55,005 bases of DNA from Fusobacterium mortiferum (GCF_016900045.1 NZ_JACSNP010000011.1:1-55005), one strand, 5' to 3'; shown: positions 1-55,005, numbered from the stretch's first letter. Translations and numbers: made by a program. The notes: generated by a model not told the origin, from the sequence alone.

Positions 1-10
1 TTGAATAGAA

Positions 11-44
11 AGGGAGCCTTCAACAAAAATGTTGAAAACTCCCT
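11..44 (+). terminator. Rho-independent terminator, copy 1
   Basis: AGGGAG (11-16) pairs with CTCCCT (39-44), and TTCAACA (19-25) pairs with TGTTGAA (30-36). The T-rich stretch on the plus strand begins some 15 bases later (52-68), so it more likely ends a rightward transcript from outside the window than the leftward operon at 141-3151. It is 31/34 identical to the hairpin at 96-129. Confidence 0.6.
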
Positions 45-81
45 CTATTTGGCTATTTTTATTTTTTGTAAAAACTCATAG

Positions 82-93
82 CTGAGTAGTTAC
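82..93 (+). repeat. 12-mer shared with the far end of the window
   Basis: CTGAGTAGTTAC lies between the two left-hand hairpins. Its exact reverse complement occurs at 54929-54940, again directly next to a GGGAG/CTCCC hairpin. A 12-mer match alone is expected by chance in 55 kb; the shared context is what makes it worth marking. Confidence 0.35.
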
Positions 94-95
94 GA

Positions 96-130
96 AGGGA
101 GTCTTCAAGAAAAATATTGAAAACTCCCTT
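96..130 (+). terminator. Rho-independent terminator, copy 2
   Basis: AAGGGAG (95-101) pairs with CTCCCTT (124-130), with an inner TTCAA/TTGAA stem (104-108 / 117-121), followed by TTTATTTTG on the plus strand. It differs from copy 1 at three positions only. It lies 11 bases past the stop codon of the leftward alarmone-synthetase gene and may separate convergent transcripts. Confidence 0.65.
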
Positions 131-140
131 TATTTTGTTT

Positions 141-914
141 CTATTTAAATTTTGTATCTAGCTCTCTTTCATCACTGCTTTCACTAGGTTTTAGAGTAAA
201 ATGAGATTTCATGTTTTTTATAAATGTTCCCATCTCATCAGCACTTCCTACAATTCTATTAAATATTCCCAAATACTCAGTAATAATAGGATTGTCAATA
301 TCATATGGGTATCTCATCAAATGATCAATTTCACTCCATGCTTCTTCAAATACAGTTCTTACCTGAATTTCAACCAGAATTTCATCTTTTTTCGTAACAG
401 GAATACCAATTAGGTAATGAACAGAACGATAACCATGATCTCTTACGATTATCTCACAATTCATTTCAGAGATACTTTCTTGAAGTTGAATAACATTATA
501 ATCTCCACGTCTAATATTTATTTGAGGAGTTTCTCTTATCTCCCAAAGTCCCATTATTTCATGATGAATGTCTTTCCAATCATCTTTAAAAAGATGTAAG
601 ACTCTTATTCCAATAAGGTCGGTTACAATTTCTTTATATGTTTCTAGAGATATCCCTCTATCAACATACTTCCTTCCTTTTCTAATAATTTTTTCTATAA
701 GATGTTTTGGTTTTTTTACTCTTCTTCTGACAGAGTGAACACTAGGAACATCAATTAATTTAGAAACAATATATTCCGCTTCTTTTTCAAGTTGTGGAAC
801 AAAAGTAATATAATTATCATATATTTTTACAAGTTCATCCCATACAAGTCCTGTTGAAGCAAAATGTTCTTCATCAATTGAAAATTCTTTAAAAAATTGT
901 TCTTTATCTAACAT
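141..914 (-). CDS. Small alarmone synthetase (RelA/SpoT synthetase domain)
   Basis: A cytosolic enzyme of 257 residues, expected to transfer pyrophosphate from ATP to GTP or GDP and make (p)ppGpp. The fold signatures are visible: a basic segment SVRRRVKKPKHLIEKI (61-76), TDLIGIRV (98-105) with the metal-binding Asp99, HGYRSVHY (160-167) and VEIQVRT (181-187) with the catalytic Glu182. There is no HD hydrolase, TGS or ACT domain, so it is a single-domain synthetase. It is the last gene of a leftward three-gene operon and begins 21 bases after the upstream gene; the GGGGTGAG ribosome site supports the ATG. Whether it is housekeeping or a toxSAS-like toxin that modifies tRNA or makes ppApp cannot be told from sequence. 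No antitoxin is obvious. Confidence 0.85.
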   Translation of the reverse strand: MLDKEQFFKEFSIDEEHFASTGLVWDELVKIYDNYITFVPQLEKEAEYIVSKLIDVPSVHSVRRRVKKPKHLIEKIIRKGRKYVDRGISLETYKEIVTDLIGIRVLHLFKDDWKDIHHEIMGLWEIRETPQINIRRGDYNVIQLQESISEMNCEIIVRDHGYRSVHYLIGIPVTKKDEILVEIQVRTVFEEAWSEIDHLMRYPYDIDNPIITEYLGIFNRIVGSADEMGTFIKNMKSHFTLKPSESSDERELDTKFK

Positions 915-935
915 GATAAATTAACTCACCCCTTA

Positions 936-2351
936 TTAAAATTGCTTTTCAATCAATTCTAATTTTATATCAACTATTTTTCTGTATCCAGAAACAATAT
1001 TTTTTTCTAAATTAACTTCTTTTTCAGTTAAAGCAGATTTAACAAAAGCAATCTCTTTTAAATCATAATTAAAGCCACGGATATTTAAATTATGAATTTT
1101 TGTAAAAGCAATACTATCTCCAATATTAACATTAAATCTGTTTTCTATTCTAAAATTTATCCAGCTATTTAAGACAGTATTATTATTTAGGTAGTTATGT
1201 AGAAGATGTAGTGTGTAAAACTGTAATGAACTTTCAGAAAAATTTTTAATTTTTGTAATATTCATTAACTTCATACTCTCTTCATACTTATTTATACTTT
1301 CTATAATCATATTAAATTTATGAGCTTGGATAGGATTTTCAAATTGAATATCCCCAAATAAGTCTTTTATTTGGAAGGTAATTTTTTCTCCAGAGAAAAT
1401 AGATTTTAATATTTCGGCAACAGCATGCACTCTACTATTTTTTAGCTTACTAAAAATTTCATAAGTGAAATAGTCTTCATGCTTTCTTATAGTATTTCCA
1501 TCAAATAACGCAATACTAAGGGCGATTTTAAACTCACGAGTTTTAAACTCAATTAGTTTAAATTTATTATATCCAAGTATTCTAATATTAACATTTGAAA
1601 GAATAGTATCTCCTATATGGATATTAGAGCTATTTAAACTTATATTTTCTATACTCTCTTCACGATAAGGAAGGTTGCTATCCTTAATAGGAAAATCTTT
1701 TAATTTCAAAGATGTATATGAAATTTCAAGACCAGTTTCTATACCATTTTCAAAAGGAATTTCAATATTTTTTGGAGAATAGCTCTCTACTATTTCTAGA
1801 ACATTTTCTTCTTGAATATTTTCGTTAATATTTTGAGAGCTAGGAATTTCAGCTAGACTTTCATCTACATTATTATCAGTTATCACACTATTTATATTAA
1901 GAATTTCTATATTATTTTCTATATTTTCTATTAATTCAATCTCATTTGTTTCAGAACTTTCTAATTCTGTGATATTTTCAGGGTTATTTTCAAAATTATC
2001 ACTTATTGTGTAGTTATCTACATTTTCAAGAGCAGTACTCTCAGTGAGTTGAATACTATCTTCATTTAAAATTTCATTTTCTTTTAAAGTTTCAGAGTTC
2101 AAAACTTCATTATTTATTTCACGGCACTCTTTATTTTCTGATGATGTAATATCTTCTTCATTAGTTAAAATATTATCCTCTATTATATTTTTTATACTCT
2201 CTTCTATTTCTTCAGGCGTATTCTCAATTTTAGAGGAGTGAATCTCTTCAGTATCAATTAGATTAATCTCTAATTTTTGTGAGTCTATAATACCCTTTTC
2301 AGTTTCGACAGTGGTAGTATTGTTGGGATTATCTTCCTCTGATACTACCAC
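936..2351 (-). CDS. Unrecognised acidic protein of the SIR2/RelA operon
   Basis: 471 residues that I do not recognise. About residues 1-210 are strongly acidic and Asn/Ser/Ile-rich (many Glu and Asn) with no Cys or Trp, so probably disordered. From about 215 to the end the composition becomes that of a folded domain of mixed strands and helices (for example NIRILGYNKFKLIEFK near 254). No signal peptide or membrane segment is seen. The start is a GTG that overlaps the end of the SIR2-like gene by 7 bases, which implies translational coupling; no good ribosome site precedes it, so a later start inside the acidic region is possible. Position between a SIR2-like gene and an alarmone synthetase suggests a linker or sensor role, which is inference. 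Confidence 0.7.
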   Translation of the reverse strand: MVVSEEDNPNNTTTVETEKGIIDSQKLEINLIDTEEIHSSKIENTPEEIEESIKNIIEDNILTNEEDITSSENKECREINNEVLNSETLKENEILNEDSIQLTESTALENVDNYTISDNFENNPENITELESSETNEIELIENIENNIEILNINSVITDNNVDESLAEIPSSQNINENIQEENVLEIVESYSPKNIEIPFENGIETGLEISYTSLKLKDFPIKDSNLPYREESIENISLNSSNIHIGDTILSNVNIRILGYNKFKLIEFKTREFKIALSIALFDGNTIRKHEDYFTYEIFSKLKNSRVHAVAEILKSIFSGEKITFQIKDLFGDIQFENPIQAHKFNMIIESINKYEESMKLMNITKIKNFSESSLQFYTLHLLHNYLNNNTVLNSWINFRIENRFNVNIGDSIAFTKIHNLNIRGFNYDLKEIAFVKSALTEKEVNLEKNIVSGYRKIVDIKLELIEKQF

Positions 2352-3151
2352 ACAAACTTTTTTTCAGGAAGTATTGTACTCTCTCTTTCTAAAGTTTCTT
2401 TGAAGTAGTTAATAAATTCAATTGTATCTGAGGTAATAAGTTTTATATTGTATTTACTAATGAAATCAGCAGCTTTACTACTTATTATAGTTGTAGAAGC
2501 AACCATATATATACCTTGTAGCTCTTTCATAGGTGATAGAATAAAGTCAAGAGTATTTATCAAATCGGAATCTTCTAAATTAATTCCAAGAAAGAGTGTA
2601 GGTCTAGTCTTGAACTCTTCTCTTACTCTTTTAAAGAAAATATTATAAAACTCTAAAGTTTTTAATTTTCTGATATCTTGGCTTGATATAAAAACTGTTC
2701 CAGCATTTGTTATATCTCCAAAGAATTTATAATAGTTAATTTTATTATTTATTTTATCTTTTACTTCATAAGGAGTTATTTTATTTACCATATTAGAAAA
2801 ATTATTTTCTATTATAGTATCAAAGTTTAGTGTGAAAATAGTATCAAAATATTTTGAATTAATAATATTATTATAGGCATCCAAATTAGTATTGTATCTA
2901 TATTCAAAATTTTCTTTAATTTGTTTAATCAAATTTTTCTTGGTATCAATAACAGCATCAAGATATGCTTGAACTATATCAGAAAAAGAATTAAGATCTT
3001 TTATATAGCCTTTAGCTGAGCTTTTTATCTCAGAAAGAATAGCTTCAGAGATATCAGTTCTAGTTGGATAACCAGAAATTTTGTTTAAAAAATCTCCAAC
3101 AAAGAGATTAAATTTTTGCTCTTTTTCAAATTTATCAAAAAAGCTCTTCAT
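2345..3151 (-). CDS. SIR2-like domain protein, probably degenerate
   Basis: 268 residues. The SIR2-like pattern is recognisable: an N-terminal NAD-loop position reading LFVGDFLNKISGYPTR (16-31), the FTLNFDTIIE segment (106-115) that matches the usual TTNYDxxLE, and LFLGINLEDSDL (187-198) matching the FxGxxxxDxDL motif near the domain end. Two positions differ from active NAD-hydrolysing members: the glycine-rich GAGxS loop is reduced to VGDF, and the usual K-L-H-G catalytic His motif reads YKFFGDI (141-147), with Phe in place of His. The protein may bind but not cleave NAD. It is the first gene of the leftward operon with ATG preceded by AGGTGA, and overlaps the next gene by 7 bases. Confidence 0.75.
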   Translation of the reverse strand: MKSFFDKFEKEQKFNLFVGDFLNKISGYPTRTDISEAILSEIKSSAKGYIKDLNSFSDIVQAYLDAVIDTKKNLIKQIKENFEYRYNTNLDAYNNIINSKYFDTIFTLNFDTIIENNFSNMVNKITPYEVKDKINNKINYYKFFGDITNAGTVFISSQDIRKLKTLEFYNIFFKRVREEFKTRPTLFLGINLEDSDLINTLDFILSPMKELQGIYMVASTTIISSKAADFISKYNIKLITSDTIEFINYFKETLERESTILPEKKFVW

Positions 3152-3284
3152 AGTTGTTCACCTGCCTTGTAAAAAATTGTTCACTATTAGTATAACTTAA
3201 AAATTGTAAATACACAACAAAAAATTATAAAAATGTCAAGATTTTTTTGAAAAAAAATGCTACAATAAATATTGAGGTGAGGTT

Positions 3285-4730
3285 ATGGAAATATTATTTA
3301 ATTTTTTTAGGGATTATATAGTTTTTATAAATATAATCTTTGTTGTAATTATTGTTTTATTAGAAAGAAGAAATCCACTATTTACACTATTTTGGATAGT
3401 GCTTTTGGTTCTTGCTCCATATGTTGGTTTTATTGCATATCTTTTCTTTGGATTAAGCTTTAGAAAAAAGAGAGTTGTAAATGAATATTATAAATGGAAA
3501 TTTTTATATAGTCGAGAGATATTGGGATTTTCTCAGCATAAAGAGCTAATGAGATGGGAACAGCTTATATCCTATGTAGAAGTTTCATCTAAAAATAAGT
3601 TAACTTCATTGAATATAACTGATATATTTATTGATGGAAATAAGTTTTTCGATTCTGTTATCAATGATTTAATGGAAGCAAAAGAGAGTATAGCAATGGA
3701 GTATTTTATTTTTAGAAATGATGAATTAGGTAAAAAAATAGCAGATGTTTTAAAAAGAAAGGCTCAAGAGGGAGTAGAGGTTAGGGTTATAGTAGACGGT
3801 GCTGGTGGTTATAGCAGAAAAATGTTAAGGGAATTAAACCATTTTGGTGTAAAGACTGGCATCTTTTTTCCTTCACACTTTCCTTTCTTTAAAATTGCAA
3901 ATTTAAGAGCAAATTATAGAGATCATAGAAAATTGTGTTTAATAGATAAAAAATTGGGGTATATAAGTGGATTTAATATAGGTGATGAATATTTAGGAAA
4001 AGGTAGATTAGGATATTGGAGAGATACAGGACTTAGGATATTTGGGGAGGCTTGTTTAGAACTAGAGCAAGAATTTTATTTTTCTTGGAATATTGTAAAA
4101 AATGAAAAAATTCTTTTAAAGAAAGAGTATAAATATAATAAAGAGGTTTTAGAAAAGTTAATTGAAACAAAAGGAAGACATACAGGTCATATTCAGGTTG
4201 TAAGTAGTGGTCCAAACTATCAATTTAGAACAATAAGAGATAATGCATTAAAGCTTATAATGGAAGCTCAAAAATATATTTATATTCAAACTCCATATTT
4301 TGTTCCTGATGATAGTATATTAGATGCTTTAAAAATAGCTGCTTTATCAGGAGTAAAGATTAAAATTATGATTCCTAGCAAACCAGACCACTTTTTTATA
4401 TATTGGGTTAATCAATATTTTGTTGGGGAGCTCCTTGATTTTGGAGTTGAAGTCTATAAGTATAATAATGGATTTATACATAGTAAGTTAATTATAGTAG
4501 ATGATGAAGTTATAACAACAGGAACAGCTAATTTTGATTATAGAAGTTTTTATCAGAACTTTGAGATAAATGTAAATATTTATGAAAAAGATGTAGCTAC
4601 AACCTTTAGAGAGATATTTCACGAGGATATAAAATTAAGTAGTAAATTGTTAAGAAGTGAGTATAGTAAGAGAGGGTATTATATAAAATTTAAGGAGTCA
4701 GTATGTAGATTATTAGCTCCGATAATGTAA
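3285..4730 (+). CDS. cls: Cardiolipin synthase
   Basis: A membrane-bound phospholipase-D-family enzyme that condenses two phosphatidylglycerols to cardiolipin and glycerol. Two hydrophobic segments near residues 7-27 and 31-57 anchor it. Both HKD catalytic motifs are intact: HRKLCLID beginning at His214, followed by GYISGFNIGDEY, and HSKLIIVD beginning at His399, followed by GTANFDYRSF. Length 481 residues matches bacterial Cls. The ATG is preceded by GAGGTGAGG. It diverges from the SIR2-like operon and is followed after 21 bases by the PHP-domain gene, which is probably co-transcribed. The C terminus ends CRLLAPIM, as in many Cls proteins. Confidence 0.95.
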   Translation: MEILFNFFRDYIVFINIIFVVIIVLLERRNPLFTLFWIVLLVLAPYVGFIAYLFFGLSFRKKRVVNEYYKWKFLYSREILGFSQHKELMRWEQLISYVEVSSKNKLTSLNITDIFIDGNKFFDSVINDLMEAKESIAMEYFIFRNDELGKKIADVLKRKAQEGVEVRVIVDGAGGYSRKMLRELNHFGVKTGIFFPSHFPFFKIANLRANYRDHRKLCLIDKKLGYISGFNIGDEYLGKGRLGYWRDTGLRIFGEACLELEQEFYFSWNIVKNEKILLKKEYKYNKEVLEKLIETKGRHTGHIQVVSSGPNYQFRTIRDNALKLIMEAQKYIYIQTPYFVPDDSILDALKIAALSGVKIKIMIPSKPDHFFIYWVNQYFVGELLDFGVEVYKYNNGFIHSKLIIVDDEVITTGTANFDYRSFYQNFEINVNIYEKDVATTFREIFHEDIKLSSKLLRSEYSKRGYYIKFKESVCRLLAPIM

Positions 4731-4751
4731 AATGAAAGAGAGTGAGTTATT

Positions 4752-5504
4752 ATGATTGAATTTCAAAAACTTTCTGATTTTTTCTTTCCTTTTATAGAGA
4801 GTGATATCAGATATATAGGAGATTTTTATTATGATTTACACATACACACAACTGCTTCAGATAGCTTTATTAAGCCGGAGTTTTTAAAAAGTTTTGTAGA
4901 AGACAAGAGATACCTTTTATCAGTAACAGACCATAATGATATCAGGGGAGCTATAAAATTAAATGAGATGGGAATAAGAAATGTTCCCGGAATAGAAGTT
5001 GGTTGTGAAGATGGATTTGAAATGTTAGTATATTTTAAAAAGATGCAAGATTTGGAAGAGTTTTACAGAAAAGAGGTTGAGCCATATAGAAATCAAAAAA
5101 GAATGGCAAAAACTTATAGGGGAATATATGAATATCTGGATGTTTTAAATCAATGGGAGTGTCATAAATCTATTCCACATATATATGGTGTTGTTCAAAA
5201 AAATTTTATAAATAATAAAAATTATATATATGATATAATACCAAAAGTTGATTCGTTAGAAACACACAATCATGCTTTACCTATGGTTAGAAATTTATTA
5301 GCTGGAGAGTTAAGGGAAAAATATAATTTAACAGCTACTTTTGGAAGTGATGCTCATATATTGAGAGAGGTAGTATCTTTTTACAAGTATTCCAATTTAG
5401 ATCTAAGTAAAAGAGAAAAAGTTGTTAATTATTTATATAAAATAGGGAGTTTAAGTGGTATAGGACATAAGCATTTGATGTATATGCTTAAAAGTTTAAC
5501 ATAG
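4752..5504 (+). CDS. PHP-domain metal-dependent phosphoesterase-like protein
   Basis: 250 residues with the PHP (polymerase and histidinol phosphatase) metal-site motifs: DLHIHTTASD with His30 and His32, TDHND near 69-73, and FGSDAH near 199-204. These give a multinuclear metal site typical of phosphoesterases acting on small phosphate esters or nucleotides; the substrate is not known. No signal peptide. It follows cls by 21 bases with ribosome site GAGAGTGAG, so it is likely co-transcribed with it, but there is no sequence reason to tie it to lipid metabolism. I am sure of the family, not of the function. Confidence 0.8.
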   Translation: MIEFQKLSDFFFPFIESDIRYIGDFYYDLHIHTTASDSFIKPEFLKSFVEDKRYLLSVTDHNDIRGAIKLNEMGIRNVPGIEVGCEDGFEMLVYFKKMQDLEEFYRKEVEPYRNQKRMAKTYRGIYEYLDVLNQWECHKSIPHIYGVVQKNFINNKNYIYDIIPKVDSLETHNHALPMVRNLLAGELREKYNLTATFGSDAHILREVVSFYKYSNLDLSKREKVVNYLYKIGSLSGIGHKHLMYMLKSLT

Positions 5505-5516
5505 TAAAAAAAATCC

Positions 5517-5545
5517 TTTTCAAATTAGAAAATATGGTGTATAAT
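5517..5545 (+). promoter_or_regulatory. Promoter of tRNA-Arg and lipoprotein unit
   Basis: TTTTCA (5517-5522), 17-base spacer, TATAAT (5540-5545). The predicted transcription start lies only a few bases before the tRNA 5' end. The -10 is perfect and the -35 is weak. Confidence 0.6.
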
Positions 5546-5556
5546 ACTTTGGTAAA

Positions 5557-5633
5557 GACCCCGTAGCTCAATTGGATAGAGCAATTCCCTCCTAAGGAAT
5601 AGGTTGTGTGTTCAAACCACATCGGGGTCGCCA
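5557..5633 (+). tRNA. tRNA-Arg (anticodon CCT)
   Basis: A full cloverleaf can be drawn: acceptor GACCCCG (5557-5563) with CGGGGTC (5623-5629), D stem GCTC/GAGC, anticodon stem ATTCC/GGAAT with loop CTCCTAA, T stem GTGTG/CACAT (one G-T pair) with loop TTCAAAC, discriminator G and encoded CCA (5631-5633). The anticodon CCT (5591-5593) reads AGG arginine codons. Confidence 0.97.
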
Positions 5634-5656
5634 TTTTTTTTATAGGTGATATTTTT

Positions 5657-5953
5657 ATGATAAAAAAGTTGATTTTGATATCAGTACTATCTTTTTTTAT
5701 CAGTGCTTGTAGCTCATATACTCCAGATGGTGTAAATAATCAATATTTAAAATTATCAAAAAGTTTAGATAATCTTATGAGTGAAGAGATTAAAGAAAAA
5801 AAAAGAGCTAACTTAGAAAGAAAATTTGAAAATTTTTCTAGAGGAATGATTAAATACAAAGAAAATAATCAAGGATTAGATACTCAATATTTAGATTATT
5901 ATATAAAGGAAACTTCAATAAAAATTCAATATTTAAAAGACTTAAAAGATTAA
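5657..5953 (+). CDS. Small lipoprotein of unknown function
   Basis: 98 residues beginning MIKKLILISVLSFFISACSS: a short basic n-region, hydrophobic stretch and an SAC lipobox, so it should be lipidated at the first Cys and anchored in a membrane. The rest is Lys/Glu-rich and probably helical. I do not recognise a family. The start at 5657 follows AGGTGAT with good spacing; in-frame codons further upstream lie inside the tRNA. Only 23 bases separate it from the tRNA CCA end and no terminator lies between, so it is probably transcribed with the tRNA and freed by 3' processing. Confidence 0.75.
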   Translation: MIKKLILISVLSFFISACSSYTPDGVNNQYLKLSKSLDNLMSEEIKEKKRANLERKFENFSRGMIKYKENNQGLDTQYLDYYIKETSIKIQYLKDLKD

Positions 5954-5968
5954 AGTAAAAATTAAAGG

Positions 5969-5997
5969 TTGACAAATTAGAAAAAATAATTTATTAT
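5969..5997 (+). promoter_or_regulatory. Promoter of glycine riboswitch / AGCS symporter
   Basis: TTGACA (5969-5974), 17-base spacer, TATTAT (5992-5997). A strong sigma-70-type promoter about 30 bases before the riboswitch. Confidence 0.75.
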
Positions 5998-6027
5998 TTA
6001 TTTCATAAATGAATTGAATAAAAAAAT

Positions 6028-6190
6028 CGGATGAAGATATAGGGAGAGAGCAAGATGTTAGCCGCCGACGAAGTAAATCTTTCAGGCAAAAGGACCTATA
6101 TTGGACGAACCTCTGGAGAGACTCATTGAGCACCGAAGGAGCAAACCCAATTTTGGACTAAACTCTCAGGTAAAAGGACAGAGGAATTAT
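6028..6190 (+). promoter_or_regulatory. Tandem glycine riboswitch
   Basis: Two consecutive glycine aptamers read directly: the first from GGATGAAGATATAGGGAGAG to about 6100 with TCTTTCAGGCAAAAGGACC, the second from GGACGAACCTCTGGAGAG to about 6186 with AACTCTCAGGTAAAAGGACA. The GGAGAG...CAGGxAAAAGGAC core occurs in both. It precedes an expression platform with two terminators and a sodium/amino-acid symporter gene. The glycine aptamers of F. nucleatum are structurally characterised relatives. The interval 5954-6295 contains nothing else besides promoter, riboswitch and terminators. Confidence 0.95.
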
Positions 6191-6226
6191 GCAGCAACTT
6201 TTTATTTTTTGTATAATTCTTTTTTT
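6184..6226 (+). terminator. Riboswitch expression-platform terminator
   Basis: GAATTAT (6184-6190) pairs with ATAATTC (6213-6219) and is followed by T residues (6220-6226). The 5' arm touches the 3' end of aptamer 2 (closing helix), so ligand binding could exclude or favour this hairpin. Confidence 0.7.
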
Positions 6227-6234
6227 GATTTCCA

Positions 6235-6260
6235 GAAGGTATTTATTACCTTCTTTTTTT
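6235..6260 (+). terminator. Second terminator in riboswitch leader
   Basis: GAAGGTA (6235-6241) pairs with TACCTTC (6247-6253), then seven T residues. It is a compact intrinsic terminator 36 bases before the symporter start, outside direct contact with the aptamer. Confidence 0.75.
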
Positions 6261-6295
6261 ATTCAATTTAAACAAAGAAAACAGGAGGAATCAAA

Positions 6296-7648
6296 GTGCA
6301 AGAGATTGTAGCAAAAATTAATGAATTTTTATGGGGGAATTTTCTAATTATTTTATTATTAGGAACAGGTATTTACTTTACTTTTAAGTTAAATTTCATT
6401 CAGTTAAGAAAATTTTCTGAAGGGATAAAACAGGTAACAGGTTCTGTAAATTTAAAGGGAAAATCTGCAGATAGAAATGGGATGTCATCTTTTCAGGCTT
6501 TAGCAACAGCTATAGCGGCTCAGGTTGGAACAGGAAATTTAGCAGGAGCAGCTACAGCAATAGTCTCTGGAGGACCAGGAGCTATATTTTGGATGTGGGT
6601 AAGTGCTTTTTTTGGAATGTCTACTGTATATGTTGAAGCTATATTAGGACAAGTTTTTAAAAGAAGAGTTAATGGTCAAGTAACGGGAGGACCTGCATAT
6701 TATATTGAGGAGTCATTAAAAAGTAGAAAGCTTTCAAAGGGATTAGCTATATTCTTTTCTGTAGCTTGTATATTAGCCCTTGGTCTTATGGGAAATGCGG
6801 TTCAAGCAAATTCTATCTCAGTAGCTTTTAATTCAGCTTTTGGAGTATCTCCACTTTTGATAGGAGTGATAGTTTCTATTTTATCTGGCTTTGTCTTTTT
6901 TGGTGGAATAAAAAGAATAGCTTCAGTTACTGAGAAAATAGTTCCTATTATGGCAGGGTTATATATTTTAGCTTGTGTAATAATAATTGTTATCAATTAT
7001 AAGGAGATTATTCCTGCAATTAGCTCTATATTTGTTTCAGCTTTTAATCCAAAGGCTGCATTAGGGGGAGCTTTAGGTGTGAGTATGAAACAAGCTATAA
7101 GATATGGAGTGGCTAGAGGGTTATTTTCTAATGAGGCAGGAATGGGGTCAACTCCACATGCCCATGCTATAGCTAAGGTTGAACATTGTGGAGAACAAGG
7201 AATCGTAGCAATGATTACAGTATTTATAGATACTTTCGTTGTTCTTACAGGAACAGCTTTAGTAATAATAACTTCTAATGTAAGTGAAGGTGAAGGAATT
7301 GTTCTTACACAAAATGCTTTTATTAAAAGCTTAGGAAGTTATGGAGATGTTTTTATAGCTATTTGTTTATTTTTCTTTGCTTTTTCAACAATTATTGGAT
7401 GGTATTTCTTTGGAGAAGCTAATGTTAGATATTTGTTTAAAAGTAAATATTCAATTAATATCTACAGAGCTATTGTTATGATTATGATTGTAATAGGTTC
7501 AACTTTAAAGGTGGGATTGATTTGGGAGATAGCAGATATGTTCAATGGAATGATGGTATTACCTAATTTAATAGCTTTATTAGCTCTAGGGAAATATGCA
7601 AGAACTTCAATGAAAGAGTATGAAGAGCTATTACCACAATTAGTTTAA
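6296..7648 (+). CDS. Sodium:alanine/glycine symporter (AGCS family)
   Basis: 450 residues and about 10-11 hydrophobic segments. Family signatures: the N-terminal LLLGTGIYFTFKLNFIQLR, the segment QVGTGNLAGAATAIVSGGPG (near 78-97), GGPAYYIEESL, and ARGLFSNEAGMGSTPHAHA (near 274-292). It should import alanine or glycine with Na+ across the inner membrane. The GTG start at 6296 is fixed by AGGAGG seven bases upstream. The preceding glycine riboswitch argues for glycine as a substrate and for control by it. Monocistronic: a promoter for the next gene lies after it. Confidence 0.93.
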   Translation: MQEIVAKINEFLWGNFLIILLLGTGIYFTFKLNFIQLRKFSEGIKQVTGSVNLKGKSADRNGMSSFQALATAIAAQVGTGNLAGAATAIVSGGPGAIFWMWVSAFFGMSTVYVEAILGQVFKRRVNGQVTGGPAYYIEESLKSRKLSKGLAIFFSVACILALGLMGNAVQANSISVAFNSAFGVSPLLIGVIVSILSGFVFFGGIKRIASVTEKIVPIMAGLYILACVIIIVINYKEIIPAISSIFVSAFNPKAALGGALGVSMKQAIRYGVARGLFSNEAGMGSTPHAHAIAKVEHCGEQGIVAMITVFIDTFVVLTGTALVIITSNVSEGEGIVLTQNAFIKSLGSYGDVFIAICLFFFAFSTIIGWYFFGEANVRYLFKSKYSINIYRAIVMIMIVIGSTLKVGLIWEIADMFNGMMVLPNLIALLALGKYARTSMKEYEELLPQLV

Positions 7649-7666
7649 GTTTAAATTAAAAATAGC

Positions 7667-7694
7667 TTGTAAAATTATATAAAAAGAGTATAAT
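7667..7694 (+). promoter_or_regulatory. Promoter of the 79-residue protein gene
   Basis: TTGTAA (7667-7672), 16-base spacer, TATAAT (7689-7694), about 50 bases before the start codon at 7744. Confidence 0.6.
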
Positions 7695-7743
7695 TAATTT
7701 AAGGTAAGACTAAAGAAGCTTATGAAATAAAAGGAGGACAAGT

Positions 7744-7983
7744 ATGAGTATTGAAAAAAATATAAAGTATATTAAGGAAGAGTACGATACAGAGGTAGCA
7801 AGATTAGAGAGATTGGATAAATTTATAAATAGCCCAGAGTTTGAAACATCTACAGATCCAGAGCAAAAAAAACTTTTATGGGAGAAAAGAGAAGTTTTAG
7901 CAAAATATATAGCTATAGTTAAAGAGCAAATAAGATATGATCTTCAAAAAATTCAAGAAAAAGAAGGGTTAATAAAGAAATAA
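7744..7983 (+). CDS. Small coiled-coil protein of unknown function
   Basis: 79 residues, highly charged (Glu/Lys), with no Cys, no signal peptide and no membrane segment. The heptad-like hydrophobic spacing over most of its length suggests two helices forming a coiled coil, split by a short turn near PEFETSTDPEQ. A strong AAAGGAGG ribosome site, its own promoter and a downstream terminator make it a real gene. I do not recognise the family; role unknown. Confidence 0.75.
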   Translation: MSIEKNIKYIKEEYDTEVARLERLDKFINSPEFETSTDPEQKKLLWEKREVLAKYIAIVKEQIRYDLQKIQEKEGLIKK

Positions 7984-8022
7984 TTATTTTTAGTTAAAGA
8001 ATAACTAAAAAATATAAAAAAG

Positions 8023-8078
8023 ATAGGAGAAAGAAAATAATTAAGTAGTTGATATACTAAATTATTCCTTTCTCCTAT
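8023..8078. terminator. Bidirectional terminator between convergent genes
   Basis: ATAGGAGAAAG (8023-8033) pairs with CTTTCTCCTAT (8068-8078), 11 bp, loop of 34 bases. T-rich on the plus side and A-rich before it, so it can serve both the small gene at 7744 and lacZ. Confidence 0.7.
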
Positions 8079-8083
8079 TTCAT

Positions 8084-11000
8084 TTAACTAAGTTTAGTAG
8101 GGGTTATATAAAAAGAATAACTATAATTTTTATTACTAGGAATGCAATATTCCTCTAACACAGGGGCTCCCCAGCTATCATCACCACCTACTCCCATCTG
8201 TTGCATAGTAATAGTTACATATGTATAATTTGGATTTGAGAGTTCATAAATATGATTAGCTTGTTCTAATTCTAAAAAACTGTAATGTAGTGCTTGAGCT
8301 TCAAAAACTTGACTTCCTTTACTAAATCTAATTCCACTATTTTCTTTATCTAATACTTCAAACCAGTAGACATCACTTCTATTACCACACTCTTGAGGAA
8401 CAAGATAAGGTGTTAGATTATCTTCTATTTTTCCAAAGTAAACCCCTAGTTTAGCTCCCTCTTTTCTATCTATATAGTTTTCAAGAGGTCCTTTTCCATA
8501 GTATTTAAAGTTTGCATAGCTTTTTGGTAATTTAAATCTGACTCCTAGAAGAGGTAACTCAGGTAATCCATTTACGCCTTTATAATTTACCTCAATTTTT
8601 ATATCTCCACTTCCTTGAACTATATAAGTTAATTCTAATTCTGTACTAGGTATTACAGGTAATTGATGGATATATTTTAATTGAATATAATTTTCTTGAG
8701 TATTAAAATTCCATTCCTTTAAAGTTATTTTTTGATAGAGAGAAGCCCCTAGCCACATAGAACAACTGTATGGATGAGAATATCCTTTATCATTATCAGT
8801 ACTTGCTCTCCAGAACACAGGTTGAGGTCTCTCTATGATTAATTCATTTTTATCATAAATTAAAGAAACTAATCCTTTATCTTTTGAGAAAAGAGCTTTA
8901 GTTTTTCCTACATAGACCCCAATATTTCCATCACCTTCTACCACTTTAATAATATTGTTTGGTTTAGAGATATCAGTTATTTCCTCTATAACTTCTTGAC
9001 CATAAGCTACTTCAAAATTTTTATCTGCCCATAGAGTATCATCTGTAAGAATTAAACTAACATTTTTTGTATAAACGCCCTTTATATCCTTAAGCCATGG
9101 AATCTCAACTTGAATATCTTCTCCAGGATTGCAAATAATATTTAATATACCACTTTGTAATGTTTTATTTTCTTGTTCAATGGAATAATAAAGATTATAA
9201 TTTTTCAAGTTATCAAAAAGATTTCTATTTTTTATTAAACATCCTTTATCATTTGGATATATTTTTACATTTTGATATAAAAATTTTAATTCTTGAGCTT
9301 TTGGAGTTATTGTTCTATTAGCAAATACAATTCCATTACCACAGAAACTGTAATCAGTAGGTCTATCCATAAAATCTCCACCATAAACTAATACTTTTTT
9401 GCCCTCTTTTTCAACTTCTATACCTTGATCGATATAATCCCAAATAAAACCACCTTGATATTTTTCATATTTTTCTTCAAGTTCTGTATATTTAACCATT
9501 CCACCACATGAATTTCCCATAGCATGCATATATTCACAACTTACATATGGTTTTTGAGGATCGTTTTCTAAGTATTCGATAATATCTTTTGCTTTAGCAT
9601 ACATTCTACTTTCCATATCTGAAATTTTGTCATATTTTCTATTCCAAAAACATCCCTCATAATGTACAACCCTAGAGTTATCTCTTTTATGAAAAAAATC
9701 TGTCATTGCTAAGATATTTTCACCAGCATAGGATTCGTTACCACAAGACCAAATAAGAATGGAAGGATGATTTTTATCCCTTTCTAACATAGATTTAGCT
9801 TTATCTAGAACACACTCTCTCCATTCAGGTTTATCTCCAGGAACATTCCATGAAGGCTCACAAGCTCCCATTTTTTGCCAAGAACCATGGCTTTCTAAGT
9901 TTGTTTCATCTATTACATATATTCCAAATTCATCACACAGTTTATACCAGTAGGATTGATTAGGATAATGAGAAGTTCTCACAGCGTTTATATTATATTT
10001 TTTCATAAATTTAATATCCCAAAGCATATCTTCTTTAGAGATAGCTCTTCCTGTTTTATGATTAAATTCATGTCTATTAATACCTTTAAATACTATTCTT
10101 TTTCCATTTAAAAGCATAATTCCATTTTCTAATTTAAACTCTCTTAGTCCAAAGTTTTGTGGAATAACTTCTACTATGTTTTTATCTTCATCCTCTATTA
10201 TTATGAGTAACTTATAAAGATTTGGAAATTCAGCACTCCAAAGTTTAATATTATCTAATGAAAATAATATTTCTGATTTTTCATTTATTTTTTGTTTTGG
10301 AGTTTCTAAAATTTTATTTTTATTATGATCGTAAACTTCAGCTTTAAAATATCCATTTAAGTTTTTATTATTAAAAAGACACTCTACCTTAATATCAGCT
10401 TTTTTAAAATTATCTTTTAACTTTGTTTTTATAAAGAGGTCTTTGATATGAAGTTTAGGAATAGCGTAGAGATAAACCTCTCTAAAAATTCCAGAAAATC
10501 TCCAAAAATCTTGATCTTCTAACCAACTAGCACTACTTCTTTTATATACTTCTACAGCTATCTTATTTACTCCTTTTTTTAAAAAAGTTGTTATTTCAAA
10601 TTCAGATGGAGTAAAGGAATCTTCACTATATCCTACAAAATTACCATTAATCCAAAAAGAAAAAGCTGTCTCTACTCCTTGAAATGAGATAAATATATCT
10701 TTATTGATAAGATTATCATTTAATTCAAACTCTTTAATATAACTTCCAATAGGATTATCAACTTCGGATATATGAGGTGGTCTTAGATGCTCTCTTCCAT
10801 CCCAAGGATATAAAGTATTGATATATTGCATCCTATCAAAACCTTGTAATTGAATATGCCCTGGGACAATAATATCTTTAAAATGGTTTGAATCAAAATT
10901 TTCTTTGTAAAACTCTTCTTCTCTTTCATCTAGATTTTTACTAAATTGAAATTTCCAAGTTCCGTTCAAACTTTGTTTAAGTTCAATCTCCTCTAAGTTT

Positions 11001-11110
11001 TTAGCAGAATCTAAAGTTTCAAAATATAGATGATCTGAATGTGCTTCTAATCTATTTATTTGAAAAATTTCAGGATTGTTTAATATTTTAGAAATTTCTT
11101 TTTTTTCCAC
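8084..11110 (-). CDS. lacZ: Beta-galactosidase, GH2 family
   Basis: 1008 residues, close to the roughly 1020 of E. coli LacZ. It hydrolyses lactose and other beta-galactosides in the cytoplasm. Domains in order: sugar-binding jelly roll (about 40-220), immunoglobulin-like (220-330), TIM barrel (330-625) and C-terminal LacZ-type small chain domain (about 740-1005). The acid/base Glu459 lies in WSCGNES and the nucleophile Glu526 in SCEYMHAMGNS; the GINRHEFNH and RTSHYP motifs are intact. No signal peptide. It stands alone with its own promoter; no lactose permease or PTS is adjacent, so the uptake route must be elsewhere. Ribosome site AAGGGGGAT precedes the ATG. Confidence 0.96.
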   Translation of the reverse strand: MEKKEISKILNNPEIFQINRLEAHSDHLYFETLDSAKNLEEIELKQSLNGTWKFQFSKNLDEREEEFYKENFDSNHFKDIIVPGHIQLQGFDRMQYINTLYPWDGREHLRPPHISEVDNPIGSYIKEFELNDNLINKDIFISFQGVETAFSFWINGNFVGYSEDSFTPSEFEITTFLKKGVNKIAVEVYKRSSASWLEDQDFWRFSGIFREVYLYAIPKLHIKDLFIKTKLKDNFKKADIKVECLFNNKNLNGYFKAEVYDHNKNKILETPKQKINEKSEILFSLDNIKLWSAEFPNLYKLLIIIEDEDKNIVEVIPQNFGLREFKLENGIMLLNGKRIVFKGINRHEFNHKTGRAISKEDMLWDIKFMKKYNINAVRTSHYPNQSYWYKLCDEFGIYVIDETNLESHGSWQKMGACEPSWNVPGDKPEWRECVLDKAKSMLERDKNHPSILIWSCGNESYAGENILAMTDFFHKRDNSRVVHYEGCFWNRKYDKISDMESRMYAKAKDIIEYLENDPQKPYVSCEYMHAMGNSCGGMVKYTELEEKYEKYQGGFIWDYIDQGIEVEKEGKKVLVYGGDFMDRPTDYSFCGNGIVFANRTITPKAQELKFLYQNVKIYPNDKGCLIKNRNLFDNLKNYNLYYSIEQENKTLQSGILNIICNPGEDIQVEIPWLKDIKGVYTKNVSLILTDDTLWADKNFEVAYGQEVIEEITDISKPNNIIKVVEGDGNIGVYVGKTKALFSKDKGLVSLIYDKNELIIERPQPVFWRASTDNDKGYSHPYSCSMWLGASLYQKITLKEWNFNTQENYIQLKYIHQLPVIPSTELELTYIVQGSGDIKIEVNYKGVNGLPELPLLGVRFKLPKSYANFKYYGKGPLENYIDRKEGAKLGVYFGKIEDNLTPYLVPQECGNRSDVYWFEVLDKENSGIRFSKGSQVFEAQALHYSFLELEQANHIYELSNPNYTYVTITMQQMGVGGDDSWGAPVLEEYCIPSNKNYSYSFYITPTKLS

Positions 11111-11155
11111 AGTTTATCCCCCTTTTTATTAATAATTTGAATATAGTCTAATTAT

Positions 11156-11184
11156 AATATAGGAGATTTTTTATTGAGAGTCAA
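11156..11184 (-). promoter_or_regulatory. lacZ promoter
   Basis: On the minus strand TTGACT (11184-11179), 17-base spacer, TATATT (11161-11156), about 45 bases before the start codon. No operator palindrome that I can identify. Confidence 0.6.
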
Positions 11185-11232
11185 TAAGGTTACAAAAAAT
11201 AAAGATAAAAAATTTACTAATTTTTTTTAATA

Positions 11233-11261
11233 TTGATTTATTACAGAACTTAATATATAAT
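11233..11261 (+). promoter_or_regulatory. Promoter of exported FMN-binding protein gene
   Basis: TTGATT (11233-11238), 17-base spacer, TATAAT (11256-11261), 42 bases before the chosen ATG. Confidence 0.65.
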
Positions 11262-11302
11262 ATATAATCATATATCTAATGTTTTTAAGGAGGAAGATTG
11301 TA

Positions 11303-12028
11303 ATGAAAAGTAAAAGAATTTTAAAAGTATTTCTTGTAGCTGGATTAATTTTATCATCTAATTGTTTATTTGCAGCTACTAAAATGTATCAAGGATTGGG
11401 AAAAAGCAGTAACTTTAGAGTAGGACCTGGAAAAGATGAGAAAGGAGTAGAGGTATATAGTTTTAATTATGTAACAGCAGCTGGTGTTTTTGATGAAGCT
11501 GGAAGAGTTGTAAATTTAAGAGTTGATGCCCTTGAGGTAAGTACACCTAATTATGACGGAGCTTCTATGCCACATTTTTCTGGGTGGCCTAATACACAAG
11601 GATATAATATAACAGATCATGAAAGTGGAAAGGTTACAGGAGTATCTTCTAATACTGTAGAAAATATTTCTAAAGAGGTAAATGAATGGAAAACAAAGCG
11701 TGAGCGTGGAGAAGCTTATGGAATGAATCCACGTAATGAGTGGAATAAACAGATGGATTTTTTTGAAAACTATTTTAAAGGAAAAACTATAGCTGAGATA
11801 GAAGAGTGGTTTTCTAAGAATACTTCTGATGTAAATGGTAGACCACTTAAAGCAAAAAGTAGAAATGAACAAGACAAAGTTAAATATGGAAAATTATCTG
11901 AAAAGGAGAAAAGTGAACTTCTTGATGTTGTAGCAGGAGCAACAATGAGTTTAAAGGATAGTCATGGAGATATTCTTGGAGCAATAAAAGATGCTTATAA
12001 TAATAGAGTTGAATTTGTAGTAGAATAA
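11303..12028 (+). CDS. Exported FMN-binding-domain-like protein
   Basis: 241 residues. The first 23 or so (MKSKRILKVFLVAGLILSSN, then CLFAATK) form a signal peptide ending at an A-x-A-like site, so the protein is exported. The region after it resembles the FMN-binding domain of Rnf/Nqr subunits and extracellular electron-transfer proteins; AGATMSLKDSHGDIL (near 215-229) matches the place of the S/D-G-A-T flavinylation motif, where Thr is covalently linked to FMN by ApbE. The start at 11303 follows AAGGAGGAAG; an upstream ATG at 11279 lies before that ribosome site and is rejected. Monocistronic with own promoter and terminator. Redox partner unknown; the flavinylation call is moderate. Confidence 0.7.
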   Translation: MKSKRILKVFLVAGLILSSNCLFAATKMYQGLGKSSNFRVGPGKDEKGVEVYSFNYVTAAGVFDEAGRVVNLRVDALEVSTPNYDGASMPHFSGWPNTQGYNITDHESGKVTGVSSNTVENISKEVNEWKTKRERGEAYGMNPRNEWNKQMDFFENYFKGKTIAEIEEWFSKNTSDVNGRPLKAKSRNEQDKVKYGKLSEKEKSELLDVVAGATMSLKDSHGDILGAIKDAYNNRVEFVVE

Positions 12029-12054
12029 TTAAAAATTAAAGTAATACAAACTAT

Positions 12055-12096
12055 AAAAGTTGATTAACTTGACATGGGTTAGGTTAATCAACTTTT
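12055..12096. terminator. Bidirectional terminator
   Basis: AAAAGTTGATTAAC (12055-12068) pairs perfectly with GTTAATCAACTTTT (12083-12096), 14 bp with a 14-base loop. It separates the FMN-binding protein gene from the converging malQ. Confidence 0.85.
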
Positions 12097-12109
12097 TAAG
12101 TTTTATATT

Positions 12110-13615
12110 TTAATTACTTTTTCTTATTCTTTTGTATAATCCAGTTATATGTAACATACTTTGAATTAATCTTTCATCAGTAGCATTTTTCCACATTCTC
12201 CAACACCAGTTACCCCCAATAGTAGAAGGTACATTCATCCTAGCTTCATCTCCTAATCCTAAATAATCTTGCATCTGAATGATAACAATATTACTTGTAA
12301 CAGCCATTGTCCTAGAGATCATTTTCCAAACAGTTTCCTTATCATTAGAAGTATAAATATCTAAATAACTTCTCATATATTCGATATCATTACTATTAGC
12401 AGAAAGTATCCATCCTAAAGCAGTATTATTATCATGAGTTCCAATATACGCTACACTATTTTGAGTATAATTGTGTGGTAAGTAATCTCCCCCTTCTCTA
12501 GAATCAAAAGCAAATTGCATAAGTTTCATTCCTGGATATCCGGTTTCTTTTAAAAGTTGTATAACATCTTCTGTAAGATAACCAAGATCTTCAGCTATTA
12601 AATTTAGCTCTCCAAGCTCTTCCTTTATTCTATTGAATAATTTTATTCCTGGTCCTTTCTGCCATTTTCCATTTAAAGCAGTAGTTTCATTAGCAGGAAT
12701 AGAATAATAGCTTTCAAATCCTCTAAAGTGATCTATTCTTACAATATCATAAAGAGTTGTAGCACTTTTTAGCCGATCTATCCACCAATTATATTTGGTC
12801 TTTTCCATATATTCCCAATTATATAGGGGATTTCCCCATAATTGACCAATTGCAGAGAAAGCATCTGGAGGACATCCAGCTACAGATATCATATTAAGTT
12901 GTTCATCTAGTTGAAAATATTCTGGATTTTTCCATACCTCTACACTATCATAAGCTACGTATATAGGAATATCTCCTATAATTTTTATTCCGTTTTTATT
13001 TGCATAATTTTTCAGATTTCTCCATTGAGTATAAAATTTATATTGTAAAAATTTCCAAAACTCAATTTTTTCTCTATTATTTTTTATAAAACATTTTAGG
13101 GTTTCAGGGTCTTTTTTTCTAAATTTTTCACTCCATTTTTCCCAAGAATAGTCATTATTAGCTTTTTTTATAGCCATAAAAAGAGCATAATCTTCTAACC
13201 AATTTTTTTCTTGTTCTAAAAATTTTATATATCCATCTTCTTTTAGGTTAAATCTTGTAAAAGCTTTTTCTAAAATATGGTATCTCAAATTATACATTAA
13301 TTCATAGTCTATTAGTGTCGGATTATCACCCCAATTAAGAGTTTGGTACTCCTCTTGTTTTAAAAGTCCTTCATAAGCAAGAATATCTAAATCTATAAAA
13401 TAAGGGTTTCCAGCATTTATAGAAAATGATTGATAAGGAGAATCTCCATAACTTGTTTGTCCTAATGGTAATATTTGCCAGTAAGTTTGTCCCGAATATT
13501 TTAAAAAATCTACAAACTTATAAGCTTCCTCTCCAAAAGTTCCAATTCCATAATTTGATGGTAGAGAAGATACATGCAATAATATACCACTACCTCTTGA
13601 TGTAATTTTTTTCAT
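12110..13615 (-). CDS. malQ: 4-alpha-glucanotransferase (amylomaltase)
   Basis: 501 residues, GH77 length. It transfers glucan segments between maltodextrins and releases glucose, in the cytoplasm. Family motifs: GSGILLHVSSLPS near the N terminus, the nucleophile Asp in VRIDHFRGFE, the acid/base Glu in LIAEDLGYL, and the transition-state Asp in YIGTHDNNT; the C terminal NVPSTIGGNWCWR is also typical. Third gene of the leftward PTS-phosphatase-malQ operon, 12 bases after the preceding gene, with AAAGGAGTT before the ATG. It needs unphosphorylated glucans, which conflicts with PTS uptake unless the preceding phosphatase acts first. Confidence 0.95.
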   Translation of the reverse strand: MKKITSRGSGILLHVSSLPSNYGIGTFGEEAYKFVDFLKYSGQTYWQILPLGQTSYGDSPYQSFSINAGNPYFIDLDILAYEGLLKQEEYQTLNWGDNPTLIDYELMYNLRYHILEKAFTRFNLKEDGYIKFLEQEKNWLEDYALFMAIKKANNDYSWEKWSEKFRKKDPETLKCFIKNNREKIEFWKFLQYKFYTQWRNLKNYANKNGIKIIGDIPIYVAYDSVEVWKNPEYFQLDEQLNMISVAGCPPDAFSAIGQLWGNPLYNWEYMEKTKYNWWIDRLKSATTLYDIVRIDHFRGFESYYSIPANETTALNGKWQKGPGIKLFNRIKEELGELNLIAEDLGYLTEDVIQLLKETGYPGMKLMQFAFDSREGGDYLPHNYTQNSVAYIGTHDNNTALGWILSANSNDIEYMRSYLDIYTSNDKETVWKMISRTMAVTSNIVIIQMQDYLGLGDEARMNVPSTIGGNWCWRMWKNATDERLIQSMLHITGLYKRIRKSN

Positions 13616-13627
13616 TTTGTAACTCCT

Positions 13628-14458
13628 TTATTCTTCTATTTCAACAGCAAAATGGTCAGATATGATTTCACCAATTTTACCATTAAATACAACTTTTGAT
13701 ATTTTAGTTTTATTATTATTATTTTTAAATATAAAATCTATTCTCATCTCATTTAAGTTTTTATGTTCTTTCCAGCCATCTATTAAACCGGAAACAGTAA
13801 TACCATTATCTTTTTTTTCTGCTAATTCATATGTATCATACCATCCACTCTTCAAAATTTCACAGTAACCTTCATTTTTTATTTGAGAGGGATTATTAAA
13901 ATCCCCCATTAAATATATTTCTTCATTGATGTTGTTAAGTTCATGATTTAATTTAGTTGATTGGTACTTAAAATCCTCTTCATTATCATTCCACCAGCCT
14001 GTATGAATAGAGAAAAACCATTTATTTATACCATTTATATTTACTTTTATTCCAATAGCCTTTCTAACTTTCCAATTATTATAACTTTTGTTTTTAGTTA
14101 AATAAAATTCTTTAATTTCTATTGGCTTATATTTTGATAAAATTCCAATCCCTTCATCATATTTCTCATACCCCAATTTTATAGGAGTCCATGTCCAATA
14201 ATATTTTTTTCCTTTAGTTTCTAAAAGTTGAATTACTCTTAATAGGTGATTATTATCTTTTATAGAAATATTTTTGTCATTAGTAAAAAAATTTAATAAA
14301 TTATTCAAATCCATTGTACTATTATCTCTAGATTGATTAACCTCTTGAAGGGCTATAATATCATAATCATTTTTGTATACCCATTCAACGAAATAAGAGA
14401 GTTTCTTTTCATAATTTTCTTCAACAATACTATGTGTGTTACAAGTTAGTAATTTCAT
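13628..14458 (-). CDS. EEP-family phosphatase, candidate maltose 6'-phosphate phosphatase (MapP-like)
   Basis: 276 residues of the endonuclease/exonuclease/phosphatase fold: TCNTHS at the N terminus, catalytic IIALQEV with Glu39, FSIHTGWW, YLMGDFNNPS, and the terminal SDHFAVE with Asp268-His269. No signal peptide, so it is cytosolic. It lies between a maltose/glucose-type PTS gene (13 bases upstream) and malQ (12 bases downstream). In Enterococcus faecalis the gene just after the maltose PTS permease encodes MapP, which dephosphorylates maltose 6'-phosphate so that enzymes of unphosphorylated maltose can act. The same order and the following malQ make this the best reading here; a nuclease is unlikely in this context. 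Specific function is inference. Confidence 0.75.
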   Translation of the reverse strand: MKLLTCNTHSIVEENYEKKLSYFVEWVYKNDYDIIALQEVNQSRDNSTMDLNNLLNFFTNDKNISIKDNNHLLRVIQLLETKGKKYYWTWTPIKLGYEKYDEGIGILSKYKPIEIKEFYLTKNKSYNNWKVRKAIGIKVNINGINKWFFSIHTGWWNDNEEDFKYQSTKLNHELNNINEEIYLMGDFNNPSQIKNEGYCEILKSGWYDTYELAEKKDNGITVSGLIDGWKEHKNLNEMRIDFIFKNNNNKTKISKVVFNGKIGEIISDHFAVEIEE

Positions 14459-14471
14459 TGATCCCTCACTT

Positions 14472-16115
14472 TTATAAAATATCTAAAATATCACTTTTTA
14501 ATACATCTGCTTTAGGACCATATACAGCTTGGACCCCATTTCCCTTTTTCATTAATCCTAAGGCTCCTTCTTTTTTCCAAGCTTCAAGGCCAACAACCTT
14601 TTCTAAGTCTTTAACAGTTACACGAAGTCTAGTCATACATGCATCTACATCAATAATGTTGTCTTTTCCACCTAAAAGATTAATAATTCTTATAGCTTGA
14701 CCGCTCTCAGTAGATTTTTTTGATTCAGTATTATCCTCTTCTTTTTCTTCATCAATATAGTTTCCTAATCTTCCAACTGTTGCATAATTAAATTTTTTAA
14801 TCATAAAGTTAGATATTAAATAACCTAAAAGTAAGAAAATGATTACACAAATTATAAAGTTGATAATATCTCCCATTAAACCGGCTTTTATAGACATAGG
14901 TATTCTAGTCAAAAACTCAAGATTTCCAAATGAGTGTAAACGAAGATTTATAATACCAGCAGCTGCAAAAGCTAAACCTTGTAAAACTGCATAAATAATA
15001 TATAGTGGTAAAGCTGCAAACATAAACATAAATTCTAAAGGTTCAGTTACACCAGTTAATAAAACTGCCACTATTGTTGAAATAAACATTGATTTATATT
15101 TAGGTTTTTTATCTTCATCAGTATTTTTATAAATAGCAAGAGCGATACCTATTAATAATCCAGTTGCACCTATCATTTGTCCAACTTTAAAACGAGCAGG
15201 AGTTACTGTAGTAAGTAAATTGTTATAACTTGAAATATTTCCTGAAGCTTTTAAATTCATTAAATCTGTTACCCATGCTAACCATAATGGATCTTGTCCA
15301 AAAACTTGAGCTCCAGCACTAGTTCCAGTTAAGATTGTATATGTCCCACCAAAAGCGGTATAGTTTATAGGGATAGTAAGCATATGGTGTAATCCAAATG
15401 GGATCAAAAGACGTTCTAAAGTACCATAAATAAATGGAGCTAAAAGAGGAGAAGTTTCAGAGGAGTTAGCTATCCAAATTCCAAAACTATTTATTCCAGT
15501 TTGTACAATAGGCCATACTAAAGCCAACATTATAGAAATAATTATAGACCAGAAAATTACAACCATTGGAACAAATCTTTTTCCATTAAAAAATTCTAAA
15601 GCAGCAGGAAGTTTTCTAAAATTGTAGTATTTATTATAAATAACTCCACCTAAAAATCCAGAAATGATCCCAACAAAAACCCCCATATTCAAAGCAGGAG
15701 CACCAAGGACAGAGGTAAAATAACCAGATACAGGAATTTCTCTTCCAAAAAGAGTATGCACTACAGCATTAGGATCTCCTAACATAGAAGAGTTTACTCC
15801 AAAGATTGCTCCTGTAATTACATTAATAAGTATGAAGGCGATAACTGCTGCAAAAGCTCCTCCAGCTCTTTCTTTAGCCCACGATCCTCCAATAGCAACA
15901 GCAAATAAAATGTGAAGATTTGTTATAATTCCCCAACCAATACTTTCCATAATTCCACCAATGCGTAAAAGAAAGGCTAATTCTTCGCCAGACATTTGTA
16001 CTAATTTCCCCAAACTAATCATAAGTCCAGCAGCTGGCATAACAGCAATAACCACCATCAATACTTTTCCCAACTTTTGTAGTAAATCAAAATTTACTAG
16101 ATTTCTTTTTTCCAT
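14472..16115 (-). CDS. PTS EIICB transporter, glucose/maltose family
   Basis: 547 residues: an EIIC membrane domain (about 10-425, roughly ten segments, with GTLERLLIPFGLHHM and GVTEPLEFMF), an acidic linker, and an EIIB domain with phospho-acceptor Cys493 in DACMTRLRV. It should import and 6-phosphorylate a glucoside, probably maltose given malQ next door. No EIIA domain is fused, so a separate glucose-type EIIA is needed. The start at 16115 follows TTGGAGGAATTTGGGAAT; an in-frame extension to 16148 lies before that ribosome site. First gene of the leftward operon, with a CAAACGTTTG operator 41 bases upstream. Confidence 0.88.
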   Translation of the reverse strand: MEKRNLVNFDLLQKLGKVLMVVIAVMPAAGLMISLGKLVQMSGEELAFLLRIGGIMESIGWGIITNLHILFAVAIGGSWAKERAGGAFAAVIAFILINVITGAIFGVNSSMLGDPNAVVHTLFGREIPVSGYFTSVLGAPALNMGVFVGIISGFLGGVIYNKYYNFRKLPAALEFFNGKRFVPMVVIFWSIIISIMLALVWPIVQTGINSFGIWIANSSETSPLLAPFIYGTLERLLIPFGLHHMLTIPINYTAFGGTYTILTGTSAGAQVFGQDPLWLAWVTDLMNLKASGNISSYNNLLTTVTPARFKVGQMIGATGLLIGIALAIYKNTDEDKKPKYKSMFISTIVAVLLTGVTEPLEFMFMFAALPLYIIYAVLQGLAFAAAGIINLRLHSFGNLEFLTRIPMSIKAGLMGDIINFIICVIIFLLLGYLISNFMIKKFNYATVGRLGNYIDEEKEEDNTESKKSTESGQAIRIINLLGGKDNIIDVDACMTRLRVTVKDLEKVVGLEAWKKEGALGLMKKGNGVQAVYGPKADVLKSDILDIL

Positions 16116-16155
16116 ATTCCCAAATTCCTCCAATTTTAATTTTTGCAAATTCGTG

Positions 16156-16165
16156 CAAACGTTTG
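16156..16165. promoter_or_regulatory. LacI-family operator
   Basis: CAAACGTTTG is a perfect 10-bp palindrome with a central CG, inside GTGCAAACGTTTGTC, the form bound by MalR/CcpA-type LacI regulators. It lies between the PTS gene and the divergent lacI-type regulator gene, probably at or just after the PTS transcription start. Confidence 0.75.
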
Positions 16166-16292
16166 TCTTAAAGTTGACTATATTCTATATTATTTTTTCA
16201 AAAAAATCAATGTTTTTTTTCAGAAAAAATAAAATTAATTTAATACTTTTTTTACATTAATGGTATAGATAGTTGGATAAGGTATAAAAGTA

Positions 16293-16321
16293 TTGACTTG
16301 TATTTTATTCAAGTGTAAAAT
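16293..16321 (+). promoter_or_regulatory. Promoter of LacI-family regulator
   Basis: TTGACT (16293-16298), 17-base spacer, TAAAAT (16316-16321), about 30 bases before the start codon. Confidence 0.7.
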
Positions 16322-16351
16322 ATGATAGATCTAATTATTTAAGGAGTAAAT

Positions 16352-17380
16352 ATGAATGTAACAATAAAGGAAGTTGCTAAGTTAGCTGGGGTTTCTATAT
16401 CAACTGTTTCTAGAACTTGTACTAATCATCCCAAAATTAGTGAAAAAACAAAAGAGAAGGTAAGAGAAGCTATGAAAATTTTAGGATATGAACCAAATTT
16501 TCAAGCTAGTAATTTAGCGAGTAAAAATTCTAAAACAATAGGAATAATCCTACCTATTGCAGAAAATTTTTCTTATCAAAATTCATTTTTTTTAGAGGTT
16601 ATACATGGAGTATGTCAAGCTTGTATTATAGAAAATTATATGAATACCATTATATCTGGAAACTCAGAAAAGGAATTATTAAAATCTATAAAATCAATTA
16701 TAAATAGTGGTAAGGTAGAAGGGTTTATTTTACTATATTCAAAGGATAATGATCCAATTTTAAAATATTTAAATAAAAATAATCAAATTTATACAATTAT
16801 AGGAAAACCAAGTAAGAATATAAATAATACTATTTATATTGATAATGATAATATTACAGCTGGAAAAGATGCAACAGATTATTTAATAAAACTTGGACAT
16901 AAAAAAATAGGTTTTCTTTATAATCAAGGAAATAGAATATTTGTTCAAGATAGAAAGGCAGGATATATCTCTTCTCTTCTTGAAAATAATATTGAGATCA
17001 AGCAGGAATATTGTTTAGAAAAAAATTTAGCTTTAGAGAAAGATACTTTAGAGCTACAAGAGCTATTTTTATCTGAGCATTCTCCAACTGCAATAATTGC
17101 ATTAGATGATATAATAGCTCTTTTATTAGAAAAAATTCTTTTAAATATAAATAAACATGTACCTAAGGATCTATCAATTATAACTTTTAATAATACATTG
17201 CTTACAACTTTAACTAATCCTCAGTTAACTTGTATAGATATAAATAATTATCAATTAGGTCTAGAAAGTGCTTTACAAATTATAAGACATATAAAAGATC
17301 CTAATTTGTTACCAACTAAAATTATTGTACCGCACAATATTATAGAGAGAAATAGTTGTAAAAAATTTGAAAATAATTAA
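16352..17380 (+). CDS. LacI-family transcriptional regulator (MalR-like)
   Basis: 342 residues. An N-terminal LacI helix-turn-helix, VTIKEVAKLAGVSISTVSRT (3-22), with the hinge LGYEPNFQASNLAS (about 44-57), precedes a periplasmic-binding-protein-like effector domain (60-335). Typical family elements are seen: YIDNDNITAGKDATDYLIKL and the ALDDIIAL segment. It is divergent from the maltose-type PTS/phosphatase/malQ operon and the only operator-like palindrome between them (16156-16165) fits a LacI protein, so it probably represses that operon and is relieved by maltose or a derivative. Ribosome site AAGGAG precedes ATG. Effector is inference. Confidence 0.88.
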   Translation: MNVTIKEVAKLAGVSISTVSRTCTNHPKISEKTKEKVREAMKILGYEPNFQASNLASKNSKTIGIILPIAENFSYQNSFFLEVIHGVCQACIIENYMNTIISGNSEKELLKSIKSIINSGKVEGFILLYSKDNDPILKYLNKNNQIYTIIGKPSKNINNTIYIDNDNITAGKDATDYLIKLGHKKIGFLYNQGNRIFVQDRKAGYISSLLENNIEIKQEYCLEKNLALEKDTLELQELFLSEHSPTAIIALDDIIALLLEKILLNINKHVPKDLSIITFNNTLLTTLTNPQLTCIDINNYQLGLESALQIIRHIKDPNLLPTKIIVPHNIIERNSCKKFENN

Positions 17381-17392
17381 ACTCAGCAATAA

Positions 17393-17426
17393 AAAAGAGT
17401 GTTACCTTTTATGGCGACACTCTTTT
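17393..17426. terminator. Bidirectional terminator
   Basis: AAAAGAGTGT (17393-17402) pairs with ACACTCTTTT (17417-17426). It separates the LacI-family gene from the converging fruA. Confidence 0.85.
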
Positions 17427-17447
17427 ACTATAATAAAATATTAAAAT

Positions 17448-19298
17448 TTATTCTTGTACTGGTTTTTTAATGAATCCTAAAATTAAAGCTGTAACAACAG
17501 AACCAATAATAATAGATATTAGATACATAACTGGATTAGTTACAACTGGGAGTACAAATAATCCTCCATGAGGAGCAGGTAATTGTACTCTAAAGAACAT
17601 AGATAATCCTCCTGCTAGAGCAGAACCAACTATACAAGCTGGGATAACTCTAATTGGGTCAGCAGCAGCAAATGGAATAGCCCCCTCTGTAATAAAAGAT
17701 AGTCCCATTATGTAGCAAACTTTACCAGCATCTCTCTCATCTTGAGTGAATTTATTTTTAAAGAAAGTAGTAGCTAAAGCTATTCCAAGAGGTGGTACCA
17801 TTCCTCCAGCCATTACAGCAGCATGTGGATAGAAATTTCCAGCTGTTATCATCATAATACCGAAAGTAAATGCACTTTTATTTACAGGTCCTCCCATATC
17901 GACAGCCATCATTCCAGCAACTAAAGCTCCTAATAGAACTAGATTTCCAGTTCCTAAACCTTGTAAGAAATTAGTGACTCCAGTGTTAAGAGCTGCTATT
18001 GGATTGATAATAACTCCATACATTAAAGCTCCTGTTATAAAAATACCAAATAGTGGATATAATAAAACAGGTTTTAATCCTTCTAAACTAGATGGTAATT
18101 TAGCAAAAACTTTCTTTAATAAAACTACAACATATCCACCAAGGAATCCTCCGATAAGACCACCAAGGAATCCTCCACCATTATTTAAAGAGATAAGTCC
18201 TCCAACCATAGCAGGAGCAAAACCTGGTCTATCAGCTATACTCATTCCAATAAATCCAGCCATAACAGGTATCATTAAGAAGAAAGCGTTTCCTCCACCA
18301 ATATCACTTAATAATTTTGCTATTGGGTGGAATGAAGGATCATTAGGGTTGCTAGCTTGAATACCAAACATAAATGATATTGCTATTAATATACCTCCGC
18401 CAACAACAAATGGTAACATATTTGATACCCCTGACATAAGGTGTTTATAGAAACCAGTCTTTTCTTTCTTAGTAGCTGTTTTTTCACCACCAGTAGTTAC
18501 ATTATATATAGGAGCAGTCTGATTTAAAGCATTTTTTATTAAAGTTTCAGGATTTTTTATTCCCTCTTTTACAGGAACTATCTCAACATGTTTTCCAGCA
18601 AATCTTTCCATTTCAACATTTTTATCTGCAGCAACAATTATTCCCTTTGCATGCTTTATTTCTTCTGCAGTTATCTCATTTTTTACACCTGTAGAACCAT
18701 TTGTTTCTACTTTAATATTAACTCCCATATCTTTAGCCTTTTTTATAAGTGCATCAGCAGCCATATAAGTATGAGCTATTCCAGTAGGGCAAGCTGTTAC
18801 TGCTAAGACTTCTGGATATCCTTGAGATACCTCTTCAACTTTTTCCTCTTTAACATCAGAGGTAAGAATAGATATTACCTCTTCAGGAGTTTTTACTTCT
18901 AAAAGTTTTTCTCTTATTTCATCATCTAATAACATTGTTGTTAATTTTGATAAAATTTCAATATGAGTATTAGATGCGTTAGCTGGAGCTGCTATCATAA
19001 AAAATAGTTTTGATGGTTCTCCATCTAAAGATTCATAATCAACACCATTTTTTGATAATCCAAAAGCTATACTTGGTATCTTTACAGCTGAAGTTTTAGC
19101 ATGAGGTATTGCAATTCCCTCTTCAAGTCCAGTTGAACTTTGAGCTTCTCTTGCCAATATAGCTTTTTTATACTCTTCTTTATCATTTAATTTACCACCT
19201 TGATAAAGAATTTCTACCATTTCATCAATAATTTCTTGTTTTGTTTGCCCTTTTAAATTTAAGTTTATACACTCACGTGTAAGTAAATTTGTTATCAT
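17448..19298 (-). CDS. fruA: PTS fructose transporter EIIABC
   Basis: 616 residues with three domains: EIIA (1-150, phospho-His66 in IAIPHAKTS), EIIB (about 163-260, phospho-Cys170 in AVTACPTGIAHTYMAA) and EIIC (about 285-612, eight or more membrane segments). It imports fructose as fructose 1-phosphate. Gene order fruR-fruK-fruA in one leftward operon, 11 bases after fruK, GGGAGG before the ATG. The EIIB motif is the fructose-specific one, so the substrate call is firm. The domain order A-B-C matches many Gram-positive and fusobacterial proteins. Confidence 0.96.
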   Translation of the reverse strand: MITNLLTRECINLNLKGQTKQEIIDEMVEILYQGGKLNDKEEYKKAILAREAQSSTGLEEGIAIPHAKTSAVKIPSIAFGLSKNGVDYESLDGEPSKLFFMIAAPANASNTHIEILSKLTTMLLDDEIREKLLEVKTPEEVISILTSDVKEEKVEEVSQGYPEVLAVTACPTGIAHTYMAADALIKKAKDMGVNIKVETNGSTGVKNEITAEEIKHAKGIIVAADKNVEMERFAGKHVEIVPVKEGIKNPETLIKNALNQTAPIYNVTTGGEKTATKKEKTGFYKHLMSGVSNMLPFVVGGGILIAISFMFGIQASNPNDPSFHPIAKLLSDIGGGNAFFLMIPVMAGFIGMSIADRPGFAPAMVGGLISLNNGGGFLGGLIGGFLGGYVVVLLKKVFAKLPSSLEGLKPVLLYPLFGIFITGALMYGVIINPIAALNTGVTNFLQGLGTGNLVLLGALVAGMMAVDMGGPVNKSAFTFGIMMITAGNFYPHAAVMAGGMVPPLGIALATTFFKNKFTQDERDAGKVCYIMGLSFITEGAIPFAAADPIRVIPACIVGSALAGGLSMFFRVQLPAPHGGLFVLPVVTNPVMYLISIIIGSVVTALILGFIKKPVQE

Positions 19299-19309
19299 TT
19301 GAGCCTCCC

Positions 19310-20221
19310 TTAATATTTTTTTATCTCTATTTTATTTAATAAGTTATTCATACCTTCAAAAGTTGTAAGTCCTTCTGAAAAAGCAGTAGAACTTCCAGAA
19401 GCTATTCCGTATTTATAGCTTTCCTCTAAGGAATTTCCAGTTGCTATTCCATAAACAACACCGGCTACCATAGAATCTCCAGCTCCAACAGAACTGATTA
19501 ATTTACCTTGAGGAGCATTTCCTATATATACATCTTTTTCAGTAATTAATATAGAACCATCTTTTCCTAAAGAAATTAGTACATTTTTACTTCCTAAAGC
19601 TTGTAAATCTTTTCCAGCTTGGATAATCTCTTCCAAAGTATTTAATTTCTTATTGAAAAACTCTTCCAATTCATGATTGTTTGGCTTTGTTAAAAATACT
19701 CCTGCTTTTAATCCTTCTACAAAAGGAACTCCTCTAGTATCTAAAATAACCTTACAATCTTTTGGTAAAATATTTATAATATCAGCATAGATATTTTTAG
19801 TAACTGAATTAGGAACACTTCCAGAAAGAATTACTATATCTTCAGATTTAATATCTCTAAATTTTTCTAGTAATTCTTTGATATTTTCATCAGAAATAGT
19901 AGGAGATTTTCCTGCAATCTCAGTTTCTGAATCCTTTGTTTTTAATTTTATGTTGATTCTTGTATTTTCTTTAAGCTCAATAAAGTCACTAGAAATATCA
20001 TATCCTTTTAAGTGATTAATAATATAATCTCCAGTAAATCCTCCAACAAATCCTAAAGCTTTACTTTCTACAGAAAAATTTTTTAAAACTTTAGAAACGT
20101 TGATACCTTTTCCTCCTGGTAAAGTATATCCCTCTTCTAAAGAGTTTAACTCTCCTAATTTAAAATTATCCATACTCATATAATAATCTATAGCTGGATT
20201 AAGTGTTAATGTATATATCAT
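19310..20221 (-). CDS. fruK: 1-phosphofructokinase
   Basis: 303 residues, PfkB family. It converts fructose 1-phosphate plus ATP to fructose 1,6-bisphosphate in the cytoplasm. Signatures: GGKGINVSKVL near 37-47, and the C-terminal ATP/substrate motif SSVGAGDSMVAGVVYG (about 241-256) with the catalytic Asp in GAGD. It sits between fruR and fruA in one operon, 16 bases after fruR, with AGGAGG before the ATG, which favours fructose 1-phosphate over tagatose 6-phosphate. Confidence 0.96.
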   Translation of the reverse strand: MIYTLTLNPAIDYYMSMDNFKLGELNSLEEGYTLPGGKGINVSKVLKNFSVESKALGFVGGFTGDYIINHLKGYDISSDFIELKENTRINIKLKTKDSETEIAGKSPTISDENIKELLEKFRDIKSEDIVILSGSVPNSVTKNIYADIINILPKDCKVILDTRGVPFVEGLKAGVFLTKPNNHELEEFFNKKLNTLEEIIQAGKDLQALGSKNVLISLGKDGSILITEKDVYIGNAPQGKLISSVGAGDSMVAGVVYGIATGNSLEESYKYGIASGSSTAFSEGLTTFEGMNNLLNKIEIKKY

Positions 20222-20237
20222 ATTTTCCTCCTAAAAA

Positions 20238-20948
20238 TTATTGTACAGTTAGCTCGTTTGGAATATCTCCTTCAGTAATAAGTTTTCCATCTTCTAATGA
20301 AGCAAATATAACAAAGGATTTTTTTCCAAATTTTGATGAATCACATAAAAAATAAACTTGATTAGCTCTATTTACAACTTCACTTTTTATCATTGCTTCT
20401 TTTGTATCTGGAGTAGAATATCCTTCTTTAGTAACCCCATTTGTACCAATAAAAGCAATATCTATATTGTAAGTTCTTAAAGAGTGAATAGCTCCAATAC
20501 CAACTGTAGCTCCAGTAGTAAATTTAGCTTCTCCACCTAGTAAATAAGTTTCAATTCCATATCTATTTAATATCTCAAGATGAGAGATTCCATTAGTGAC
20601 AACTTTTATATTTTTCTTATACTCAAGAAACTTAATCAAAGCTTCAGTTGTAGTTCCAGCATCAAGGTATATAGTATTTCCATCTTTTATATATTGGCTA
20701 GCTAGTTTTCCTATTTTTTCTTTTGCTTTAGAATGAATAGTCTTTTTCGAAATTATATCTTCTTCATTACTAAGATTTAAAACAGCTCCACCATGAACTC
20801 TTTTTATTTTACCATTTTTTTCTAAGGTATTTAGATCGCGTCGAATAGTTGCCTCAGAAACATTAAGCTTCTCCATTAACTCTTGGACTTTTATAGTTTT
20901 ATTAGTTTGTAAAATTTTTAAAATTATGTCAAATCTACGAACATTCAT
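20238..20948 (-). CDS. fruR: DeoR-family regulator of the fructose operon
   Basis: 236 residues. N-terminal DeoR helix-turn-helix (about 1-57: KVQELMEKLNVSEATIRRDL, with GKIKRVHGGAV following) and a C-terminal sugar-phosphate sensor domain (75-230) with YLDAGTTTEAL and GTNGVTKEGYSTPD. By family it represses in the absence of fructose 1-phosphate. First gene of the leftward fru operon, so it is autoregulated; three direct repeats just upstream of the promoter (21016-21041) are candidate binding sites. AGGTGAT precedes the ATG. Confidence 0.93.
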   Translation of the reverse strand: MNVRRFDIILKILQTNKTIKVQELMEKLNVSEATIRRDLNTLEKNGKIKRVHGGAVLNLSNEEDIISKKTIHSKAKEKIGKLASQYIKDGNTIYLDAGTTTEALIKFLEYKKNIKVVTNGISHLEILNRYGIETYLLGGEAKFTTGATVGIGAIHSLRTYNIDIAFIGTNGVTKEGYSTPDTKEAMIKSEVVNRANQVYFLCDSSKFGKKSFVIFASLEDGKLITEGDIPNELTVQ

Positions 20949-20977
20949 AACGATATCACCTCTATATCTTCAATATG

Positions 20978-21006
20978 AATATAACATAATTTTTTATAAA
21001 AATCAA
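20978..21006 (-). promoter_or_regulatory. fruRKA promoter
   Basis: Minus strand TTGATT (21006-21001), 17-base spacer, TATATT (20983-20978), about 30 bases before fruR. Confidence 0.65.
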
Positions 21007-21015
21007 TCATTTTCT

Positions 21016-21041
21016 TTCAAATCGTTCAAATTCATTCGAAT
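21016..21041. promoter_or_regulatory. Direct repeats, candidate FruR operators
   Basis: TTCAAAT (21016-21022), TTCAAAT (21025-21031) and TTCGAAT (21035-21041) repeat at 9-10 bp intervals next to the fru -35 element. DeoR-family proteins often bind such helically phased direct repeats. Confidence 0.55.
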
Positions 21042-21097
21042 GTATAAAAAATATTTTTTATTAATTTTATAACAAGAAAAAATTTTTTATTTTTGTC

Positions 21098-21126
21098 TTG
21101 ACTTTAATATATTAATATGATAATGT
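21098..21126 (+). promoter_or_regulatory. Promoter of the HPrK/PEPCK-like gene
   Basis: TTGACT (21098-21103), 17-base spacer, TAATGT (21121-21126), with a GATAAT overlapping at 21119-21124. The -10 lies inside the first copy of a 28-bp tandem duplication. Confidence 0.5.
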
Positions 21127-21166
21127 ATATCTAAAATAATTAATATGATAATGTATATCTAAAATA
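21111..21166 (+). repeat. Perfect 28-bp tandem duplication
   Basis: Positions 21111-21138 and 21139-21166 are identical, starting ATTAATATGATAATG. The first copy holds the -10 region; the second is in the leader just before the AGGAGG at 21175-21180. Confidence 0.95.
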
Positions 21167-21188
21167 GATATTTTAGGAGGATTTTATA

Positions 21189-22925
21189 ATGAGACAAGAA
21201 GCAACAATCAATAGAAATAGTATTACTATAAATTTTACTGTAAAATATTGTAATAACTCAGAATCACTTTTAGATAGTGATGGCTTTAAAAGAGTTTTAA
21301 CAGCTTTTATAGAAAAAATAGAAAAAAAGGAAGCACCAATATATGTGTATATAAAGGATTGTTGTGGAAAAAATTCAAATTTGGTTCAAGAAATTACGAA
21401 ATTTTTTAAACTTCTTATTGTACTAGAAGGAGAAGAAATAGCGAAATTAGATGAAAAATATGCAAAATTATTGGAAGATAGAAATGCTTTAATAGAGTTT
21501 ATTGAGAAACTTTATACATTTTGGAGAAAATATGAAAGATATGCAATAGTAAGAAATAGCAAAAAAGGAGAGGGATTACAAAACGTTAACTTTATTGATG
21601 CTATAAATAATTTTAAAAATCTTATTCTTAGTACATATAGACAAATTGAAGAAACAATAATGGGATATAAACATAGAGTATACAGACAGCTTAGTGCTGG
21701 AATAAATGCTGGTATTATTTTAAATGATATGAATAGAAGCTGTCCCGCTGAGTATTCATTCTTAGAAAGGGTTCCTTTTATAGAAACAATTATTTTACAA
21801 CCTCCATTTATAACTTATCCAAAAAGAAATACGAGAACTGGAATTTTCCAAGAAGTATTTGAAAATCCATTGAAAGATGTATGTATAAATGAGGAAAATT
21901 GGTTTTGTTATCCTGCAAAAGTAGGAGAATCGCTAGCTTTTATCTATTTTGATAGATATTTTATGTCTCAAGGTATTGCACTATGTAACTTGTTTGAGTT
22001 AGCTAGAGAGGAAGAGTATAAAAATAGAAGACCAGATATCATATATGTATATGGAGTAAAGGACTATGATACAGAAATGAAAACGGTTTTCTATGATGAT
22101 AAAGAAAATAATATGATAATCGGTTATGCAAACTATAGTGAAGATATTGATTATTTTGGATATATGAAAAAGATGATATTAACTCTTCATAACCTAAGAA
22201 TGATACAAAAAGGTGGACTTCCTATACATGGAGCTATGGTAAATATCATTATGAAAAACGGTAAAAAATATAATGTAGTTATCATGGGAGATAGTGGAGC
22301 TGGTAAATCAGAGAGTTTAGAGGCTTTTAGAAATCTAAGTGAACAGTATGTAAAAGATATGAAGGTTATCTTTGATGACATGGGAACGCTTCTTTTAAAT
22401 CCTAAAGGAGGGGCACCTCTAGGATTTGGAACAGAGATAGGAGCTTTCGTTAGATTAGATGACTTGGATACAGGATATGCTTATAAGGAGATTGACAGAA
22501 GTATATTTATGAATCCAGACAAGAAAAACTCAAGAATTATTATTCCAATAGCATCATATAATGATATAATGAAAGGATATCCAGTAGATTTCTTCTTCTA
22601 TGCTAATAACTATGATAAAGCTGAGGATAATGAGTTGGAGTTTTTCTCTAATCCAGAAGAAGCTATAGAAATTTTTAAAGCAGGTAAAAGAATGGCTAAA
22701 GGAACTACAAGTGAAGTTGGAATAGTTGATTCATATTTTGCTAACCCGTTTGGACCAGTTCAAAAGCAAAAAGAAACAGATATATTAATAGATAGATTCT
22801 TTAAAGAGATGTTTGCTAAAGGCGTAAAGGTAGGACAGATAAAAACACAACTTGGAATAAAAGGAATGGAAAAAGCAGGGCCAATGAAAGCTGCTCAAAA
22901 ATTATTTGAATTAATTAAAGATTAA
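21189..22925 (+). CDS. P-loop protein of HPr kinase / PEP carboxykinase fold
   Basis: 578 residues. The C-terminal half carries IHGAMVNI (346-353), Walker A GDSGAGKSE (367-375), and IFDDMGTL with Asp396-Asp397 as kinase-2. This order (HGxxV, GxSGxGKSE, DD) is that of HPr kinase/phosphorylase; PEP carboxykinase has the related GxSGTGKT and DD. The end, DSYFANPFGPVQ (about 513-524), is PEPCK-like. Residues 1-330 have no family I recognise. Likely cytosolic nucleotide-dependent phosphotransferase. It may be annotated as PEP carboxykinase, but HPr kinase-like regulation of the PTS is also possible given divergent fruRKA. AGGAGG precedes ATG. The family fold is fairly secure, the reaction is not. 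Confidence 0.75.
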   Translation: MRQEATINRNSITINFTVKYCNNSESLLDSDGFKRVLTAFIEKIEKKEAPIYVYIKDCCGKNSNLVQEITKFFKLLIVLEGEEIAKLDEKYAKLLEDRNALIEFIEKLYTFWRKYERYAIVRNSKKGEGLQNVNFIDAINNFKNLILSTYRQIEETIMGYKHRVYRQLSAGINAGIILNDMNRSCPAEYSFLERVPFIETIILQPPFITYPKRNTRTGIFQEVFENPLKDVCINEENWFCYPAKVGESLAFIYFDRYFMSQGIALCNLFELAREEEYKNRRPDIIYVYGVKDYDTEMKTVFYDDKENNMIIGYANYSEDIDYFGYMKKMILTLHNLRMIQKGGLPIHGAMVNIIMKNGKKYNVVIMGDSGAGKSESLEAFRNLSEQYVKDMKVIFDDMGTLLLNPKGGAPLGFGTEIGAFVRLDDLDTGYAYKEIDRSIFMNPDKKNSRIIIPIASYNDIMKGYPVDFFFYANNYDKAEDNELEFFSNPEEAIEIFKAGKRMAKGTTSEVGIVDSYFANPFGPVQKQKETDILIDRFFKEMFAKGVKVGQIKTQLGIKGMEKAGPMKAAQKLFELIKD

Positions 22926-22941
22926 TATACTGTAAGATTGT

Positions 22942-22986
22942 AACTAGGCTATTATATTTTTAATTATATAATAACCTAGTTTTTTA
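22942..22986 (+). terminator. Rho-independent terminator
   Basis: AACTAGG (22942-22948) pairs with CCTAGTT (22975-22981), extended by TATTATAT/ATATAATA, then TTTTTT. Confidence 0.85.
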
Positions 22987-23120
22987 GTTATAGTTATCTA
23001 ATTTCATCAATTATAGAATATTTTTATAATATGATAAAAAATCATTATTTACAATCTATGAAAAAATATAATATACTATATATGAAAGTTGAAATAAAAA
23101 ATATCAAGGAGTTGTTAAAT

Positions 23121-24674
23121 ATGCAAAATCAATACGAATTTTTAAAAAATGAGATAAAAGTATTTCGTGAAGAAGGACACAAATTTTATAACAAAGAATT
23201 ATCAGTAGGGGATTTTAAGAAAATTTCTGGTGGAATGGGTGTATATGCTCAAAGAGGTGGGGAGAGTTTTATGATTAGACTTCGTACAAACTCTGGATTA
23301 TTACCTCTAAACCAATTAAAATTAATAGATTCATTTTTGACAGATTTTAATATAGAAAAATTACATATGACAACAAGACAAGCTATTCAATTACATGACT
23401 TATCTATAGATGCAGTTTGTGACATTATGGAAAAAGCTTTAGACAATGGATTATATACTCGTGGTGGAGGAGGAAACTTTCCAAGAAATGTAAGTCTTTC
23501 ACCAATGTCTGGAGTAGAGAAAAATGAGGCTTTTGATGTGACAGATTTTGCTAATGAAATAAGTAAATATTTAATGGAAAGAATTACTACATATCATTTA
23601 CCTAGAAAGTTAAAAATTTCAATGTCATCTAGTGAGCAAGATGGTGGAAATTCAACAATAAATGATTTAGGATTTATAGCTAAAGTTGAAAATGGAGAAG
23701 CGTATTTTGATATGTATTTGGCTGGAGGATTAGGAAATAATCCGGAAATTTCTATTCCATATGGAAAAAGGGTTAAGCCAGAAGAAATTCTTTATTATGT
23801 AGAAGCTATGGTAAATTTATTTATGGCAGAGGGAGACTATAATAATAAGGCTAAGGCAAGAACTAGATATATTCCAAAAAGAATGGGAAGAGATGAATTT
23901 TTACAAGCTTTTGATAAACATTTAGATGATGTAAAAGCTACAAAAAAATTAGATATAAATGTAAAGATTGTTATCTCAGAAACTAAGAATGAATATACAC
24001 ATACTTTACCAGAATCAGCTTCACTTTTACATCAAAGACAAGATGGATTATATACATTAATAGTTCATCCTGTAAATGGACAATTATATCATAAAGATTT
24101 TAAAAATTTAGTAGAGTTTTTAGAGAGAAATAGTAATGCAGAAGCTAGATTAAGTATGGATGAAGATATATATGTGAGAAACTTAAATGAACATCAAGTA
24201 AAAGAGTTACAAGAGATAGTAAAATCTTATAATGGATTAACAAAAGTAAGACAAAGTGTAAGCTGTATAGGGGTTCCTACATGTCAACTTGGAATAGAGC
24301 AAAGCCAAACTTTATTAAAAAATATTTTAAACTACTTATCAGAAAATAATATAAAAGAAGACAGATTACCAAGTATAAATATCTCTGGATGTCAAAACTC
24401 TTGTGGAAGACATCAAGCTTCAGATTTAGGATTTGTAGGTGGTAAAAGAAAAGTTGGAGATAATTTAGAAGATGTATTTGATCTTTATGTAGGTGGAATT
24501 GTAAAAGAGGGAAGTACAGCTCTTGGAGAGAAAGTTGGAACTATTATTATGAGAGATATTCCAGCCTTTATAGGTGAGCTAGCTAAAGAATTAGAGAAAG
24601 AAAATAAAAATTATAGAGATTTTATAGTAAATAGAGAACAATTTTTAGAAGTAGCAAGAAAATTCTTTATTTAA
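23121..24674 (+). CDS. Siroheme sulfite/nitrite reductase-like protein
   Basis: 517 residues. Two ferredoxin-like half domains and two siroheme/[4Fe-4S] half domains of the nitrite/sulfite reductase family. The cluster ligands are visible: Cys382 and Cys388 in SCIGVPTCQLG, Cys424 and Cys428 in ISGCQNSCGRH; Arg-rich MTTRQAIQLH (84-93) fits the siroheme pocket. It should reduce sulfite to sulfide or nitrite to ammonia by six electrons, cytosolic. The start at 23121 follows CAAGGAG; the frame is open upstream to 23031 but lacks a ribosome site. No electron donor subunit, siroheme or sulfate activation gene is adjacent, so substrate is open. Confidence 0.85.
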   Translation: MQNQYEFLKNEIKVFREEGHKFYNKELSVGDFKKISGGMGVYAQRGGESFMIRLRTNSGLLPLNQLKLIDSFLTDFNIEKLHMTTRQAIQLHDLSIDAVCDIMEKALDNGLYTRGGGGNFPRNVSLSPMSGVEKNEAFDVTDFANEISKYLMERITTYHLPRKLKISMSSSEQDGGNSTINDLGFIAKVENGEAYFDMYLAGGLGNNPEISIPYGKRVKPEEILYYVEAMVNLFMAEGDYNNKAKARTRYIPKRMGRDEFLQAFDKHLDDVKATKKLDINVKIVISETKNEYTHTLPESASLLHQRQDGLYTLIVHPVNGQLYHKDFKNLVEFLERNSNAEARLSMDEDIYVRNLNEHQVKELQEIVKSYNGLTKVRQSVSCIGVPTCQLGIEQSQTLLKNILNYLSENNIKEDRLPSINISGCQNSCGRHQASDLGFVGGKRKVGDNLEDVFDLYVGGIVKEGSTALGEKVGTIIMRDIPAFIGELAKELEKENKNYRDFIVNREQFLEVARKFFI

Positions 24675-24700
24675 TTTTAAAAATATAAAATTATAATAAA

Positions 24701-24733
24701 AGAGCTAATTCACTCATGTGAAGTTAGCTCTTT
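24701..24733. terminator. Bidirectional terminator
   Basis: AGAGCTAATTCAC (24701-24713) pairs with GTGAAGTTAGCTCT (one mismatch/bulge), then TTTTT on the plus strand; also preceded by AAAA for the minus strand. It ends both the reductase gene and the Bat operon. Confidence 0.85.
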
Positions 24734-24747
24734 TTAAATGATAAGAA

Positions 24748-24939
24748 TTATTTTTCTAAAAATTGATTAGTTTCTTGATTGTAGACATATCCTTTTTTCT
24801 CCATTTCTTTCAATAGCTCCTCTATATCTATATCTTCATCTTCACATAGATCTGCAAGAGATGAATATTTATCTCTCAATCTCATATTTAACATACTATA
24901 AGCTATATTTACATCCATCATTAAATATTTACTTTTCAT
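24748..24939 (-). CDS. DUF4250-family small protein
   Basis: 63 residues, MxDVNIAYSMLNMRLRDKYSS then LADLCEDEDIDIEELLKEM and KGYVYNQETNQF, matching the DUF4250 pattern (a small acidic helical protein common in Firmicutes and fusobacteria). Function unknown. It overlaps the end of the BatD-like gene by 11 bases and has its own AAAGGAG ribosome site inside that gene, so it is the last gene of the Bat operon. Helix-turn-helix-like spacing suggests nucleic-acid binding, but this is weak. Confidence 0.8.
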   Translation of the reverse strand: MKSKYLMMDVNIAYSMLNMRLRDKYSSLADLCEDEDIDIEELLKEMEKKGYVYNQETNQFLEK

Positions 24940-26557
24940 TTTTTAACTCCTTTTTTATTCTGTTTATTATTTCTTTTCTATTAATAGGACTATTATTATA
25001 ATAAGAAGTTTCTAGCTCTCTGTTGATTTCAATAAAATCTTTAGATAGTCCAAGTTTTACAAGTCTGTCTTCGAGATGAACTTTAGGACTAAAATTATAA
25101 TTTTTCTTCATAAAGTTACAGTAAGCTTCATAAAACTCTTTATCATTTTTAGCTGACTTTAATTCTGAAAAATCTTTAGATTCTATTTTTTTATCTTTTT
25201 TGGTAAGAAGATATATAATAATACCTCCTTCAATAATAGCTAAAATAATAAGTCCTATAATCAAATTGTTATCAAATATATTGTTTGAATTATCTTTCTC
25301 AGTAACTGTATCTATTCTTATTTCCTCTGGAATAAGAGTAGTAGATACAGGGGTGGTATTCTTAGTAACATGCGTAGTATTTTCTATAGGAATAGTTGCT
25401 TGAGGTGAAGAACTACTTCCAATAACATCTATTTTTTTAGATGGAATAATTAAAAATTCATATTTTTTATTTTGAGTATTAAAATATGGAATTTTTATTT
25501 CTGGGGTATTTACTTCACCAGATTTTTTAGGAATAAGTGCTAATTCAAAACTTTTTTCAGCGTAGTATTTTCCATTTTCAACTTTTTCATCTTCTCCCTT
25601 AAAACTTTCAAAAATATTAAAATCATTAAATTGAGAAGTAATAATTTTTTCTAAGGCATCTAAATTGGCATCTCCACTTATTTTAATATTAAGGACTAAT
25701 GATTGTCCTAGATTAACTTTATCACTATTCCAAGAATATTCTAATTTTGGTGTTCCCACTATATTTTGAAATCCCACAGGTTTATCAGTAGGTAGTGGTA
25801 AAATATTTATTTTTATATTGTTTCCACCAAAATACTTAGGAGGAGTACTTTGCTGGAAGAAGAAATCTCTTCTTCCACTTGCTTGAGTGACAGCCATTTG
25901 TCCACTTTTAATTATCTTCTCTCCAGAAGAGTTTGGTTGAAGAATACCTCTATAAATATTTAACTTTATCCCTTGTTTTCCAGAATTACTTCTAAAATAA
26001 GATTGTTCATATGCTCCTTTTAGATTAGCAGGACTGATATCTTTTTCAGAAAAATCATTGAATTGAGGTGGTTTAGTATAACCTATAGAATTTATATTAA
26101 CTGTTGTTAAGAAATTTTCCTCATAGATAATTTTTTCTCCAAAGTAAAAAATATCACCATTATTTATAGAGGTTTCAATAGACATATCATCAGATATAGA
26201 GTGAATATTTTCTTTTTGAACTGATATATTTAAAGTGTTAGATTTTTCATTTTTTCCAATAAGATTTACAGTTAATGGAAAATTTATGATATCCTTAGCA
26301 AGTACAGTATAGGTATCAATTTTTTCACTTGTTTTATTTCCATTGATATAGGAGTATTTACTCTGAGTTCCCTTAGAAAGTATTTCTAGATTTTCAATAC
26401 CCTCTATTTTATAATCTTTTTTATCTTCATTTATAAATTTTACCTGTATATTAAATGGCTCATTAATAGCTGGTTTAGTATTAGAACTATCTAATATGAC
26501 ATCAGCTAAAGATAGAAAAGATGTCATAAGAAAAAGTGTAGCAACTATTTTTTTCAT
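24929..26557 (-). CDS. BatD-like membrane protein
   Basis: 542 residues: signal peptide (1-18, ending LSLA), a long extracytoplasmic region of beta-sandwich repeats (about 20-400) with KPAINEPFNIQVKF and KVNLGQSLVLNIKISGDANL, a single membrane segment near 431-451 (LIIGLIILAIIEGGIIIYLL), and a cytosolic tail. This is the layout of BatD from Bacteroides-type aerotolerance operons. It follows BatA, BatB and a TPR protein, with AAAGGAG before the ATG. Molecular role is not established; it probably works with the VWA proteins and MoxR ATPase at the membrane. Confidence 0.85.
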   Translation of the reverse strand: MKKIVATLFLMTSFLSLADVILDSSNTKPAINEPFNIQVKFINEDKKDYKIEGIENLEILSKGTQSKYSYINGNKTSEKIDTYTVLAKDIINFPLTVNLIGKNEKSNTLNISVQKENIHSISDDMSIETSINNGDIFYFGEKIIYEENFLTTVNINSIGYTKPPQFNDFSEKDISPANLKGAYEQSYFRSNSGKQGIKLNIYRGILQPNSSGEKIIKSGQMAVTQASGRRDFFFQQSTPPKYFGGNNIKINILPLPTDKPVGFQNIVGTPKLEYSWNSDKVNLGQSLVLNIKISGDANLDALEKIITSQFNDFNIFESFKGEDEKVENGKYYAEKSFELALIPKKSGEVNTPEIKIPYFNTQNKKYEFLIIPSKKIDVIGSSSSPQATIPIENTTHVTKNTTPVSTTLIPEEIRIDTVTEKDNSNNIFDNNLIIGLIILAIIEGGIIIYLLTKKDKKIESKDFSELKSAKNDKEFYEAYCNFMKKNYNFSPKVHLEDRLVKLGLSKDFIEINRELETSYYNNSPINRKEIINRIKKELKNEK

Positions 26558-26570
26558 CTTTTTATCTCCT

Positions 26571-27488
26571 TTACCATCTATTAGATGGATTGTTGTTATT
26601 TATATTCATAACTCTTTCATTATTTTTAAAAGATTGTTTCTCATTTCCTTCTAATCTTTTTAAAATTGCTTTTACCTCTTGTTCTCTAATCTCATCTTGA
26701 GAAGCTTCTTTTATATCCTTAGAAGGAGTAGAATTTTCTTCATTTTCTTTTTTTTCAGTATCAGAGTTATTATTTTGTTTCTCTTCTCCATTATCATCAT
26801 TAGAAGAGTTATTTTGATTTTGTTCTGAATTATTATTCTTATTATTTTCGTTATTTTTTTCAGAATCTTTTTCATTATTTTGAGACTTATCTTGTTTATT
26901 TTCAGAAGATGAGTTTTCTTTATTATCTTTAGATTTATTTTGATCATTATTTTTAGAATCATTATTTTGTTGATTATCTTTATCAGAATTATTATTTTCC
27001 TTATTATTCTGTTTATTTTGATTCTCATCTTTCTGTTTTTCTTCTTGATTTTGTTGATTTTTTATATCCTCAAGTTTTTTTAGTACTATTTCATAGTTTT
27101 TCTTTATATTGATATCTTTAGATTTTTTCATAGCTAATTTATACTCTTCTAAGGCTTTTTCATAAAACTCTTTATTTTGGTCTTGAGCTTTATCACCTAA
27201 GTAAGCATAGGAATTTCCTTTTAAAAATCCATCTTCTACTTCCGATTTAACAACTTCTTCATAATTTTTTTCTTGGTAAAAAGATTTGAGAATATTAAGT
27301 TTTATACCATTATTTTTTTCAATGGTAAGAGCTTTTTCATACATCTCTCTCCCCTCTTGATATTTTTCATTTACTATGAAATTATTTCCACTTTTTATTA
27401 AATTATAACTTTTTAAAGAGGTTAGAGAAGTTATCACTAAAAATATAGATACAAGCAGTAAAATTATAGCTATAATTTTATTCCTCAT
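26571..27488 (-). CDS. TPR protein with Asn/Glu-rich tail (BatC/BatE-like)
   Basis: 305 residues. One N-terminal membrane segment (about 5-27), two to three TPR-like helical pairs (30-145: NEKYQEGREMYEKAL, EFYEKALEEYKLAMKK), then a long low-complexity tail (about 150-260) almost wholly of Asn, Gln, Lys, Glu, Asp and Ser, and a short charged end. The TPR part matches BatC or BatE in Bat operons. The tail is probably a disordered periplasmic linker. It overlaps the BatB-like gene by 11 bases; GAGGTGAT precedes ATG. The antisense-looking basic frame inside the tail is a composition artefact. Confidence 0.82.
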   Translation of the reverse strand: MRNKIIAIILLLVSIFLVITSLTSLKSYNLIKSGNNFIVNEKYQEGREMYEKALTIEKNNGIKLNILKSFYQEKNYEEVVKSEVEDGFLKGNSYAYLGDKAQDQNKEFYEKALEEYKLAMKKSKDINIKKNYEIVLKKLEDIKNQQNQEEKQKDENQNKQNNKENNNSDKDNQQNNDSKNNDQNKSKDNKENSSSENKQDKSQNNEKDSEKNNENNKNNNSEQNQNNSSNDDNGEEKQNNNSDTEKKENEENSTPSKDIKEASQDEIREQEVKAILKRLEGNEKQSFKNNERVMNINNNNPSNRW

Positions 27489-28446
27489 CTTTTATCACCT
27501 CTTTTAGTAAATATCCAAGTAATATAAATATCATACCTAAAGCAAGGGGATATTGATAGTATTTCTCATAATTTTTAGTTTTTTCATTCCTTTGATTTTT
27601 TCTTTCTAAATTAGCTGTATCATTAATAAAATTTTTAGAAGTATCTATTAGATTATTAACTTCATAGTACTTTCCATTATTTTCACTCGCTATTTTTTGT
27701 AGAAAATCAGAGTTAAGTTTACTTATCACAGCAGCTCCATTTTCATCTTTAATAAAACCTCTTTTAATTCCATTAATATATTCTGGAATCACATTTCCTT
27801 CAGAAGTTCCTATTCCAATAGAGTATACATCTATATTATTCTTTTTAACAAAATCTAAAGACTTTTTATCAAAATCTCCACCATCAGATAAAACTATAAC
27901 TGTTTTATTTTCACTTCCTATCTCTTCAAAGGATTTTTCAGCTAATTCTAAAGCTTGATATAGTTCTGTCCCCCCACCAGAGATAAGAGTAGTATCTAAG
28001 GCATTGATATAATTTTGTGTAATAGTGTAATCATCTGTGAGTGGCATTTGGATATAAGCACTATCGGAGAAAGGGATAAAACCAACTCTATCTCCTTTCA
28101 ATGATTGAACTAAATTTGCTAAAACTCTTTTTCCAGCCTCAAGTCTATTAGGATAGACATCTTCTGTTAACATAGAACGAGAGGTATCTATAAGAACGTA
28201 GATATTCATTCCTTTAACTTCTACTTGTTCATCTTCTATCTCTTTTTGAGGAGAAAGAAGAGCTAAAACAACTAATAAGGCTCCTAGCGTTAAAAATAAA
28301 ACTTTTAGTAGGCTTATATATTTTTTATTTTTTAATTTTAAAGCTTTTAATATATCTTTTCTTTTTTTTATACCTAAAATCATAGTTAAGAGGAGAATAA
28401 TAGGAAAGATAAGATATATTATATTTTGTAAATTTCCAAATTTCAT
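27478..28446 (-). CDS. VWA-domain membrane protein, BatB-like
   Basis: 322 residues: two N-terminal membrane segments (about 7-25 and 48-66), a von Willebrand A domain (about 80-275) with the metal-ion site DTSRS in VLIDTSRSML and a conserved TELYQALE/VLSDGGD, and a C-terminal membrane helix (about 298-316). Paralogue of the upstream gene at 28460. These proteins are thought to form a membrane complex managed by a MoxR ATPase. AGAGGTG precedes ATG and the next gene overlaps its end by 11 bases. Confidence 0.87.
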   Translation of the reverse strand: MKFGNLQNIIYLIFPIILLLTMILGIKKRKDILKALKLKNKKYISLLKVLFLTLGALLVVLALLSPQKEIEDEQVEVKGMNIYVLIDTSRSMLTEDVYPNRLEAGKRVLANLVQSLKGDRVGFIPFSDSAYIQMPLTDDYTITQNYINALDTTLISGGGTELYQALELAEKSFEEIGSENKTVIVLSDGGDFDKKSLDFVKKNNIDVYSIGIGTSEGNVIPEYINGIKRGFIKDENGAAVISKLNSDFLQKIASENNGKYYEVNNLIDTSKNFINDTANLERKNQRNEKTKNYEKYYQYPLALGMIFILLGYLLKEVIKDEE

Positions 28447-28459
28447 TAGTTCACCTCTT

Positions 28460-29419
28460 TTATGGTATTTTTATATATTTTTTATATTCAAAGAAGGCAC
28501 CAATTACAAGGAGTAATAAAGCTATTTTTAATAGATTTTCATAGAGCTCCTCTTTTTCGTAGTAACTTCTTCCATCTAATTTGGTTTTTTCTAAATGGTC
28601 TATTTTATTAAAAATCTCTTGAAACTCTTTCTCATTACTAGCTCTAAAATACTCTCCACCTGTCATAGATGCAATATTTTTTAATAAATTTTCATCTAAC
28701 TCATTATTTTTGATAGTTGTATGTCCAAAAGGAACTGGAACTTGAATCTCTTTAGCTCCGATACCTATAGTATAAATCTTTATACCTAACTCTTTGGCAA
28801 TTTCACTAGCTCCCATAGGGCTCATCTCACCAGAGTTGTTTTCACCATCAGTCATAAGAATAATAATTTTAGATTTAGCTTCAGAGTCTTTAAGTCTGTT
28901 TAAGGAAACTCCTAATCCCATTCCTATAGCTGTTCTATTGTTACTAGTAATATCGTCAGTTGTAAGTTTAGAAGTAATATCTTTTACAACATTATGGTCA
29001 AAAGTAAGTGGAACTTTTGTATAGGCATCTCCACCAAAAACTACCAAGGACACTCTATCGTTTATTCTTTTATCTATGAAGCTTTCCAAAAGCTTTTTAG
29101 CAGTTTCTAGTCTATTTGGTTTAAAGTCATTTTGTAGCATAGATCTAGATAAGTCTAGAGCTATAACTATATCTATCCCATCTTTTTTTACTATTTTATT
29201 TTCAGAGATAATTTGTGGACGAGCTAAAGCTATACACATAAGAATCAATGAAAGTAAAATAGATAGTTTACCAATAAGATATTTTTTACTTTTTAATTTA
29301 TATTTTTTAAACGGTTTTACTCCAGGAACCTTTATACCAATTATTTTTTGTTTTCTAAAAAATAGATAGGTAATAATAGGAATAAGAATTAAAAAGTACG
29401 GAGAGGCAAATTTAAACAT
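28460..29419 (-). CDS. VWA-domain membrane protein, BatA-like
   Basis: 319 residues with two N-terminal membrane segments, a VWA domain (about 80-285) with MIDAS DLSRS in IALDLSRSML and LMTDGENNSGE, and a C-terminal membrane segment. The start at 29419 is set by AGGTG seven bases upstream; a GTG 9 bases earlier lies in that ribosome site itself. It overlaps the end of the upstream 235-residue gene by 8 bases and is 13 bases before the BatB-like gene. Role as for other Bat proteins: envelope stress or oxygen tolerance is suggested by family, not shown. Confidence 0.87.
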   Translation of the reverse strand: MFKFASPYFLILIPIITYLFFRKQKIIGIKVPGVKPFKKYKLKSKKYLIGKLSILLSLILMCIALARPQIISENKIVKKDGIDIVIALDLSRSMLQNDFKPNRLETAKKLLESFIDKRINDRVSLVVFGGDAYTKVPLTFDHNVVKDITSKLTTDDITSNNRTAIGMGLGVSLNRLKDSEAKSKIIILMTDGENNSGEMSPMGASEIAKELGIKIYTIGIGAKEIQVPVPFGHTTIKNNELDENLLKNIASMTGGEYFRASNEKEFQEIFNKIDHLEKTKLDGRSYYEKEELYENLLKIALLLLVIGAFFEYKKYIKIP

Positions 29420-30119
29420 TTTGATCACCTCTTATCTTTTCATAAATTTCTATAACTTTTTTTAAAGTTTCATCTTTCAGAAGTTGATTCTCTTTTGAAA
29501 ATTTATTTCTATCAAGATTATTTATGAATTTTATATCTTCACTATTTATCATACCTATAACTTCATATTTTCCATTGATAAAATGTGTTTGATATTTTTT
29601 ATCAATATACTCTCTTATAGCCATACTTAGTTGAAATTCCCAATCATTCTCACTAAGTTCAGTCAATATTTTTCTAAATTTCTCCTCTGGAGAAAGAATT
29701 TTTTCTTTTTTTCTAAACTTGAAAGTTTTAATTAAATAGATTAAAGATAAAATGCCAAGAATAGCTCCAACCACTATTTGATATGGAAAATTTTGACTAT
29801 AGAGTAATGTATCACTATTATCAGTTAGATGAGGATAAATTTCATTATCTTTTTCATCTAGCACAGACTTTATACTTAAAGTAAGTTTTTTATCTCCTAA
29901 AGTAATACTACTATCTCCAGGTTTATATCCTCTTATTGAAAGAATATATCCTTCATCAGTTTTTTCTAAATTCTCTAATTGTAAATCTGAATTTTTAAAT
30001 TCATTGATAATTTTATCTTTTTTAACTCCACTAATATGTACTCTTACTAAATCTCCTACATTGATATCCTTAGCTAAAAGGAGCGAAGAGATTAGAAGAA
30101 ATATAATTATTTTTTTCAT
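29412..30119 (-). CDS. Membrane protein of the Bat operon
   Basis: 235 residues. Signal peptide or N-terminal segment (1-16, ending LLLAKD), an extracytoplasmic beta-rich domain (18-88) with GDLVRVHISGV and RGYKPGDSSITLGDKK, a membrane segment (about 113-131), and a cytosolic helical tail. The position between DUF58 and BatA is that of the DUF4381-like or hypothetical membrane protein of MoxR operons. I cannot name it further. The start overlaps the preceding stop as ATGA, which indicates translational coupling. Confidence 0.78.
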   Translation of the reverse strand: MKKIIIFLLISSLLLAKDINVGDLVRVHISGVKKDKIINEFKNSDLQLENLEKTDEGYILSIRGYKPGDSSITLGDKKLTLSIKSVLDEKDNEIYPHLTDNSDTLLYSQNFPYQIVVGAILGILSLIYLIKTFKFRKKEKILSPEEKFRKILTELSENDWEFQLSMAIREYIDKKYQTHFINGKYEVIGMINSEDIKFINNLDRNKFSKENQLLKDETLKKVIEIYEKIRGDQNV

Positions 30120-30928
30120 GCTCTTCTCCTTCCTTTAAAGTAGTTTGCTAATTTAATAACATAGTTTTCATCGGTGTAAAGAGTGAGAATATTTTTAGGA
30201 AAATTATCTTCAAGTTGATACTCGTTATCAAAGTTTTCAATAACAATCTCCTCTCCTGTTTCAGAATCACTCATTGTAAATATAGCTCCTTTAGGTAACG
30301 ATTCAAATTTTCTGTCAGCTATTCTTAAAGGGATTAAATCATGTTTTTGACTAACTAATCTCATAGTTTTTTCATAATCTTCATCTATGAAGTCACTTAT
30401 TAAAAAAACTATTGATCTCTGTTTTACAATTTTATTAAATGAGGAAAGAACTTTAGAAATGTTGGTTCCCTTTCCTTTAGGAGTTAGTGATAAAAAATTA
30501 TCCAGTATAACCAATCCTTGTTTTTTTCCCTTCTTTAAAGGGATAATTTTCTCAATATCTTCACTAAAAAAAATAGCTCCTACCTTATCACTGTTTTTTA
30601 TAGCACTAAAGGCTAAACTTCCCACTAATTGAGAGATTAAATCCTGTTTAGCAGGAAAGTTATTAGAGGAAGAAATATCAACCAAAAGATATATACTCAT
30701 CTCTCTTTCCTCTGTGAACTCCTTAATATATGTTTTTCTTTGTCTAGCTGTGACTTTCCAATCAATTTTTTTTACATCATCACCAGGAGCATACCTTCTT
30801 ATATCGGAAAACTCCATACCATTTCCTTTAAAATATGAACGATAGTTTCCAGAGAAAATCTCATTAGCAAGGAGAGAAGAGGCTATTTCAATTTTTTTTA
30901 TTTTTTTTAGTATCTCTTCTTTATTCAT
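30116..30928 (-). CDS. DUF58-domain protein
   Basis: 270 residues. The DUF58 hallmark is clear: GNYRSYFKGNGMEFSDIRRY then APGDDVKKIDWKVTARQ (about 23-60), followed by a VWA-like fold with LLVDISSSN (MIDAS-like DxSxS) and FLISDFID. No membrane segment, unlike many DUF58 proteins, so probably cytosolic. It follows moxR by 9 bases and its last codon overlaps the next gene. DUF58 and MoxR proteins are almost always encoded together; the exact function is unknown. Confidence 0.88.
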   Translation of the reverse strand: MNKEEILKKIKKIEIASSLLANEIFSGNYRSYFKGNGMEFSDIRRYAPGDDVKKIDWKVTARQRKTYIKEFTEEREMSIYLLVDISSSNNFPAKQDLISQLVGSLAFSAIKNSDKVGAIFFSEDIEKIIPLKKGKKQGLVILDNFLSLTPKGKGTNISKVLSSFNKIVKQRSIVFLISDFIDEDYEKTMRLVSQKHDLIPLRIADRKFESLPKGAIFTMSDSETGEEIVIENFDNEYQLEDNFPKNILTLYTDENYVIKLANYFKGRRRA

Positions 30929-30937
30929 ATTGCCCTC

Positions 30938-31900
30938 CTATGGAAGTTCTACACTCTCCATTATGTTAGTAATTATATCTTCAACATTTTTTCCTTCTGC
31001 TTCAGCTTCATAAGTTAAAATAATTCTATGACGTAAAACATCGAATATAACCTTTTTAATATCTTGAGGTATGACAAAATCTCTACCTTCTAAAAAAGCA
31101 TTAGCTTTTGCTGAAACAACAAGGGCTATAGAGGCTCTTGGAGAAGCTCCACAACTGATGTACTCGTTATTCTCTCTTGTTTTAAATATAATATCTAAGA
31201 TATAATCCATAAGTTTTTCATCTAAATATATCTCTTTAATAAGTTTTTTCAACTCTTCTATCTTATTTTTATTTAAGATTTCCTCTATCTCAATTGAATC
31301 AAAATCTTGTGCTGATGTTAATAGTTTTAGAATATTTTTCTCTTCCTCTTTAGTTGGATATTCTATCTTTACTTTCATAAGAAATCTATCCTGTTGTGCT
31401 TCTGGAAGTGGATAAGTACCATCTTGTTCTATAGGGTTTTGAGTAGCTAGAACAATAAAAGGCTTATCTAGTTTAAAAGTTTCATTAGCAATGGTAATCT
31501 GTTTTTCTTGCATAGCTTCTAAAAGAGCTGATTGAACTTTAGCAGGAGCTCTATTAATCTCATCTGCTAGAATAATATTGGCAAATATTGGACCTTTTTT
31601 AGTATAGAATTCACCGGTTTTTTCATTATATATCTCAGTTCCAATGATATCACTAGGAAGTAAATCCGGAGTAAATTGTATTCTTGAAAATTTTAATCCA
31701 AGAGTTTGTGCTAAAGTATTTACAGTTAAAGATTTTGCAAGCCCAGGTAAACCTTCAAGTAAGATATGATTACCAGTTAATATACCTATTAAAATTTTTC
31801 TTACCATATCATCTTGTCCTATAATTTTTTTCTGAATCTCTCTTTCTAATCTAAGGATATTTCCTCTTTCAATCTCAATTTTTTCTTTTAAGTTTTCCAT
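30938..31900 (-). CDS. MoxR-family AAA+ ATPase
   Basis: 320 residues. Walker A GLPGLAKSLTV (about 54-64), Walker B ILADEINRAPAKVQSALLEA (about 110-129), sensor 1 FIVLATQNPIEQDGTYPLPE and arginine-finger region EAQQDRF are all visible. First gene of the leftward eight-gene operon (MoxR, DUF58, membrane protein, BatA, BatB, TPR, BatD, DUF4250). MoxR ATPases act as chaperones for VWA proteins, which fits the two VWA genes downstream. AAGGAGG precedes the ATG. Confidence 0.93.
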   Translation of the reverse strand: MENLKEKIEIERGNILRLEREIQKKIIGQDDMVRKILIGILTGNHILLEGLPGLAKSLTVNTLAQTLGLKFSRIQFTPDLLPSDIIGTEIYNEKTGEFYTKKGPIFANIILADEINRAPAKVQSALLEAMQEKQITIANETFKLDKPFIVLATQNPIEQDGTYPLPEAQQDRFLMKVKIEYPTKEEEKNILKLLTSAQDFDSIEIEEILNKNKIEELKKLIKEIYLDEKLMDYILDIIFKTRENNEYISCGASPRASIALVVSAKANAFLEGRDFVIPQDIKKVIFDVLRHRIILTYEAEAEGKNVEDIITNIMESVELP

Positions 31901-32036
31901 AGTTGCCTCCTTGTATAAAAAATTTAATATATTTTTATTAACATTAATATTAGACGAGAGAAATTATAAAATAGTTATAAAATTTATTTAAGAAGGATAT
32001 TATTAAAAATTAAAGAATAGAAAAAACTGATTAAAA

Positions 32037-32094
32037 AAGAGAGCTTTATTTTTAAAAAGTTTTAATTAATACTTTTTAAATAAAAAACTCTCCT
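32037..32094 (-). terminator. Terminator downstream of the cysteine desulfurase-like gene
   Basis: GAGAG and TTTTTAAAAAGT (32039-32060) pair imperfectly with ACTTTTTAAATAAA and CTCTC (32071-32092). It sits 6 bases past the stop and is A/T-rich on both sides. Confidence 0.5.
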
Positions 32095-32099
32095 CTATA

Positions 32100-33236
32100 T
32101 TAAATATTTAAAATAATATTTTTTATAATTTTAATAACTTCATCAACTTCCTCTTCAGTGTTAAAATATCCAAAGCTAAATCTTACTGCTCCTTGCTCTA
32201 TAGTTCCTAGAGCTTCATGCATAAGGGGAGCACAGTGTCCTCCAGCTCTAGTAGCTACTCCATAATTAAGTAACTCTTCAGCAATATCACCAGAATCGTA
32301 ATTATCAATATTGAGAGTTACAATAGGGCATCTCTCTTTTTTAGAGAAATCACCATAAATTTTTATATGAGGAAGTTCTTTTACTTTATTATAAAATCTC
32401 CACATCAAATTTTCCTCTTTCTCTCTAATTTTTTTCATACCTATTTTATTTATAAATTCAATTCCGGCATTTAATCCAGCAATTCCGTGTCCATTTAGAG
32501 TACCAGCTTCCAGATGCGTAGGCATGATTAAAGGCTGGGTTTTACTATAGGTAAGTATTCCAGTACCTCCAGATTTTAACGAAGTAACATCAATACCCTC
32601 TTTTACAAATATTCCACCAGTACCTTGAGGACCAAGAAGGCTCTTATGTCCTGTAAAACATAATATATCAATATTCATTTTTTCCACATCAATAGGAAAT
32701 ACCCCTGCAGTTTGAGAGGCATCTACTATAAATAAAAGATTATGTTCTTTACATATTTTTCCAATTTTTTCTATATCCACTAAATTCCCTGTAAGATTAG
32801 AACCATGTGTACACACTATGCTTTTAGTATTATTTTTTATAAGAGACTGTATCTCATCATAAGAAATATTCCCTAGTTTGTCTGCCTGTATTATAGAGAG
32901 CTCTACTCCTTTATTCTCCATTTCATACAGAGGACGAAGAACAGAATTATGTTCTAACATTGTTGTAATTACATGGTCACCAGTGGTTAAAGCTCCTTTT
33001 ATAGCAATATTTAAAGCTTCAGTTGAATTACAAGTAAAAGCTATTCTACTTGAATCTTTAATATTAAAAAGTTTAGCAAGGTTCTCTCTGGTATCAAAAA
33101 TGATATGACTAGCCTCCATAGAAGCAGAGGTATTTCCTCTTCCAGCATTTCCCATAGATGTCATAGCTTTTATTACAGCATCGATAACTTCTTGAGGTTT
33201 ATGTAAAGTTGTAGCAGCGTTATCAAAATAAATCAT
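32100..33236 (-). CDS. Cysteine desulfurase-like PLP enzyme (class V aminotransferase)
   Basis: 378 residues. IYFDNAATT at the N terminus, HGSNLTGN, VDASQTAGVFP and PLP-binding Lys in FTGHKSLLGPQGTGG; RAGGHCAPLMHEALGT near 333-348 includes the persulfide-forming Cys position of SufS-type enzymes. It should move sulfur from cysteine for Fe-S clusters, thio-tRNA or selenium use. No IscU, SufU or ThiI gene lies next to it, so the acceptor is unknown; the family also includes enzymes of uncertain substrate (am_tr_V type). AAAGGAGGAAG precedes ATG. Stands alone with a terminator after it. Confidence 0.88.
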   Translation of the reverse strand: MIYFDNAATTLHKPQEVIDAVIKAMTSMGNAGRGNTSASMEASHIIFDTRENLAKLFNIKDSSRIAFTCNSTEALNIAIKGALTTGDHVITTMLEHNSVLRPLYEMENKGVELSIIQADKLGNISYDEIQSLIKNNTKSIVCTHGSNLTGNLVDIEKIGKICKEHNLLFIVDASQTAGVFPIDVEKMNIDILCFTGHKSLLGPQGTGGIFVKEGIDVTSLKSGGTGILTYSKTQPLIMPTHLEAGTLNGHGIAGLNAGIEFINKIGMKKIREKEENLMWRFYNKVKELPHIKIYGDFSKKERCPIVTLNIDNYDSGDIAEELLNYGVATRAGGHCAPLMHEALGTIEQGAVRFSFGYFNTEEEVDEVIKIIKNIILNI

Positions 33237-33354
33237 AGTATCTTCCTCCTTTAATAATTTATATTATAAGTTAAGTGTATCACAAAGTGTATAAATAGTA
33301 AAGTTTTATAAAAGACCTATAATTAATTAAATATAAATTAATATCATAATTTAT

Positions 33355-33383
33355 TTTCAACAAATAAAATTTTGTGTTATAAT
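33355..33383 (+). promoter_or_regulatory. Promoter of SGNH hydrolase unit
   Basis: TATAAT (33378-33383) with TTTCAA 17 bases upstream (33355-33360). The -10 is perfect, the -35 weak. Confidence 0.45.
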
Positions 33384-33415
33384 CAACTTATAAGAAATAC
33401 TTGGGAGGAATTTAT

Positions 33416-33901
33416 ATGTGTAAGATAATTATGTTAGGAGATAGCTTAATAGATTGGAATTATAAATCTCCATATGAAAATTATGGAAAAAATGGATATA
33501 GAACAAGAGATGTTCTTTGGCTATTAGAAGAAAACAAAAATATAGTAGGAGATATTGGAATACTACTAGTAGGAGTAAATGATTTTTTTACAAATATGGA
33601 TATGGAAAAATCTAAAAATTATTATAATAGAATAGTAAATAAATTGGAGAAAAGAGTATCTAAAATAATTTTAATCTCTCTTCTTCCAACTGATAGAAAA
33701 ATTACTAATGATAAAATAGTTCTTTTTAATCAATGGTTAGAAGAAAATTATAAAAAATATTTTTTGAACTTGTATCCGTTATTTATAGATAATAATTTAG
33801 AGATAAAAAGAGAGTACACAACTGATGGAATTCATTTAAATCATGCTGGATATGAGATATTTAATAATAAACTTGATGAAAAAATTAATGAAATAAGATA
33901 G
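33416..33901 (+). CDS. SGNH/GDSL-type hydrolase
   Basis: 161 residues with the four SGNH blocks: GDSLID (about 8-13, nucleophile Ser), GVNDFF (Asn block) and DGIHLN (catalytic Asp/His) near the C terminus. A small cytosolic esterase or lipase-like hydrolase; the substrate is unknown. The ATG at 33416 follows TTGGGAGGAA; an in-frame TTG at 33401 is part of that ribosome site. It starts a rightward unit with a small membrane protein and a YwqK-like protein. Confidence 0.85.
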   Translation: MCKIIMLGDSLIDWNYKSPYENYGKNGYRTRDVLWLLEENKNIVGDIGILLVGVNDFFTNMDMEKSKNYYNRIVNKLEKRVSKIILISLLPTDRKITNDKIVLFNQWLEENYKKYFLNLYPLFIDNNLEIKREYTTDGIHLNHAGYEIFNNKLDEKINEIR

Positions 33902-33926
33902 ATATAAAAAAAATTAGGAGTGGAAT

Positions 33927-34154
33927 ATGGAAAATAATTTTTGGAAAGAATGGTTTAAATTAGTAGTAATGCTTATAGGGATACTTGTTATATGGATAGG
34001 ATTTATTTTTATATGTGATAAGTATTTTGGAAAATCTTTTGAAGAGATGAGATTTATTCATTATTTTATTTTTATGGTATTGATATTAAAAGCAAAGAAT
34101 ATATTTTTAAAAAGAATAAAAAAGGATGAAGTTGATAGCGAAGAAAATAAATAA
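33927..34154 (+). CDS. Small two-segment membrane protein
   Basis: 75 residues with hydrophobic stretches at about 10-30 (KLVVMLIGILVIWIGFIFI) and 43-56, and a Lys/Glu-rich C terminus. No family recognised. It lies 25 bases after the SGNH gene and 26 before the YwqK-like gene, each with its own ribosome site, here TTAGGAGTGG. Probably inner membrane. Confidence 0.65.
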   Translation: MENNFWKEWFKLVVMLIGILVIWIGFIFICDKYFGKSFEEMRFIHYFIFMVLILKAKNIFLKRIKKDEVDSEENK

Positions 34155-34180
34155 ATTATAATAGAGAGAGAGGTTTTTAT

Positions 34181-34756
34181 ATGATAAGAGAAGAGGAGTT
34201 TTATAGAAAACAGATGATAAATGGAGTTGTCTATATTATTGGAGAAAAAGAACCTTTTTCTGGAGTAATAAATTTTAGATATAAAAATGGACAGTTAAAA
34301 GAGAGAGAAACTTTTATTTATGGAATAAAAGAGGGAGCAAATATTAGATACTACGAAAGTGGTCAAATAAAGGAGTCGAATGATTTTATAAATGGAAAGT
34401 TAAATGGCGACTCTATTCAGTACTATGAAAATGGTCAAATGAAAGAATCGATAGTTTTTAAAGATGATAGAATAAATGGAGATTGGGTAAAATACTATGA
34501 AGATGGAGCTATAAAATCTAGAGGGTATTTTATAGATGGAAAATTAAATGGAAAAAAAATTAATTATTATCCAAATGGAAACATTATGGAAATAATAACT
34601 TTTAGAGATAATATACTTCATGGGGATTATATTTCTTATAATGAAAATGGAGAAATTAGAATAAATGAACATTTTATAAACGGACTAATCGAAGGAGAGA
34701 ATATCTACTATTATGAAGATGAAGAGATAAAGATAAGAGAAAAAAATAAAAAATAA
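34181..34756 (+). CDS. MORN-like repeat protein (YwqK family)
   Basis: 191 residues built of about seven repeats of roughly 23 residues of the form YYENGQMKES...F..G..NG, as in YwqK/MORN_2 proteins. Unlike the paralogue at 37967 it has no signal peptide, so it is cytosolic. Databases often label this family as an antitoxin; there is no toxin gene beside it, so that label is not supported here. The last gene of the rightward unit, with GAGAGGT before ATG and a terminator 24 bases after. Confidence 0.8.
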   Translation: MIREEEFYRKQMINGVVYIIGEKEPFSGVINFRYKNGQLKERETFIYGIKEGANIRYYESGQIKESNDFINGKLNGDSIQYYENGQMKESIVFKDDRINGDWVKYYEDGAIKSRGYFIDGKLNGKKINYYPNGNIMEIITFRDNILHGDYISYNENGEIRINEHFINGLIEGENIYYYEDEEIKIREKNKK

Positions 34757-34779
34757 TCTTTGTCCATTAAACTAAATAA

Positions 34780-34824
34780 AAAACCTTAAGGCTTGTACTA
34801 AGAACAATTCTTAAGGTTTTTTTG
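34780..34824. terminator. Bidirectional terminator
   Basis: AAACCTTAAG (34781-34790) pairs with CTTAAGGTTT (34810-34819), then TTTT. It separates the YwqK-like gene from the converging M42 peptidase. Confidence 0.85.
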
Positions 34825-34839
34825 AAATAGATAAATATT

Positions 34840-35874
34840 TTATAAATAAGCTATTAATAATTTTATAGTTTCAATGATTCCTTCAATATGAGTTCTTTCA
34901 TAGTGATGAGAAGATTCTACACTCGGTCCTATACAACCACATTTGAAATCAAATCCTTGTAAAATAGCGGCACTTGCATCAGAACCATATCTATTATAGA
35001 CATCAACTGTATATTTTATATTATTTAGCTCAGCTGCTTCCATAAGTTCAAGTCTTACACTTAGGTCATAAGGAGTTTTATTATCTTTAGCAGCTATACT
35101 AACTTTTTTCTCATCTCCTAAAGCTTCTGCTCCAACTAGTCCAATATCTAGAGCTATAAATTCATCCATATCATCTGGAATAACAGAAACTCCATGCCCT
35201 ATCTCTTCATAATTAGAGATGTAAATATATAATCCATTTTTAGGTTTAAGATTATTATCATTTAGATATTTAATATAACCAAGAACTTGAGCAATACAAA
35301 TCTTATCGTCAATAAATCTTGATTTTATATATCCACTCTCTGTGATTACAGTACGAGGATCAAAAGATACAAAGTCCCCTACTCTTACCCCTAATTGCTC
35401 TGTATCTTCTTTAGTATAAATCTCTTCATCTAGTCTTACTTCCATAGTAGAAGCATTTCTAGGCATCTCTCTTGCTTCATCTCCATATATATGAACAGAG
35501 CTTTTAACAGGGACTATAGTTCCCTCAATAGCATCTCCATCAAGAGTATGAACTAAACAATTCTCTCCTTCTACTCCACCCCAATTTACACCACCTAAGT
35601 TTACAAGTTCTAGCCTACCATTTGGTTTTATTTTTTTAACCATAGCTCCAATAGTATCAACATGGGCAGAAATCATTTTTTTATAATTATTATCTTCTCC
35701 CTCAATATAGGCAAGAATAGCTCCTTTTCTAGTTAAACTATAAGGAACATCTAACTGATCTAACTCTGCTCCTATTCTTTCCATAGCTTCATCAGTATAA
35801 CCTACTGGACTCGGAATATTTAAAAGATCCACAGCCATATCTAGTACATATTCAATATCTAAGTTAATATCCAT
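34840..35874 (-). CDS. M42-family metallopeptidase
   Basis: 344 residues of the M42 glutamyl aminopeptidase / deblocking aminopeptidase family: metal ligand His in MISAHVDTIG, GGVNWGGVEGEN, catalytic Glu in NYEEIGHGVS, and the terminal HHYERTHIEG with a metal-ligand His. It should trim peptides in the cytoplasm with two metal ions. It follows a peptide-binding lipoprotein gene by 19 bases in the same leftward unit, which fits import followed by digestion. AAGGGAGTG precedes ATG. Confidence 0.9.
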   Translation of the reverse strand: MDINLDIEYVLDMAVDLLNIPSPVGYTDEAMERIGAELDQLDVPYSLTRKGAILAYIEGEDNNYKKMISAHVDTIGAMVKKIKPNGRLELVNLGGVNWGGVEGENCLVHTLDGDAIEGTIVPVKSSVHIYGDEAREMPRNASTMEVRLDEEIYTKEDTEQLGVRVGDFVSFDPRTVITESGYIKSRFIDDKICIAQVLGYIKYLNDNNLKPKNGLYIYISNYEEIGHGVSVIPDDMDEFIALDIGLVGAEALGDEKKVSIAAKDNKTPYDLSVRLELMEAAELNNIKYTVDVYNRYGSDASAAILQGFDFKCGCIGPSVESSHHYERTHIEGIIETIKLLIAYL

Positions 35875-35893
35875 AATAATTTCACTCCCTTTT

Positions 35894-37399
35894 TTATTTT
35901 TCTATATATAAATCTTTTAGATTGTGCATCATAGTAGGATTATATTCAAATCCTTTAACTCTTTTATTAATACCTATATTTTCATTTTTGTAAAGTAATA
36001 ACCCGAAAGGAGCATCATTTTGTAAAATCTCTTGAGCTTTAAAGAAAAGTTCTTTTCTCTCTTTAGGATCAGAAGCTAATTGAGCTTGTTCTATAATTTT
36101 ATCTAATTTTTTATTTGTATAAAAAGCTCTATTTCCAGCTCCACCGTGAGAACTACTATGTAATAATGGGAAAAATACAATATCAGCATCTGAAGTACCA
36201 GATACCCAACCACCAAGTAATGCCTGATGTTCACCTTGAGCTGTTTTTTGTAGGTAAGTTCCCCACTCGAGAGTTTCAATTGTCATGTCTATTCCAATCT
36301 CTTTTAAGTTAGCTTGTATAATTTGAGCTAATTGAAGTCTTGTAGTATTATCATTTACAAATAAAGTAAATGAAGGATTTTCTATTCCAGATTTTTTTAA
36401 ATACTCAATTGCTTTTTCTTTATTATATGGATATCCCTTTACAGTGTCAGAGTAACCAAATACATTAGGATTTACTATAGAATTTGCCGGGATAGCTTTT
36501 CCCATAAAAATAGAATCAGACATACTTTTTTTATCAAGTGCATAGTTTACAGCTTTTCTAAAATTTTCATTATCAAAAGGTGCTTTTTCATTGTTAAAAG
36601 TTATATACTCAGTTGAAGTAGTAGGTTTAGATATAAGTTGTAATTTTGGATTTTTTTCAACAGTACTTCCATCAATGGCATCCATATTATAAGCTATATC
36701 TATTTCTCCAGTTTCAAGAGCAGCTAGTCTACTACTATTTTCAGTAATAGCTCTATAAGTTAAATTATCTATTTTAGGTTTTCCTTCAAAATAATTATCA
36801 AAAGATGTAAGTTCTATTTTTTCTCCACTTCCCCAATCAATAAATTTATAAGGACCAGTTCCCATAGGAGAAGTAGCAATCACGTCATTTTTAGCCAAAG
36901 TATCTTTTTCGTTTAAAATTGCAGTAATAGGATGAGCCAATCCAAAAAGCAATGGTGATGACGGTTTACTTAGAACTAATTTGACAGTATAGTCATCAAT
37001 CATTTCCACTTTTTTTATAGCATCAATCATAACTCTACTTGCTGGTTTATTAAGCATTCTATTAATACTAAATACTACATCTTTTGAAGTAAGAGTATCT
37101 CCATTATGAAATTTAACTCCCTTTTTTAATTTTATAATAAGTTCTGTTGGAGTAGTATACTCATAAGATTCTGCTAATTCTGGAACAACATTGCCATTTT
37201 CATCAATTTTTAATAGAGTATTAAATATTTGCTCAGTAATCGTAAGAGCAGGAATCTCATTATACATATTTGGATCCAAACTTTTTGGTTTTGAACCTTG
37301 TGAAACTACAACACTATTATTAATTTTTTCCTCTTTCTTTTCACTACATGCAGTTATAAAAAGAGAGAGTCCTAACATAGCAAATACAAACTTTTTCAT
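35894..37399 (-). CDS. Peptide ABC-transporter substrate-binding lipoprotein
   Basis: 501 residues, SBP_bac_5 family. Lipoprotein signal MKKFVFAMLGLSLFITACSE with lipobox TAC. Then SKPKSLDPNMYNE, IFNTLLKIDENGNVVPELAESYE and YALDKKSM, typical of DppA/OppA proteins. It captures peptides outside the inner membrane. No permease or ATPase is next to it, so it must dock to a transporter encoded elsewhere. It is followed by an M42 peptidase. Its nearest relative in the window by architecture is the nickel-type binding protein at 43912, but it lacks the nickel-family segments. GGAGGGG precedes ATG. Confidence 0.9.
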   Translation of the reverse strand: MKKFVFAMLGLSLFITACSEKKEEKINNSVVVSQGSKPKSLDPNMYNEIPALTITEQIFNTLLKIDENGNVVPELAESYEYTTPTELIIKLKKGVKFHNGDTLTSKDVVFSINRMLNKPASRVMIDAIKKVEMIDDYTVKLVLSKPSSPLLFGLAHPITAILNEKDTLAKNDVIATSPMGTGPYKFIDWGSGEKIELTSFDNYFEGKPKIDNLTYRAITENSSRLAALETGEIDIAYNMDAIDGSTVEKNPKLQLISKPTTSTEYITFNNEKAPFDNENFRKAVNYALDKKSMSDSIFMGKAIPANSIVNPNVFGYSDTVKGYPYNKEKAIEYLKKSGIENPSFTLFVNDNTTRLQLAQIIQANLKEIGIDMTIETLEWGTYLQKTAQGEHQALLGGWVSGTSDADIVFFPLLHSSSHGGAGNRAFYTNKKLDKIIEQAQLASDPKERKELFFKAQEILQNDAPFGLLLYKNENIGINKRVKGFEYNPTMMHNLKDLYIEK

Positions 37400-37533
37400 A
37401 AAATCCCCTCCAAGTTTAATATTAATAGTTACATCTTACTATTGAAAATAAAATTTTAAAAATAGATAAAATATATGTTTTTCTTTCAATAAATATATAA
37501 TTAAATAAACCAAGATTTAAAATTTTAATAAAA

Positions 37534-37566
37534 AATGACTAATACAATTTTTATTGTATAGCCATT
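37534..37566 (-). terminator. Terminator after TSCPD gene
   Basis: On the minus strand AATGGCTATACAAT (37566-37553) pairs with ATTGTATTAGTCATT (37548-37534), loop of 4, followed by T residues. Confidence 0.75.
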
Positions 37567-37575
37567 TAGATAGTT

Positions 37576-37818
37576 TTAAGATAATGATTTTAAAATTTTA
37601 GCTAGTTGGTCAGGACAAGAAGTTCCTCTTCCTCTACAGTCAATTCCTTCTAATTTTTTTATAACTTCATCTTTATTCATTCCTAAGATAAGATTTTGAA
37701 GTCCATGAGTATTTCCATCGCATCCACCACAAAACTCTATTTCAGTAATAATTCCATTTTCGTCAAACTCTACTCCGATCTCTTTTGCACAAATTTTTTC
37801 AGTTTTATAATATTTCAT
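37576..37818 (-). CDS. TSCPD-domain protein
   Basis: 80 residues of the TSCPD family (TIGR03905 type). Cys-rich: CAKEIGVEF, EFCGGCDGNTHGLQ, and terminal CRGRGTSCPDQLAKIL, which gives the family name. The conserved Cys residues suggest a metal or nucleotide-reductase-like site; related segments occur at the C terminus of class II ribonucleotide reductases. Standalone role unknown. AGGAGGATATT precedes ATG; single-gene unit. Confidence 0.9.
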   Translation of the reverse strand: MKYYKTEKICAKEIGVEFDENGIITEIEFCGGCDGNTHGLQNLILGMNKDEVIKKLEGIDCRGRGTSCPDQLAKILKSLS

Positions 37819-37966
37819 AATATCCTCCTACAATTTTAATTCCATATAGGAGTATTATACAAAAAAATATATAAAAATACAAGTTTTATAAAATTACATA
37901 GGTATTTATAAAAAATATGGTAAAATATTAATTAGAGAAAATAAACTTAGGAGGAAAGTATCTAAA

Positions 37967-38449
37967 ATGAAAAAATTATTAGTAACAGGATTTATTTTAT
38001 TAGCTTTAACAGGATGTGGAAAAGAGATTGATATTTCACAAAAACAAGTAAGAAATGGAATTGTTTATACAGTAAATGCAACTGAGCCATATACTGGAAA
38101 AGTTATTGGAAAGTATAAGAATGGAAAAGAAAAGCTTCTTGAAAATTTTAAAGATGGAAAATTTAATGGAACTCAAACTTATTATTATGATAATGGACAA
38201 ATTAAAGAAAAAATATCTTATGAAAATGGAGTACCAGTAGGGACTTATTATGAGTATCATCAAAATGGAGAAATAGTATATACAGGACAATTTTCTAATG
38301 GTAAGAAAAATGGAGAGTGGAACAGATATACAGACGAGAAAAAATTAATTCTTACTGAGACATATAAAGATGGTAAATTAGAAGATGTTAAACAATTTAT
38401 AGTAGATACAGACAAAATAAAAGGAAAAATAAATAGCTTATTTAATTAA
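37967..38449 (+). CDS. MORN-like repeat lipoprotein (YwqK family)
   Basis: 160 residues. Lipoprotein signal MKKLLVTGFILLALTGCGKE with lipobox TGC (Cys17), then about four repeats of the YYDNGQIKEK / YHQNGEIVYT type. A secreted paralogue of the cytosolic protein at 34181. Function unknown; lipid anchoring puts it at the envelope. TTAGGAGGAAAG precedes ATG. Single-gene unit. Confidence 0.82.
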   Translation: MKKLLVTGFILLALTGCGKEIDISQKQVRNGIVYTVNATEPYTGKVIGKYKNGKEKLLENFKDGKFNGTQTYYYDNGQIKEKISYENGVPVGTYYEYHQNGEIVYTGQFSNGKKNGEWNRYTDEKKLILTETYKDGKLEDVKQFIVDTDKIKGKINSLFN

Positions 38450-38576
38450 GTAAAATATAGAAAATCAAACACTGTTCAAGTATAGGAAAAAACAATACTA
38501 AAAAAATAATACTTTGATACAAAATTGAAAAGTAATTAGTGAATTTTAAAAAAATAAAAAAAAATTAAAATTACAC

Positions 38577-38605
38577 TTGATTTTTTTGTGATTTAGGAGT
38601 ATACT
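38577..38605 (+). promoter_or_regulatory. Promoter of small-peptide transcription unit
   Basis: TTGATT (38577-38582), 17-base spacer, TATACT (38600-38605). It starts a short unit that ends at the hairpin at 38825-38849. The gap 38450-38950 holds this unit and the livJ promoter. Confidence 0.7.
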
Positions 38606-38655
38606 TCTTTCTAACAACTAAAAATAATAATTTTATAAAAAGGAGAGAAGAGACT

Positions 38656-38763
38656 ATGTTAATGTTTAATGTAATAATATTTGTCATATGCATAATATTA
38701 CTCATACAAATAGATATGAGTCTAATTTCATATACAAAAAATTACGTTAGGCATATGGTATAG
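38656..38763 (+). CDS. 35-residue hydrophobic small protein or leader peptide
   Basis: ATG at 38656 follows AAAAAGGAGAGAAGAGACT, a strong ribosome site. The product is 35 residues: MLMFNVIIFVICIILLIQID, then MSLISYTKNYVRHMV. A single membrane segment (about 4-19) and a basic tail. Eight Ile, four Val and four Leu make up 16 of 35 residues; seven of the Ile codons are ATA. It has its own promoter and terminator and lies before the branched-chain amino acid importer. It could be a leader peptide, a small membrane protein or a type I toxin-like peptide. Real translation is likely from the ribosome site, function is not known. Confidence 0.65.
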   Translation: MLMFNVIIFVICIILLIQIDMSLISYTKNYVRHMV

Positions 38764-38824
38764 TTTTAACTTAGTAACTATAGAATTTAGATAGGATAGG
38801 AATATTCTATTTAAGTATAAAGAT

Positions 38825-38849
38825 ACAGCCTAATAAGGCTGTTTTTTTA
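38825..38849 (+). terminator. Terminator of the small-peptide unit
   Basis: ACAGCC (38825-38830) pairs with GGCTGT (38837-38842), followed by seven T. Confidence 0.85.
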
Positions 38850-38900
38850 TAACCAAAATTCTGTCCGTCTATAAGAGACTTAAATAACTTTTTATTAGTA

Positions 38901-38929
38901 TTGTTTTTAGTGGAATCAATATTTATATA
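38901..38929 (+). promoter_or_regulatory. livJ promoter
   Basis: TTGTTT (38901-38906), 17-base spacer, TATATA (38924-38929), 22 bases before the livJ start codon. It is close to the start, so the 5' leader would be very short. Confidence 0.45.
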
Positions 38930-38950
38930 CATTTTAAAGGGGGAATCAAA

Positions 38951-40099
38951 ATGAAAAAATTTACTTTAATGCTTTTAGGACTGTCGTTTCTAATTACAGC
39001 TTGCGGGGGAGAAAAGGAAGCTAAAACAGCAAAGGAGAGTAACACAATTAAAATTGGAGCTACAGCACCATTAACAGGACCAGTAGCAATTTATGGAGTT
39101 ACAGCTACAAATGGTTCAAAATTAGCTATGGAAGAGATCAACAAAAATGGAGGAATTTTAGGGAAACAAGTTGAGTTTCTTGTCCTCGATTCAAAGGGAG
39201 ATGCTACTGAAGCGATTACTGCTTATAATAGACTTGTAGATGAGGGGATTGTAGCATTTATTGGGGATGCTCCTTCTAAGCCTACACTAGCTATAGCTGA
39301 AGTTGCTGCTCAAGATAAGATGCCAATGATTACACCAACTGGAACACAATTTAACATTACAGAAGCTGGACCAAACGTATTCCGTGTATGTTTTACAGAT
39401 CCTTACCAAGGGGTAATTTTAGCTAATCTTGCTAAGAAAAATTTAGGAGCAAAAACAGTAGCTATTTTAGTTAATAACTCAAGTGATTATTCTGATGGAG
39501 TTACAAAAGCATTTCTTGAAGAAGCAAATAAACTTGGATTAAAAATTGTTGCTAAAGAGGGATATGCTGAAGGAGATAAAGACTTTAGAGCTCAACTTAC
39601 AAAGGTGGCATCAGCTAATCCAGATGTATTAGTTATTCCAGATTATTATGAACAAGCGGCTTTGATCTCTACACAAGCTAGAGAAGTTGGAGTTAAATCT
39701 ACTCTTATTGGACCAGATGGTTGGGATGGAGTAGCAAAAGCATTAGATCCATCTTCATATAAGGCTATTGAGAATAGTTACTTTACTAACCACTACTCAT
39801 TAGAAGATAAAAATGAAAAAGTACAAAATTTCGTAAAAGCATACAAAGCAAAATATAATGAAGAGCCATCATCATTTGCTGCTCTATCTTATGATGCTGC
39901 ATATATTATGAAAGATGCAATTGAAAAAGCTGGTTCAACTGATAAAGAAGCTATTGTTAAAGCTATGAAAGGTATTGAATTTGATGGAGTTACTGGACAC
40001 TTAAAATTCGATGATAAAAATAACCCGGTTAAAGCTGTAACTGTTTTAAAAATTGTAAATGGTAACTATACTTTTGATTCTGTAATTCAACCGGAATAG
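38951..40099 (+). CDS. livJ: Branched-chain amino acid ABC transporter, substrate-binding lipoprotein
   Basis: 382 residues. Lipoprotein signal MKKFTLMLLGLSFLITACGG (Cys18), then a type I periplasmic-binding fold (IKIGATAPLTGPVAIYG, GGILGKQVEFLVLDSKGD, LSYDAAYIMKDAIEKAGS). It binds leucine, isoleucine or valine outside the inner membrane and delivers them to LivHM. First gene of the liv operon; AAAGGGGGAA precedes ATG. A strong hairpin between it and livH probably allows higher expression than the permease genes. Confidence 0.93.
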   Translation: MKKFTLMLLGLSFLITACGGEKEAKTAKESNTIKIGATAPLTGPVAIYGVTATNGSKLAMEEINKNGGILGKQVEFLVLDSKGDATEAITAYNRLVDEGIVAFIGDAPSKPTLAIAEVAAQDKMPMITPTGTQFNITEAGPNVFRVCFTDPYQGVILANLAKKNLGAKTVAILVNNSSDYSDGVTKAFLEEANKLGLKIVAKEGYAEGDKDFRAQLTKVASANPDVLVIPDYYEQAALISTQAREVGVKSTLIGPDGWDGVAKALDPSSYKAIENSYFTNHYSLEDKNEKVQNFVKAYKAKYNEEPSSFAALSYDAAYIMKDAIEKAGSTDKEAIVKAMKGIEFDGVTGHLKFDDKNNPVKAVTVLKIVNGNYTFDSVIQPE

Positions 40100-40124
40100 T
40101 ATTAAAATTATAAAAAATTTAGTG

Positions 40125-40191
40125 TAGGAATTAGGAGTAGCTGAAGCTGATGCTTTAGCTCTCTAAAATTCTTAAAAGCACTTTATTCCTA
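40125..40191 (+). other. Intercistronic stem-loop livJ-livH
   Basis: Inner stem TTAGGAGTAGCTGAAGC (40131-40147) with GCTTTAGCTCTCTAA (40152-40166), interrupted by mismatches; outer stem TAGGAAT (40125-40131) with ATTCCTA (40185-40191). No T-run follows, so a processing or stability element is more likely than a full terminator. Confidence 0.65.
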
Positions 40192-40228
40192 GCTAAAATA
40201 ACTATAAGACATTGAGAGGAGAGAAAAA

Positions 40229-41113
40229 ATGGAATTTATTATGCAAATTATTAATGGACTACAGATTGGTAGTATCTATGCACTAGTTTCACTTGGTTAT
40301 ACCATGGTTTATGGAATAGCACAACTTATTAACTTTGCACATGGGGATATTATTATGGTGGGAGCTTATGTTTCACTATTTAGTATACCTGTTTTTACAA
40401 GAATGGGATTACCCGTATGGCTTACAGTAGTACCTGCTATTGTTATTTGTGTAGTCTTGGGTATGTTAACAGAGAGAATTGCATATAGACCACTTAGAAA
40501 TTCACCAAGAATTTCTAACTTAATCACAGCCATAGGAGTAAGCTTATTCTTAGAGAATTTATTTATGAAACTTTTTACTCCTAATACAAGAGCCTTTCCA
40601 AAAGTATTTACTCAAGAGCCTCTTAGATTTGGTGATATTTATTTAAATTATGGGACTGTTGTAACTATTATATTAACTTTGATATTATCTATAGGGCTAC
40701 AATATTTTATGAAAAAAACTAAGTATGGAAAAGCTATGCTAGCTACAAGTGAAGATTATGGAGCAGCAAGACTTGTTGGTATCAATGTAAATAGTACTAT
40801 ACAGCTTACATTCGCAATAGGAAGTGGATTAGCTGCTATTGCTTCTGTATTATACGTTTCGGCTTACCCTCAAGTTCAACCTCTTATGGGATCAATGTTG
40901 GGAATAAAGGCATTTATAGCTGCGGTACTTGGTGGAATAGGAATTCTTCCAGGAGCAGTAATAGGAGGATTTATTCTTGGAATTGTAGAAAGTTTAACTA
41001 GAGCTTACTTGTCATCACAACTTGCAGATGCTTTTGTGTTTGCTATACTTATTATAGTTTTACTTTTTAAACCAACAGGACTTTTAGGAAAAAATTTAAG
41101 AGAAAAAGTATAG
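40229..41113 (+). CDS. livH: Branched-chain amino acid ABC permease LivH
   Basis: 294 residues, about eight membrane segments. MEFIMQIINGLQIGSIYALV at the start and GIKAFIAAVLGGIGILPGAV near 225-244 are the LivH signatures; the C terminus ends LFKPTGLLGKN. Forms the membrane channel with LivM. GAGAGGAGAG precedes ATG; livM follows after 12 bases. Confidence 0.95.
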   Translation: MEFIMQIINGLQIGSIYALVSLGYTMVYGIAQLINFAHGDIIMVGAYVSLFSIPVFTRMGLPVWLTVVPAIVICVVLGMLTERIAYRPLRNSPRISNLITAIGVSLFLENLFMKLFTPNTRAFPKVFTQEPLRFGDIYLNYGTVVTIILTLILSIGLQYFMKKTKYGKAMLATSEDYGAARLVGINVNSTIQLTFAIGSGLAAIASVLYVSAYPQVQPLMGSMLGIKAFIAAVLGGIGILPGAVIGGFILGIVESLTRAYLSSQLADAFVFAILIIVLLFKPTGLLGKNLREKV

Positions 41114-41125
41114 GAGGAAAGAGAG

Positions 41126-42100
41126 ATGAATCAAACAAAGAGATGGAGTTATGCTTTAACTCTGGTTCTAATAGTTATTGGATATTTTTTATTAACTGGA
41201 TTGATAAGTTCTGGAGCTATTTCAAGATATCAAACAACAGTAATGATTTTTATATGTATAAATATAATTTTAGCGGTAAGTTTAAATATAACAGTTGGTT
41301 GTCTTGGGCAGATAACAATTGGGCATGCTGGATTTATGTCTGTAGGAGCTTATGCAGCAGCACTATTTGCAAAATCTGGAATTGTAGCTGGGTTGCCTGG
41401 ATATATTATAGCTTTAATTATTGGTGGAATTGTAGCTGGAATAATTGGAGTCATTATTGGGATTCCTGCTTTAAGATTAAATGGAGATTATTTAGCTATT
41501 ATTACTCTTGCTTTTGGAGAGATAATCAGAGTTTTAATAGAATATTTTGATTTTACAGGAGGGGCTCAAGGACTTAGAGGAATTCCACGTTTTAATAAAT
41601 TTGGAGTAATTTATATAATAATGGTATTATGTGTAGCTATGATGTTTTCACTTATGACAAGTCGTCACGGAAGAGCAATTTTAGCTATTAGAGATGATGA
41701 AATTGCTAGTGGAGCATCTGGAATAAATACTACATATTATAAAACTTTTGCTTTTACAGTTTCTGCTATATTTGCTGGGGTAGCTGGTGGAATATATGCT
41801 CAAAACATGGGAATTCTAGGAGCAAGACAATTCGATTTTAACTACTCTATAAATATTTTAGTTATGGTAGTTTTAGGAGGAATGGGAAGTTTTACTGGTT
41901 CAATAATATCAGCAATTGCTTTAACAGTTTTACCTGAAGTATTGAGAGAGTTCTCAGATTATCGTATGATAGTTTACTCTTTATTACTAATTTTAACTAT
42001 GATTTTCCGTCCAACTGGATTATTAGGACGTAAAGAGTTCCAAATCTCAAAATTGGTTGAAAAATTTATTACAAAAAGGGGGGCAACAAATGTCAAATAG
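41126..42100 (+). CDS. livM: Branched-chain amino acid ABC permease LivM
   Basis: 324 residues, about ten membrane segments. NITVGCLGQITIGHAGFMSV (near 53-72), RLNGDYLAIITLAFGEI and VLGGMGSFTGSI are LivM signatures. Pairs with LivH. AGGAGGAAAG precedes ATG; its last 11 bases overlap livG. Confidence 0.95.
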   Translation: MNQTKRWSYALTLVLIVIGYFLLTGLISSGAISRYQTTVMIFICINIILAVSLNITVGCLGQITIGHAGFMSVGAYAAALFAKSGIVAGLPGYIIALIIGGIVAGIIGVIIGIPALRLNGDYLAIITLAFGEIIRVLIEYFDFTGGAQGLRGIPRFNKFGVIYIIMVLCVAMMFSLMTSRHGRAILAIRDDEIASGASGINTTYYKTFAFTVSAIFAGVAGGIYAQNMGILGARQFDFNYSINILVMVVLGGMGSFTGSIISAIALTVLPEVLREFSDYRMIVYSLLLILTMIFRPTGLLGRKEFQISKLVEKFITKRGATNVK

Positions 42101-42941
42101 AATTTTACATGCTAAGGATATAAATATTACTTTTGGTGCTCTTAGAGCTGTAAGTGATTTTAATTTAGAATTAAGAGAGAAGGAATTAGTTGGACTTATC
42201 GGACCAAATGGAGCAGGAAAGACAACTGTATTTAATATATTAACTGGGGTATATTCTGCTACATCTGGAACTTACACTTTTAATGGAATAGAGGTAAAGA
42301 AAACTCCTACATATAAATTAGTAAGAAGAGGACTTGCTAGAACTTTCCAAAATATTAGACTTTTTAAAAATATGAGTGTATTAGATAATGTATTAGTAGC
42401 AAATAACTTTAATATGAAATATGGAGTTTTTACTGGAATTTTCCGTTTACCAAAATTTTGGTTAGAGGAGAGAAGGGCAAAGAAAAAAGCTTTAAAACTT
42501 CTAAGAATTTTCGATTTAGATAAGTATGCCGATACTCCAGCTGGAAGTTTACCATACGGCCAACAAAGAAAATTAGAAATAGCTCGTGCTATGGCTACTA
42601 ATCCAAAAGTTTTATTATTAGATGAACCAGCAGCAGGAATGAATCCTACTGAAACTGAAGAGTTAATGAAAACTATAAAGTTAATAAGAGATAAGTTTGG
42701 AATAGCAATTTTATTAATAGAACACGATATGAAACTGGTTTTAGGAATTTGTGAAAGACTTATAGTTTTAGATCATGGAACAATTATAGCTAGTGGAGAT
42801 CCACAAAAAGTTGTTAATGATCCAGCAGTTGTTACTGCTTATTTAGGTAAAGATGATGATGAAATTGATGAAGAGGAAGAGGAAAATAAAAAAATCGCTT
42901 CAGTAAAAGCTGAGATATTTAATGATGAGGAGGAAGAGTAA
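42090..42941 (+). CDS. livG: Branched-chain amino acid ABC ATPase LivG
   Basis: 283 residues. Walker A GPNGAGKTTVFN, signature LPYGQQRKLEIARAMA, Walker B VLLLDEPAAGMNP with the LivG-specific AAGMN. The C-terminal tail after YLGK is a run of Asp/Glu residues, longer than in E. coli LivG. The ATG at 42090, behind AAAGGGGGG, is preferred over an in-frame TTG at 42057 that lies deep in livM. It overlaps livM by 11 bases and is translationally coupled to livF (TAATG). Confidence 0.94.
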   Translation: MSNRILHAKDINITFGALRAVSDFNLELREKELVGLIGPNGAGKTTVFNILTGVYSATSGTYTFNGIEVKKTPTYKLVRRGLARTFQNIRLFKNMSVLDNVLVANNFNMKYGVFTGIFRLPKFWLEERRAKKKALKLLRIFDLDKYADTPAGSLPYGQQRKLEIARAMATNPKVLLLDEPAAGMNPTETEELMKTIKLIRDKFGIAILLIEHDMKLVLGICERLIVLDHGTIIASGDPQKVVNDPAVVTAYLGKDDDEIDEEEEENKKIASVKAEIFNDEEEE

Positions 42942-43663
42942 TGGAAAGAGATATTATGTTAGAGGTTAAAGATTTACATGTGTATTATGATAATATACAT
43001 GCCTTAAAAGGAATATCTTTGAAAGTAGGAAAAGGAGAAGTAGTATCTTTAATAGGTGCCAATGGAGCTGGAAAAACCACTACTCTTCAAACAATATCTG
43101 GACTTATTCAATCAAGAAGTGGTGAAGTTATATTCGAAGGGAAGGATATAACTAAAGTGGAGTGTCATAAAATATGTAAAATGGGAATAGCTCAAGTTCC
43201 TGAAGGAAGAAGAGTTTTTGCTAGACTTCCTGTAAAAGATAATTTAAAATTAGGTGCGTTTACAGTTGATGATACTCCAGAAAATCTTGAAAAAGATAGA
43301 GCTAAATTTTATGAAGTTTTTCCAAGAATGGGAGAAAGAAAAAATCAACTTGCTGGAACTTTATCTGGTGGAGAGCAACAGATGCTAGCTATGGGAAGAG
43401 CTCTTATGAGTAGACCAAAACTTCTTATATTAGATGAGCCTTCAATGGGATTATCACCTTTATTTGTAAAAGAGATATTTTCTGTAATTAAAAGATTGAA
43501 AGAGGCTGGAACTACAATACTTTTAGTTGAACAAAATGCTAAGATGGCTCTTTCTGTTGCTGACTATGCTTATGTTATTGAAACTGGAAAGATTACTATG
43601 GAAGGAAAGGCCAAGGATCTATTAAATAATGCTGATGTAAAGAAAGCTTATTTAGGAGCTTAA
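42941..43663 (+). CDS. livF: Branched-chain amino acid ABC ATPase LivF
   Basis: 240 residues. Walker A GANGAGKTTTLQ, signature LSGGEQQMLAMGRALM, Walker B LLILDEPSMGLSP; IAQVPEGRRVFARLPV is typical of LivF. The partner of LivG. ATG overlaps the livG stop as TAATG, with GAGGAGGAAGAG just before. Last gene of the liv operon, with a terminator 25 bases after. Confidence 0.95.
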   Translation: MERDIMLEVKDLHVYYDNIHALKGISLKVGKGEVVSLIGANGAGKTTTLQTISGLIQSRSGEVIFEGKDITKVECHKICKMGIAQVPEGRRVFARLPVKDNLKLGAFTVDDTPENLEKDRAKFYEVFPRMGERKNQLAGTLSGGEQQMLAMGRALMSRPKLLILDEPSMGLSPLFVKEIFSVIKRLKEAGTTILLVEQNAKMALSVADYAYVIETGKITMEGKAKDLLNNADVKKAYLGA

Positions 43664-43688
43664 TAAAAACTTTGTACCATTTTATAAG

Positions 43689-43722
43689 GGCTATTGTATA
43701 AAATTTGCAATAGCCTATTTTT
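43689..43722 (+). terminator. liv operon terminator
   Basis: GGCTATTG (43689-43696) pairs with CAATAGCC (43708-43715), followed by TATTTTTT. Confidence 0.85.
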
Positions 43723-43820
43723 TATTAAAAAAATTCTCCGTTTATTCACTATATTGATAGCAATTTTTATTTTTAATTAATTAAATATTTATCAATATAT
43801 TTCCGATTATATTTTGATAT

Positions 43821-43898
43821 ACAAAATATTTATATTGACTATTTTAATATTTTGTGATATCATTGTGATGTTGTTAAAATATCTAAACACAAAATATT
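43821..43898. promoter_or_regulatory. Three copies of ACAAAATATT around the nik promoter
   Basis: ACAAAATATT occurs at 43821-43830 (plus), as AATATTTTGT at 43846-43855 (minus) and at 43889-43898 (plus). The last two extend to a perfect 11-bp inverted repeat, AATATTTTGTG / CACAAAATATT (43846-43856 / 43888-43898). One copy lies between -35 and -10, which fits a repressor site. Confidence 0.55.
43835..43863 (+). promoter_or_regulatory. nikA promoter
   Basis: TTGACT (43835-43840), 17-base spacer, TATCAT (43858-43863), about 48 bases before the nikA start. Confidence 0.65.
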
Positions 43899-43911
43899 AG
43901 AGGTGAATAAA

Positions 43912-45507
43912 ATGAGACATTATTTGACAAAGTTTCTAGTTGGAACTTTAATTATAGCTGGAATGCTAGGCTGTGATGGCAAAGAGAATGAAAAAGTCAT
44001 TAAAAATGAAAAAGAAAAGAAAGATGAGTTAGTATTTGTAAATTATAGGGATATTAGAGATTTAAATCCCCATCTTTATGCTGGAGAGATGTATGCACAA
44101 GAGATGTTATATGAAACTCTTGTTAATATTGGTCCGAATGGGTATGAGCCATGTCTTGCAGAGAGTTGGAGTATAAGTGAAGATGGAAAAGTATACACAT
44201 TCAATATAAGAAAAGGAGTAACTTTTTCAGATGGAACAATTTGTGATGCCAATGCTATTAAGGCAAACTTTGATGCTATTTTAGAAAATAAGAGCAGACA
44301 TACTTGGTTAGAAATGATGCATCTTTTAGAAAGTGTGGATCTAGTAGATGATTACACAATACAGATAAAATTAAGTAAACCATACTATCCAATGCTTACA
44401 GAATTAGGAGTAACTAGACCTTTTGCAATGATATCTCCAAAAGCTATGAAAAATGGTTCAACTAAGAATGGAGTAAATGCTTATATAGGAACGGGACCAT
44501 ATATCTTAAAAGATTTTGTGACAGATGAGTATGCTATATTTGAAGCTAATGAAAATTATTGGGGAAAAGTTCCAGAAATTAAAAAGATTTTAGTAAAAGT
44601 AATTCCAGATAATCAAACTCGTATCTTAGCACTAGAGAAAGGAGAGATAGATTTAATATTTGGAAAAAATATGATAGATGCTGATGCAGTAAATAAATAT
44701 AAGAATAGTGATAAATTTACAGTAGCCCTATCTGAACCAACTTCAACTAGACAAATTGTTATAAATACAAGTAATCCAATATTAAAAGATAAAAATATAA
44801 GATATGCTTTACAACATGCTACTAATAAAGAGGCTATATCTAAAGGAGTATTTTATGGTTTAGAAAAGCCAGCTGATACATTGTTTTCAAAGACAACTCC
44901 TTATTGTAATATTGATCTAAAGCCATTTAATTTTGATATAGATTTAGCTAATAAATATTTAGATCAAAGTGGTTGGGTAAAAGGTAAGGATGGTATTCGT
45001 ACTAAAAATGGTAAAAAATTAGAGTTAAATCTATTGTATAATAGTGATAGTGTTACAGAGAAAACTATTTCTGAATATTTACAGGCAGAATATAAAAAAA
45101 TAGGAATAGCTATAAATATTATAGGACAAGAAGAGCAATCTTATCGTGATAATATGAAAGCAGGAAATTTTGATATGGTATTTAATATTTGTTGGGGAAC
45201 ACCATATGATCCTCAATCTTCTTTAGCTGCAATGCGTCAACGTGTGTATGGAGATTATGCAGCTCAATTAGGATTAGAAGATAAGGCAGAGATAGATGAG
45301 GCTATAACAAAAATTCTTGTTTCTACAGATGAAGAAGAAAGACAAAATTTATATACATTTGTATTGACAAGATTACATGAAGATGCTGTATATATTCCAC
45401 TTACTTATGAGTGTAATAAAGCAATTTATACTTCTGATTTAAAAAATGTTAAATTTACACAAACTCAATATGAAGTTCCATTTGCTGAAATGACTTTTGG
45501 AAATTAA
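43912..45507 (+). CDS. nikA: Nickel ABC transporter substrate-binding lipoprotein
   Basis: 531 residues with lipoprotein signal ending AGMLGC (Cys21). The sequence tracks E. coli NikA closely: DIRDLNPHLYAGEMYAQEML, NKSRHTWLEMM, ELGVTRPFAMISP, and NICWGTPYDPQSSLAAMR. It should bind Ni(II), in E. coli as Ni-(L-His)2. The residues corresponding to NikA Arg97, Trp100, Arg137 and Trp398 appear kept (from memory); the segment with the nickel-ligand His416 reads MRQRVYGDY, with Tyr in its place. The ATG at 43912 follows AGAGGTG; a GTG 9 bases before lies in that site. First gene of nikABCDE. Confidence 0.88.
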   Translation: MRHYLTKFLVGTLIIAGMLGCDGKENEKVIKNEKEKKDELVFVNYRDIRDLNPHLYAGEMYAQEMLYETLVNIGPNGYEPCLAESWSISEDGKVYTFNIRKGVTFSDGTICDANAIKANFDAILENKSRHTWLEMMHLLESVDLVDDYTIQIKLSKPYYPMLTELGVTRPFAMISPKAMKNGSTKNGVNAYIGTGPYILKDFVTDEYAIFEANENYWGKVPEIKKILVKVIPDNQTRILALEKGEIDLIFGKNMIDADAVNKYKNSDKFTVALSEPTSTRQIVINTSNPILKDKNIRYALQHATNKEAISKGVFYGLEKPADTLFSKTTPYCNIDLKPFNFDIDLANKYLDQSGWVKGKDGIRTKNGKKLELNLLYNSDSVTEKTISEYLQAEYKKIGIAINIIGQEEQSYRDNMKAGNFDMVFNICWGTPYDPQSSLAAMRQRVYGDYAAQLGLEDKAEIDEAITKILVSTDEEERQNLYTFVLTRLHEDAVYIPLTYECNKAIYTSDLKNVKFTQTQYEVPFAEMTFGN

Positions 45508-45519
45508 TTATAGGATACC

Positions 45520-45546
45520 ATAGGGATAGGCATAGCCTATCCCTAT
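45520..45546 (+). other. Intercistronic stem-loop nikA-nikB
   Basis: ATAGGGATAGGC (45520-45531) pairs perfectly with GCCTATCCCTAT (45535-45546), 12 bp and a 3-base loop. The T-tail is weak (TTATTA), so partial termination or 3' end protection of nikA mRNA is likely. Confidence 0.75.
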
Positions 45547-45564
45547 TTATTAAAAGGAGGAAAA

Positions 45565-46506
45565 GTGAAAAATTATATTATTAAAAGAATTTTGATGAGT
45601 ATTCCGTTACTTATTTGTATTTCCTTTATTTGCTTTATATTTATAAATTTAATTCCTTCAGATCCAGCTGAAGTAGCTTTAAGAGTTAGACAGACTCCTA
45701 TAATTACAGAGGAAGCTATTGCACAAGTAAGAGAAGAGTTAGGCTTAAATGATCCATTTTTTATAAGATATATAAAGTGGTTTTTTCAGTGTTTAGCTTT
45801 AAATTTTGGAGTAAGTTATACAAATCCTACTCGTACAGTTTTAGGTGAGATAGGAAGATGTCTTCCAGCAACCTTACAATTAGCGGGACTTTCTTTAGTT
45901 TTTGTTATATTTTTAAGTTTACCTATTGGCTTTCTGTGTGCTGCATACAAAGATTCTTGGTTTGATAAAATTATGAGAGGAATTGTTTTTATGACTACAG
46001 CAATGCCAGCTTATTGGATAGGGTTATTAATGATTTGGTTAATAAGTATAAAACTTGATTTATTGCCTACAAGTGGGGCAGGTTCTTTTAAACATCTGAT
46101 TTTACCAGCTTTTACAGTGTCACTTACATATATATCTACATACATAAGACTAATTAGAAATAATATGTTAGAGAATATGAAAGAAGATTATGTTCTTTAT
46201 GCTAATGTAAGAGGACTACAGCAAAAAAATATTTTAAGAAAGCATATTTTAAAAAACTCTCTTCATTCATGTATTACAGCAATAGGAATGAGCATACCAC
46301 AACTTATTGCAGGGACTATAGTAGTAGAAAATGTTTTTGCATGGCCAGGAATAGGAAAACTTTGTATAGCTTCTATTTTTAATAGAGATTATCCTGTGAT
46401 ACAGGCATATGTTTTAATGGTCGGAACACTTTTTGTTATGTTTAATTTAATATTTGATATAATCCAATATGTTTCTGATCCAAGACTTAGAAAGGGGATG
46501 GATTAA
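45565..46506 (+). CDS. nikB: Nickel ABC permease NikB
   Basis: 313 residues, six membrane segments, with the N-terminal extracytoplasmic loop typical of DppB/NikB (NLIPSDPAEVALRVRQTPII, then REELGLNDPFF) and the EAA-type motif in DYVLYANVRGLQQKNILRKH. The GTG start follows AAAGGAGG. Pairs with NikC, which begins 5 bases after. The nickel assignment comes from nikA; the permease alone could be a dipeptide type. Confidence 0.88.
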   Translation: MKNYIIKRILMSIPLLICISFICFIFINLIPSDPAEVALRVRQTPIITEEAIAQVREELGLNDPFFIRYIKWFFQCLALNFGVSYTNPTRTVLGEIGRCLPATLQLAGLSLVFVIFLSLPIGFLCAAYKDSWFDKIMRGIVFMTTAMPAYWIGLLMIWLISIKLDLLPTSGAGSFKHLILPAFTVSLTYISTYIRLIRNNMLENMKEDYVLYANVRGLQQKNILRKHILKNSLHSCITAIGMSIPQLIAGTIVVENVFAWPGIGKLCIASIFNRDYPVIQAYVLMVGTLFVMFNLIFDIIQYVSDPRLRKGMD

Positions 46507-46511
46507 AAAAT

Positions 46512-47336
46512 ATGATTAAAAGACTTTTAAAAAATAAGATGGCTTTAATATGTATAGTTTTAATTTTAATATTAGTTTTTATGGGAATTTTTGCCCCACT
46601 TGTAGCACCAAATGATCCTTATGAAAATAATATTTTAAATAAATTTGCACCTTATTCATGGCAATATCCATTAGGAACTGATCATTTAGGAAGATGTGTT
46701 TTGTCAAGAATGATATATGGAATAAGACCTACACTTTTCTTGTCATTAGTTACAATGGTCGGAACTATCGGTATAGGAACGTTGATGGGATTGTTATCAG
46801 GATATTTTAAAGGAATAATTGATAATGTAATAATGAGAATAGTTGATATGATGCTTTCTTTCCCGAGCCAAATAATGATATTAGCTGTAGTAGCTTTATT
46901 AGGAGTAGATATTAGGAACGTTATTATAGCTAATGTTTTTATTAAATGGGCTTGGTATGCAAGAATGATCAGAACAAATGTTATAAAATATACAGATAAA
47001 AATTTTATTCTTTTTTCAAGATGTATAGGCTCTGGAGAAAAATTTATACTTTTTAGACATATGCTTCCTTGTATTGCTTCAGAAATGGCTGTATTAGCTA
47101 CTTTAGATATTGGATGGGCTATTTTAAATATTTCTACTCTCTCTTTTTTAGGACTTGGAGTACAAGCTCCTATTCCAGAGTGGGGAGCTATGTTGAATGA
47201 GGCAAAAAATGTAATGACTACTAATCCAATACAAATGATAGCTCCAGGTGTAGCAGTAGTAATTTTAGTAGCAGCTTTTAATTTTTTAGGAGATTGTTTA
47301 AGAGATGCTTTTGATCCAAAGGAGGCAGAAATTTAA
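46512..47336 (+). CDS. nikC: Nickel ABC permease NikC
   Basis: 274 residues with about six membrane segments. APNDPYENNILNKFAPYSWQ and PLGTDHLGRCVLSRMIYGIR are NikC/DppC signatures; the EAA-like motif reads FILFSRCIGSGEKFILFRHM. Partner of NikB. Its stop overlaps the next start as TAATG. Confidence 0.9.
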   Translation: MIKRLLKNKMALICIVLILILVFMGIFAPLVAPNDPYENNILNKFAPYSWQYPLGTDHLGRCVLSRMIYGIRPTLFLSLVTMVGTIGIGTLMGLLSGYFKGIIDNVIMRIVDMMLSFPSQIMILAVVALLGVDIRNVIIANVFIKWAWYARMIRTNVIKYTDKNFILFSRCIGSGEKFILFRHMLPCIASEMAVLATLDIGWAILNISTLSFLGLGVQAPIPEWGAMLNEAKNVMTTNPIQMIAPGVAVVILVAAFNFLGDCLRDAFDPKEAEI

Positions 47337-48175
47337 TGAAAAAAACGTTATTGAAGGTAGAAAATATTTCTATATTTTTGAGAAAAAAGAGTATAAAAAA
47401 AAGTTTAGTTGAAAATGTTTCTTTTGAATTAAAAGAGGGAGAGTGTCTTGGGATTCTAGGAGAGAGTGGAAGTGGGAAAAGTTTAACTTGCAAATCGATT
47501 ATGGGATTATTAGATAATAAAACTTTTTTTACTGAAGGAAAAGCTATATATAATGAAGAAAATCTTTTGGAAGCAAAGGGTGAAGATCTAAGAAAATTAA
47601 GAGGAAAAGAAATTGCTATGATTTTACAAAATCCTATGACTTGCTTTGATCCTTTATATACAGTAGGTTATCAAATAATGGAGACATTTGTAGAGCATAC
47701 TTCACTTTCAGCTCAAGAGATAAAAAAGAAATCCATTGAAATTTTAGAAAAGATGCAGTTAAAAAATCCAGAAGATATTCTTTCAAAATTTCCTCATCAA
47801 TTAAGTGGTGGAATGTTACAAAGAATAATGATAGGGCTAGCTTTATCGATGAATCCTAATTTTATAATAGCAGATGAACCAACTACAGCTATTGATGCTA
47901 TTACACAATTTGAAATTATGAAAGAGTTTCAAAAAATAAAAAATAGCGGTAAAGTTGGAATGATTTTCATCTCACATGATTTAGGAGTAATTTCTGAAAT
48001 AGCTGACTATATTATTGTAATGAACAAGGGAAAAATTGTTTCACAAGGAAAGAAGAATGAAGTTTTTTCCCAAACTAAAGATGAATTTACCAAGATGTTA
48101 ATAGAAAAGAAGTTAGCAGTTATGAATAGATATAAAAAGATTATGAAAGGGGAGAAAGATGTTATTAGAGGCTAA
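47336..48175 (+). CDS. nikD: Nickel ABC ATPase NikD
   Basis: 279 residues. Walker A GESGSGKSLTCKSIMGLL, signature HQLSGGMLQRIMIGLAL, Walker B FIIADEPTTAID. The SGGMLQR form of the signature and TCKSIMGLL resemble NikD. Coupled to nikC (TAATG) and overlaps nikE by 17 bases. Confidence 0.9.
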   Translation: MKKTLLKVENISIFLRKKSIKKSLVENVSFELKEGECLGILGESGSGKSLTCKSIMGLLDNKTFFTEGKAIYNEENLLEAKGEDLRKLRGKEIAMILQNPMTCFDPLYTVGYQIMETFVEHTSLSAQEIKKKSIEILEKMQLKNPEDILSKFPHQLSGGMLQRIMIGLALSMNPNFIIADEPTTAIDAITQFEIMKEFQKIKNSGKVGMIFISHDLGVISEIADYIIVMNKGKIVSQGKKNEVFSQTKDEFTKMLIEKKLAVMNRYKKIMKGEKDVIRG

Positions 48176-48956
48176 AAATATAAATGTAAGTTTTAAAAAG
48201 GAGAATCAAAAAACAATTTTTGGTAAAGAAAGACAACAAGTTATTAAAAATGTATCCCTTTCATTAAAAAAAGGAGAATGTCTTGGAATAATAGGAGAGA
48301 GTGGAAGTGGGAAATCTACTTTAGGAAAAACTTTAATTGGACTTTTAAAACCAGACAGTGGAAATATAATTTTTGATGGAGTAGATATGTATAATGCTAC
48401 TAAAGAGGAAAAAAGAAAGATACAACAGAAGATAAGTATTGTATTTCAAGATTATACATCTTCTGCCAATCCTCGTTTTTTAGTCAAAGATATTATAGGG
48501 GAATCTTTGAGAGTATTAGAGAGAAAGCTTGGAAAAAAAATAGATAAGGTTAGTAAAATAAAAGAGCTATTGGAAACAGTAGGCTTAAATGAAGGTTTTA
48601 TGAATAGATATCCTCATGAATTAAGTGGTGGACAATTACAAAGAGTATGTATAGCTAGAGCCGTGGCTACAGAACCACAATTTATTCTTTTAGATGAAGC
48701 TATTAGTTCTTTAGATGCTTCTACTCAAACTCAAGTAATGGATTTACTAAAAAATTTGCAGAATAAATATAAATTATCATATATTTTTATTACCCATGAC
48801 TTACCATCTGTTACATATATGTGTGATAAAGTGCTATTTTTTCATGATGGAGAAATTGTAGAAAAGGTAGAGGATATTTATGAACTTTCAAAAGTAAAAA
48901 GTTCTTATGCTAAAAAATTATTAAATTCTATTTTAGAAATAAATTTTGATAATTAA
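48159..48956 (+). CDS. nikE: Nickel ABC ATPase NikE
   Basis: 265 residues. Walker A GESGSGKSTLGKTLIGLL, signature HELSGGQLQRVCIARAVA, Walker B FILLDEAISSLDAS, in which E-A-I replaces the usual E-P-x as in E. coli NikE. Start overlaps nikD by 17 bases, with AAAGGGGAGAAAG before the ATG. The M14-like gene follows after 52 bases with no terminator in between. Confidence 0.9.
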   Translation: MLLEAKNINVSFKKENQKTIFGKERQQVIKNVSLSLKKGECLGIIGESGSGKSTLGKTLIGLLKPDSGNIIFDGVDMYNATKEEKRKIQQKISIVFQDYTSSANPRFLVKDIIGESLRVLERKLGKKIDKVSKIKELLETVGLNEGFMNRYPHELSGGQLQRVCIARAVATEPQFILLDEAISSLDASTQTQVMDLLKNLQNKYKLSYIFITHDLPSVTYMCDKVLFFHDGEIVEKVEDIYELSKVKSSYAKKLLNSILEINFDN

Positions 48957-49008
48957 AATTATTTAAAAGATTTTAACTATAAAGTAATTATTGATTAAGG
49001 AGTAAAAT

Positions 49009-49947
49009 ATGGAATTTAAATTAGGAAATATAGTTTGTAAATTAGGAGAGAAAGTTTCAGGATTTTGGGATATTGAAGGATATAGTATTCCTACTACTAT
49101 AATAAATGGGAAAAAAAGTGGAAAAATAGTAGCTATATCTTCTGGAATACATAATTGTGAATATGTGGGAATACAGAGTGCTATTGAACTTTCTCAAGAG
49201 ATAGATCCAGAAAATATAAATGGGACAGTTATAATATTTCATCCGGTTAATTATTCAGGCTTCTTTCATAAAATTCCAGCTGTGATGCCTGAGGATAACA
49301 AGAACTTAAATAGAGCTTTTCCAGGAATTGAGAATGGAAGTATATCGGATAAGATAGCTTATCACTTTTCTAAGTTTCTTTATCCTCAATTGGATTTTTT
49401 TATAGATTTACATGGTGGAGACTTATATGAAAGAGCTACAAATTTTGTATACTCTCCAGGAATAGGAGATAATAAAGTTATAGAAGTATCTCACGAAGTT
49501 GCTCAAGTACTTTCTGTTCCTTATAGAGTAAGATCTTCAGCTAAAACAGGAGCATATAATTCTGCAGCTATTCAAGGAGTTCCCTCTATGTTAATTGAAA
49601 GAGGGGGAAATGGACTTTGGAACAATGAAGAAGTGAAAGAGTATAAAAAGGATATTCTTTCTGTTTTAGGATACTTCAATATTATAGATTTTTTAAATGA
49701 GAAGAATTTAAATCAAAAAGAGATTACTACAGCTAAATATATTTCTTCTGAAGTAGATGGATTTTGGTATCCTAGATATAAAGCTGGAGAAAAATTTAAT
49801 GAAGGCGATTTGTTAGGAGAAATCAAAGATTGCTTTGGAAATATTATTACTTCATACTATGCAGAATTTGATGGAGTTATACTATATGGTGTCTTTTCAT
49901 TAGCAATAAAAAAATCTGAAGAAATCTTGGCTTATGGTAAAATTTAA
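49009..49947 (+). CDS. M14-like deacylase (succinylglutamate desuccinylase/aspartoacylase family)
   Basis: 312 residues. Zinc ligands in SSGIHNCEYVG (His48, Glu51) and DLHGGD (His135), with NLNRAFPG and the catalytic-Glu segment SMLIERGGNG. The C-terminal part (EVDGFWYPRYKAGEKFNEGD) is a beta-barrel domain found in this family. It cleaves an amide or acyl bond of a small N-acyl amino acid or peptide. No signal peptide, so cytosolic. Likely co-transcribed with nikABCDE (52-base gap, no terminator), so it may process a co-imported metal ligand; that is inference. AAGGAG precedes ATG. Confidence 0.78.
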   Translation: MEFKLGNIVCKLGEKVSGFWDIEGYSIPTTIINGKKSGKIVAISSGIHNCEYVGIQSAIELSQEIDPENINGTVIIFHPVNYSGFFHKIPAVMPEDNKNLNRAFPGIENGSISDKIAYHFSKFLYPQLDFFIDLHGGDLYERATNFVYSPGIGDNKVIEVSHEVAQVLSVPYRVRSSAKTGAYNSAAIQGVPSMLIERGGNGLWNNEEVKEYKKDILSVLGYFNIIDFLNEKNLNQKEITTAKYISSEVDGFWYPRYKAGEKFNEGDLLGEIKDCFGNIITSYYAEFDGVILYGVFSLAIKKSEEILAYGKI

Positions 49948-49965
49948 ATTGTTTCAAATTTTTTC

Positions 49966-49994
49966 TTGCAATTTATTAAAAGTTATGATATCAT
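49966..49994 (+). promoter_or_regulatory. pyrG promoter
   Basis: TTGCAA (49966-49971), 17-base spacer, TATCAT (49989-49994). It gives a leader of about 120 bases before pyrG. Confidence 0.6.
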
Positions 49995-50024
49995 AAATAC
50001 GTTAATTAAAAAAGTATATATGAG

Positions 50025-50094
50025 TAAGAAAACAAAGAACTTTTCTTAAAAAATAAAAAACTAGCAAGGCGAATTTTTTTTTTCGCCTTTTTTT
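50025..50094 (+). terminator. pyrG leader hairpins with attenuator
   Basis: TAAGAAAA (50025-50032) pairs with TTTTCTTA (50041-50048). It is followed by an intrinsic terminator: AAGGCGAA (50066-50073), eight T in the loop, TTCGCCTT (50082-50089) and more T. There is no room for another promoter between this and pyrG, so pyrG needs read-through. Confidence 0.7.
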
Positions 50095-50123
50095 ATTTAT
50101 TAAATTTTTTAGGAGGTTATTAA

Positions 50124-51719
50124 ATGAATACAAAATATATTTTTGTCACTGGAGGAGTTGTATCATCACTTGGAAAGGGAATTACTGCTGCCTCATTAGG
50201 AAATTTATTAAAAGCTAGAGGATATAATGTAACTATTCAAAAATTTGATCCTTATATAAATGTTGATCCGGGAACAATGAATCCATATGAGCATGGAGAG
50301 GTATTTGTTACAGATGATGGAGCTGAAACAGATTTAGACTTAGGACACTATGAGAGATTTATTGATGAAAATTTAACAAAATATAATAATATAACTACTG
50401 GAAAAATATATCAAACAGTTATAGAGAGAGAAAGAAATGGAGAGTATCTTGGAAAAACTGTACAAGTAGTTCCTCATATAACTAATGAGATAAAATCAAA
50501 AATAGAGATAGCTGGAAAAGTTAATAACTCTGATATAGTTATAACAGAGATTGGTGGTACAGTAGGAGATATAGAATCAACACCGTTTTTGGAAGCTATC
50601 AGACAATTTAAATATGATATAGGACGTGAAAATGTATTATATATTCATGTTGCTTTAGTTCCATATCTAAAAGCAGCAGGAGAGTTAAAAACAAAACCAG
50701 CACAACACTCTGTTAAGGAGTTAATGAGTTTAGGAATTCGTCCAGATATTTTAGTTTGTAGAACAGAGCACGATTTAAATGAAGGATTAAGAAAAAAATT
50801 AGCTATGTTCTGTGATATAGACTATGATGCTGTAATAGAAGCTAAAGATGCTAGTACTATTTATGAAATTCCTTTAATTATGGAAAAAGAAGGTTTAGCA
50901 AATGTTACTTGCAAAAAACTAGGTATAGAGAATAGAAAAGCTGACTTAGCTCCATGGGAAAAAATAGTTTATGATATTAAAAATCCTAAATCAGAAGTAA
51001 AAATAGCTGTAGTAGGAAAATATGTTGAATTAAAAGATGCATATATAAGTATAAATGAATCATTAGAACATGCTGCTTATTCATTAGGATACAAAGCTAG
51101 AATAAAATATATACAAGCTGAAAATCTAGATGTAGAATCTTTAAAAGGATATCAAGGAATATTAGTACCTGGAGGATTTGGTAATAGAGGAGTAGAGGGA
51201 AAAATAGCAGCTATCAAATATGCTAGAGAAAACAAAATCCCTTTCTTAGGAATATGTTTAGGTATGCAATTATCAGTTGTAGAATTTGCTAGAAATGTTT
51301 TAGGATATGCTGATGCTAATTCAAGTGAATTAGATGAAAATACAACTCATCCAGTAATTCATATAATGGAAGATCAAAAATATATTGAAAAAATGGGTGG
51401 AACAATGAGATTGGGAGCTTATCCATGTGTTTTAGGAGATGGAACTTTAGCTCAAGAACTATATGGTTCTAAAGAGATAAGTGAAAGACATAGACATAGA
51501 TATGAGTATAATAATCTATATAGAGAAGAGTTAGAAAAAGCTGGATTGAAAGTTTCTGGAACATCTCCAGATAATAACCTTGTAGAGATAGTAGAATTAT
51601 CTAAAGATGTTCATCCATTCTATATTGCTGGACAATTCCATCCAGAATTTAAGACAAGACCAAATAATCCACATCCATTATTCAAAGGATTTATAGAAGC
51701 TAGTGCTAAAATAAAATAA
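50124..51719 (+). CDS. pyrG: CTP synthase
   Basis: 531 residues. N-terminal synthetase domain ([19 protein letters not shown], near 6-24, P-loop; [20 protein letters not shown]) and C-terminal class I glutamine amidotransferase with nucleophile Cys in FLGICLGMQ (about residues 373-381) and His-Glu in QFHPEF near 513. It converts UTP and glutamine to CTP. AGGAGG precedes ATG. Single-gene unit with an attenuator before and a terminator after. Confidence 0.98.
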
Positions 51720-51730
51720 TAAAAGTATAG

Positions 51731-51774
51731 AAAAGGAGATTTTACTTTTAAATAAGTAGAATTTCCTTTTTGAT
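51731..51774 (+). terminator. pyrG terminator
   Basis: AAAAGGAGATTTTACTT (51731-51747) pairs with AAGTAGAATTTCCTTTT (51754-51770) with small mismatches, then T. Confidence 0.75.
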
Positions 51775-51804
51775 ATAGAATATTAATTTAAAATTAAATA
51801 TTTT

Positions 51805-51833
51805 TTGACAAAAAAGAATAAATATGTTACTAT
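51805..51833 (+). promoter_or_regulatory. que operon promoter
   Basis: TTGACA (51805-51810), 17-base spacer, TACTAT (51828-51833); a strong promoter about 15 bases before the riboswitch. Confidence 0.75.
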
Positions 51834-51851
51834 GTGAAAAAGAATACAAAA

Positions 51852-51897
51852 AAAGACAGTTCATTTGTACCATCCTGTCTATAAACAAAACTAGGGC
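51852..51897 (+). promoter_or_regulatory. PreQ1 class I riboswitch
   Basis: AGACAG (51854-51859) pairs with CTGTCT (51875-51880). The loop TTCATTTGTACCATC carries the class I core (TTC...TACC), and the A-rich tail ATAAACAAAACTAGGG folds back as an H-type pseudoknot. It lies in the leader of a complete preQ1 biosynthesis operon. Confidence 0.88.
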
Positions 51898-51927
51898 TCT
51901 TTTTTTATTATAATTTTTTGAATAATA

Positions 51928-51984
51928 GAAAAGTTCCTTTTTTATTGCTTGTTTATAGAGTAGAAGGGTAACTTTTCTTTTTTT
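51928..51984 (+). terminator. que leader terminator
   Basis: GAAAAGTTCC (51928-51937) pairs with GGTAACTTTTC (51967-51977, one bulge), followed by seven T. It is 31 bases beyond the aptamer; no simple antiterminator overlap is obvious, so it may be the riboswitch's off structure by a longer-range fold. Confidence 0.65.
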
Positions 51985-52014
51985 ATTTTTAAAGTTATGA
52001 TGGAGGAAATTTAT

Positions 52015-52443
52015 ATGTATACATTAATTAGTGAAGCAAGTTTTGATAGTGCTCATTTTTTATTAGGATATAATGGAAAGTGTAAAAATATTCATGGACA
52101 TCGTTGGACAGTAAAAATGGAGATATATGGAGATAAGTTAAAAAAAGAGGGGCATTTGAGAGGAATGCTAATAGATTTTGGGGATATAAAGGGAATGTTA
52201 AAAGAATTAGCTGATTATCTTGATCACTCTTTTATTATAGAAAAAAACAGTATGAGAGAAATAACATTAAATGCTTTAAAAGAAGATGGGTTTAGAATTA
52301 TTGAGGTAGATTTTAGACCAACAGCAGAAAATTTCTCAAAATATATCTTTGATTATTTTAAAGAGAAAAATATCCCAGTAAAAAAAGTAATAGTATATGA
52401 AACACCAAATAATTGTGCTACATATAGTGAGGAGATCAGATAA
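52015..52443 (+). CDS. queD: 6-carboxy-5,6,7,8-tetrahydropterin synthase
   Basis: 142 residues. Zn-binding His in SFDSAHFLLGY and NIHGHRW, with the catalytic Cys in GKCKNIHGH; C-terminal VYETPNNCATYS with Glu. It converts dihydroneopterin triphosphate to 6-carboxy-tetrahydropterin, the second step to preQ0. The ATG at 52015, after TGGAGGAAA, is preferred; an in-frame ATG at 51997 sits before that ribosome site. First gene of the que operon, coupled to queE by TAATG. Confidence 0.94.
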   Translation: MYTLISEASFDSAHFLLGYNGKCKNIHGHRWTVKMEIYGDKLKKEGHLRGMLIDFGDIKGMLKELADYLDHSFIIEKNSMREITLNALKEDGFRIIEVDFRPTAENFSKYIFDYFKEKNIPVKKVIVYETPNNCATYSEEIR

Positions 52444-53111
52444 TGGCAAATTTTAAGGTTGTAGAAATTTTTGAGAGTATTAATGGTGAGGGAAGAAAAG
52501 CTGGACAACTAGCTATTTTTGTGAGATTACAAAAGTGTAATTTACATTGTAGTTACTGTGATACAATGTGGGCTAATGGTGATGATGCTCCATATACTTT
52601 AATGAGTGAAGATGAGATATACGATAGAATAATAAAAAGTGGAATAAAAAATATAACTCTTACTGGAGGAGAACCTCTTTTACATGAGAATGTAGAAACA
52701 TTATTAAAGAAAATAGAAGAGAATCCAGAGTTAAGTTTAGAGATAGAAACAAATGGAAGCATACCTCTTGAAAAATTCTCTAAATTAGAAAACCCACCAT
52801 CATTTACTATGGATTATAAATTACCAAGTAGCAAGATGGAAGGTACTATGTGTTTGGACAATTTTAAATATTTAGAAGATAAAGATACAGTAAAATTTGT
52901 AGCTGGAACTATAGAAGATTTGAGAAAAGCGAAGGAAATAATTGAAAAATATAATTTAATAGGAAAATGTGCTGTATATTTTAGTCCAGTATTTGGATCT
53001 ATAGACCCAGTTGAGATAGTGGAATTTATGAAAGAGAATAAATTAAATGGAGTAAATCTACAATTACAACTTCATAAATTTATATGGGATCCAGAAAGTA
53101 AAGGTGTATAA
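52443..53111 (+). CDS. queE: 7-carboxy-7-deazaguanine synthase
   Basis: 222 residues, radical [15 protein letters not shown] (CxxxCxxC, near residues 32-43) binds the [4Fe-4S] cluster, and [10 protein letters not shown] is the GGEP SAM motif. It contracts the ring of the queD product to 7-carboxy-7-deazaguanine. Starts on the queD stop (TAATG) and its own stop overlaps folE as TAATG. Confidence 0.95.
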
Positions 53112-53686
53112 TGATAGATAAAGAAGCGATTGAAAAACATATAAGAGGAATACTCATAGCATTAGGTGATGATCCAGATAGAGAAGGACTTATAGAAACA
53201 CCTAAAAGGGTAGCTAACATGTATGCTGAAATTTTTCAAGGTATGAATTATACAAATGATGAGATAGTTGATATGTATAATAAAAGTTTTGAAGTTTCAG
53301 ATACTTTAGATAGTCAAGATATGGTTATAGTTAAGGATATAGAGATTTTTAGTTGTTGTGAACATCACTTAGCTTTGATGTATGATATGAGTGTGACAGT
53401 AGCGTATATTCCTAAAGATAGAGTAATTGGACTTAGTAAGATTGCAAGAATATGTGATATGGTAGGAAAGAGATTACAATTACAGGAAAGAATAGGAAGA
53501 GATATTGCAGAAATTTTAAGTAAAATAATAGGCTCGAAGGATATAGCTGTTTTAATTAAAGGAAAACATGGGTGTATGACAGCTAGAGGAATAAATAAAA
53601 CAAATAGTTTTACAGAAACTTCTACATTTATGGGAGAGTTTAAGAATAACTATATGTTACAAAATAGATTGTTTAGTAGATTATAA
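53111..53686 (+). CDS. folE: GTP cyclohydrolase I
   Basis: 191 residues. Zinc site in [12 protein letters not shown] (Cys and His residues), [13 protein letters not shown] near the C terminus, and [21 protein letters not shown]. It makes dihydroneopterin triphosphate from GTP, which feeds queD here and also folate. Placement between queE and queC makes queuosine its likely main use in this operon. Coupled to queE. Confidence 0.96.
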
Positions 53687-53699
53687 AGGAGATAAACAT

Positions 53700-54398
53700 A
53701 TGAGAGTATTAGTATTGTTGAGTGGTGGAGTAGATAGTTCAACATGTCTAGCTATGGCAGTAGATAAATATGGAAAAGATAATGTTGTGGCTCTATCAGC
53801 TTCTTATGGACAAAAGCATACAAAAGAACTAGAATCAGCTAGAAAAGTAGCAAATTATTATCAAGTAGAATTATTAGAGATAAATTTAGGGAAAATTTTC
53901 TCATTTAGTAATTGCTCTTTACTTTCTCATTCTGATGAGGATATCCCACAAGGAAGTTATGATAGTCAATTAAAAGAGAGTGATGGAGAGAGAATTTCTA
54001 CTTATGTTCCTTTTAGAAATGGATTATTTTTATCTACAGCAGCTAGTATAGCTCTTTCTAAAAATTGTCAAATTATATATTATGGAGCTCATAGTGATGA
54101 TTCAGCAGGAAATGCCTATCCAGATTGTAGTCCAGAATTTAATGAAGCTATGAACCAAGCTATTTATCTAGGGAGTGGAAAGGAAGTAAGAATAGAAGCT
54201 CCATTTGTAAATATGCATAAAAGTGATATTGTGAAAAAGGGACTTGAATTAAATTTACCGTATGAACTTACATGGAGTTGTTATGAGGGAAAAGAACACT
54301 CTTGTGGAAAATGTGGAACTTGTATAGATAGAGAGAAAGCTTTTGAAATAAATGGAGTTATAGATCCATTAGTAAAAATAAGAAGAGGAGATAAATAA
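53700..54398 (+). CDS. queC: 7-cyano-7-deazaguanine synthase
   Basis: 232 residues. PP-loop [20 protein letters not shown] near the N terminus and Zn-binding cysteines in [17 protein letters not shown] near the C terminus. Converts 7-carboxy-7-deazaguanine to preQ0 with ATP and ammonia. Starts 13 bases after folE behind AAAGGAG; coupled to queF by TAATG. Confidence 0.96.
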
Positions 54399-54880
54399 TG
54401 AGAGATTTAAAAGATTTAACACTATTAGGAAATCAAGGGGTAAAATATCCAGATAACTATGCACCTGAAATTTTAGAGACATTTGATAATAAGCATCCAG
54501 ATAATGATTATTTTGTAAAATTTAATTGCCCAGAGTTTACAAGCCTTTGCCCTATTACAGGTCAACCAGATTTTGCTAATATAATAATATCATATGTTCC
54601 AAATATTAAAATGGTTGAAAGTAAATCATTAAAACTATATCTTTTTAGTTTCCGTAATCACGGAGATTTCCATGAAGATTGTGTAAATATTATAATGAAA
54701 GATCTAATAAAATTAATGGATCCTAAATATATAGAAGTATGGGGAAAATTTACTCCAAGAGGTGGAATTTCAATAGATCCATATTGTAACTATGGAAAAA
54801 AAGGAACTAAGTGGGAAGAGATAGCTATGACAAGATTAGCTAACCATGATATGTATCCAGAAAAAGTAGATAATAGATAG
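54398..54880 (+). CDS. queF: NADPH-dependent preQ0 reductase
   Basis: 160 residues, the short (YkvM-type) form. Nucleophile Cys in [14 protein letters not shown], substrate Glu in [11 protein letters not shown] and NHGDFHEDC. It reduces preQ0 to preQ1, the ligand of the riboswitch at 51852. Last gene of the que operon. Confidence 0.96.
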
Positions 54881-54886
54881 TAGATC

Positions 54887-54917
54887 AAAAGGGAGCTTTT
54901 AAACTCCCTTTTATATT
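54887..54917. terminator. que operon terminator
   Basis: AAAAGGGAG (54887-54895) pairs with CTCCCTTTT (54904-54912). T/A runs on both sides make it bidirectional. Shares the GGGAG/CTCCC core with the hairpins at 11-44 and 96-130. Confidence 0.85.
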
Positions 54918-54928
54918 TTCAATATTAT

Positions 54929-54940
54929 GTAACTACTCAG
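54929..54940 (-). repeat. 12-mer shared with the start of the window
   Basis: GTAACTACTCAG is the exact reverse complement of positions 82-93 and lies 17 bases from the GGGAG terminator. Confidence 0.35.
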
Positions 54941-54958
54941 GTCTATAATTAAAAAACT

Positions 54959-54997
54959 AAGACTTTCTTCAAAAAATTTGAAGAAGGTCTTTTTTTG
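54959..54997 (+). terminator. Second terminator at the right end
   Basis: AAGACTTTCTTC (54959-54970) pairs with GAAGAAGGTCTT (54980-54991, one G-T pair), then TTTTTT. Nothing else is seen between 54880 and the end. Confidence 0.8.
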
Positions 54998-55005
54998 TTG
55001 CCAAA

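What the first reader, a model, noticed from the sequence alone, without database searches (positions are those of the whole stretch)
141..3151. SIR2-like / acidic protein / alarmone synthetase operon
Three leftward genes are tightly packed (7-base overlap, then 21 bases): a SIR2-like protein, an unknown protein with a long acidic, probably disordered head, and a single-domain RelA/SpoT synthetase. SIR2-like proteins and nucleotide-signal enzymes are both common in abortive-infection and stress systems, but I know of no described system with this trio. Seen: gene order and motifs. Inferred: that they work together.
Basis: partly seen in the sequence, partly recalled or inferred. Interest (0 to 1): 0.7.

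Follow-up and report, generated by a model that had tools for sequence, protein, structure and literature searches.

The report
Frameshifted pseudo-SIR2 gene beside alarmone synthetase
What looked like three genes is most likely two: a stress-nucleotide synthetase and one long protein whose gene is split on purpose, so that ribosomes must slip back one letter at a conserved AAAAAAG site to finish it, an arrangement kept across the Fusobacterium family and, as far as I could find, not described before.

Summary
The three reading frames are real and at the stated coordinates. The reading changes. (1) The "SIR2-like" and "acidic" genes are very probably one gene expressed by programmed -1 ribosomal frameshifting. 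In all 31 split genomes examined, plus F. vincentii, the second ORF lies in the -1 frame. 22 carry A_AAA_AAG at exactly the same place before the stop; the background is 1 per 2,000 codons. In the window's genus a covarying stem follows 5-7 nt downstream. In three genomes the first possible start codon lies inside the conserved C-terminal domain. In other genera the gene is fused in frame. (2) The SIR2 domain is a ThsA/DSR2-type fold without the catalytic histidine, so probably not an NADase. (3) The C-terminal domain folds confidently (pLDDT 91) but matches no PDB or BFVD structure. (4) The synthetase keeps its motifs and belongs to a type listed earlier for Fusobacteria as fpRel. The module is confined to Fusobacteriaceae, linked in 37 of 47 genomes holding both parts, and sits among housekeeping genes (cls, lon). 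An abortive-infection role is not supported. I propose a core stress module in which frameshifting sets the ratio of short and long pseudo-SIR2 proteins serving the synthetase; that last step is inference.

The parts
2345..3151 (-). ORF 1: pseudo-SIR2 domain, zero-frame (short) product, 268 aa
   Evidence: SIR2_2 E 6e-17; ThsA E 9.5e-11; DSR2/ThsA fold; catalytic His replaced by Phe144
2357..2363 (-). A_AAA_AAG slippery heptamer, zero-frame AAA AAG, three codons before the TAG stop
   Evidence: same place in 22 of 31 split genomes; background 64 in 128,572 codons
2311..2351 (-). Stem-loop starting 5 nt after the heptamer: GUGGUAGUAU paired with AUACUACCAC, containing the zero-frame stop
   Evidence: -16.3 kcal/mol, z -3.6; covariation across 10 genomes of the genus
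936..2363 (-). -1 frame open region: the part of the long product made after the shift (its only nearby start-like codon is GTG at 2351)
   Evidence: always -1 frame; no Shine-Dalgarno; start codons absent in relatives
1767..2351 (-). Acidic, low-complexity linker (about residues 1-195 of ORF 2)
   Evidence: Residues 1-205: 55 D/E, 8 K/R; linker length varies from about 20 to about 600 aa in relatives
939..1766 (-). C-terminal domain, beta-rich, no known fold found
   Evidence: Alignment A3; AlphaFold2 pLDDT 91.0, pTM 0.86; no PDB or BFVD match at E <= 0.001
141..914 (-). Single-domain alarmone synthetase (fpRel-type small alarmone synthetase), 257 aa
   Evidence: best solved relatives 6fgj/6ewz E 4e-16; family alignment A1

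Best explanation
The locus is a two-gene, family-wide operon. Gene 1 encodes pseudo-SIR2 - acidic linker - C-terminal domain. In most genera its reading frame is broken after the SIR2 domain. Most ribosomes would stop there and make the short pseudo-SIR2 protein. A fraction would slip back one base on A_AAA_AAG, helped in the window's genus by a stem-loop, and make the long protein. The slip is inferred from sequence and not measured. Gene 2 is a (p)ppGpp synthetase. The pseudo-SIR2 domain has lost the residue needed for NAD hydrolysis and most likely serves as a nucleotide-binding or self-assembling scaffold. The long form would carry the acidic linker and C-terminal domain as a regulator or anchor of the synthetase, in a housekeeping stress response rather than phage defence. 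Shown by sequence: frame relation, heptamer, stem, missing His, conserved linkage. Inferred: the frameshift itself, the ratio of products, and any contact with the synthetase. The confidence given is for the frameshift reading; for the partnership with the synthetase it is about 0.5.
For: Frame: in 31 of 31 split genomes, and in F. vincentii, ORF 2 is in the -1 frame and open past the SIR2 stop. Slippery site: 22 have A_AAA_AAG at exactly AAA AAG NNN NNN NNN STOP and 27 have A_AAA_AAR, against 64 in 128,572 codons and 0 of 385 other genes at that place. Some runs are only six A's followed by G (GGA AAA AAG, AGA AAA AAG), which argues for ribosomal rather than transcriptional slippage. Stem: 9 pairs, 94% of cells paired, 3 pairs changed on both sides, better than every slid register; window stem z -3.6. 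No independent start: the first ATG/GTG/TTG lies about 60, 51 and 20 codons inside the conserved C-terminal domain in G027, G017 and G005. In-frame fusions in genera g2, g5, g11, g12 and g14, with at least 3-4 changes between split and fused on the synthetase tree. The Cetobacterium sp. 2A fusion (L106) has the same junction with ten A's. Both tRNA-Lys genes found have anticodon UUU. A_AAA_AAG is among the most shift-prone sites in E. coli and stimulatory structures usually start 5-8 nt downstream (PMC4066793, PMC5009743). Linkage with the synthetase in 37 of 47 genomes; synthetase motifs kept.
Against: No protein or ribosome-profiling data. The downstream stem is significant only in g1, g4 and g6; in g2, g3, g5 and g8 it is not. 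Genera g4 and g6 and F. vincentii have the same frame relation and hairpins but no standard heptamer, so their route is unknown. Lineages fused in frame manage without a frameshift, so the short product may not be needed. The synthetase lies elsewhere in g8, g13, g14 and one g11 genome, and is missing in g12, so a tight partnership is not universal. AlphaFold gives no fixed arrangement of the two domains (pTM 0.49).
Confidence: 0.85

Rival explanations
1. Two ordinary overlapping genes with translational coupling: ribosomes ending at the SIR2 stop restart at the GTG seven bases back.
For: In five g1 genomes, G035 and G037 a GTG or ATG lies exactly 7 bases before the end of the SIR2 stop.
Against: No Shine-Dalgarno sequence at that codon; the same start is absent in most other genomes, and in G027 the first start is 863 nt further on. 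It does not explain the fixed A_AAA_AAG, the constant -1 frame or the in-frame fusions.
Confidence: 0.08
2. Transcriptional slippage on the A run, rather than ribosomal slippage, makes the mRNA for the long protein.
For: Runs of 8-10 A's in g5, g8, g13 and Cetobacterium sp. 2A are in the range reported for transcriptional slippage (PMC1088944 abstract, PMC3711429).
Against: In most genomes the run is only 6-7 A's and ends in a conserved G; a covarying RNA stem at the usual ribosomal spacing follows in g1.
Confidence: 0.1
3. A three-gene abortive-infection system: an NAD-consuming SIR2 toxin, an acidic regulator and an alarmone synthetase.
For: The SIR2 fold is nearest to ThsA and DSR2, both defence NADases. 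Some SAS enzymes are toxins (own knowledge).
Against: Catalytic His absent in all aligned members, NAD-binding glycine motif eroded; vertical inheritance across one family; housekeeping neighbours; SAS relatives in IMG/VR and elsewhere lack the SIR2 and C-terminal parts.
Confidence: 0.05
4. A decaying gene or assembly error at a homopolymer.
For: The same-species genome G021 has an in-frame TAA in the SIR2 part near a contig end; G024 has a TAG in the synthetase.
Against: Same frame relation in all 31 split genomes from 8 genera, both frames otherwise open, domains conserved.
Confidence: 0.02

Closest known systems
dnaX programmed -1 frameshift (tau/gamma) of E. coli, and IS1/IS3-type A_AAA_AAG frameshift signals
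   Same: Same heptamer in the same phase, stem-loop 5-7 nt downstream, two products sharing an N-terminus
   Different: Here the frameshift makes the longer product (in E. coli dnaX it makes the shorter); no consistent upstream Shine-Dalgarno-like element in g1; unrelated protein; some lineages fused in frame
ThsA (Thoeris) and DSR2 SIR2 NADases
   Same: SIR2_2-type fold, E 9.5e-11 to ThsA by profile, Foldseek probability 1.00 to DSR2/ThsA
   Different: Catalytic His replaced, GAGxS-type motif eroded, different C-terminal domain, no defence context
fpRel small alarmone synthetases (Atkinson et al. 2011, PMC3153485)
   Same: The paper's Table 2 lists Fusobacteria with Rel and fpRel; single synthetase domain; motifs of RelP/RelQ kept
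   Different: More distant relatives (L124-L126, L183-L186) lie in longer frames (342-550 aa) and lack the pseudo-SIR2 neighbour; the Fusobacteriaceae form is short (about 257 aa) and usually in this operon. Membership in fpRel taken from the paper's taxon table, not from a tree
toxSAS toxin-antitoxin pairs (from own knowledge)
   Same: A small alarmone synthetase gene next to another gene
   Different: The neighbour is a large multi-domain protein rather than a small antitoxin; not mobile; synthetase also found alone or unlinked

Membership tests
Programmed -1 ribosomal frameshift genes | Downstream ORF overlapping in the -1 frame | tested here: met
   31 of 31 split genomes and F. vincentii
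Programmed -1 ribosomal frameshift genes | Conserved X_XXY_YYZ slippery heptamer in the overlap | tested here: met
   A_AAA_AAG at a fixed place in 22, A_AAA_AAR in 27 of 31 genomes, window included; not met in g4, g6 and F. vincentii
Programmed -1 ribosomal frameshift genes | Stimulatory RNA structure 5-8 nt downstream | tested here: met
   Met for the window and its genus with covariation; not significant in g2, g3, g5, g8
Programmed -1 ribosomal frameshift genes | Trans-frame product detected | not testable with these tools
   Needs reporter assay or mass spectrometry
Active SIR2 NADases / deacetylases | Catalytic histidine of the HG(D) motif | tested here: not met
   Phe144 in the window; never His in 17 aligned sequences
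Active SIR2 NADases / deacetylases | SIR2 fold | tested here: met
   Foldseek E about 2e-10, probability 1.00, to DSR2 and ThsA (natural fusion L106)
Small alarmone synthetase (RelA_SpoT domain only) | Synthetase domain with conserved RxxRxK, D(x)xGxRV, GYRSxH and ExQxRTxxExxW motifs, no hydrolase domain | tested here: met
   Pfam E 8e-21, alignment to RelP, invariant columns
Small alarmone synthetase (RelA_SpoT domain only) | (p)ppGpp synthesis | not testable with these tools
   Needs enzyme assay
Abortive-infection / defence system | Patchy, mobile distribution and defence neighbours | tested here: not met
   Confined to and near-universal in Fusobacteriaceae, housekeeping neighbours, no convincing PADLOC match
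toxSAS toxin-antitoxin | Toxic synthetase neutralised by a small adjacent antitoxin | not tested
   Toxicity not testable here; no small adjacent antitoxin gene seen

The most novel reading that the evidence does not exclude
A lineage-wide regulatory complex of a new kind: pseudo-SIR2 units assemble (as ThsA and KomC-type SIR2 proteins form filaments), frameshifting doses in a minority of long subunits carrying an acidic tether and a C-terminal domain of a new fold, and these recruit or restrain an alarmone synthetase, so that a recoding event tunes (p)ppGpp signalling.
Probability: 0.2. Interest if true: 0.85.

Novelty: new variant of a known kind. Interest (0 to 1): 0.62.

Why it matters
Chromosomal, non-mobile genes with a conserved programmed frameshift are few, and I found none reported for Fusobacterium. 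If true, this gives a testable recoding site next to a stress-nucleotide synthetase in a medically relevant family, a SIR2 fold apparently used without catalysis, and a domain of no recognised fold. The recurrent switching between frameshifted and fused genes, with one junction turned into the other by extra A's, is also a natural experiment on how programmed frameshifts arise and disappear.

Tried and rejected
Three-gene abortive-infection reading: rejected for the missing catalytic His, vertical inheritance and housekeeping neighbours. Sequencing error or pseudogene: rejected, same frame relation in 31 genomes of 8 genera. Translational coupling: disfavoured, no Shine-Dalgarno and no start codon in many genomes. 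A reversed, dnaX-like arrangement in the fused genes: heptamers near the junction are common by chance in such A-rich genes; only Cetobacterium sp. 2A is suggestive. Codon-position test of the start-less linker: only a mild third-position excess (83 against 64 and 50, non-independent pairs), not conclusive. Foldseek for the C-terminal domain: no useful match in PDB or BFVD. The synthetase in viral contigs, plasmids and other phyla: relatives exist without the other parts. The pattern-based genome scan gave only 24 loci, so spread outside Fusobacteriota was sampled, not surveyed.

Full report
Observation. The three minus-strand frames are as described: 2345-3151 (268 aa, SIR2_2 E 6e-17), 936-2351 (471 aa, no family), 141-914 (257 aa, RelA_SpoT E 8e-21). 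The window is the start of contig C22 of a 2.04-Mb genome of 99.95% completeness; the genome has one other RelA/SpoT protein, in a 740-aa frame.

Spread. Among 98 Fusobacteriota genomes the SIR2-like part was found in 51, the C-terminal domain (profile A3) in 52 and close synthetase relatives in about 53, nearly all in the window's own family f1, with none of the first two outside it. By my count from those tables, 47 genomes hold both parts and in 37 they are adjacent. In genera g8, g13, g14 and one g11 genome the synthetase lies elsewhere; g12 has the long gene and no synthetase; five genomes have the synthetase alone; g7 has neither. Neighbours are a PLD-domain (cardiolipin-synthase-like) gene and a PHP-domain gene in many genera. 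In g8, g13 and g11 the gene follows lon, and in g8 and g13 it precedes type-III glutamine synthetase; in g5 an alanine racemase gene follows the synthetase. This is a core locus, not a defence island.

One gene, not two. In genera g5 (part), g11, g12, g14 and in Cetobacterium sp. 2A (L106, g2) the SIR2 part, acidic linker and C-terminal domain are one frame of 538-1143 aa. In the 31 split genomes the second frame is always -1 to the first and open past the SIR2 stop; F. vincentii agrees. Twenty-two genomes, the window included, have A_AAA_AAG in phase and exactly three codons before the stop, although the preceding codons differ between genera; five more have A_AAA_AAR nearby. In other genes of the same loci this heptamer occurs in phase 64 times in 128,572 codons and never at that place in 385 genes. 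Lysine codons there are AAA about four times as often as AAG, so the constant G is not drift. In Cetobacterium (GGA AAA AAG) and G025/G026 (AGA AAA AAG) the run is only six A's, which is short for transcriptional slippage but exactly what the ribosomal signal needs.

No independent start. The window's GTG at 2351 has no Shine-Dalgarno sequence. In G027 the -1 frame has no ATG, GTG or TTG for 863 nt after the stop. Combining, the first start lies about 60, 51 and 20 codons inside the conserved C-terminal domain in G027, G017 and G005. The domain could hardly be made there without entering from the SIR2 frame.

Stimulator. In the window the RNA after a 5-nt spacer folds into GUGGUAGUAU/AUACUACCAC, -16.3 kcal/mol, z -3.6. 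Across ten genomes of the genus the stem is kept with changes on both sides at three pairs and is far better than slid registers (94% against at most 68% paired). The shuffled control is of limited weight with ten related rows. Outside g1 the picture is mixed: strong hairpins in g4 and g6, none significant in g2, g3, g5, g8. Published work in E. coli reports A_AAA_AAG as among the most shift-prone sites and structures starting 5-8 nt downstream (PMC4066793, PMC5009743). Both tRNA-Lys genes found have anticodon UUU, and none with CUU was seen among the tRNAs read.

Evolution. Split and fused states change at least 3-4 times on a synthetase tree. The Cetobacterium sp. 2A fusion reads TTAAAAAAAAAAGCTCTCTCGGTAACTTC, the same junction as its split relatives (GGAAAAAAGCTCTTTCGGTAACTTC) with more A's: insertion in the run turned a frameshift gene into a fused one, or the reverse.

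Proteins. The SIR2 part is nearest to ThsA by sequence (E 9.5e-11) and to DSR2/ThsA by fold. In the ThsA alignment the catalytic His of MHGD falls on a non-His residue in every member (Phe144 here), and the GAGxS-type motif reads GDFLN; the Asn of TxNxD is kept in the window but not everywhere. It is therefore most likely a pseudo-enzyme, perhaps still binding a nucleotide. The C-terminal domain is predicted with pLDDT 91 and pTM 0.86 and has no match at E <= 0.001 in PDB or BFVD; cellular AlphaFold models were not available. The synthetase aligns along its length to RelP and keeps the motif residues. Atkinson et al. 2011 list Fusobacteria with Rel and fpRel (PMC3153485).

Mechanism and confidence. 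I am about 0.9 sure of a functional reading-frame change, about 0.85 that it is ribosomal, and about 0.5 that gene 1 acts on or with the synthetase. The last rests on linkage, co-inheritance and operon structure, and is weakened by the unlinked and synthetase-free genera. In other bacteria frameshifting serves assemblies needing fixed ratios (dnaX; own knowledge and PMC5009743), and ThsA and KomC-type SIR2 proteins have helical structures (titles), which suggests, but does not show, a mixed assembly here.

Open points. F. vincentii, G016, G017 (g4) and g6 have the same architecture without a standard heptamer. g4 and F. vincentii share GGTGAT upstream, TAT GCC TRA at the stop and a GAGGA hairpin just after it. 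How the frame changes there is unknown.

Literature. No report of this frameshift or operon was found in the held library. The GeneTack survey covered four Fusobacteria genomes but its main text names no such gene; its supplement was not readable here.

Noticed in passing
L187:3950-4110, L075:6760-6830, L076 (reverse strand, SIR2/linker junction): F. nucleatum-group and F. gastrosuis junction: SD-like GGTGAT, conserved TAT GCC TRA stop and a GAGGA hairpin 2-5 nt after the stop, with the -1 frame continuing and no standard slippery heptamer; possibly an undescribed type of shift signal.
   Followed up: partly
L077 and L078 (g6), SIR2/linker junction: Junction with CAA AAA CAG instead of A_AAA_AAG and an 11-bp AGAAGAAGAAG/CTTCTTCTTCT hairpin right at the stop.
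   Followed up: partly
L106 (Cetobacterium sp. 2A), about 5140-5190: In-frame fusion through a run of ten A's at the otherwise frameshifted junction; likely slippage-prone and possibly phase-variable.
   Followed up: partly
L102 (G021), 12108-12506: Same-species genome has an in-frame TAA after about codon 114 of the SIR2 gene some 50 nt before the contig end, and no synthetase found; real loss or assembly-end error unclear.
   Followed up: no
window 1-135 (minus strand): Two near-identical copies of a hairpin unit (GGGAGTTTTCAA...TTGAAGRCTCCCTT) downstream of the synthetase, terminator-like but seen by eye only.
   Followed up: no
L124, L125, L126, L183-L186: Synthetase relatives (37-54% identical) in a Clostridia MAG, Spirochaetaceae, Nitrospirae and IMG/VR contigs sit in longer frames (342-550 aa) with a C-terminal extension, without SIR2 or C-terminal-domain neighbours.
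   Followed up: partly
NZ_CP084075.1 (L187): A 2.1-Mb record filed as F. vincentii plasmid pSB055A appears, by size and content, to be the chromosome.
   Followed up: no
L105 and L123 (NZ_LT607734.1): The locus appears twice, near both ends of the 1.82-Mb F. gastrosuis contig, probably terminal redundancy of an uncircularised assembly.
   Followed up: no
window 5557-5630 (+): tRNA-Arg (CCT anticodon) overlaps the start of the mechanical ORF 5606-5953, whose real start is probably further in.
   Followed up: no
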